Of a stretch of 27,832 bases of DNA, positions 1 to 27,832 are shown one piece after another. Made by a program: the position numbers and the translations under genes. The notes beneath the pieces are model-generated. The model saw nothing but the letters and a program-made list of their open reading frames with translations, was not told the origin of the DNA and ran no database searches. Origin of the DNA: a virus; the IMG/VR virus record IMGVR_UViG_3300042883_000603, positions 1-27,832 of that record; one strand, 5' to 3'. The first letter of the stretch is position 1. Every line of letters begins with the position of its first letter.

Positions 1-375
1 TTCCCATTCGGTAACAATACAATATCTACCAAAACAAGGTTCATCAAATCCTAATTCTTTTAAAGCTAATGCTTCTTGGTATGGCATAAATTCTTTTTCC
101 ATTTTGTTTGTTATTACTGGTTGATAAGTCATTTCAAAAATATCTGGTTTGCAAGGATAAAATTCTCCTTTAACACCTTTAATAATCCAATCCATTTCAT
201 TTGCAATATGATGACCTTCTAAAGTTGGAATTATGCATTTAGCAATTCCATTAATGCGTCTTTCAATTGAAAGTGTGTGTGCTGTGTTATTTGTAAATAA
301 CCTAATCTCATCCCAATTTTTACGGGTAAATTGCAACGCTTCAATTTCTACTGGTTTTTTTATATACTGTGCCAT
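1..375 (-). CDS. PGDYG-type phage protein, C-terminus cut by window edge
   Basis: The reading frame opens at an ATG at 375 and is still open at base 1, so 125 codons are visible and the C-terminus is missing. The product starts MAQYIKKPVEIEALQF and contains DWIIKGVKGEFYPCKPDIF near residues 62-80, the signature of small PGDYG-type phage proteins of unknown function. A second segment near residues 103-119 (EALALKELGFDEPCFG) is, as I recall it, a motif recurring in hypothetical proteins of Bacteroidetes phages, so two modules may be joined here. It lies last in the leftward early operon, behind a 165-nt gap holding an inverted repeat. Role unknown; the family assignment is fairly secure. Confidence 0.75.
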   Translation of the reverse strand, partial: MAQYIKKPVEIEALQFTRKNWDEIRLFTNNTAHTLSIERRINGIAKCIIPTLEGHHIANEMDWIIKGVKGEFYPCKPDIFEMTYQPVITNKMEKEFMPYQEALALKELGFDEPCFGRYCIVTEWE

Positions 376-452
376 TTTGTTTGTTGTTTAAAGGTTTTAT
401 TAAATGTTTTTTTGGTGCTTGTTAAATATTTTAGTAAAGTTTCATGCACTTT

Positions 453-480
453 GTCCAGTTAAATCGTTAAAAAACTGGAC
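453..480. repeat. Inverted repeat in the 376-540 intergenic gap
   Basis: GTCCAGTT (453-460) and AACTGGAC (473-480) form a perfect 8-bp inverted repeat with a 12-nt spacer. No U-tract follows on the minus strand, so it does not look like a terminator of the leftward operon. It could be a leader hairpin for the gene at 375 or a protein-binding site. The rest of the 165-nt gap holds no ORF of useful length and no TAnnTTTG box, but does hold four copies of GTTAAAT (421, 458, 518, 540). Confidence 0.5.
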
Positions 481-540
481 TTTAAAGCCTTTGTAATATT
501 TATTCTTATTGGCTTGTGTTAAATCCACCTATGCAGTTTG

Positions 541-810
541 TTAAATAGTTTTTTGGCCAATTGTATAATTGTCTATTCGCTCCCTTGCAAATATTTTAAA
601 TCCATTTCCTTTGCCATCCTTAAAAGTTAAAACAGAACTTTTTTTAATACCCACATGAATTATTAGTTTTTTTGACCCCTCGTTTGGTTTTGCTAATAAC
701 ACTGGCTCATCTTCATTAAACTGAAATGCCCATTCAAAGTTCTTAAATTCTGGATTGTCTGTTAATGGCTTTACTTTAGGTTTAAACAGATTTAATATTT
801 CTTTTATCAT
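541..810 (-). CDS. Hypothetical protein (89 aa)
   Basis: I do not recognise this protein. It is 89 residues, lysine-rich and soluble, with no membrane segment. It starts 11 nt after the DUF3310 gene stops, so it should be co-transcribed with it. The middle (KLIIHVGIKKSSVLTF) alternates hydrophobic and polar residues in a beta-strand-like way, suggesting a small beta-rich fold. A gap of 165 nt follows it. Confidence 0.65.
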   Translation of the reverse strand: MIKEILNLFKPKVKPLTDNPEFKNFEWAFQFNEDEPVLLAKPNEGSKKLIIHVGIKKSSVLTFKDGKGNGFKIFARERIDNYTIGQKTI

Positions 811-821
811 AGTTTTATAGT

Positions 822-1088
822 TTAAAGATTAAATGCTCCCAGTCTGTTAATTGTTGGATTATATTTTTGGTTTTGGCCTCTAAGTTCTTTGGCCTTATTT
901 TCATACCATTTAGCTTTGGCCAAATCCCTTTCGACTGGTTGGTCTGGTTTGTCGCCAAGTCTCATTCTGTATTTAAAGGCGTTCATTTCGCAAAAGGCAA
1001 TGTATTTCTCAATGCCCCAGATGTCAATCATCATTTCAAATACTTGCTTATCGCCTTTTTTATAATAGTCTGGATTAATATCGCTCAT
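822..1088 (-). CDS. DUF3310 family protein
   Basis: The 88-residue product matches the DUF3310 (SaV-like) pattern common in phages: YYKKGDKQVFEMM at 8-20, FCEMNAFKYRMRLGDK at 32-47, and a closing DLAKAKWYENK helix at 55-65. The family is sometimes annotated as nucleotide-kinase related, but its biochemical role is unproven. Its start overlaps the stop of the upstream HTH gene by 4 nt (ATGA), indicating translational coupling in the early operon. Confidence 0.85.
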   Translation of the reverse strand: MSDINPDYYKKGDKQVFEMMIDIWGIEKYIAFCEMNAFKYRMRLGDKPDQPVERDLAKAKWYENKAKELRGQNQKYNPTINRLGAFNL

Positions 1089-1279
1089 GGTTTAATTAGT
1101 TTTACTTTGTTAAACATATCCTTTTTGACAACGTATCCCAGTGCTTCGTATAATTTTAAATACCGATATGCCGTTCTGGTTGTTACTTCCAGATACCTTG
1201 CTATTGTGTGAATGTTTCTTGACTTATCCTGCAAGTATTCCAAAAGCCTTATGCACCTATACATTTTGTGTTGATTCAT
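1085..1279 (-). CDS. Small helix-turn-helix protein
   Basis: A 64-residue product that is essentially one winged-helix/HTH unit: MYRCIRLLEYLQDKSRNIHTIARYLEVTTRTAYRYLKLYEALGY is the DeoR/HTH_11-like arrangement (helix, short turn, recognition helix with TTRTAYRYLK, then a basic wing). It is probably a small DNA-binding regulator or replication accessory protein. It overlaps both neighbours by 4 nt (1085-1088 and 1276-1279), so it is an integral member of the operon. Confidence 0.75.
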   Translation of the reverse strand: MNQHKMYRCIRLLEYLQDKSRNIHTIARYLEVTTRTAYRYLKLYEALGYVVKKDMFNKVKLIKP

Positions 1280-1638
1280 AACCTAAATAATTTGTTGTAA
1301 CTAAACTCAAATGTAATTCCCCAAACAATGCAAAAGATGCAAGCATCCAAAATGCCGTACATTGGAACGTACATAACAACGGCCAAAGATATAAAGCCAA
1401 GCATTAATCCTTTAGCCAAATGCCATCCATCTGTCAAAGCCGAAAGCATAGTGCTTGACAAAAAGAAACTTTCGCCGTTGCGAATGTCTCCATTTTCCCA
1501 TTTGTTTTTCCAACTAATTCGCCAATCCCAAAATTGCTGATTTTTAAAGTTTCTAAAAATGGAAACATCGTATCTGGTTGACAAAGTGTCCATCAAAGCG
1601 TTGCACATTGATGCTAAAATTATAAAAATTATACTCAT
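1276..1638 (-). CDS. Putative membrane protein (120 aa)
   Basis: Function not recognised. The first 15 residues are hydrophobic (MSIIFIILASMCNAL) and could be a signal anchor. The middle (about 22-60) is polar and rich in W, K and R. The C-terminal half has one or two hydrophobic stretches (about residues 74-112, including LMLGFISLAVVMYVPM and ACIFCIVWGITF). The likely topology is two to three membrane segments. Both ends overlap neighbours by 4 nt. Similar small membrane proteins occur in Bacteroidetes phages, but I cannot name a family. Confidence 0.65.
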   Translation of the reverse strand: MSIIFIILASMCNALMDTLSTRYDVSIFRNFKNQQFWDWRISWKNKWENGDIRNGESFFLSSTMLSALTDGWHLAKGLMLGFISLAVVMYVPMYGILDACIFCIVWGITFEFSYNKLFRL

Positions 1639-1826
1639 AGTCCTAAATTTTGGTTAATTATTTTGCTATTTAAAATTTTAAATGGAGTTTCTTTGCCTTT
1701 GCCAAATAACTCTCGTTTGATTCGCCTATCGTATTGCTCCCAGTCATCGTGAGTGGCCATAATTTTGATATGCTTAATCACATGCCCCATTTGACAAATC
1801 AATTCGTAGTATTTAGGATTCGCCAT
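1635..1826 (-). CDS. Hypothetical protein (63 aa)
   Basis: A 63-residue soluble, basic protein (many K/R/H) of unknown function. It begins MANPKYYELICQMGHVIKHIK. Its start lies inside the last codons of the preceding gene (14-nt overlap) and its stop overlaps the next start by 4 nt, so it looks like a genuine coupled gene rather than a chance frame. Confidence 0.6.
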   Translation of the reverse strand: MANPKYYELICQMGHVIKHIKIMATHDDWEQYDRRIKRELFGKGKETPFKILNSKIINQNLGL

Positions 1827-2550
1827 TTTCTTTGTTTACTCTATAAACTAAATATTCTGACTGAGTCAATTTGCGCCCCTTTACGCTAATAACTCGCACC
1901 GCACCACTACTTGGCTCACTTCGCCATAGTTCGTCAAACTCAGCAAGCAATTCACGTGTTCTCGACCATTCTTTCGGCTCTGGTGCTTTCTTATATTCTT
2001 TTTTATCCATTATTTTGTTTGTTAATGCTTTGACTTGCTCAATTATTTCGTCCGATGGCTTATTGTCCAGATAGCTTTGCTCCCACTTCTTATATTTTTC
2101 TTGAATGGCCTCTGACTCAACTTGCTCCTTAGCTTTTTTTAAATCGTTTTCAAATCTATGCAAAATTTTAAAAATAGTGGTAATGTCAAACGAATGAAAC
2201 AACTCAATTTCGGGATATTTGCCCATTTTAAAATTATTAAACGCCATGACTATGTGTTGCACAGACCAATAGTAATATTCAGAATAGACCATTTGCGCCG
2301 CTTCAGCAATTTGGCTTTCGCTCATGTTCTTAGAAACATTCAAAGAAACTATTAAGCCATCGATTGTGCGTTCAATTACCTTTGAAACAAAGCCATCGCC
2401 CTGCTCTTTTCTAATCAAGGCCAATGGAGTCGGACTGCTCGTTATTAATTCTTTTATCGTTCCCGAATACAACTTCGGCAATGTACTGGTCGGCTTGTCT
2501 AATTCTCTGCTCGACTGCATTTCTGTTCTTTTCAAATTCTGATTTTCCAT
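1813..2550 (-). CDS. DUF6633-like phage protein, possible replication accessory factor
   Basis: This 245-residue protein has a core (residues about 41-140) reading TPLALIRKEQG...MSESQIAEAAQMVYSEYYY...MAFNNFKMGKYPE. That resembles the DUF6633-type proteins I know from Bacteroidetes phages and mobile elements, which often sit beside DUF4373 replication genes. By position it could be a helicase loader or initiation partner; this is inference. The C-terminal third is charged and helical. Its first 46 or so codons overlap the end of the upstream DUF4373 gene in another frame (140 nt), an unusually long overlap. Alternative internal starts (Met11) shorten this only slightly. Confidence 0.6.
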   Translation of the reverse strand: MENQNLKRTEMQSSRELDKPTSTLPKLYSGTIKELITSSPTPLALIRKEQGDGFVSKVIERTIDGLIVSLNVSKNMSESQIAEAAQMVYSEYYYWSVQHIVMAFNNFKMGKYPEIELFHSFDITTIFKILHRFENDLKKAKEQVESEAIQEKYKKWEQSYLDNKPSDEIIEQVKALTNKIMDKKEYKKAPEPKEWSRTRELLAEFDELWRSEPSSGAVRVISVKGRKLTQSEYLVYRVNKENGES

Positions 2551-3196
2551 TTTTTATAGTTTGATTGTCCCTTTTTTCCCAATTTTTGATGGCAGCCGCC
2601 CAGTTTAGATATTTAACTCCTTTGGACTGCGAATATAGCAAAGCGCTTTCGTAATACTTAGAAAGTTTTTCTCGTTCCCAATCTGGGAACGCTTCTTTAA
2701 ATATTTTTTTATTGTAATAAATAGAGTTTTCAAATGAATGTTTTTTAGTGGGCGTCAATTCGTTAGAATTGCTATACTCTTTTACTTTACTTCTATTTAC
2801 TTTACTTATCTTTACTTTAGATGCGTTTCGTACGTGTTCGAAATGCGTTTCATTTTCTATAACGTGTTGATTTTCACGCCAATGTTTCAGACGTTCTGCG
2901 CTTTTTTCTTTTTTTATCTTATAGTTTTCACTAAACTTTAGCAATTGTTTGTTGAAACTTTCGCCATTGTTTGACGATATTAGTCCAATACTTTCCATAA
3001 ACGACCAACATTTGTCCAACTTTTTTCCAATATTAAGTTGCTTTTTTAGCACCGCAGTTTTGATTGGCTTTTCTTGTTGGGCAAACTTTTCTAAAGCAGT
3101 ATAAAATAAGCCGAGACCCTCGTAGCCAAAAGCCATATAAAGTTCTGTTACCTTTTCGTCATTAAAGGAATTGGAATCGTGTAGAAAATACTTCAT
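2411..3196 (-). CDS. DUF4373 (Lin1244/Lin1753-like) replication-type protein
   Basis: Residues 1-100 match the DUF4373 / Lin1244-Lin1753 N-terminal domain: MKYFLHDSNSFNDEKVTEL, then FGYEGLGLFYTALEKFA, then a winged-helix-like region ending in a basic coil (KKEKSAERLKHWREN). The family is found in phage replication modules and resembles DnaD-like initiation proteins. The middle is low-complexity and basic. I chose ATG 3196 (261 aa) because the domain begins there and because the next start upstream lies inside the terminator hairpin. No Shine-Dalgarno is visible; the initiation region abuts the U-tract of the terminator at 3203-3238, so expression probably depends on readthrough. Confidence 0.8.
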   Translation of the reverse strand: MKYFLHDSNSFNDEKVTELYMAFGYEGLGLFYTALEKFAQQEKPIKTAVLKKQLNIGKKLDKCWSFMESIGLISSNNGESFNKQLLKFSENYKIKKEKSAERLKHWRENQHVIENETHFEHVRNASKVKISKVNRSKVKEYSNSNELTPTKKHSFENSIYYNKKIFKEAFPDWEREKLSKYYESALLYSQSKGVKYLNWAAAIKNWEKRDNQTIKNGKSEFEKNRNAVEQRIRQADQYIAEVVFGNDKRINNEQSDSIGLD

Positions 3197-3200
3197 AGAT

Positions 3201-3238
3201 GTAAAAATAAAGCCCACCAGTCGAGATTGGCGGGCTTA
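3201..3238 (-). terminator. Intrinsic terminator with a 10-nt loop, directly 5' of the DUF4373 gene
   Basis: On the minus strand AAGCCCGCC (3237-3229) pairs with GGTGGGCTT (3218-3210), nine pairs including one G-U that exists only in the minus-strand RNA. UUAUUUUU follows. The loop is AATCTCGACT (3228-3219). The U-tract ends about six nt before the start codon at 3196, so this terminator lies in the leader of the downstream gene. Confidence 0.8.
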
Positions 3239-3301
3239 GAGGTTAGTAGTGATTAACCTTTAAAATAATTTCACTTGCTCTCGACTTCAAATGAAATTAC
3301 T
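3201..3301 (-). ncRNA. Candidate structured RNA with complementary hairpin loops
   Basis: This non-coding stretch folds, as minus-strand RNA, into three hairpins. Hairpin 1 (3299-3266) has 12 continuous pairs including one G-U and the 10-nt loop AAGTCGAGAG. Hairpin 2 (3259-3240) has six pairs, AGGTTA with TAACCT. Hairpin 3 is the terminator with the 10-nt loop AATCTCGACT. AGTCGAGA of loop 1 and TCTCGACT of loop 3 are perfectly complementary over 8 bases, allowing a kissing-loop contact. A -7-like box (CGATATTTGA) at 3306-3315 would start transcription close to 3301, exactly at hairpin 1. The product would be a free RNA of about 100 nt, or the leader of the DUF4373 operon when the terminator is read through. 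Confidence 0.55.
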
Positions 3302-3306
3302 GAACT

Positions 3307-3337
3307 CAAATATCGATAATTAATCCAACAAAACGAA
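3307..3337 (-). promoter_or_regulatory. Weak promoter candidate for the structured RNA
   Basis: The minus strand carries GATATTTG at 3314-3307, one mismatch from the Bacteroidetes -7 consensus TAnnTTTG. TTCG lies 19 nt further upstream (3337-3334), one mismatch from TTTG. The ten bases CGATATTTGA are identical to the -7 region of the early promoter at 7975-8005. The predicted start, 5-7 nt downstream, coincides with the base of hairpin 1. Confidence 0.35.
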
Positions 3338-3466
3338 ATTAATGCCAGATATTTTTAAAACTTTTATTTTGCCAGTCTTAGCCATGTGATATGTCCACTG
3401 GGTTGTTTTGCTATTCTTTTTAGCATACTCGCTAAAGCTAATCAATTTGGAAATGTCTATTTTCAT
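3320..3466 (-). CDS. Small excisionase-like/HTH protein (48 aa)
   Basis: A 48-residue product, MKIDISKLISFSEYAKKNSK... ending in GKIKVLKISGINFVLLD. The layout (ISFSEYAKKNS, then TTQWTYHMAKTGKIKVLKI, then a closing strand) is that of the MerR-like/excisionase mini winged helix used by phage Xis and related DNA-binding proteins. It is probably a small regulator or recombination directionality factor, though no integrase is seen. The start codon lies 3 nt downstream of an exact TAnnTTTG box and lacks a Shine-Dalgarno, so the mRNA may be leaderless. The candidate structured RNA follows it. Confidence 0.65.
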   Translation of the reverse strand: MKIDISKLISFSEYAKKNSKTTQWTYHMAKTGKIKVLKISGINFVLLD

Positions 3467-3469
3467 GCT

Positions 3470-3500
3470 CAAATATATTATAAATTTTACAAATTACAAA
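3470..3500 (-). promoter_or_regulatory. Bacteroidetes-type promoter abutting the ATG at 3466
   Basis: The minus strand reads TTTG (3500-3497), 19 nt, TATATTTG (3477-3470): an exact match to the -33/-7 consensus at near-ideal spacing. Only AGC separates the -7 box from the ATG, so the predicted start of transcription falls at or inside the start codon. The -33 element lies in the last codons of the upstream gene. Confidence 0.65.
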
Positions 3501-3723
3501 TAACAAGGTTTCTGGCCTCATATTTTTTTAAATAAACTGACTGGTCAATGTCATCGTGTTTAACTGAGACAAGCGCCTTGTTACCCATGCCATAATAGTA
3601 TGCAGCCAAACGAATAACAAAAGACCTCTGGACATTAAATTTGGCCGCAGTTATTTTGACGCTATTATCTTCGCCAATCAAAGACTCAATTATTTTAGCG
3701 TTGCGCTCCATATTGCTTAACAT
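3487..3723 (-). CDS. Small putative DNA-binding protein (78 aa)
   Basis: The 78-residue product has an HTH-like segment around residues 20-45 (NSVKITAAKFNVQRSFVIRLAAYYYG), reminiscent of resolvase-type or Trp-repressor-type helices, followed by a short basic tail. The family is not recognised. Its start (3723, or Met5 at 3711) lies within the end of the upstream winged-helix gene, a 17-29 nt overlap, so it is probably translated by coupling. It is one of several small DNA-binding proteins clustered between 3.3 and 4.8 kb. Confidence 0.6.
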   Translation of the reverse strand: MLSNMERNAKIIESLIGEDNSVKITAAKFNVQRSFVIRLAAYYYGMGNKALVSVKHDDIDQSVYLKKYEARNLVICNL

Positions 3724-4066
3724 AAAAGGATGTTTGGTCTGCGATTACTTTAATTGCGTCAATGCGGTCATATAATGACTCCAAATACTTATTGAGTTCG
3801 TCAATGTCTTCAGTTATTTTGTAGCCGTTAGACGATGCGATAATGTTCGGAGCGGTTGTGCGTCTCAAATAGTTCATTATCACTCGAATTCTGGAGTCGG
3901 CCAAATCAAAATCGGTGTCATTACCAGAGCGCTCAAAGATTAGTTTCCTCAATTGCTTGTTCGTGTAAAATTTATTTGTTTTACGCAATACTGCCTCAAT
4001 AAATTTGGCGCATCGCTTTTCATTGTCTGTGATTTGGTATGTTAACTCTTCAAATAGTGCTATCAT
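3695..4066 (-). CDS. Winged-helix-like phage protein (123 aa)
   Basis: I chose ATG 4066 because it forms an ATGA overlap with the NinB-like gene's stop (4063-4065). The resulting 123-residue protein has a helical N-terminus (TNKQLRKLIFERSG), a segment DSRIRVIMNYLRRTTAPNI then SSNGYKITEDIDELNKYLE, and a final helix. The pattern, a helix ending in LRR, a wing with GYKI, then ELNKYLESLYDRI, resembles small winged-helix proteins that accompany recombination and replication genes in phages. The exact role is unknown, probably DNA binding. Confidence 0.65.
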   Translation of the reverse strand: MIALFEELTYQITDNEKRCAKFIEAVLRKTNKFYTNKQLRKLIFERSGNDTDFDLADSRIRVIMNYLRRTTAPNIIASSNGYKITEDIDELNKYLESLYDRIDAIKVIADQTSFYVKQYGAQR

Positions 4067-4497
4067 AAATTTAGTTCTAAGTTTTCGTTTGGTTCTGGGA
4101 TGTAAACGTTTAAAAATTCGGTTGCCCACTGCTGCACCTCTGCAATGAAATCCATAAATTGACTGGTTGAAAGTTCACTGGTGCTTTTGATTCGCTCTAT
4201 AAACTCGCCATCTGTATTGGATTCGTTCGTCTTTAGGAATCTAAACTTCAACAAGTCGTGAACTTGCTCATTGTTTCGATAGTTCTCAAAGCCTGCGTCA
4301 ATTAATCCCGCCTTAACAATAGGCAAAACAACGCCATGATAGTAAGCATTTTGATTGTTTGAACGCTTTTTGGTGTTTTTATCCAATATAATCGAAACCT
4401 CTTTGCCGTTTAACGATTCAATATGGGCGTCAAACATGCTTTTGTTTAAAATTCTCAGACGTCCGTCTTCAATTTTACCAATATATTTAGCTTTCAT
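4063..4497 (-). CDS. NinB-like recombination protein
   Basis: With ATG 4497 the product is 144 residues. Residues 45-55 read RSNNQNAYYHG, the conserved motif of the NinB/Orf family (lambda Orf is a recombination mediator that helps load annealing proteins onto single-stranded DNA). The rest is helical and acidic at the C-terminus. A longer frame upstream to 4572 exists, but the 4-nt ATGA overlap with the small membrane protein gene at 4494 supports the chosen start. It fits the nearby exonuclease and annealing genes. The family call is probable, based on the motif rather than full alignment. Confidence 0.7.
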   Translation of the reverse strand: MKAKYIGKIEDGRLRILNKSMFDAHIESLNGKEVSIILDKNTKKRSNNQNAYYHGVVLPIVKAGLIDAGFENYRNNEQVHDLLKFRFLKTNESNTDGEFIERIKSTSELSTSQFMDFIAEVQQWATEFLNVYIPEPNENLELNL

Positions 4498-4607
4498 ATA
4501 AATAAAGAAAGTAAAATGCCTGCAATCATTGGTAAAATAATAAACACAAATGCTAAAACCGAAATAAACCACAATAATTCGGCAAAAAATTCTATTGATT
4601 TTTTCAT
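4494..4607 (-). CDS. Single-pass membrane microprotein (37 aa)
   Basis: A 37-residue protein, MKKSIEFFAELLWFIS... continuing as an almost unbroken hydrophobic helix (about residues 10-36). It is joined by ATGA overlaps on both sides: its start overlaps the XRE gene's stop (4604-4607) and its stop overlaps the NinB-like start (4494-4497). This double coupling argues that it is translated. Function unknown; it is a lone membrane peptide in a DNA-metabolism operon. Confidence 0.55.
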   Translation of the reverse strand: MKKSIEFFAELLWFISVLAFVFIILPMIAGILLSLFI

Positions 4608-4801
4608 AACAATTCTTTTAAATCTATTTTTAAAGCCTCCGCAACCTTAACCAATGTGTCCAGAGTCATGTTTTTACCTTGCTCAACTCTCTGGTAAGTG
4701 CTGCGATTTAATTTGTTCTCGAAAGCGAATTGCTCGGCTGAATTATAGCCAAGTTCAATTCGTCTGTTTCGAATTTTGATATTAATTTTATTTAAGTCCA
4801 T
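4604..4801 (-). CDS. XRE/Cro-type helix-turn-helix regulator
   Basis: The 65-residue protein is a complete HTH_3 (Cro/C1-type) domain: IRNRRIELGYNSAEQFAFENKL (helices 1-2), NRSTYQRVEQGKNMTLDTLVKVAEAL (recognition helix and helices 4-5). It has no extra dimerisation or cleavage domain, so it resembles a Cro-like repressor more than a LexA-like phage repressor. The expected Q-R-E/QG motif (YQRVEQGK) is intact. It sits inside the early operon rather than in a divergent switch, so it may tune early transcription. Confidence 0.85.
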   Translation of the reverse strand: MDLNKINIKIRNRRIELGYNSAEQFAFENKLNRSTYQRVEQGKNMTLDTLVKVAEALKIDLKELL

Positions 4802-4964
4802 CCGCTAATAAATTAATCATTTCTAATTGATTTGCTATTTGCTTTTTTTGGTTCTCAATTAATCTATCCCTTAAAGCCTCAGACTCTTTATACTTTACAA
4901 CCAGTCTTCTATAATCTTCAATTGTGTCTTTTAGTAATTCAATTAACTTGTCTTTATTGTCCAT
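4788..4964 (-). CDS. Small coiled-coil protein (58 aa)
   Basis: The 58 residues are almost entirely a charged, heptad-like helix (LIELLKDTIEDYRRLVVKYKESEALRD... and KKQIANQLEMINLL). The last codons overlap the XRE gene's start by 14 nt in another frame. Probably a small dimerising protein; no family recognised. Confidence 0.55.
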   Translation of the reverse strand: MDNKDKLIELLKDTIEDYRRLVVKYKESEALRDRLIENQKKQIANQLEMINLLADGLK

Positions 4965-4969
4965 GATTT

Positions 4970-5590
4970 TTAGTTTATTTTACCGATTGTTTTAGTTACT
5001 TGTTCGTGATAGTTTGCCAGATATTCTCTGCATTGGATAACTTTAGCATAAATCTGCTCAATGATTTCGTCTGAGTGTTCAATCGTATATGCAAGCCAAC
5101 GTTGGTTTGCAGGCAAATGGTCATAACTTACGGCCTTGCCATAGTTAACATCCTCTGGCGTGTTCATAAGCGCATAAAATAAAATAAATTGCTTGCGCCC
5201 AGTGATTTGTAAATAGCCTCGACCCTGCCAAACATAATCTTCATTGATTCCAGATACATTGTCTAAAAATGTTTTGCGGTTAAATGGACATTTGATGTCC
5301 ACACAAATGTCTTCTGTCGGCAAAACGTCTGGCTCTCCGATAATATAATCGTTCGAAAAAATGTCGATGTTCTTTTCAGCAAAAGGAAAGCCAAGTTGCT
5401 CGGCCATAAACTGGATGGCATCGGCCTCAACGGCCTTGCCTTTCTCAGTGTACTTAGAATGTATTTCCTCATGGTCATCCGCATACCATTCGTGCAAATA
5501 TGTTTTGCATGTCGCAGACAACTCGCCCTCTTTTTTTGCTTTGCCCATGATTTTGGAAATCTGTGAGCATCTTATTTTGAATGGTCTCAT
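4970..5590 (-). CDS. YqaJ/lambda-type exonuclease (PD-(D/E)XK)
   Basis: The 206-residue product carries the PD-(D/E)XK nuclease signature: E55 in KGKAVEADAI, D88 in GEPDVL, and D98-x-K100 in CVDIKCPF, followed by YVWQGRGYLQ (119-128) matching motif IV of YqaJ-like recombinases. Such enzymes are 5'-3' double-strand exonucleases that make single strands for a partner annealing protein. The gene directly upstream is a putative annealing protein, linked by an ATGA overlap at 5587-5590, giving a complete Red-type pair for recombination-dependent replication or end repair. Length is typical of the family. Confidence 0.82.
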   Translation of the reverse strand: MRPFKIRCSQISKIMGKAKKEGELSATCKTYLHEWYADDHEEIHSKYTEKGKAVEADAIQFMAEQLGFPFAEKNIDIFSNDYIIGEPDVLPTEDICVDIKCPFNRKTFLDNVSGINEDYVWQGRGYLQITGRKQFILFYALMNTPEDVNYGKAVSYDHLPANQRWLAYTIEHSDEIIEQIYAKVIQCREYLANYHEQVTKTIGKIN

Positions 5591-6258
5591 ATAGCCTCAT
5601 CCATTAACATAATTCTTTGCTCTTCTGTGATGTCGCATTTAGCTTCAACGTCTGCAATTGTGATTTCACTATTAGCTAATTTTTCAACTATTTGAATCCA
5701 TCCAACAGAGCCTTGAACTAATGCAATTTTTTTCTTTTTAGACTCTGTTTTAATCATTGGCTCGTAAACATCCTCAAATTTTCTATTTAAGTCAGACCCA
5801 AATTTTTTGCCAATTTTTTTAGCTGCATTTTTAATCGCTTCGGCATATGCTTTTGGCAATGATAATTGCAATGAATTTGCTTTTTTATATAGATGAAATT
5901 CCGAAACTTTGGTGTCTTTGTCTTGTTGAATAACAGACGAACCCAATCCATCGTATTGAATCCATTGGTTAATAACTGGATGGAATACCTTAATTCTGGC
6001 ATGACAAGAAATTTCATTGAAAATTTGCTCATACGAAATAACTTCATATTGCACCAATCCAAAATAAATTTTATCCAATTCCTTTTCAATGTGTGAAATT
6101 GGCAAATATTCATAGCCTTGATGTTTTTGAACTTGCTCTGGCTTTGGATTTGAATTTAATAGCTTAGTAAAATTCTGCATTTTAATTCTAAACTCTTCAA
6201 TTTGTGAATCGTTGTGAGACACTTCATTGTTTGTGATTTGATTAATTAGTTCTGGCAT
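5587..6258 (-). CDS. Putative single-strand annealing protein (Rad52/Sak-like)
   Basis: From ATG 6258 the protein is 223 residues. Its core (about residues 45-150) runs GYEYLPISHIEKELDKIYFG ... ARIKVFHPVINQWIQYDGLG ... AYAEAIKNAAKKIGKKFGSDLNR, the arrangement of phage Sak/DUF1071-like annealing proteins: a beta-rich sheet, then a helix with KNAAKKIGKKFG near the DNA-binding surface. The adjoining exonuclease supports the call. A frame extension to a TTG at 6312 exists but looks untranslated. The C-terminal 50 residues are acidic and may bind partners. Probable, not proven; ERF-family assignment was considered less likely. Confidence 0.68.
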   Translation of the reverse strand: MPELINQITNNEVSHNDSQIEEFRIKMQNFTKLLNSNPKPEQVQKHQGYEYLPISHIEKELDKIYFGLVQYEVISYEQIFNEISCHARIKVFHPVINQWIQYDGLGSSVIQQDKDTKVSEFHLYKKANSLQLSLPKAYAEAIKNAAKKIGKKFGSDLNRKFEDVYEPMIKTESKKKKIALVQGSVGWIQIVEKLANSEITIADVEAKCDITEEQRIMLMDEAI

Positions 6259-6317
6259 TTTTTTAGGTTTTTTAGTGATTTGTAAATTTAAACATTTAAA
6301 GTATTTAATCAAATTTT

Positions 6318-6539
6318 TTAGCGAATATTTTTAAACAATTCGTAATTGTCTCGCAGTTCTAATTTAATGACTTTTTTCTCGGTCATTCCCAGTTGCGCCC
6401 GAATGTGTTTGCCCCAACGTTCTAAACTGATATTTGCATCCTCTGGCTTTGTGCCAGTTGTGGATTGAACGAAAACAACTTCTGTCTTTGGACATCCGTC
6501 CTCTTCTTGTCTGTGTGGATAGGTATGAATAAGTTTCAT
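6318..6539 (-). CDS. Hypothetical protein (73 aa)
   Basis: Unrecognised 73-residue soluble protein. It has a polar N-terminus (HTYPHRQEEDGCPKTEV) and an amphipathic C-terminal half. The start overlaps the preceding stop by 4 nt (ATGA at 6536-6539). It is followed by a 59-nt gap before the annealing protein's start, which shows no clear promoter. Confidence 0.6.
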   Translation of the reverse strand: MKLIHTYPHRQEEDGCPKTEVVFVQSTTGTKPEDANISLERWGKHIRAQLGMTEKKVIKLELRDNYELFKNIR

Positions 6540-6862
6540 GATTTGATTATTTGATTGATTAAAGTTTGGTTAACTAATGAGCCACATTTTTCAATAAGAT
6601 GCAATTTGTCCGCATCGCTTTTGTAATTGATTGGCAGTTTGATAATGCCATGACATGCGAGCAGGGTCATTGCTTGGTCTGCTGAGTCTGGGTAATAAAG
6701 CGGAGCATAACAATTTGGCATTGTGAATGTCTCCCAGTTCAATTTAATTTCGAACTCGTCTTTAATAAAATGCGCCATGAATGGCTCTTCGATTCGTTCT
6801 ATTAATACAAAACCTTGTTTGCTTAATACTTGCGCAAATGCGTCAATGTTAGTTGCTATCAT
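6536..6862 (-). CDS. Hypothetical protein (108 aa)
   Basis: Unrecognised 108-residue soluble protein. It starts with an alpha/beta-looking segment (FAQVLSKQGFVLIERIEEPFMAHFIKDEF) and holds several aromatic residues (WETFTMPNCYAPLYYPD). Both ends overlap neighbours by 4 nt, so it belongs to the coupled early gene string. Confidence 0.6.
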   Translation of the reverse strand: MIATNIDAFAQVLSKQGFVLIERIEEPFMAHFIKDEFEIKLNWETFTMPNCYAPLYYPDSADQAMTLLACHGIIKLPINYKSDADKLHLIEKCGSLVNQTLINQIIKS

Positions 6863-7239
6863 TTTATGCGTGTGATTTTAAAGTTTTTACCATTGTCATA
6901 ATAGACCTCAAATTCAAAGTCTCTGTTTCTTGTTTTTCTGTAATAAGAAACCAGAGAGCGTTGGTTTTTTATTTCTGTTTCACTTACCGAATAGTTTTCG
7001 CCAAGTTTCATTTTGCCAATGATTGTCTGGTTGTAAGTTCTCGAAATATCGCCCGCTTTTTTTCTTGCATGCTCTCTGACATATTTCATTGCGTCTCTAA
7101 GTTCAATAAAATTGCATTCGACTGCATGTTCTTTGCCGTCAAAGGCGTAAACCAGAACCTCGTTTCCGAATTGCTTAATCATGTAATCGACTCCATTTTC
7201 TTTGGCCTCGATTTTGCCTTTTAGTCTAAAGTTTACCAC
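6859..7239 (-). CDS. Hypothetical protein (about 126 aa, GTG start)
   Basis: Unrecognised soluble protein, basic, ending in a beta-rich stretch (RDFEFEVYYDNGKNFKITRIK). The apparent start is GTG at 7239, which overlaps the upstream gene by 14 nt; an ATG at 7182 would give a shorter product of 107 residues. The operon spacing favours the GTG, but the choice is uncertain. Confidence 0.55.
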   Translation of the reverse strand: MVNFRLKGKIEAKENGVDYMIKQFGNEVLVYAFDGKEHAVECNFIELRDAMKYVREHARKKAGDISRTYNQTIIGKMKLGENYSVSETEIKNQRSLVSYYRKTRNRDFEFEVYYDNGKNFKITRIK

Positions 7240-7576
7240 TTTTTTCCTTAATTAAATTGTAAAACAAATCATATTTATTCTCGTCAATGAATTGGCGGAA
7301 TGGAATGAATGTCGCATTCTCTCCCTCGCCATCTGTCATGACTAAATATTTGCCATTTTTTGTGTTGGTGTTAACCTCTTCAATGCTATAAAATTCTGCC
7401 AAATATTTGTCCAACTCATTTTCTGTGATTATCAAATCGCTTTCAAATTCGTTTTCGTCTGTGGTATAATAACCAGTAACAATATAAGTTGAGCCGTCAA
7501 TAGTGATGTCACATATTTCGCATTCTGAATCCAATGGCAAACTCGCCAGTGTCCTCTTTTGTTTAGTTGCGCCCAT
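7226..7576 (-). CDS. Hypothetical protein (116 aa)
   Basis: Unrecognised acidic protein of 116 residues. The N-terminal 25 residues are followed by beta-like segments (CDITIDGSTYIVTGYY, then SDLIITENELDKYLAEFY) and a C-terminal helix. Its ATG shares a base with the preceding stop (TAATG at 7574-7578), indicating reinitiation coupling with the small membrane protein upstream. Confidence 0.6.
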   Translation of the reverse strand: MGATKQKRTLASLPLDSECEICDITIDGSTYIVTGYYTTDENEFESDLIITENELDKYLAEFYSIEEVNTNTKNGKYLVMTDGEGENATFIPFRQFIDENKYDLFYNLIKEKSGKL

Positions 7577-7704
7577 TACGATAAGAAATAAAATAAAAGT
7601 CCAAGAAATGACCCGAAAAAAAGAATCAAAACTGCGAAACCCAACAAGGCCTCGTCAATTTCCTCAATCGATAAATTTGTGTTTTTTGTTTTTAGCTTGT
7701 TCAT
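7576..7704 (-). CDS. Single-pass membrane microprotein (42 aa)
   Basis: A 42-residue product with a polar N-terminus (MNKLKTKNTNLSIEEIDE) and one hydrophobic helix (ALLGFAVLILFFGSFLGLLF). The stop forms a TAATG junction with the next gene. Function unknown; the second membrane microprotein of the early operon. Confidence 0.55.
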   Translation of the reverse strand: MNKLKTKNTNLSIEEIDEALLGFAVLILFFGSFLGLLFYFLS

Positions 7705-7757
7705 GATTTTAGTTTTAAAGTTATTGCAGTGATGGATGCTGCGCCCCTTTTGTTTTA

Positions 7758-7943
7758 CTAAATTGTTTCTAAAATTAAATTTTGGTCTCCATCAAAACTT
7801 TCATAAAATTTTCTCTCTTCGCTTTCATTATTTACAATTGTTTCATAAGAATAGCTTGCTAAAAATAAATCTCTTTTGTCAGCATCTTGAGGAAATACAA
7901 TTACTTTAAAAGTAATGGGAAATTTTTTAGTTGCATTTGTCAT
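7758..7943 (-). CDS. Hypothetical protein, first gene of the early operon (61 aa)
   Basis: Unrecognised 61-residue soluble protein with an acidic C-terminus (ERKFYESFDGDQNLILETI). It is the first open frame downstream of the early promoter candidate at 7975-8005, giving a 5' leader of roughly 25 nt. It is followed by a 53-nt gap before the next small gene. Confidence 0.6.
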   Translation of the reverse strand: MTNATKKFPITFKVIVFPQDADKRDLFLASYSYETIVNNESEERKFYESFDGDQNLILETI

Positions 7944-7974
7944 AATTTTAGGCCGATTGGTTTATGTCGGTCAT

Positions 7975-8005
7975 CAAATATCGTTTTAACTATTTAAAAA
8001 ACAAA
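7975..8005 (-). promoter_or_regulatory. Early promoter candidate
   Basis: The minus strand has TTTG at 8005-8002, a 19-nt spacer, and GATATTTG at 7982-7975, one mismatch from TAnnTTTG. It lies between the late terminator and the first early gene, exactly where an operon promoter is needed. The spacer contains one copy of the direct repeat described separately. Confidence 0.5.
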
Positions 8006-8062
8006 AGAATTTTTATTTTTTTTTAATCTTTTTTTCACAATCTTCGATTTTAACTATTTAAA
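7981..8062. repeat. Two near-identical 18-19 bp direct repeats between late and early operons
   Basis: TCGTTTTAACTATTTAAA (7981-7998) and TCGATTTTAACTATTTAAA (8044-8062) differ by one inserted base and are 63 bp apart. The first covers the spacer of the early promoter candidate, the second lies upstream of it. They look like operator sites or a duplicated promoter. The stretch between them is A/T homopolymer-rich and contains no ORF; the whole 7944-8128 gap has no gene. Confidence 0.6.
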
Positions 8063-8077
8063 GCCACTTTTTAGGGC

Positions 8078-8107
8078 AAAAAAAAAGCCACACATTTCTG
8101 CGTGGCC
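8078..8107 (-). terminator. Late-region intrinsic terminator
   Basis: Minus strand: GCCACGC (8106-8100) pairs with GTGTGGC (8093-8087) over seven pairs. An inner A-U pair closes a GAAA tetraloop, and nine U follow immediately (8086-8078). It lies about 20 nt beyond the stop of the spanin-like gene and should end leftward late transcription before the early promoter. Confidence 0.88.
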
Positions 8108-8128
8108 TCTCCAAACTATGAACCTAAA

Positions 8129-8560
8129 CTAAAAAACCCTAATTTTTGAAATTATATATAACACAATGGCCACTAATATAATTAAACCGAATAACCAGAG
8201 AGACCATGTGCCGCTCTGCTTAACTACTTCCTTTGACTTCTGCTCGACTTTCTTTTGCTCAACTGCTACTTGTTTCGTCTTAACCTCTTCGTGTCTCACA
8301 ACGGCTAATTTGCGCTTGTGAATTATCTGTCTGGTTAACTTCTTTGGCGCAGACTGAATTTGCCCCATCGTATCGATGTGAACTTCATAGTCAATAGTCT
8401 CCAATATAACAACAACAGACGAATCGTTGACAACCTCTGAGACCTTTGTTTGCGTCTCAATCTTAACTTCGCTCTTTGTCTCGGTCTCAACGCTTGTCGC
8501 TTGTTTCTTGACTCCACAACTGCTCAAAATTATTGCCAATATTAGTATGCTTAATCTCAT
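8129..8560 (-). CDS. u-spanin-like lipoprotein with C-terminal membrane anchor
   Basis: The 143-residue product begins with a lipoprotein signal, MRLSILILAIILSSCG, with the lipobox cysteine at residue 15. A long charged, coiled-coil-like periplasmic region rich in K, E, V and Q follows. It ends with a transmembrane helix at about residues 118-138 (WLFGLIILVAIVLYII) and a short basic tail. Outer-membrane lipid anchor plus inner-membrane helix in one chain is the defining architecture of unimolecular spanins (T1 gp11 type), which fuse the two membranes at the last step of lysis. It is last in the lysis region after holin and endolysin, before the terminator. No Rz/Rz1 pair is seen. Topology is visible; the function is inferred. 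Confidence 0.72.
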   Translation of the reverse strand: MRLSILILAIILSSCGVKKQATSVETETKSEVKIETQTKVSEVVNDSSVVVILETIDYEVHIDTMGQIQSAPKKLTRQIIHKRKLAVVRHEEVKTKQVAVEQKKVEQKSKEVVKQSGTWSLWLFGLIILVAIVLYIISKIRVF

Positions 8561-8645
8561 TATATTTCTTTTTTCTTTTTTTTATTATTTCCTCTAATTG
8601 GCTAATCTCTTTTTCTATGCTTTCTAATATTTTATTCTTGCTCAT
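8487..8645 (-). CDS. Small coiled-coil ORF overlapping the spanin gene (52 aa)
   Basis: A 52-codon frame starting MSKNKILESIEKEISQLEEI, followed by a very basic run (IIKKRKKK). Its ATG lies in the last codons of the upstream gene (overlap 8632-8645) and its last 74 nt overlap the spanin gene in another frame. The first 27 residues look like a genuine heptad helix; the C-terminus is ordinary overlap sequence. It may be a real coupled gene or a chance frame. Confidence 0.4.
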   Translation of the reverse strand: MSKNKILESIEKEISQLEEIIKKRKKKYNEIKHTNIGNNFEQLWSQETSDKR

Positions 8646-8850
8646 CTTCAAAATTCAACCACTTCAACCTCTGGTCTATTAACTTAATTAACTCTGTCTG
8701 CCATTCAACTTTTTTGTTCGGGAAATATAGCAATGTATTCTCTTCGACTTCCCACAAAAACTCTTTTAAGAAATATAATTCCTTATAGATGTCCTCATCT
8801 GCCATGTCTTCGATTTCCTCTTCAATTGGGTTCTCTGGTTTCTTGCTCAT
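8632..8850 (-). CDS. Small acidic hypothetical protein (72 aa)
   Basis: A 72-residue, strongly acidic protein (MSKKPENPIEEEIEDMADEDI...), probably helical, with a tryptophan-containing C-terminal half. Family not recognised. ATGA overlap with the metallophosphoesterase stop (8847-8850) shows coupling. It lies between the phosphoesterase and the spanin. Confidence 0.6.
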   Translation of the reverse strand: MSKKPENPIEEEIEDMADEDIYKELYFLKEFLWEVEENTLLYFPNKKVEWQTELIKLIDQRLKWLNFEDEQE

Positions 8851-10061
8851 TCTGCAAATATCGGAATTTTAACTGAAATTCCTCTTTTTTCGTCTAACAA
8901 TGTAAACGCTTGCGCAGGCTTTTCTGGTTTAAATCCCGCCTTGTGTCCATAAGGAGATAAGCCAATTAATGACCCATTGACGCAGCAACTGGTTGTCGGG
9001 TAAAATAATTGATGGAAATGGCCTAAACAAGTGAAATCGGCTTTTCTTTGCTCATCTTTTCTTAACAAATATTTAATCAAAGGAATCGTTAACCCGCCAA
9101 TGCCGCCCCCATATTTGACCGCCTCGCCATGAAAGAATCTAATTGTTTTGCCCAGAACTTTCACATAGCAATCGTCCGACTCTGGCATGTGAAATGTCAT
9201 TCGTTTCTCGTTTCTGAATAAGTCTTTTAAATCCGAATACATCATGAACTCGTAATTGGTTGCCGAACTTGTTGAAATGTGCATCTTCTTTGTATTACGG
9301 CCATGATTACCAACCGAACATGGTATGATAAAATTTACTTTGGTATTTTTTAATAAAAACTCAAAGCCGTTCATAATTAATTGCTTTGCCATTCGGATTG
9401 CTTGCAATGGCGATAGGTTATTTGACTCAACCAACTCGTCATGAATATAACCAGATATAAAGTCGCCACCCAACCAAACAACAACGTCCTTAATATGAAC
9501 GTCTTTGCTTTCTTTGTCAATTAACTTGACAATGTTCTGGAATATAGCAATTGAGCGCTTTTCTGCAATCTTCAAATTGTATTCGTTAAATCCATTGACT
9601 TGCCCACGTCTCACGTTCTCTTCTATGTGCCAGTCAGACAAAGAAATAATTGGCGTTCCCATGTTTTTTTGACCGCTTGACTTTTCAAATTTGATTTCCA
9701 GAGTGTCGCTCTTTTCTTTAATAGCTAACAAGTCGTCATAGGCCTGCTCGGTTGCCTCTAATTTACTCAATAAGTATTCGTTTTTCTTTTTAACGTCATT
9801 TAACTGAGCGGTCAATGCTTTGTTTTTTCGGTCTTCTTGAATGACAACTCCAATGTCTTTTATTTTTTCAATTGATTCCTCAATGTTTGGCAATGGATTG
9901 TCTCTAAAAAATGCTTTAACGCCTGCTCGAATTCCCTCGATTCCAGTTGTGCCAAGTTCCTTTGGGTAACTCTCCTTTAGTAACTGGGCAAAATGAGTTT
10001 TGTTTCTGCCAAGTTGCTCGAATAAATCGAGGTTAGCAATGATTAGTTTTTCGTATTTCAT
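8847..10061 (-). CDS. Calcineurin-like metallophosphoesterase
   Basis: All five motifs of the calcineurin-like phosphoesterase superfamily are present: D143-W-H145 (SDWH), G-G-D200 (LGGDF), G-N252-H253-G-R (GNHGR), H311 (FFHGE) and G-H348-F-H350. These residues would bind a two-metal centre. Residues 1-55 form an HTH-like N-terminal region (GRNKTHFAQLLKESYP) and about 75-125 a coiled coil, so the enzyme may be recruited to DNA or to a partner. The substrate cannot be told from sequence; Mre11/SbcD-like nuclease activity, or hydrolysis of a nucleotide or protein phosphate, are possible. It is placed between endolysin and spanin, which is unusual for a lysis role. Confidence 0.85.
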   Translation of the reverse strand: MKYEKLIIANLDLFEQLGRNKTHFAQLLKESYPKELGTTGIEGIRAGVKAFFRDNPLPNIEESIEKIKDIGVVIQEDRKNKALTAQLNDVKKKNEYLLSKLEATEQAYDDLLAIKEKSDTLEIKFEKSSGQKNMGTPIISLSDWHIEENVRRGQVNGFNEYNLKIAEKRSIAIFQNIVKLIDKESKDVHIKDVVVWLGGDFISGYIHDELVESNNLSPLQAIRMAKQLIMNGFEFLLKNTKVNFIIPCSVGNHGRNTKKMHISTSSATNYEFMMYSDLKDLFRNEKRMTFHMPESDDCYVKVLGKTIRFFHGEAVKYGGGIGGLTIPLIKYLLRKDEQRKADFTCLGHFHQLFYPTTSCCVNGSLIGLSPYGHKAGFKPEKPAQAFTLLDEKRGISVKIPIFAE

Positions 10062-10114
10062 AGTTTTAAGGTTCTAATTTTGTGCAAATTAGGAATTATT
10101 TTAACAATAACAAA

Positions 10115-10714
10115 TTAACCCAGTAAAGAATAGAACTCATTGAAATGCTGAATCCTATCTTCGAGACCAATTGTCCCGCCATTGACACGCTTAGTGATTG
10201 ATTTTACAACCGCATCGGTTGCGCCTTTGTCTGCTATTGTATTCAATCCATTTTTATCCCAAAACCATGCGGCCGATGCCAATGGATATTTGGTTGCGAC
10301 CAATTCTGGATTGGCCAATATATCTTCTGCAACGCTTTTATCAAACTCTAAATAATTAGCCTTGCCAGTTAGCTGAATAAATCCTCTGCCTAAATATTTA
10401 AACCCATCTTTGGACGCTTCATTTCCATTGCCCATTCTGTTTGCGTAAACCTTTGATGCGATTCTCTCTGGTTGCCTTGCATAATCTTTGGCAGACTCTA
10501 AAGTTGGAAAGTATTTTTTGAATGTTTTGTTTAGTCCCTCAGCCGAATAGTTTAGATTTTCTTTGACTGCTCTAAAATTGGCCGACTCATGGCCACACTG
10601 AGCCAAAAAATGCGAAAGCCTTAACAATGTATTTACTTTGTAATTACTTTCAATAAATGGAATTTGAGCAATGACCGAGTCTGGGACATGCCCTTTCAGT
10701 TTTGCTAAATTCAT
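10115..10714 (-). CDS. GH19 endolysin (chitinase-like peptidoglycan hydrolase)
   Basis: A 199-residue glycoside hydrolase family 19 domain: SHFLAQCGHESANF with likely catalytic E43, KENLNYSAEGL (51-61, second acidic residue E52), KYLGRGFIQLTGKANY (107-122), and the ASAAWFWDKNGLN helix. Phage GH19 enzymes cleave the sugar backbone of peptidoglycan. There is no signal peptide, so it needs the holin to reach the wall. It begins on the last base of the holin gene's stop codon (1-nt TAATG-type overlap), a standard holin-endolysin pair. The 53-nt gap after it precedes the metallophosphoesterase. Confidence 0.9.
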   Translation of the reverse strand: MNLAKLKGHVPDSVIAQIPFIESNYKVNTLLRLSHFLAQCGHESANFRAVKENLNYSAEGLNKTFKKYFPTLESAKDYARQPERIASKVYANRMGNGNEASKDGFKYLGRGFIQLTGKANYLEFDKSVAEDILANPELVATKYPLASAAWFWDKNGLNTIADKGATDAVVKSITKRVNGGTIGLEDRIQHFNEFYSLLG

Positions 10715-11088
10715 TATTTACCCTCTTTAAAAAATTGCTTGAATAGACTTTTGCCAGTCATGTCCTTTAAGTTTTCGTCCAAAGACTTTAACTCTATGAA
10801 CGCAATTAAGCCAGAAACAATCTTCATGACCTCAATAGTTGGCAAAAAATGTCTTTGAAAAATATGTCCTGCTAAGATTGCTAACATATAACCCATTCCT
10901 TTGGTAATTGTTGGCCTCATTTTACGGCTTGTAATGGCTTCGCCTCTTTTATAAGCGGCAACCATGCCAGTGATAAAATCAATTAGCACCAGAAAGCTAA
11001 TTCCCATCAAAACCGAGAATGTCGGAGAGAAATAGGTAACTAAATAAATGATAATAACGTCTAAACTTTTAACTAACCAATTTCTCAT
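10714..11088 (-). CDS. Holin (phage_holin_4 / Cph1 type)
   Basis: From ATG 11088 the product is 124 residues and matches the Cph1/toxin-secretion type of phage holin: a hydrophobic N-terminal helix (LDVIIIYLVTYF), then VLMGISFLVLIDFITGMVAAYKRGEAITSRKM with the conserved DFITG and the basic KRGE loop, then further helices (GYMLAILAGHIF and IVSGLIAFIE) and a charged C-terminal tail. It forms the inner-membrane hole that triggers lysis and releases the GH19 enzyme encoded next. ATG 11088 forms an ATGA overlap with the upstream stop at 11085; a GTG at 11097 is a less likely start. Confidence 0.85.
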   Translation of the reverse strand: MRNWLVKSLDVIIIYLVTYFSPTFSVLMGISFLVLIDFITGMVAAYKRGEAITSRKMRPTITKGMGYMLAILAGHIFQRHFLPTIEVMKIVSGLIAFIELKSLDENLKDMTGKSLFKQFFKEGK

Positions 11089-11381
11089 AATAAACACTCA
11101 TCTGCTAAATTGATTATTCTGGCCATGTCCTCAAATACTAAAGTTGCATTTGCGGGATTTAAGTTCGAATAATCGCTTTGTCCATAAACTTTCAAACTCC
11201 AAAACCCAGTTGGCAAATCCACATTCACAATGAATGAATAAAAATCGCATTCGACCGCAGTGAATACGTCAATAAACTCATCGCATCCATTATTCCTTGT
11301 AAATTGGAATAGATAAAAGCTAAATGACTCTTCTAAAAATAGAGTTACTTTTGTGTCGATATTTGCGTCAATGACTACCAC
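11085..11381 (-). CDS. Hypothetical virion-region protein, paralogue B (98 aa)
   Basis: A 98-residue beta-rich protein that is clearly related to its upstream neighbour: both contain a YLF-x-F strand, a CDF segment, and a G-x-W-x-(L/I)-x-(V/I)-(Y/F)-GQ strand followed by (T/S)NL-(N/D)-PA-x-AT. It appears to start at GTG 11381, overlapping the previous gene by 7 nt. The fold is probably a small beta-sandwich. Location between connector and holin suggests a virion component, but no known family is assigned. Confidence 0.6.
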   Translation of the reverse strand: MVVIDANIDTKVTLFLEESFSFYLFQFTRNNGCDEFIDVFTAVECDFYSFIVNVDLPTGFWSLKVYGQSDYSNLNPANATLVFEDMARIINLADECLL

Positions 11382-11722
11382 TCTGTCATTAAAAAATCAT
11401 TGTCCTCAGTTACGATAAAATCGCATTTTTGGGTAACTATATAATCACTATAATTGACCTTTACTTCAACGTCATTGTCATAAAGAAACGTCGCCAATGC
11501 AGGGTCTAAGTTTGTTGGACTCGCTTGTCCAAAAATATTAATATCCCAAATACCCAACTCAATGTCTTCAATTAAAACAAAACAAAAGTCATCGCATGGA
11601 ATTGTTTCGTATATGCTTTTTTCAATTATACCATCTTTAATAAACACAAATAAATAGTAATCATGCACGCTTGGCAATGAAATACTTATTTCGCTCGTTG
11701 TATTTTGATATATTGTTAGCAT
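11375..11722 (-). CDS. Hypothetical virion-region protein, paralogue A (115 aa)
   Basis: A 115-residue homologue of the next gene, with the same beta-strand pattern (GIWDINIFGQ, then TNLDPALATF). It has an extra C-terminal segment, DYIVTQKCDFIVTEDNDFLMTEW, built from a short repeated unit (FIVTEDND/FLMTE). Such tails with repeated TE-x-N/D units occur in hypothetical proteins of Bacteroidetes phages. Function unknown, probably structural. Confidence 0.6.
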   Translation of the reverse strand: MLTIYQNTTSEISISLPSVHDYYLFVFIKDGIIEKSIYETIPCDDFCFVLIEDIELGIWDINIFGQASPTNLDPALATFLYDNDVEVKVNYSDYIVTQKCDFIVTEDNDFLMTEW

Positions 11723-12216
11723 ATTCCCCAGTTTTCTAAATTTTTAGTCTCATCGCAATTGTTGCACGATGCTTGGTCATATAATGGATTCAAATTTTCG
11801 TTTAGCTTTAACCATTCAAACATTTCTCTCGCATAATTTTTGCCAATCTGTCTCCAATAATTTGCTTGCTTTTCGTTGGTGTCAAAATCAACAAACTCGC
11901 TTTCGTCAGTTACTTTTCTGACAACGCTTTCCTTTGTAACTTGCACTGGATGGAAAAACAAAAAGTCTCCAAACGCATAGCAAACATGCACCTTTTTTAA
12001 ATAGCACAATAATTCCTCATTTGCAATGCTTATATCTTCGTCTGTTATTTGTTGGCATAACTCATCGAATAAATCTTGACAAAGCAATTGATTAATGTAT
12101 GTTATTTGTGTGTTCTTAATAGCAATTTCAATGTCCTCGCTCTCAATGTTTCTTGAAAGCGGAACGATGCCATAAAAATCTGTTTGTGTTATGAATTGAC
12201 AACTACAACAAGCCAT
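11716..12216 (-). CDS. Putative head-tail connector protein (DUF6712-like)
   Basis: The 166-residue protein lies directly after the portal gene, sharing one base with its stop, the usual place of a head-tail adaptor. Its largely helical body (ESEDIEIAIKNTQITYINQLLCQDLFDEL...) and length agree with DUF6712-type proteins of Bacteroidetes phages, which are gp6-like connectors. Both ends are rich in cysteine (ACCSCQ at 2-7 and CNNCDE near 151-156). The role is inferred from position and general pattern. Confidence 0.6.
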   Translation of the reverse strand: MACCSCQFITQTDFYGIVPLSRNIESEDIEIAIKNTQITYINQLLCQDLFDELCQQITDEDISIANEELLCYLKKVHVCYAFGDFLFFHPVQVTKESVVRKVTDESEFVDFDTNEKQANYWRQIGKNYAREMFEWLKLNENLNPLYDQASCNNCDETKNLENWGIC

Positions 12217-13508
12217 TATATATTTAGATTAATAGGTGCAATTGATTCTACTTTTTTAGGACTATATCCAAAAGCCTCTCTGATTTCCTCTTCTGTAAAT
12301 GCGGTTGCAAATGAGTCAGCAACAAAAGCCAAAGGAATTGAATTTGTTACTTTTATAATTGTGCCATCGTAACCATCCATTAATTTAGCCAGTGCGTTCA
12401 TTTCGTACATTAATAAATTTTGGTCGTGTTTAATGACTGCATTCTGATAATATATTGACGAATCGGCGATTTCTTTTGCCGTTCCTAATTTACCAGAAAC
12501 TTGAATGCCCGCCAATATAGATGGAACTTGAAATGCGGTTGCAATGTGGTCTCTAATTAAATTTGAAAGCGTGATGTACATTTCGTGTGATGTACTCTGG
12601 CTAAATGGAATGATTTGGATTGACCCCTCTTTTGATGAGCCGTCCAAAATTGCAAATTTACCGCCATTATCTGCGCCAGTTAATCTGTCAGAAATATAAT
12701 CCCTCAATGAGTCTTTCATGTCCTTACCATTCTCATCCACGCCAGTCAATTTGTATGGCACATAAACAATGAATGCAGGCGCAAACGAATTGTCCACGTT
12801 GTTAGCGTGAAAATTTTGAATCTGGCCATCCGCATAAATCCATTTCAATGCAGACGCATATTTTGGCTGAGAATAATACACTTGGCCTGGCTTGTATCTG
12901 CGAATATATTTAAGCGTTCCATTCCATTTGCTGAAATCTTCAAATAAAGATTGCTCAACAAAATTTGAAATTTTGGCCTTTGTTTCAATGTCATTATATA
13001 AATCAATCGGAACGGCTTTGTATCTTCTGTCTTTTGTTTCTTGTTGCCAGTTACTTGACAACTTTGCAAATGTTATTTCAAAATCTTTATTTGGAATACC
13101 TAAACGAATGGTCGAAAAATCCTGCGACTTAACACTTTTTAAATAGCCATTCAAATCCCATTTCATAATTAATCCCAAAGATTCAAAATAAGCCATGTCA
13201 TAGCAAATTCTTTGATAAGATGACTCGTTAAAAATTTCGCTTAATCTTTTAGAAAAATCGGTTTCCTCTCCAGTGGGAGTTTCAAAATATAATCCATCCC
13301 CATACAAAAATTTTGCGTGTGTTTCAACGCAAGCGTTTGCGATTGGAGACGATTGGACGGCTTTGATTAGTTCCTGCGGAAAGTTATTGTCTTTGCCATA
13401 GCGAACAATTTTGTTTGCGGTGTCATCGGTTTGATTAAAAACAGATAAATCCGCAGGCGCTTTGGCCGAAAACATGAAATAATTGTCCGAAATTTGAGTT
13501 AGTTCCAT
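12216..13508 (-). CDS. Portal protein
   Basis: At 430 residues it has the length and order of a phage portal: ELIKAVQSSPIANACVETHAKFLYGDGL near residues 43-70; a wing region with PGQVYYSQPKYASALKW; PAFIVYVPYKLTG; then a helical crown segment (IRDHIATAFQVPSILAG, LGTAKEIADSSIYYQNAVI). Portals form the dodecameric DNA-entry vertex and bind terminase. The ATG lies 5 nt downstream of an exact TAnnTTTG box and has no Shine-Dalgarno, so it may have its own, possibly leaderless, transcript. The gene is unusual in lying after the glycosyltransferase genes, 5.4 kb downstream of the capsid gene. Confidence 0.85.
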   Translation of the reverse strand: MELTQISDNYFMFSAKAPADLSVFNQTDDTANKIVRYGKDNNFPQELIKAVQSSPIANACVETHAKFLYGDGLYFETPTGEETDFSKRLSEIFNESSYQRICYDMAYFESLGLIMKWDLNGYLKSVKSQDFSTIRLGIPNKDFEITFAKLSSNWQQETKDRRYKAVPIDLYNDIETKAKISNFVEQSLFEDFSKWNGTLKYIRRYKPGQVYYSQPKYASALKWIYADGQIQNFHANNVDNSFAPAFIVYVPYKLTGVDENGKDMKDSLRDYISDRLTGADNGGKFAILDGSSKEGSIQIIPFSQSTSHEMYITLSNLIRDHIATAFQVPSILAGIQVSGKLGTAKEIADSSIYYQNAVIKHDQNLLMYEMNALAKLMDGYDGTIIKVTNSIPLAFVADSFATAFTEEEIREAFGYSPKKVESIAPINLNI

Positions 13509-13513
13509 TTTTA

Positions 13514-13521
13514 CAAATTTA
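13514..13521 (-). promoter_or_regulatory. -7-type box directly upstream of the portal start
   Basis: TAAATTTG matches the -7 consensus TAnnTTTG exactly and ends 5 nt before the portal ATG. It lies in the 45-nt gap between the last glycosyltransferase gene and the portal. The nearest TTG upstream is 24 nt away, longer than usual, so the -33 element is weak. Confidence 0.4.
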
Positions 13522-13553
13522 CTTTTTATTTTAAATAACTATTTGCAATATAT

Positions 13554-14279
13554 TTACAAATCAAAGTGATTGGCAACGTCAATTGTCTTAAAATCTTTAA
13601 AATGTATCATTTCGCCAGTGTCATCAAATCGATTCCAGATTTCATATTGCCCATCGAATGCGCTTGACGATGACGAATTTCTCAGCTTGCGTTCTATATT
13701 ATTGCGGACAAACGAATAGTGGTGCATTCTAAGCCATTCAATTTGCTTATGTTTGGCGTAAGTATTTGTCCGCCTTGTTGGGTCTGCAAATGCAGGATAT
13801 TTTTTGTCGAAACACATGATTGTTTCCTTGTAAATCTTATGAATAAAGGGAACGAAATAGTCTTCGTCTGGCGATAGTTGTTTTGTTGGGTATTTATAAT
13901 AGGTTTTTAGCCTGCAATAGCTTGCATCCAGTTCCGCAATATAAACTTGCTCCTTTGCACGCTCAAAATCCTCGCTAAAATACATTTCGTCGCAATCCAT
14001 TTGAATGAAATGGGTGCAACCAACGCTCTTTGCGGTTTGCAAACCTATATTTCGTTTGATGGTTTCATTCCATTGAGCGGTTTGCTCAAGCGCAGGAATG
14101 TAAAAATTTGTAAAATCAATCAATTCGTGTGGCAAAGTTGGCTCATATAATTCGCCAGAATTGCTTACGTTTTGGTAAACGACAATAACAACGTCCAAAT
14201 GTGGTTTGATTAACTCAATAGAACGGCGCAAATGCTCGTCGCCATCCCAAACATTCCAAATGCCTGCCAGTTTATTCAT
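13554..14279 (-). CDS. Glycosyltransferase, GT2-like
   Basis: A 241-residue GT-A fold-type protein. It starts MNKLAGIWNVWDGDEHLRRS, has an IKPHLDVVIVVYQ strand, then a helix with NETIKRNIGLQTAKSVG, and the metal-binding D95-x-D97 in FIQMDCDEMYF. This order matches family 2-like transferases, which pass a sugar from a nucleotide donor to an acceptor. The C-terminal half, with IEWLRMHHYSFVR, is typical of this subfamily. It is the last gene of the glycosylation island; its start overlaps the small membrane gene by 8 nt. Confidence 0.78.
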   Translation of the reverse strand: MNKLAGIWNVWDGDEHLRRSIELIKPHLDVVIVVYQNVSNSGELYEPTLPHELIDFTNFYIPALEQTAQWNETIKRNIGLQTAKSVGCTHFIQMDCDEMYFSEDFERAKEQVYIAELDASYCRLKTYYKYPTKQLSPDEDYFVPFIHKIYKETIMCFDKKYPAFADPTRRTNTYAKHKQIEWLRMHHYSFVRNNIERKLRNSSSSSAFDGQYEIWNRFDDTGEMIHFKDFKTIDVANHFDL

Positions 14280-14547
14280 AATTCGAAACTATTAAATCAA
14301 TAAAGTAATTAAATGAGGCCACAATTAAGATGGTTGGAATGATGTCAGCACTTATCCCGAATAAAAGCGGATGCCACAACAATGTGTGAAACGATGACAT
14401 GCAAGTGAGACACAAGCAAATCGGCTTTCCAATTATCTTTGGTAATTTATCCGCAAATCTTTGGACAAAGAATAAAATATTCCCATGCCTTGTTGACCTA
14501 TAAAAGCCAAAGCATAGTAAACTAATTACAATTGAGTTGTATATCAT
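14272..14547 (-). CDS. Small membrane protein, DUF1360-like
   Basis: A 91-residue protein with hydrophobic helices at about 1-16 and 55-85. The central CLCLTCMSSFHTLLW motif resembles the cysteine pair (CxxC-x-SF) of DUF1360-like small phage membrane proteins. It lies inside the glycosylation island, with an 8-nt overlap downstream and ATGA overlap upstream (14544-14547). Function unknown; it might anchor the neighbouring soluble transferases at the membrane. Confidence 0.55.
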   Translation of the reverse strand: MIYNSIVISLLCFGFYRSTRHGNILFFVQRFADKLPKIIGKPICLCLTCMSSFHTLLWHPLLFGISADIIPTILIVASFNYFIDLIVSNYE

Positions 14548-15155
14548 ACAAAAAGTAGTTTCATTTCGTTTGGAACGTATTGCGGAAAAATAAATTCATG
14601 CGGATGCTTTGACATTAAATAGATAATGTTTTTCTTTTGCTGCTCCCACTTTTTATTGTTGCCATAATTCTTAGTCCTATCAAAATCCGAATGTGGAATG
14701 TATCGCATTGACTTAATAAAGTTTTTTTGAATCCCATTTCTGGTTAAAGAAATATATAAATCGGAATCCTCTCCGCCATAGCCTTTGATGTTTTCGTCAT
14801 AACCCATAAAATCTGAGCGCTTGACAATGCAATTGCCAGAACAATCTGGCTCTCCAGTGTAATAATTGCCGTCTTTTAAATCTAATTTATCAAAAAAATT
14901 TGAGTCTAATAAAGTGTCCGCATCGCAAAAGAAAATCCATTCCTCGTTAGTTTCAGCAACCCCCAAGTTTCTGGCCTTTGATAAATGAAAGTCTTTTGCG
15001 GCCGTCAAGCATGAGCGGATTTTGTTAGTTTGGCAATATCTATATGCCATCTCATCGCCGTAACAAACAACGAATATCTTTGATTTATCTTTGATAGTTG
15101 CAATGCACTTTTTTAAATGCAGCAATCTATCTTTGCAAGTTATAATTATATCCAT
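14544..15155 (-). CDS. Glycosyltransferase, GT2 with GT7-type C-terminal motif
   Basis: 203 residues. The N-terminal DIIITCKDRLLHLKKCIATI is the GT2 nucleotide-binding start, SKARNLGV (59-66) precedes the C-A-D (CDADTLL, 77-83) metal motif, and GYDENIKGYGGEDSDLY (118-134) is the glyco_transf_7C motif of galactosyltransferase-like enzymes, with the catalytic acidic E129/D130. So it is very probably an active transferase. It is coupled to the methyltransferase by a 10-nt overlap. Confidence 0.85.
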   Translation of the reverse strand: MDIIITCKDRLLHLKKCIATIKDKSKIFVVCYGDEMAYRYCQTNKIRSCLTAAKDFHLSKARNLGVAETNEEWIFFCDADTLLDSNFFDKLDLKDGNYYTGEPDCSGNCIVKRSDFMGYDENIKGYGGEDSDLYISLTRNGIQKNFIKSMRYIPHSDFDRTKNYGNNKKWEQQKKNIIYLMSKHPHEFIFPQYVPNEMKLLFV

Positions 15156-15673
15156 AAAATTCCAATTCCGCCCCAGTCAGAACCCTCAATAAATTCGTCA
15201 TGCTCTTTGCCGTCTTTAATTTCATTCCAGAACTTATCCACTCGGCAAAATAATTCTCTATGCAATGGCGTGTCAATAATGTCATGGAATGCAATTACTC
15301 CGCCTTTACGCACAAACTTAGAATAAATTTCGAAATCTGCTTTAACTCCCTCATAAGTATGGTCGCCGTCTATCATTAAAAAATCAATCTTTGCATTGCT
15401 ATTGCCCAGTGCTTTGATTAACTCAGCTTTTAACTCTTTAGAGTCTCCAATTAAATAATCCACGCCGTCAATGTTTGAACGCTGAGACATATCAATTGAA
15501 ATGACTTTGTCAAACAATCCTTTGTAAGCATGCAAGCATCCGCCATCATAGCTGCCAATTTCAACGGCAATCTTTTTACTCTTCATTGAGTTTAGGGCAT
15601 GCAATAACTCTTCAAATTCTAATGGCTTCTGTTGAGCCTTATTGTTTATCGCCAACTGGACTAATGTCTTCAT
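15146..15673 (-). CDS. Class I SAM-dependent methyltransferase (Methyltransf_24 type)
   Basis: The 175-residue product has the SAM-binding motif I AVEIGSYDGG (36-45), an acidic residue at the end of strand 2 (ISIDMS, D61), and IDGDHTYEGVKADF (101-114) with GGVIAFHDI (114-122). That is the Methyltransf_24/CmcI-like pattern often found in sugar-modification clusters. In context it probably methylates a sugar hydroxyl or an amino acid side chain that the transferases decorate. The acceptor is unknown. Confidence 0.8.
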   Translation of the reverse strand: MKTLVQLAINNKAQQKPLEFEELLHALNSMKSKKIAVEIGSYDGGCLHAYKGLFDKVISIDMSQRSNIDGVDYLIGDSKELKAELIKALGNSNAKIDFLMIDGDHTYEGVKADFEIYSKFVRKGGVIAFHDIIDTPLHRELFCRVDKFWNEIKDGKEHDEFIEGSDWGGIGILWI

Positions 15674-15818
15674 ATTCTATTGTTATTTTTTTACCGATTA
15701 TTTTATTTAATTTTTCTGCCTGCTCGACATTCATAATGTAATCATTTAGATACATTTTTTTGACAACCTCCATGTATAGGCCGTCATCGTCTTTTTTTAA
15801 TACGCCTTTAATTTTCAT
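15639..15818 (-). CDS. Small hypothetical protein (59 aa)
   Basis: A 59-residue acidic/lysine-rich protein (MKIKGVLKKDDDGLYMEVVKK...). The C-terminal 11 codons overlap the methyltransferase start in another frame (35 nt). Its ATG forms an ATGA overlap with the preceding membrane protein, supporting translation. Unrecognised. Confidence 0.5.
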   Translation of the reverse strand: MKIKGVLKKDDDGLYMEVVKKMYLNDYIMNVEQAEKLNKIIGKKITIEYEDISPVGDKQ

Positions 15819-15988
15819 GCTTTATAGATTATAAAGAAAATACCCAACTCAATTAAAATTGTGATAATTGTTTTAGTATAATAAATTCGAGACCCGCCGT
15901 ATTCTTTAAAGAAACTCCAGTCTTTTTTATAAATTTTGTTGTATGACATTAAAACGATTAATGCCAAAATGATTTTATAAATGTTCAT
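15815..15988 (-). CDS. Small membrane protein in glycosylation island (57 aa)
   Basis: A 57-residue product with hydrophobic segments at residues 5-15 and 41-55 separated by a basic polar stretch (YNKIYKKDWSFFKEYGG). It has ATGA junctions on both sides (15985-15988 and 15815-15818). Function unknown. Confidence 0.5.
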   Translation of the reverse strand: MNIYKIILALIVLMSYNKIYKKDWSFFKEYGGSRIYYTKTIITILIELGIFFIIYKA

Positions 15989-16638
15989 ATTGTCCGATGA
16001 TGATTAAAGTATGAATTTGCCCCCATGCCCCATTGACAAGGCGATGTCGTTAATTTTATATTGTGTTTGACCGCTAAGTTTGTTAAAATACTTTGGTCGT
16101 GTCTGTGAGCCTTAAATCCGCTCAATTGATAATCTGGATTGCACTCGTCATTGACAAGCATAAGATTTGAGCAGAGGTTAAAATATTCTTGCACAAATGC
16201 TCTGGTCTCTGGTGTGTTTCTATAAATTTGGATTGCTGCATTGGCTTGCAATTGGTCTGGCATGCAAACAACGCCCATGTCATAATATGTCTCAGACTTG
16301 CACCAATCAATGTGTCTTTGGCCGTTATGAAATAGCTTTATATTTTCGCCCTCTTTTATTAAGTCATTTGGATTCTTTAGGCATTCAATTGTTGAATCCA
16401 AATACATGACATATTCGCCCTCGTCAATAATACTTAAAATGTAATCTATTAAATAAGGTTTCCAAAGCCACCAACCATAACCCCGAGACGAATACAGATG
16501 CTCGGGGTAAGCATCGTATAACATTTCAACACTCTTTTCGTTAAACGTTTTTGTGTACATAAATCTGCTCATGGATTTATGCAATTTATCGATTGCTTGT
16601 TGATATTCTTTTGTCCCGAAAGTTATGCAGATTGGCAT
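15985..16638 (-). CDS. Putative glycosyltransferase (GT-A-like)
   Basis: A 217-residue protein with the signature RGYGWWLWKPYLI (52-64), then a strand ending in D81 (YVMYLDSTIE) as the metal-binding position, and HRHDQSILTNLAVKH in the C-terminal third. These are features of a GT-A family often left unnamed in bacterial polysaccharide and phage loci. The first residues (MPICITFGTKEYQQA) form the Rossmann-like start. It overlaps the fucosyltransferase-like gene by 16 nt. Confidence 0.75.
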   Translation of the reverse strand: MPICITFGTKEYQQAIDKLHKSMSRFMYTKTFNEKSVEMLYDAYPEHLYSSRGYGWWLWKPYLIDYILSIIDEGEYVMYLDSTIECLKNPNDLIKEGENIKLFHNGQRHIDWCKSETYYDMGVVCMPDQLQANAAIQIYRNTPETRAFVQEYFNLCSNLMLVNDECNPDYQLSGFKAHRHDQSILTNLAVKHNIKLTTSPCQWGMGANSYFNHHRTI

Positions 16639-17402
16639 TTGCTTTGAATAAAATTAAATATGTTTAGTTCGCTAAAGTAATATTCTTTTTGCTCTTCGAC
16701 AAGTTTTTCTGAATCGCCCATGCTTGCCAGTGAAATAATTGCCTCCAAACGTTGCATTGTATTTTCAGCAATGGCCGAATAAGGTATCGGAAACGCATTG
16801 CAAATGACAATATCCCAGAATTTTTCTGTAACATAATAGTCCTCAACAGAATTTTCAATGCAAATAGACGTGTGGTAATCAATCAAACCATCTTTTTTCT
16901 CTTTTAATTCGCCTTTGTATCTCGCATCTTTAATGTCCCAACCTTTGCCGTAAATATCAATGTCCAAATCCGATGCTAATATCTTTTCAACCAATTCGTT
17001 TCGGAATCCATACAACGTCCCCTCTCTCGGTTCTTGTTTGGCCACTATAAAACTGCACTTTTTTGTCTTTTCAGCTTTTAAATTTATAGCATCTTCATAA
17101 TCTAAGCCACTCCAATTAAACATCATTGGCAATTGGTTATTCACTGGCGCAATAAACTCAGCAACTTGCCCAGTCCAATTCTTATAATTTTCCGACCAAC
17201 TCGGTTCTTGCGCAAATGCAAAAGTTTTTGCAGGGTCTTTTATCTTTTCTGTGGTGTCATTGAATATAAACAACAAGTCATAGTCATCCCCAAACGTAAA
17301 TTCAAAATTTTTGACCGCATTTTTTGGAGCAAATTGTCTCATTACCTCACTTGCCAACCTTTCGGATGTGGCATAGTTGCTCGTTAGTTTTACTTTTAGC
17401 AT
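16623..17402 (-). CDS. Fucosyltransferase-like GT10 family enzyme
   Basis: A 259-residue protein whose C-terminal part contains the alpha-1,3-fucosyltransferase (GT10) motif: YHTSICIENSVEDYYVTEKF (176-195) with E183, N184 and the VTEK block, then CNAFPIPYSA. The N-terminal half (LLFIFND, FAFAQEPSW) matches the acceptor domain of the family. GT10 enzymes transfer fucose or a related sugar from a GDP-donor. A phage copy would decorate either virion proteins or the host surface. Overlaps on both sides (16 nt and 7 nt) show that it belongs to the island operon. Confidence 0.82.
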   Translation of the reverse strand: MLKVKLTSNYATSERLASEVMRQFAPKNAVKNFEFTFGDDYDLLFIFNDTTEKIKDPAKTFAFAQEPSWSENYKNWTGQVAEFIAPVNNQLPMMFNWSGLDYEDAINLKAEKTKKCSFIVAKQEPREGTLYGFRNELVEKILASDLDIDIYGKGWDIKDARYKGELKEKKDGLIDYHTSICIENSVEDYYVTEKFWDIVICNAFPIPYSAIAENTMQRLEAIISLASMGDSEKLVEEQKEYYFSELNIFNFIQSKCQSA

Positions 17403-18073
17403 AAATGTTTTATTTTATAGTTTTTAGTTGCACAAAATGTCGAGAAAAACCGCTCGCAAATGAATGTGTGCATCGGATAATATTCAACGCCAGTGATTTG
17501 TTTAATTTTTTCTTTTGAAAATCGTCCCCACTTGTATTTGGTGTCTGAATATAATCTATTTTGCAGCCATTTATCTTCGCTCTGAGCCATTATATCCATC
17601 AAAGGTATTAACCACGTGCAAACAAACTCTTCGTATAACTCAGAGCGTGAAACATGAGCATTTTGATAAATGGTCGGAGTGTTTAATCGGTCTATTTTTA
17701 GGCCATTGAATTGATTAAAGATATATTGAGCCGTTTCAATAATACCAGAATGCCAATTCTCAGCCACTCGCCACACATTTGGTTGCGTGTGCAATCGATA
17801 AAACGTGTAAATGTCCGCATCTTTAATGTCAGACTCTAAGTTTTTAAGCCAATAAGAATTTTTTGACTCAAATTGCCATGAGAAAACGCCAAAGTATTCG
17901 GCCTCTTTATGCTTTCCCTGCTCAATTAGTTCACGAATGATATGATTCTCAAATGCAGGCTGAAACGCTTTGCCCTCATAAATAGAATTGTCATATCCAA
18001 TCGCATTTGGACTAACATACTTCTTTGTTTTGTCATCAAAGTATATTTGATAAATTACTGATTTTGAAGCCAT
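17396..18073 (-). CDS. Uncharacterised glycosyltransferase-like protein (225 aa)
   Basis: This protein begins IYQIYFDDKTKKYVSPNAIG, has EAEYFGVFSWQFESKN and ADIYTFYRLHTQPN in the middle, and ends with HTFICERFFSTFCATKNYKIK. I recognise this set from uncharacterised proteins in bacterial glycan loci that look like transferases, though no biochemical activity is known to me. It lacks a clear D-x-D. It is the first large gene of the island; the small Cys protein gene overlaps its start by 19 nt. Confidence 0.55.
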   Translation of the reverse strand: MASKSVIYQIYFDDKTKKYVSPNAIGYDNSIYEGKAFQPAFENHIIRELIEQGKHKEAEYFGVFSWQFESKNSYWLKNLESDIKDADIYTFYRLHTQPNVWRVAENWHSGIIETAQYIFNQFNGLKIDRLNTPTIYQNAHVSRSELYEEFVCTWLIPLMDIMAQSEDKWLQNRLYSDTKYKWGRFSKEKIKQITGVEYYPMHTFICERFFSTFCATKNYKIKHLC

Positions 18074-18231
18074 CTGTATGCTCTTTTATAACACGACCCA
18101 CATCCAGTCGATAATCTATTCCCAGTTGACCTTTTATACATATCAAATATTAAATGCCAAACAATGTCTTTTCTGTCCATCGCTTGTCCGCCATGCGAAC
18201 TTACATGAATTTTTATTTCTGGTATTGTCAT
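18055..18231 (-). CDS. Small Cys protein (58 aa), first gene after terminator
   Basis: A 58-residue basic protein with STGCGSCYKRAYRW near its C-terminus, a CxxC pair that may bind zinc or form a disulfide. From ATG 18231 the product starts MTIPEIKIHVSSHGG. The ATG lies 4 nt below an exact TATATTTG box and has no Shine-Dalgarno. An upstream extension to 18285 would run through the terminator hairpin and is rejected. It is the first gene of the island transcription unit. Confidence 0.6.
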   Translation of the reverse strand: MTIPEIKIHVSSHGGQAMDRKDIVWHLIFDMYKRSTGNRLSTGCGSCYKRAYRWLQNQ

Positions 18232-18235
18232 AAGG

Positions 18236-18266
18236 CAAATATAGTAAAAATTCACAAAAACAAGAG
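18236..18266 (-). promoter_or_regulatory. Promoter candidate for the glycosylation island
   Basis: TATATTTG (18243-18236) is an exact -7 box, 4 nt upstream of the ATG at 18231. A TTG lies 17 nt further up inside the 3' edge of the terminator hairpin and U-tract. So transcription punctuation is compact: terminator and next promoter overlap within about 60 bp. Spacing is slightly short. Confidence 0.5.
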
Positions 18267-18296
18267 AGGCGACATGGTTTCCCACATCGCCTCTCT
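18251..18296 (-). terminator. Strong intrinsic terminator after the tail tube gene
   Basis: The minus-strand RNA forms a 15-pair stem (18296-18282 with 18277-18263, including two wobble pairs) capped by a GAAA tetraloop (18281-18278). The tail TTGTTTTTGTGAATTTTT follows. It sits 22 nt after the stop of the tail-tube-like gene at 18319, so it should separate the abundant head-tail messages from the glycosyltransferase genes. Confidence 0.88.
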
Positions 18297-18318
18297 AAAC
18301 ATTTTTGTTTAAAACTAA

Positions 18319-18885
18319 TTAAGCAATTTTGCTCTCTAAATAAGCCTTTGTAGCTTGGTAGCTTGTAACAAAGAAATCTGGTGCCAATTCTGACTCGCCA
18401 CCCATTGGTTGCGATAAAGTGATATTGAACGCATTGTCATCGCCAATTAAAACTCCAGTCGCTTTTGTAAGCGCAGTGATTTCTAATCCTGCTGACATTC
18501 CATACAATTCAAATGTACCATTTGTCTTTTCAACTACAACGAATAAATCGTCAATCAATTTTAAATTATCCCAAACATTTTTAGCGTCCTGAGTTTGTTG
18601 CTGAAATTTACCAGTAATCGTTTGTGTAAACGATTTGATATTGTTTTCGCCAGTTACTAATTCTTGACTTGCACCTGCGCTTTTTGTTTTTGCGCAGAAC
18701 TTGTAAAGATAGTTGTATGGTTGTAAACCTATTGCAGTAACAACGTTCTCGCTATCTGTCGTGAATCCACTATCGGTCAAATCCGATAGTGAACCCACGT
18801 AAATGTTTTTGGCTTTTATTCCGCCTACCGACTGCAAATCTTCGCAAGTCGCACAAGCTAATCCACTAACTATTCCACATGGCAT
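18319..18885 (-). CDS. Major tail (tube) protein, probable
   Basis: The 188-residue product follows the capsid gene and ends with a strong terminator, as expected of an abundant virion protein. It is rich in beta-prone stretches (LFVVVEKTNGTFELYGMSAGLEIT near residues 114-137, then NAFNITLSQPMGG), like tail tube and tube-like proteins of Bacteroidetes phages. It has the strongest Shine-Dalgarno seen here (AAGGAGA, about 8 nt before ATG). The N-terminus is Cys-rich (C3, C11, C14). The tail assignment is by position and pattern; a head decoration protein is an alternative. Confidence 0.6.
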   Translation of the reverse strand: MPCGIVSGLACATCEDLQSVGGIKAKNIYVGSLSDLTDSGFTTDSENVVTAIGLQPYNYLYKFCAKTKSAGASQELVTGENNIKSFTQTITGKFQQQTQDAKNVWDNLKLIDDLFVVVEKTNGTFELYGMSAGLEITALTKATGVLIGDDNAFNITLSQPMGGESELAPDFFVTSYQATKAYLESKIA

Positions 18886-18915
18886 GATATTGTCTCCTTT
18901 TTTTTTAAGTTAAAA

Positions 18916-19890
18916 TTATGATAATGCAATAACTGATAAATCGCCATAGATGTATTGAGTTCCCATTTTGAACTCAGCATCGATGTAATTCATTTTGTCT
19001 CTTTTATCATAAAAGAAATCTAATGTGTTTGTGTCAGAAATTGCATCTGTACCAATCACTAAATTCTCTCTGTATGTGTAAACCGCTCTGTGTTTGCTAT
19101 TCAAGTTGTTAGCATTGATTACTTGAGACCAACGTGATTTCTTGTAAACTGGAATGCCTCTGAACATTAACATTCTTGCACCTGCTTCAACCATGTCCCA
19201 TGATTTATCGCCACAACAAGCATCTTCACGACAAGTCAAATAATTGTCATATAACTCTCTGGTTAATGCAAAGTATTTGTCGCCCTCTGGCATTTGGTCT
19301 AAGATGTCTGGTGCAATTTCGTACATTGAACGCAATACATCTAATGCAGTGCAATCGCCTAAAGTCGATGCAATTGCTACTCTTTGAACATCGTAAGCGT
19401 TTGCGCCTGCAATTAAGCGAGCCCAGATACCAGTACATGATGCCAAAGTATCATTTGTTGAGTTCTCATCGCCAAACCATGCAATATCGTAAACGTCTAA
19501 ACGCACTGCGTTTGTTACTTTCTCGATAATGTAGTTTTCTACGATTGTGCCTTCTAAGTTTTGAGCCTCGTTACCAGTTCTCAAAAACTCTTCCATGAAA
19601 GTGTTTTTTAAGTTTTTAGCACATTGGTCTAAGTTTACTTTTAAATCACATACTTCAATAAATTTCTCAGTGATGTCAACTACATCGCCTGCATTATCAC
19701 GACCGCAACCAACTGATGGACGAACTACGCCCGAAAGGATTGTGTCTAATGCTAATTGTCTTTTTGATTTAATATCTAAAATGATACGAAATTCGTTTTG
19801 TAACTCTGGAGTTAAAAACGTTGGTTTTATTAAAACCTCGTTAGCTTGTTGCCCTGCCCAACTAACGTTAATGTCTAATACATCTGCCAT
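18916..19890 (-). CDS. Major capsid protein
   Basis: A 324-residue protein immediately downstream of the protease/scaffold gene, the normal place of the capsid gene. It has features of Bacteroidetes phage capsid proteins: an N-terminal arm with a helix (LTPELQNEFRIILDIKSK), a middle NTFMEEFLRTGNEAQNLE, a domain DVYDIAWFGDENS, and a C-terminal RGIPVYKKSRW then YTYRENLVIGTD strand pair, as in HK97-fold P-domains. Many cysteines occur (CGRD, DQCAKN, CREDACCGDK). The upstream gap is short (27 nt). Family: HK97-type by inference. Confidence 0.75.
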   Translation of the reverse strand: MADVLDINVSWAGQQANEVLIKPTFLTPELQNEFRIILDIKSKRQLALDTILSGVVRPSVGCGRDNAGDVVDITEKFIEVCDLKVNLDQCAKNLKNTFMEEFLRTGNEAQNLEGTIVENYIIEKVTNAVRLDVYDIAWFGDENSTNDTLASCTGIWARLIAGANAYDVQRVAIASTLGDCTALDVLRSMYEIAPDILDQMPEGDKYFALTRELYDNYLTCREDACCGDKSWDMVEAGARMLMFRGIPVYKKSRWSQVINANNLNSKHRAVYTYRENLVIGTDAISDTNTLDFFYDKRDKMNYIDAEFKMGTQYIYGDLSVIALS

Positions 19891-19917
19891 TTTCTTGTTG
19901 TTTTATTTTTTGTTTAA

Positions 19918-20991
19918 TTAATATTGTTTTTTAATATTTTCTGCAACGATGTCAAATGGCGATTTTTTAACGTCTGCCTTTGCTGCTGCTGCGTTTGGTA
20001 CTTTAGTCTCAGCCGTTTCAACTAATGACTTTAATGCTTTGAACTCTTTGTCCATTTTAGCTTTGAATGCTGCGCTTGCAGTTTCAATCGTTGCTTTCTC
20101 TGCTTTTAAAGCAGTGATTTCAGCATTTAACGACTCAACTTGAGCGGTTAAAACTTCTGTTTGGTTAGCTTCGATTTCAACTTCAACCTCACGAATCTCA
20201 ACGATTACGCCTGCTGCGTCAACTAAGATAATTTTGCCAGATGCCAAAGCATGCTCGCCCTCTGGAGCAAATGTAGTCATGGTCTCGTCAGTATAAACCG
20301 CCTTGCCCACTTCAAACTCGCCCTCTCCATAAAGAATTGTTAATCCATCTGCCAATGGCTCAACGAAATTCGTTGGCTCAGTGCCAGTCAATGCCTCTTC
20401 AATAGCCTTGAAAGCAGAGGCAATTTTGTTTTTGAAATTTGTATCCATTTTTATTTTATCGTTAAATTTTCCGAATGCTGCAATTGGCATCCTTACCGCA
20501 TCCACAAATCCAAGTTCTTTTGCTTGTTGTGGTGTCATGTAAGTTGTTTTATCCATCATTGACATGATGTCCTCAATTGTTTTTTTTGTTTTCTTAGCGT
20601 AATTCTGTGCAAGGATTGTGTCGATTTGCGACAAAGCCTCAGCCGTTGACTTAATTTCGTTTGCAGTTCCCTGCGCTCCGCCACTTGCATTGTGAATCAT
20701 GTATTGAGCAGTTTCACTCATTTCTACATAAGATGCCGCAGATGCAATTAGAGTTGCAATTGAGCCACAAAAACCATGAATGTATGCCGTAATTTTTAGA
20801 CCTGCGTCCTGCAAATCGTTGTAAATAGAAAAACCCTCGTAAACGCTGCCGCCACGTGAGTTAATTATCAATTTGATTTCTTTTGACCCTTGTGAATGTG
20901 CCTTTGAAATTTCAGACCTAACGTAATCGGCCGAGAGTTCGCCCTTGTCAGTTCCAATGTCCTTATTGATTAGCAAATTATAAATTTCCAT
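19918..20991 (-). CDS. ClpP-like prohead protease fused to scaffold-like C-terminus
   Basis: Residues 1-170 form a ClpP/S14-type protease: strand LIINSRGGSVYEG (41-53), nucleophile S77 in HGFCGSIAT, H100 in YMIHNASGG, and probable acid D147 in MMDKTTYMTPQQAKELGFVD. Residues from about 182 onward are acidic then alanine/lysine-rich with a coiled coil (about 275-330), as in phage scaffolds. So maturation protease and scaffold are one chain. An in-frame ATG at codon 182 (20448), preceded by AAAATAAAA, could yield a separate 176-residue scaffold. The main ATG lies 5 nt downstream of TAACTTTG. Its gene precedes the capsid gene. Confidence 0.85.
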   Translation of the reverse strand: MEIYNLLINKDIGTDKGELSADYVRSEISKAHSQGSKEIKLIINSRGGSVYEGFSIYNDLQDAGLKITAYIHGFCGSIATLIASAASYVEMSETAQYMIHNASGGAQGTANEIKSTAEALSQIDTILAQNYAKKTKKTIEDIMSMMDKTTYMTPQQAKELGFVDAVRMPIAAFGKFNDKIKMDTNFKNKIASAFKAIEEALTGTEPTNFVEPLADGLTILYGEGEFEVGKAVYTDETMTTFAPEGEHALASGKIILVDAAGVIVEIREVEVEIEANQTEVLTAQVESLNAEITALKAEKATIETASAAFKAKMDKEFKALKSLVETAETKVPNAAAAKADVKKSPFDIVAENIKKQY

Positions 20992-20996
20992 GTTAA

Positions 20997-21004
20997 CAAA
21001 GTTA
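20997..21004 (-). promoter_or_regulatory. -7-type box directly upstream of the protease start
   Basis: TAACTTTG matches TAnnTTTG exactly and ends 5 nt before the ATG at 20991. I see no good TTG at 17-23 nt upstream, so the -33 element is poor. No Shine-Dalgarno is present before this ATG. Confidence 0.35.
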
Positions 21005-21042
21005 GCGGAAATACAAATGTGCTTTTTGTAAAGTTTTTACAA

Positions 21043-21288
21043 TTAGATTTTCTTTACAATATAGATGACCGAATGAATACTTTTGCAGTATTTCTCTGCT
21101 AAGTCTGCATAAATAATCATTTTGCTTTTTTTATTCTTAATGACTTGCTCTTCGTATTCGCAACGAATTAAATATCTCTCCATGTCGCCAGTTGTTAGCG
21201 CACATTTCTCGGCTAAATGATAGGCCACATTATTGCAATCGCCAAAAGTAGTGTCAATTCTGGTGTAAAATTCACGTTCAATGTTCAT
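21043..21288 (-). CDS. Hypothetical protein (81 aa)
   Basis: An 81-residue mixed-charge protein with three cysteines. It starts MNIEREFYTRIDTTFGD and ends with IHSVIYIVKKI. The middle (AEKCALTTGDMERYLIRC, EYEEQVI) looks helical. It is coupled to the preceding basic protein by ATGA (21285-21288). Unrecognised, but located in the structural region after the tape measure gene. Confidence 0.6.
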   Translation of the reverse strand: MNIEREFYTRIDTTFGDCNNVAYHLAEKCALTTGDMERYLIRCEYEEQVIKNKKSKMIIYADLAEKYCKSIHSVIYIVKKI

Positions 21289-21404
21289 TTGCCTTGTCCT
21301 TTATATTTTTTTGGTTGAAATTTTTTTGCTTTGGCTGCTCTGCCAGTCTTTCGTTTACCGAAATTTACTTTGATTTTTTGTGCCGTTGCTTTTGCCTTTG
21401 CCAT
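21285..21404 (-). CDS. Small basic Lys/Ala-rich protein (39 aa)
   Basis: A 39-residue very basic protein (MAKAKATAQKIKVNFGKRKTG...), with about 15 Lys/Arg and no acidic residue. Its ATG overlaps the tape measure stop (TAATG at 21402-21406), and its stop overlaps the next ATG. I recall similar tiny basic proteins in Bacteroidetes phages. Nucleic-acid or capsid-interior binding is conceivable but unproven. Confidence 0.55.
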   Translation of the reverse strand: MAKAKATAQKIKVNFGKRKTGRAAKAKKFQPKKYKGQGK

Positions 21405-23806
21405 TATAGTGATGTCGTTGTTTCTATGACTCTAAGTCTGTTTTGAACTTCTGTTATTTCGGTTGCACTGACAACAAGTTGTAAGCCTCTCAATGCCTCT
21501 GTAAGGTTTATGCTGCTATCAATCGCTGAGTCTGGTGTAATCATTCCGCCGTTAGCAAATCCAGGGACTCCGATGCGTTTAAATGTATTTGAGCCGCCTA
21601 AAGCATTCTGTTGCCTTTGGTTTAATATTACCTCTCCAGTTTTAATTGTTGCTAATAAGTTGTCGCCATTTTTTCTGCGAATAGGTATTCCCATTCCTGC
21701 TCCAATTCGTGTCCCAGACAATCCGCCATTTGCGAACCCCTCAACCAATCCGCCATCTGCAAACCTTGGAACTTCTACGGCTCTCAATGCTCGCACTCTC
21801 TGGTAACCTTGCAATAAAGCAATTCCCGCATTAATAGGCGCTAAGATTGACCCGACAATTGGAATCTTAGACGTTGATTCAAATATATTTTGAGCAGATG
21901 CAAGCGTGCTAATAATAGTTCCTGCGATTGCCAATGCTTTTCCCTCTTCTGTACTCTCTCCAACAATTTGAGCCAATGCCATAAATGATTGACCAACTGC
22001 GGCCATTGCTTCAATCCTATCTTTTGACGCTTGCTCTTCAATTTTAACAATTGCCGCATTGTTTTTAGCAATTTCAAGTTTCTTTTGCTCTTCTGTTTTC
22101 TTTGTATCTGCTAATATTATTGCGTTTTTATTTTTCAAAATAGCAATATCTGCTGCATACCTTTCCTCTGTTGTTGTTGCGGTAAATTGAGCAAGTTCTA
22201 ATTCATACTGCACCTTTTCCTCATCTGCTTGCTTTTGCTCCTCATCATTTGCAATCTTATTATCAGTAACCAAATTTTGATTAGTAATCTTTAGCGCAGT
22301 AATTTGGTCGTCAAATGCTCCAACAATTCCATTGTATTGCTCAAGACGTGCAATTTCCTCATTATTCTTAGCTATTTCAGATTGCTTTAAAGCCTCGTCG
22401 TATTTTTCTTTGGTTAATAAATTATTTGCAAATTGTTCTTTTAAATTCGCCTCTATTTGCGCTCTGTTAAGTTCATTAATTACCTTATCATTATTGAACG
22501 CATCTAATTTTTTCTTTTGCTCAGCATTTAATTGCTCAGTTACTTTTTTAGTAAAATCTTCGAGGTCTTTTATTGCTTTAGCGTTTATTCTCTCTCTCTC
22601 TTTTTGTCTATCCTCTAAAATCTTTTTTTCCTTTTCTTTTTGCTTTTCCCTTAATTCTGTCTCGCCCTCAATCAATCCATTAATTCGACCTTGATTTTTT
22701 TCTGTTTGTACGCCCGCAGCTTGTTGTATTTCAAAACGCTTTTGTTGAGCGTCGGCCAATCTTTGCTCGGCTTTGTCTCTGTCTTGACCATTGTTAATTG
22801 CTTTAGATAAAGCATCGGCCGCAATCGCAACATTTCTGTTTGCCAATTGTTCGTCCTTTTTTAATTGTGCCTCTTCTAATCTGTTTGCCTCTTGTAAAAA
22901 TGCAATTCTTTCTTTCTCTGTCTTAGTCCTATCTTTACTTTGTGCAATTAAGATAGCCACATCCCTATTTGTTTGGGCGATAGATGCTTGGTTTGCACGC
23001 TCTGCGTCTTCTAATTCGTCCAATGCTTGCACCAAATCATAACCTTGCTCGGCCGCTTCGCCTATCTTAGAACCCAAACCGCCAAATGCATCTGAAAAGG
23101 AACTAAACAAGCCCCCGCCAGAACTTACCAAATCAAAGAAATTTTTAACCGATGACGCAATGGTTGTAATTGTCGCACTTAATCCCTCAAAAACTCCGCT
23201 TATTGCGTTTGTTACTGGCTCTAATTTTAAAAATGATTGAATCAATGGCGTGACTGCCATCAAAATTAAGCTAAATGGGTTTCCTGCGGCTAATGCTTTA
23301 AATCCATTGCCCACTCCAGTTAATCCATTTTGCAATGCAGGGAATTGACCTATCAATCCTTTGAATGAGTCTGAATAGTTACCGACATTTCTGCGGTTGT
23401 CTCCGATTGCAGATTCCTGCGCCTTTAAAGTGTCTGTTAAACTCTTTAGCCTATCGGTTTGCTCTTTGGTTGGCTTTGCCAATCTAATATATTCCGCATT
23501 CAATTCCTTTAATAACTCTCTATTTTGTTTAATTGAGTTATTATTAAAATTGGTCGTGTCTGTGTTTGCTTTCTCGGCATTCGATAGTTCGCCAATAGAT
23601 TTCTCGTTTAATTTGTATTGACCCTCTAATGCTTTTAACTGGGCGTTATTATCCCGAAAAGCCTTTTGATTCTCTTTAGTTGAAACGTCTAACTTCGATT
23701 GCTCCTCTCGCAAGTCAGAAATTCTTTTTTTAATCTCTTCTTGATTTTTCTGGAGTTCGCCGAATTGAATATCGACATTATATATTATTGACTTCTCGTC
23801 TGCCAT
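21404..23806 (-). CDS. Tape measure protein
   Basis: An 800-residue protein with the layout of a tail tape measure: a long N-terminal coiled coil (about 10-145), a glycine-rich hydrophobic region (GNPFSLILMAVTPLIQSFLKL near 173-193), a second very long charged coiled coil (about 260-600), and a hydrophobic alanine/isoleucine stretch near 640-690 followed by FADGGLVEGFANGG repeats. By the usual rule of about 1.5 angstrom per residue it would give a tail near 120 nm, so the phage is probably a siphovirus. The start has a purine-rich AAAGGA upstream. A GNRA-capped hairpin lies 16 nt before the ATG. Confidence 0.88.
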   Translation of the reverse strand: MADEKSIIYNVDIQFGELQKNQEEIKKRISDLREEQSKLDVSTKENQKAFRDNNAQLKALEGQYKLNEKSIGELSNAEKANTDTTNFNNNSIKQNRELLKELNAEYIRLAKPTKEQTDRLKSLTDTLKAQESAIGDNRRNVGNYSDSFKGLIGQFPALQNGLTGVGNGFKALAAGNPFSLILMAVTPLIQSFLKLEPVTNAISGVFEGLSATITTIASSVKNFFDLVSSGGGLFSSFSDAFGGLGSKIGEAAEQGYDLVQALDELEDAERANQASIAQTNRDVAILIAQSKDRTKTEKERIAFLQEANRLEEAQLKKDEQLANRNVAIAADALSKAINNGQDRDKAEQRLADAQQKRFEIQQAAGVQTEKNQGRINGLIEGETELREKQKEKEKKILEDRQKERERINAKAIKDLEDFTKKVTEQLNAEQKKKLDAFNNDKVINELNRAQIEANLKEQFANNLLTKEKYDEALKQSEIAKNNEEIARLEQYNGIVGAFDDQITALKITNQNLVTDNKIANDEEQKQADEEKVQYELELAQFTATTTEERYAADIAILKNKNAIILADTKKTEEQKKLEIAKNNAAIVKIEEQASKDRIEAMAAVGQSFMALAQIVGESTEEGKALAIAGTIISTLASAQNIFESTSKIPIVGSILAPINAGIALLQGYQRVRALRAVEVPRFADGGLVEGFANGGLSGTRIGAGMGIPIRRKNGDNLLATIKTGEVILNQRQQNALGGSNTFKRIGVPGFANGGMITPDSAIDSSINLTEALRGLQLVVSATEITEVQNRLRVIETTTSL

Positions 23807-23821
23807 TTCCTTTGTTTAAAT

Positions 23822-23843
23822 GGCGGTCAGTTTCCCGACCGCC
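23822..23843 (-). other. GNRA-capped hairpin upstream of the tape measure gene
   Basis: The minus-strand RNA GGCGGTC pairs with GACCGCC, extended inward by a G-U and a G-C pair to a GAAA tetraloop (nine pairs in all). It falls between the 50-aa gene's stop and the tape measure ATG. The tail ATTTAAAC has no proper U-run, so it is more likely an mRNA stability or translation element, or a weak attenuator, than a full terminator. Confidence 0.6.
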
Positions 23844-23849
23844 GTTAAA

Positions 23850-24002
23850 TTATTCCACTTTACCAAATTCCACATTTGGTTGCTCATCTAAAAACTCAAT
23901 CGCTTTTACGATGTTTGAAACTTCCACTAAATTAAAACAACCTTTTGCGATTGCAATATTTAGCGCTTCTTTTAAAATTTGTTTTGCTAACTTATTGTCC
24001 AT
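23850..24002 (-). CDS. Small hypothetical protein (50 aa)
   Basis: A 50-residue amphipathic helical protein (MDNKLAKQILKEALNIAIAKG...), ending FLDEQPNVEFGKVE. It is joined to its neighbour by a TAATG overlap at 24000-24004. By position, just upstream of the tape measure gene, it could be a tail assembly chaperone, but no slippery frameshift linking it to the neighbour is visible. Confidence 0.55.
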   Translation of the reverse strand: MDNKLAKQILKEALNIAIAKGCFNLVEVSNIVKAIEFLDEQPNVEFGKVE

Positions 24003-24211
24003 TACTTAATTTTTAAAGGTGTTAAATCTTCGGTTGTCCAATAATCTTTGGCTAACATAATTTCCAAATGCTCCAAATTTCTTTGGATTGTTTTCTCATC
24101 CTCTTCAGTTAAAGTTTCTTTTGCTTTTAAATCATTTACAAGGTTTACGCTATCTAATGCCGAAGCATAATTAATTGCGATTTCTTCAGTTGTTATTTCT
24201 ATTTTTTCCAT
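24002..24211 (-). CDS. Small hypothetical protein downstream of the fibre gene (69 aa)
   Basis: A 69-residue acidic helical protein. I recall very similar small proteins (MEKIEIT..., then LDSVNLVNDLKAKETLTEEDE, then HLEIMLAKD-WTTEDLTP) next to tail fibre genes in other phages. It follows the fibre gene with a 1-nt overlap (stop and start share base 24211). Function unknown; a fibre chaperone is a plausible guess. Confidence 0.6.
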   Translation of the reverse strand: MEKIEITTEEIAINYASALDSVNLVNDLKAKETLTEEDEKTIQRNLEHLEIMLAKDYWTTEDLTPLKIK

Positions 24212-25746
24212 TATGCTTTTAATAAAATTTTGTATGCCGTTCCGTTAATTCTAACTGCCCAACTTCTATCAGAAACTAAAACTTCGGTTGCTACTGCACC
24301 TGCGTTTACTGATGCGCTACCTACAACAAATTGATTATTTGCAGTTGCAATTGCATCTTTACCTAAAATAATACTACCACTAAAATTTCCCGAATCGGTT
24401 GCCCAACCTAATGCACTATTATTTGAACCCGTTGTATTTAATACTAAAGCATTTGAACCAATTGCAGTATTATAACTTCCACTTGATGTATTATAACCTG
24501 CACTTTCTCCAAGTGTAGTATTTTGAGTTCCAGTTGTATTTAATAACGATGCTTGAAATCCAATTGCAGTATTACTATTGCCTGTTGAATTTTTTAATGC
24601 TTGATATCCTAATGCAGTAATATATAAACCACTTGTATTAGTTAAACCTGCTTGAAAACCAACCGCAGTATTATTAGATGCCGTATTTGAAAATAATGCA
24701 TTTTGACCAACCGCAGTGTTATTTGAACCACTAACATTACTATATAATGCTTGTTGTCCTATTGATGTGTTATAACCACCTGTTGTATTATTAGGTAAAC
24801 TATACGCTCCAAAAGCAGAGTTTGTAATACCTGTTGTATTTGCTAATAAAGATAAATAACCTAAAGCACTATTTGATGCACCTGTTGTGTTTGCTCTTAA
24901 TGATTGATAACCTATTGCCGTTATTTCCGCACCACTTGTATTACTAAAACCTGCCTCAAAACCAACTGCGCTATTATTTGAAGCGGTGTTATTTACTAAT
25001 GCGTTTTGACCAAATGCGCAATTGTTACTTCCCGTTAAATTGCCATACATAGCACCTTGACCAACTGCGGTGTTATAATTACCAGTTGTATTTAAACCTA
25101 AAGCATCGCCACCGAATGCAGAATTTTGCAAACCAATTGTGTTGCTTATCATTGCTCTCACTCCGACTGCAACATTATTAGTACCAATTGTATTTGCATT
25201 TAATGCAGTAACTCCGATTGCGGTATTACTTGCATCACTTCCTGCACCTCGACCAACTTTTACTCCATTGATTGTTGCATCTTTTAAAATACTTGCTGTA
25301 CCATCTGACCTATCAAATGACATTGGAGCATCAATAAAAGTTCCCGCATCGTTGTATCTTCTAATCGCTAAATCTGCTCCCGCATTTGCGCCACTTTCAG
25401 TTCCATCCACACGAAATGCCCATCGAGGCAAATTCCCACTTCTGAATGAAAAGATTTTTGCAATCGAAGCATTTGCAGACATGATAAAACGATTAATCGC
25501 AGTTGTTGTTTCAGTTCCTTGGTTTGTGCCGTCATCAAAAAACTTACTATCGCCAATGGTTGACGATGCCGTAAACTTTGGCAGTGTATTGATTGTGCCA
25601 CTTCCCTCAACACCACTTGAATTGCCTAAATTTGCAATGTCCTGCGTTGTAATTCTTTTAGTTGTGCCAGTCTGAACGATAGGCACTAACTCAGTTCCAT
25701 TTAGAGCGCTGCCCGCAGGCAGTCCGCTTATTTTTTTCTTTGCCAT
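24211..25746 (-). CDS. Tail fibre with YadA-like head repeats
   Basis: Residues 1-40 (KISGLPAGSALNGTELVPI...) form the short N-terminal segment typical of phage fibre and collar proteins, probably an attachment domain. Residues about 60-165 are a linker. From about residue 175 to 460 come some 17 tandem units of 16-17 residues with the pattern T-A-(V/I)-G-x-x-A-L-x-x-N-T-T-G-x-N-N, the head repeat of trimeric YadA-like adhesins, forming a left-handed beta-roll. The units show a higher order (see findings). The C-terminal 50 residues contain VSDRSWAVRINGTAYKI, lacking an S74 chaperone motif. Likely receptor-contacting, trimeric. Confidence 0.82.
   Translation of the reverse strand: MAKKKISGLPAGSALNGTELVPIVQTGTTKRITTQDIANLGNSSGVEGSGTINTLPKFTASSTIGDSKFFDDGTNQGTETTTAINRFIMSANASIAKIFSFRSGNLPRWAFRVDGTESGANAGADLAIRRYNDAGTFIDAPMSFDRSDGTASILKDATINGVKVGRGAGSDASNTAIGVTALNANTIGTNNVAVGVRAMISNTIGLQNSAFGGDALGLNTTGNYNTAVGQGAMYGNLTGSNNCAFGQNALVNNTASNNSAVGFEAGFSNTSGAEITAIGYQSLRANTTGASNSALGYLSLLANTTGITNSAFGAYSLPNNTTGGYNTSIGQQALYSNVSGSNNTAVGQNALFSNTASNNTAVGFQAGLTNTSGLYITALGYQALKNSTGNSNTAIGFQASLLNTTGTQNTTLGESAGYNTSSGSYNTAIGSNALVLNTTGSNNSALGWATDSGNFSGSIILGKDAIATANNQFVVGSASVNAGAVATEVLVSDRSWAVRINGTAYKILLKA
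24370..25224 (-). repeat. 17-residue (about 51 bp) tandem repeats in fibre gene
   Basis: About 17 units of 16-17 codons in the fibre gene. The two blocks 25071-24769 and 24768-24469 are each made of six units in the same order, giving a roughly 300-bp superrepeat. Half a superrepeat precedes them and the start of a further one follows. Confidence 0.8.
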
Positions 25747-25752
25747 TTTTTT

Positions 25753-27832
25753 TTAAATTATTATGTCGTTATTATTTTCTGTTATTATATCTTCTAAAAT
25801 TTCTGTGTTCAAATATGTGTACTCTATTGGTTGTATCGGTGTGAACACGTCGCCGTAATCAAATTTAACCCCCACGTTTATTAATTCAACCTTTGTTAAT
25901 CCTTTGCCATTTGGCTCAAAATCAATTATTTTATTCAATCTAAAAATTGAATTAAAGTATTCCACATACCATAACTGCGAAAAATCCAATTCTGCTATGT
26001 CTCTGGCAGTCAAATTAAAATATGCAGTCAAAGATACGGAAATATTTAATTGGTCAATAATAGATTTATAATAAGTATCGACCAAATTTCTTGTCATAAA
26101 GCCAGTGCCAATTGGTGTGCTAAATGCCAGATTCAAATCAAACGCATCAATATCTGTGTCATTATATTTAACCTTTTGGAAATAACACAATGGGACTTGA
26201 GTTACAACACACGTTGTGCCCTCGGTTGACAACTCAGTGTAAACATCCGACAATTTGGAAATATCTATTAATCCTGCATTAATTAGAATCCTTGGTTTCC
26301 TATCGGTTGTAAATTCTACTGGTCGTGTATCCTGCCACATGGTTGGCAAATAAATATAGTTTGGACTTGTGCCATTGAAAGTCTTTTCAATAATTGTAGG
26401 CGAAAAACCAACCTCTCCAATTGTCTTTGCGTCCCCCTCTGGTGTTAAATAGTATTTGCCATTGCCGAATGGGTATTGTGCGGCCTTTGTTTGCCTCAAG
26501 TTATATTGTGTCAACCAATAATCCTTTTCGTCTGCTCTATACTTAAAATCGTATTTGCGAGAAATGTTTGTTTGTTGGTATCCAATAACTGGATTCGGTT
26601 TTAATGATAATTTTCCGCTAAAACTTTTTTGTCCGCCATTGCGATAATACTCAGCAAACGTCTCTATTGATACCACGCCAGTAACCTCATTTACAAAAAC
26701 AACCCAGTTAAACATTTGATAGCAATATTTAAACAAATCGGATTGTTTTATTGGCGGTAAATTTGGCGCTAATTGCACAAACTCGCCGTATTCAATTGTT
26801 TTTCCGCCTGCACTTGGGTCGATTGTTAAATTTAATGTTACTAATATGTCAGCAATTGCATCGACTTTATTAATTCTAAATCTTAATCCTTGGCTTGGCG
26901 CAAATGTTATATTGTAAGCGTTCGTAAATTGCTGAAAATTATTGCTTTGATAATTACCACTCAACGAAATTGTGTCAAAGTTTGTCCACGTTGCACCATC
27001 ATAAGTTTCAATAAGCAATTCCGCAGGGACATTTATAGAATTATTTGTAATCGAATAGCCAAAAGTAAAACTAACTAAGGATGTCTGAGTTATTGCGGAA
27101 AAAAATTCGTTATTAACCAAATCGTATTGATTTAATGGGTCGGCTATAATATAATCAATTAAAATATTTTCTTGCCCAGTTGTGCCATCCAATATTTCGT
27201 AAGGCTCTGCGGTTGCCCCATCAAATCCCTCCAATTGTAATGTGTTTTCTACTGAATGCAAAAAGTCATTATTGGTAAAAGGTATCATTAATTTTTCCAA
27301 AGTCGGATTGTCAAAGAATGTCGATTGCATTGTGTAACCACTATCGACAATCATTTGCTTAATGATTCGCTTTAAATAAACCGCAGGCTTTAAATGCGAA
27401 ATTTTAATGTCTTGGTTTGGCAACTCACAATCGACCATAGGCGTTTTGCCATCATATTGACCATAATCAATAAGCGGATAAAAATAGTCTTCGTTTGCTA
27501 CTGGATAAATTCCCTGCCATGTATCAAATATGGTTTCGTCATATAAATGGTCTAAGTCTGAAAGGTTTAACGTGTTTAATGTTTTCTCTCCAAACAATTC
27601 TTTTAATTTACTTAACTCAGCAAAAGCGTAAAGATTAATTGTTTCGCTTGTTACATCACTTAACTTAAATAAGCCGTTAAACAGAACAAAACTATTTTTT
27701 TTGATTGTTATTTGTCTGTTGCTAAGTTTATCAAATTGGTTAAATGCCGATAAATTGTAAGGAATACCCAGTATTTTATCGTTTGTTTTTGTTCTTGGTA
27801 TGCTAATGGTTTTTGTTTTACTACCAGAACGC
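25753..27832 (-). CDS. Putative tail or baseplate protein, N-terminus cut by window edge
   Basis: The frame is open from 27831 to the stop at 25753, about 692 codons, with no ATG needed at the 27597 TTG, so the true start lies beyond the window. The protein is rich in aromatics and beta-prone segments. It contains SIPRTKTNDKILGIPYNL near its visible beginning, which I associate with large tail-tip or baseplate-hub-type proteins of Bacteroidetes phages. The C-terminus is acidic and Asn-rich. It precedes the fibre gene by 6 nt. Its role in the tail tip is inferred from position and size. Confidence 0.6.
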   Translation of the reverse strand, partial: RSGSKTKTISIPRTKTNDKILGIPYNLSAFNQFDKLSNRQITIKKNSFVLFNGLFKLSDVTSETINLYAFAELSKLKELFGEKTLNTLNLSDLDHLYDETIFDTWQGIYPVANEDYFYPLIDYGQYDGKTPMVDCELPNQDIKISHLKPAVYLKRIIKQMIVDSGYTMQSTFFDNPTLEKLMIPFTNNDFLHSVENTLQLEGFDGATAEPYEILDGTTGQENILIDYIIADPLNQYDLVNNEFFSAITQTSLVSFTFGYSITNNSINVPAELLIETYDGATWTNFDTISLSGNYQSNNFQQFTNAYNITFAPSQGLRFRINKVDAIADILVTLNLTIDPSAGGKTIEYGEFVQLAPNLPPIKQSDLFKYCYQMFNWVVFVNEVTGVVSIETFAEYYRNGGQKSFSGKLSLKPNPVIGYQQTNISRKYDFKYRADEKDYWLTQYNLRQTKAAQYPFGNGKYYLTPEGDAKTIGEVGFSPTIIEKTFNGTSPNYIYLPTMWQDTRPVEFTTDRKPRILINAGLIDISKLSDVYTELSTEGTTCVVTQVPLCYFQKVKYNDTDIDAFDLNLAFSTPIGTGFMTRNLVDTYYKSIIDQLNISVSLTAYFNLTARDIAELDFSQLWYVEYFNSIFRLNKIIDFEPNGKGLTKVELINVGVKFDYGDVFTPIQPIEYTYLNTEILEDIITENNNDIII

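What the first reader, a model, noticed from the sequence alone, without database searches (positions are those of the whole stretch)
3201..3301. Candidate kissing-loop RNA in front of the replication genes
The minus-strand RNA folds into three hairpins: a 12-pair hairpin with loop AAGTCGAGAG (3299-3266), a 6-pair hairpin (3259-3240), and a terminator with loop AATCTCGACT (3237-3210). Both outer loops are 10 nt and share an 8-base perfect complement (AGTCGAGA with TCTCGACT), ending exactly at the loop edges. Chance pairing of this kind is unlikely. The stems are better in the minus-strand RNA, where A-C mismatches become G-U. A -7-like box places the RNA's 5' end at hairpin 1. The terminator's U-tract ends just before the DUF4373 start. 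The RNA could be a free small RNA, or a leader in which loop contact changes termination. A formal parallel is the P4 CI RNA, which acts by loop/target complementarity on replication-operon termination; no homology is claimed.
Basis: partly seen in the sequence, partly recalled or inferred. Interest (0 to 1): 0.85.

Follow-up and report, generated by a model that had tools for sequence, protein, structure and literature searches.

The report
Phage replication-gene RNA with kissing loops
Just in front of the gene that starts DNA replication, this uncultured phage (probably of Bacteroidota) encodes a ~100-base RNA whose first hairpin loop is perfectly complementary to the loop of its own transcription stop signal, and relatives keep that match through at least 23 different loop pairs, so it is almost certainly a working control element of a kind not yet catalogued.

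Summary
The minus strand at 3301-3203 encodes a three-hairpin RNA. Its 5' hairpin loop and its terminator loop share an 8-bp perfect complement. Shuffles of the region reproduce this in 3 of 20,000 cases, and it is the only such place in the window.

Upstream of related replication initiators, the two loops change together: 23 different loop pairs, all perfectly Watson-Crick over 6-10 bp. In a scan that chose elements by terminator stem only, 36/36 had the exact partner loop, against 0/874 mismatched pairings. On the initiator tree the loop pair changes at least 23 times, once between phages with identical initiator N-termini.

The RNA has a Bacteroidota-type -7 box with predicted start at hairpin 1, and a U-tract ending at the initiator ATG. 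It precedes non-homologous initiators. It matches no Rfam family and was not found in sequenced phages or plasmids.

Best reading: a leader that is also a terminated small RNA and controls read-through into the replication gene by loop-loop pairing. It works like P4 CI, IsrK or plasmid attenuators, with no homology shown. Direction of control and cis versus trans action remain untested.

The parts
3307..3314 (-). -7 promoter box GATATTTG (consensus TAnnTTTG); predicted +1 at 3302/3301
   Evidence: Sequence; box position -12 to -5 in flavobacteria (PMC9723704). A perfect TAnnTTTG lies within 45 nt upstream of loop 1 in 64 of 132 candidate elements versus 100 of 2640 shuffles.
3266..3299 (-). 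Hairpin 1 (12 pairs, up to 14), loop AAGTCGAGAG
   Evidence: MFE fold. In alignment A3, 8 of 12 pairs have two-sided changes and 99.5% of cells are paired.
3279..3286 (-). Loop-1 kissing segment AGTCGAGA
   Evidence: Exact complement of the loop-3 segment; 23 covarying loop pairs in relatives.
3240..3259 (-). Hairpin 2 (GGTTA..TAACC type); present in clades A and C, absent in B and D
   Evidence: MFE fold; compared.
3210..3237 (-). Hairpin 3, intrinsic terminator, loop AATCTCGACT
   Evidence: MFE fold. In A3, 4 of 10 pairs have two-sided changes and 98.8% of cells are paired.
3219..3226 (-). Loop-3 kissing segment TCTCGACT
   Evidence: In A3 the kissing helix is 93.8% paired, with compensatory changes at 3 of its 8 pairs.
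3203..3211 (-). U-tract of the terminator; predicted RNA 3' end
   Evidence: Sequence; a T-rich tract follows hairpin 3 in the relatives.
2411..3196 (-). Replication initiator gene (Lin1244_N/DUF4373-like), presumed controlled gene
   Evidence: PHROG 2562 replication initiation protein, E 2.8e-6; Pfam Lin1244_N, E 1.2e-4.

Best explanation
The minus strand at about 3301-3203 encodes a roughly 100-nt structured RNA. It starts at its own promoter at the foot of hairpin 1 and ends at an intrinsic terminator immediately before the replication-initiator start codon. The same transcript is therefore both a small RNA (when terminated) and the leader of the initiator mRNA (when read through). The hairpin-1 loop and the terminator loop form a perfect kissing helix (8 bp here, 6-10 bp in relatives), and evolution conserves the pairing rather than the sequence (shown by covariation). 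Inferred mechanism: loop-loop pairing sets how often polymerase reads through into the initiator gene. In cis, hairpin 1 is already folded when the terminator loop emerges and can pair with it before the terminator stem closes. In trans, terminated copies from sister genomes carry the same loops and can occupy the nascent ones. Read-through would then depend on genome copy number and on loop type. Sign of control and cis/trans balance are unknown.
For: Covariation: 23 distinct loop pairs with 6-10 nt own complement, while 494 of 506 mismatched pairings share 5 or fewer. Scans fixed only on the hairpin-3 stem: group D 36/36 exact partners at near-constant spacing versus 0/874 mismatched; group C has a partner in the hairpin-1 loop, while unrelated terminators with the same stem generally do not. 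Structure counts on A3: 96.0% of cells paired versus 83.4% shuffled, 54 two-sided cells versus 13.5, and a collapse when partners are slid by 1-3 columns. At least 23 loop changes on the initiator tree. L286 and L491 have identical initiator N-termini; their hairpin-3 hairpins differ at one loop base, with the matching change in loop 1. RNA strand: 88 G-U versus 24 A-C stem cells. Promoter box at hairpin 1 and terminator at the ATG. Constant position before non-homologous initiators, or before small inserted genes that precede them. In L173/L175 a third copy of the loop-1 motif sits in a hairpin at the start codon and changes with the other two.
Against: No transcript data exist. No antiterminator that competes for the terminator stem was found by eye; only the loop is engaged. 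In clades A and C the roughly 4+2 nt linkers around hairpin 2 are short compared with about 30 stacked base pairs, so the cis kiss would need bending or fraying of hairpin 1 (inference). Some homologous initiators (L171, L176-178, L461, L256) have no such RNA, so it is not essential to the gene. The window's -7 box has one mismatch.
Confidence: 0.6

Rival explanations
1. Trans-acting immunity/copy-control RNA: the main action is between molecules. Terminated RNAs pair with nascent leaders of other genomes, and loop type defines incompatibility groups, as in plasmids or P4.
For: Loops switch repeatedly while flanks stay conserved: at least 23 changes; in group D mainly hairpin 1 and the loops vary within a nearly invariant linker and terminator. 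Pairing is strictly Watson-Crick. Fully paired 7-nt loops in group D. One nucleotide change in RNAI switches compatibility of IncK plasmids (PMC10724649). Strained cis geometry in clades A and C (inference).
Against: The two loops are also tethered in one molecule, so local concentration favours cis pairing. Cassette exchange or neutral compensatory drift could explain part of the diversity. No integrase or repressor was recognised among the window proteins scanned, so lysogenic immunity has no support here.
Confidence: 0.3
2. Structural homo-oligomer: two complementary loops per RNA make head-to-tail kissing dimers or rings that act as a scaffold or protein-binding RNA rather than regulating the downstream gene.
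For: Self-complementary loops of this kind would oligomerise. Large phage-linked RNAs form homo-oligomers (PMC12286853, listed; abstract only).
Against: Only about 100 nt, with a terminator and an initiator gene directly or closely downstream. In L173/L175 a third loop copy lies at the start codon, which points to control of that gene.
Confidence: 0.08
3. DNA-level element: inverted repeats that act as a replication origin, protein-binding sites or cruciforms next to the initiator gene.
For: It lies beside the initiator gene, and the two 7-9 nt motifs are exact inverted copies.
Against: Stems prefer G-U over A-C, 88:24. There is a promoter box on one side and a U-tract on the other, for the same strand. 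One loop type occurs with different initiators, and one initiator N-terminus with different loops. The motifs sit inside hairpin loops.
Confidence: 0.05
4. Ordinary promoter plus terminator with chance loop complementarity.
For: Exact AGTCGAGA/TCTCGACT pairs 25-55 nt apart occur in more than 100 viral stretches, most of them unrelated.
Against: Loop covariation in 23 pairs and 36/36 against 0/874; shuffles 3/20,000.
Confidence: 0.01

Closest known systems
Phage P4 CI RNA with seqA/seqC (and P1/P7 c4 RNA)
   Same: RNA from the leader of a phage replication operon, on the same strand as its target, acting by complementarity on termination (PMC4825925). L173/L175 have the same A-B-C order of complementary sites.
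   Different: CI is processed from a longer transcript and represses in lysogeny. Here the RNA has its own promoter box and terminator, the complementary site is the terminator loop itself, and no Rfam match or homology was found.
IsrK of prophage Gifsy-1
   Same: One promoter gives a terminated sRNA and a read-through mRNA; the sRNA can act on the read-through product (PMC4825925).
   Different: Short IsrK makes the read-through transcript translatable and so activates AntQ; no kissing between its own loops is described in the passages read. Here the gene is a replication initiator.
Plasmid antisense control of rep genes (ColE1 RNAI/RNAII, I-complex RNAI, pT181-type attenuators)
   Same: Short complementary loops start RNA-RNA pairing that limits replication, and loop changes create new specificities (PMC10724649; ColE1 geometry from general knowledge).
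   Different: There the antisense RNA comes from the opposite strand. Here both loops are in one same-strand transcript, and one of them is the terminator loop.

Membership tests
P4 CI / seqA / isrK / c4 antisense RNAs | Match to a curated Rfam covariance model | tested here: not met
   No match at gathering cut-offs in the window; no match up to E 0.5 in seven loci of this RNA family.
P4 CI / seqA / isrK / c4 antisense RNAs | RNA segment complementary to sites in the same leader, upstream and downstream | tested here: inconclusive
   Upstream site in all clades. An additional downstream site at the start codon was seen only in L173/L175, not in the window.
P4 CI / seqA / isrK / c4 antisense RNAs | Pairing causes transcription termination or a change of target expression | not testable with these tools
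   Needs transcription or reporter assays.
Plasmid-type antisense (counter-transcribed) RNA | Antisense RNA made from the opposite strand of its target | tested here: not met
   Both loops are on the same strand; -7 box, U-tract and G-U bias all point to the minus strand.
Kissing-loop RNA (structural class) | Two hairpin loops with conserved Watson-Crick complementarity supported by covariation | tested here: met
Intrinsic terminator | G+C-rich hairpin directly followed by a U-tract | tested here: met
   Sequence and fold; conserved in relatives.
Intrinsic terminator | Transcripts end there in cells | not testable with these tools
   No RNA-seq available.

The most novel reading that the evidence does not exclude
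A self-titrating replication control in phages: each terminated leader is a free RNA whose loops recognise nascent leaders of the same loop type only. Initiator expression then falls (or rises) with genome copy number, and loop diversification creates incompatibility groups among co-infecting phages, a phage counterpart of plasmid incompatibility built from a terminator loop.
Probability: 0.3. Interest if true: 0.9.

Novelty: new variant of a known kind. Interest (0 to 1): 0.76.

Why it matters
It is an RNA family that matches no Rfam family, seen in front of non-homologous replication initiators of uncultured, probably Bacteroidota phages. Its loops evolve fast but always in step. That makes two open questions directly testable: how these phages limit early replication, and whether an RNA loop code decides which phages can replicate together. 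It also gives natural specificity variants (23 loop pairs) of a terminator that may be controlled through its loop, which could be useful as orthogonal RNA switches.

Tried and rejected
DNA similarity searches of the element in sequenced phages and plasmids found nothing relevant, so no cultured phage with RNA-seq could be used. Named phages with distant DUF4373 genes (Flavobacterium phage 1/32, Vibrio phage 1.155.O, Porphyromonas phage) were fetched; in the first two the initiator gene overlaps the gene before it, and no element was looked for further. The exact-pattern scan for AGTCGAGA/TCTCGACT gave over 100 mostly unrelated hits, so the complement alone is not diagnostic. A covariance model without the kissing helix (R1) finds clade A strongly and clade C weakly. 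Relatives cannot be drawn for a virus record. The A3 alignment misaligns hairpin 2, so its counts there are not meaningful. My automatic detector missed some elements (L173, L175, L240, L440, L455, L487), which were read by eye. A short uORF in group D (MNYQ-X-DW) is not conserved in related clades and was not pursued.

Full report
OBSERVATION. The minus strand at 3301-3203 folds into the three hairpins described (-33.8 kcal/mol, z -4.96, 0/200 shuffles as good; plus strand -29.9, z -3.57). AGTCGAGA in loop 1 (3279-3286) and its complement in the terminator loop (3219-3226) are the only two copies in the window. The combination of two hairpins with at least 6 bp and at least 8 nt complementary loops occurs in 3/20,000 dinucleotide shuffles of the region and nowhere else in the window. 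The -7 box GATATTTG (3314-3307) puts +1 at 3302/3301, using the -12 to -5 position reported for flavobacteria (PMC9723704). The terminator U-tract ends about 7 nt before the initiator ATG (3196).

RELATIVES AND COVARIATION. The initiator protein found 50 loci in viral contigs. In 42 upstream regions the same architecture recurs, and the loops differ but match each other: AGTCGAGA/TCTCGACT, AGTAGAGA/TCTCTACT, GTTGTGAG/CTCACAAC, GTAGTGAG/CTCACTAC, TTTTAGCGG/CCGCTAAAA, GATAGTAGC/GCTACTATC. Further searches gave more clades: B (GGTGGTATC, GTAGAAGC), C (GTAGGAGT, GTCGGAGT, GTGAGAG, GTGGTAG, GTCGTAG), D with fully paired 7-nt loops (GTCGTAT, GTCGGAT, GTCGCAT, GTCGTTT, GTACCAG, ATGGTAC), and outliers (AACACAC, CAGCAC, AACCAGCGAC, AGCGACAAA). 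In total there are 23 distinct pairs. Own-pair complementarity is 6-10 nt. Of 506 mismatched pairings, 494 share 5 nt or fewer, 10 share 6, and 2 share 7.

UNBIASED TESTS. Two scans selected only on the hairpin-3 stem with a free loop. Group D: 36/36 unique elements carry the exact reverse complement of loop 3 in an upstream hairpin at near-constant spacing (36-38 nt); mismatched pairs 0/874. Group C: the elements before phage replication genes carry a 7-8 nt partner in the hairpin-1 loop, while unrelated terminators sharing the GCCAG/CTGGC stem generally have no such partner. Pair counts on 18 clade-A sequences: 96.0% paired (shuffled 83.4), 15 pairs with two-sided changes (8.1), 54 two-sided cells (13.5), none of 500 shuffles as high, and collapse on sliding. 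The kissing helix itself has compensatory changes at three of its eight pairs.

INDEPENDENCE. On a tree of 74 initiator N-termini the loop type changes at least 23 times (few columns, so many forks are open). L286 and L491 have identical N-terminal protein sequences. Their hairpin-3 hairpins differ at one loop base, with the exact matching change in loop 1. Cassette exchange may account for some of the changes, but the pairing is kept throughout.

WHICH STRAND, AND RNA OR DNA. Stems tolerate G-U far more than A-C on the sense strand (88 versus 24 cells; a few antisense readings are included, so this is conservative; related sequences are not independent). A perfect TAnnTTTG box lies within 45 nt of loop 1 in 64/132 candidate elements versus 100/2640 shuffles, mostly at distances that place +1 near the foot of hairpin 1. 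Loop type and initiator type are uncoupled: GTCGGAT occurs before Lin1244_N, DUF1376 and DnaD-like initiators. This argues against the loops being initiator-binding DNA sites.

CONTEXT. Downstream genes are replication initiators of non-homologous families, or short inserted genes, in the cases checked with an initiator next. L035 is an exception not followed up. Some homologous initiators lack the RNA, so it is a removable cassette. The window phage carries recombination (NinB-like, YqaJ-like), lysis, portal and head-protease genes; no integrase or repressor was recognised among the proteins scanned.

MECHANISM. Shown: an RNA-strand structure with a conserved loop-loop complement, a promoter-like box and a terminator directly before the initiator. 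Inferred: the terminator is the default end, and loop pairing alters read-through. No antiterminator competing for the stem was seen by eye, so the effect would come from pairing during terminator folding, from trans RNAs, or both. In L173/L175 the loop-1 motif recurs in a hairpin at the start codon, and all three sites change together. This suggests that the target is expression of the initiator, and it resembles the seqA-CI-seqC order of P4 (PMC4825925). Fast loop switching with conserved flanks resembles plasmid incompatibility loops (PMC10724649). Geometry (inference): in clades A and C the linkers are short for a coaxial 30-bp stack, which favours intermolecular pairing or frayed stems; in clades B and D the cis kiss looks easy.

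KNOWN OR NEW. No Rfam match. No relevant hit in sequenced phages or plasmids at DNA level. Literature searches in the held library did not show this element, but that library is partial. It works like P4 CI, IsrK or plasmid attenuators, but membership is not shown, and the opposite-strand feature of plasmid antisense RNAs is not met.

LIMITS. All relatives are uncultured contigs. No host record is available; the assignment to Bacteroidota phages rests mainly on the TAnnTTTG box. No transcript has been seen.

Noticed in passing
L277:1930-2346, L231, L361 (HNH); L387:5113-5466, L410:7062-7415 (GIY-YIG): Homing-endonuclease-like genes (HNH, GIY-YIG) sit directly downstream of the RNA, with a replication initiator gene next in the HNH case checked (L231); the spot seems to be a favoured insertion site.
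   Followed up: partly
Group D loci, e.g. L386, L381: The group D terminator hairpin reads as a short ORF ATG-AAC-TAC-CAA-NNN-GAC-TGG-TAG (MNYQ-X-DW), with variable loop bases forming the X codon; not kept in L241, L235 or L250.
   Followed up: partly
L173:2830-3001, L175:2830-3001, L242 upstream of 2053: Three-site arrangement: the terminator loop is complementary to an upstream loop and to a hairpin at the start codon (L173/L175). In L242 TTCACACCC in a terminator-like hairpin can pair with GGGTGTGAA just before the ATG.
   Followed up: partly
L157/L160 versus window 2411-3196: The initiator N-terminal domain is swapped for a different Lin1244_N type while the C-terminal part stays the same; the upstream RNA is kept with a one-base compensated loop change.
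   Followed up: partly
window 3320-3466 (-): A 48-aa ORF ends just upstream of the promoter and overlaps the possible -33 region; no PHROG match. In some loci without the RNA a small HTH-like ORF directly precedes the initiator.
   Followed up: partly
L256 (DAOUSD010000001.1): A contig of a Deltaproteobacteria MAG encodes this phage-type initiator, without the RNA; likely mis-binned phage DNA.
   Followed up: no
L035:8168-8262 (-): A clade-A element lies before a small gene (MNILKKADEIVNQRKEE...) that does not look like an initiator; what follows was not checked.
   Followed up: no
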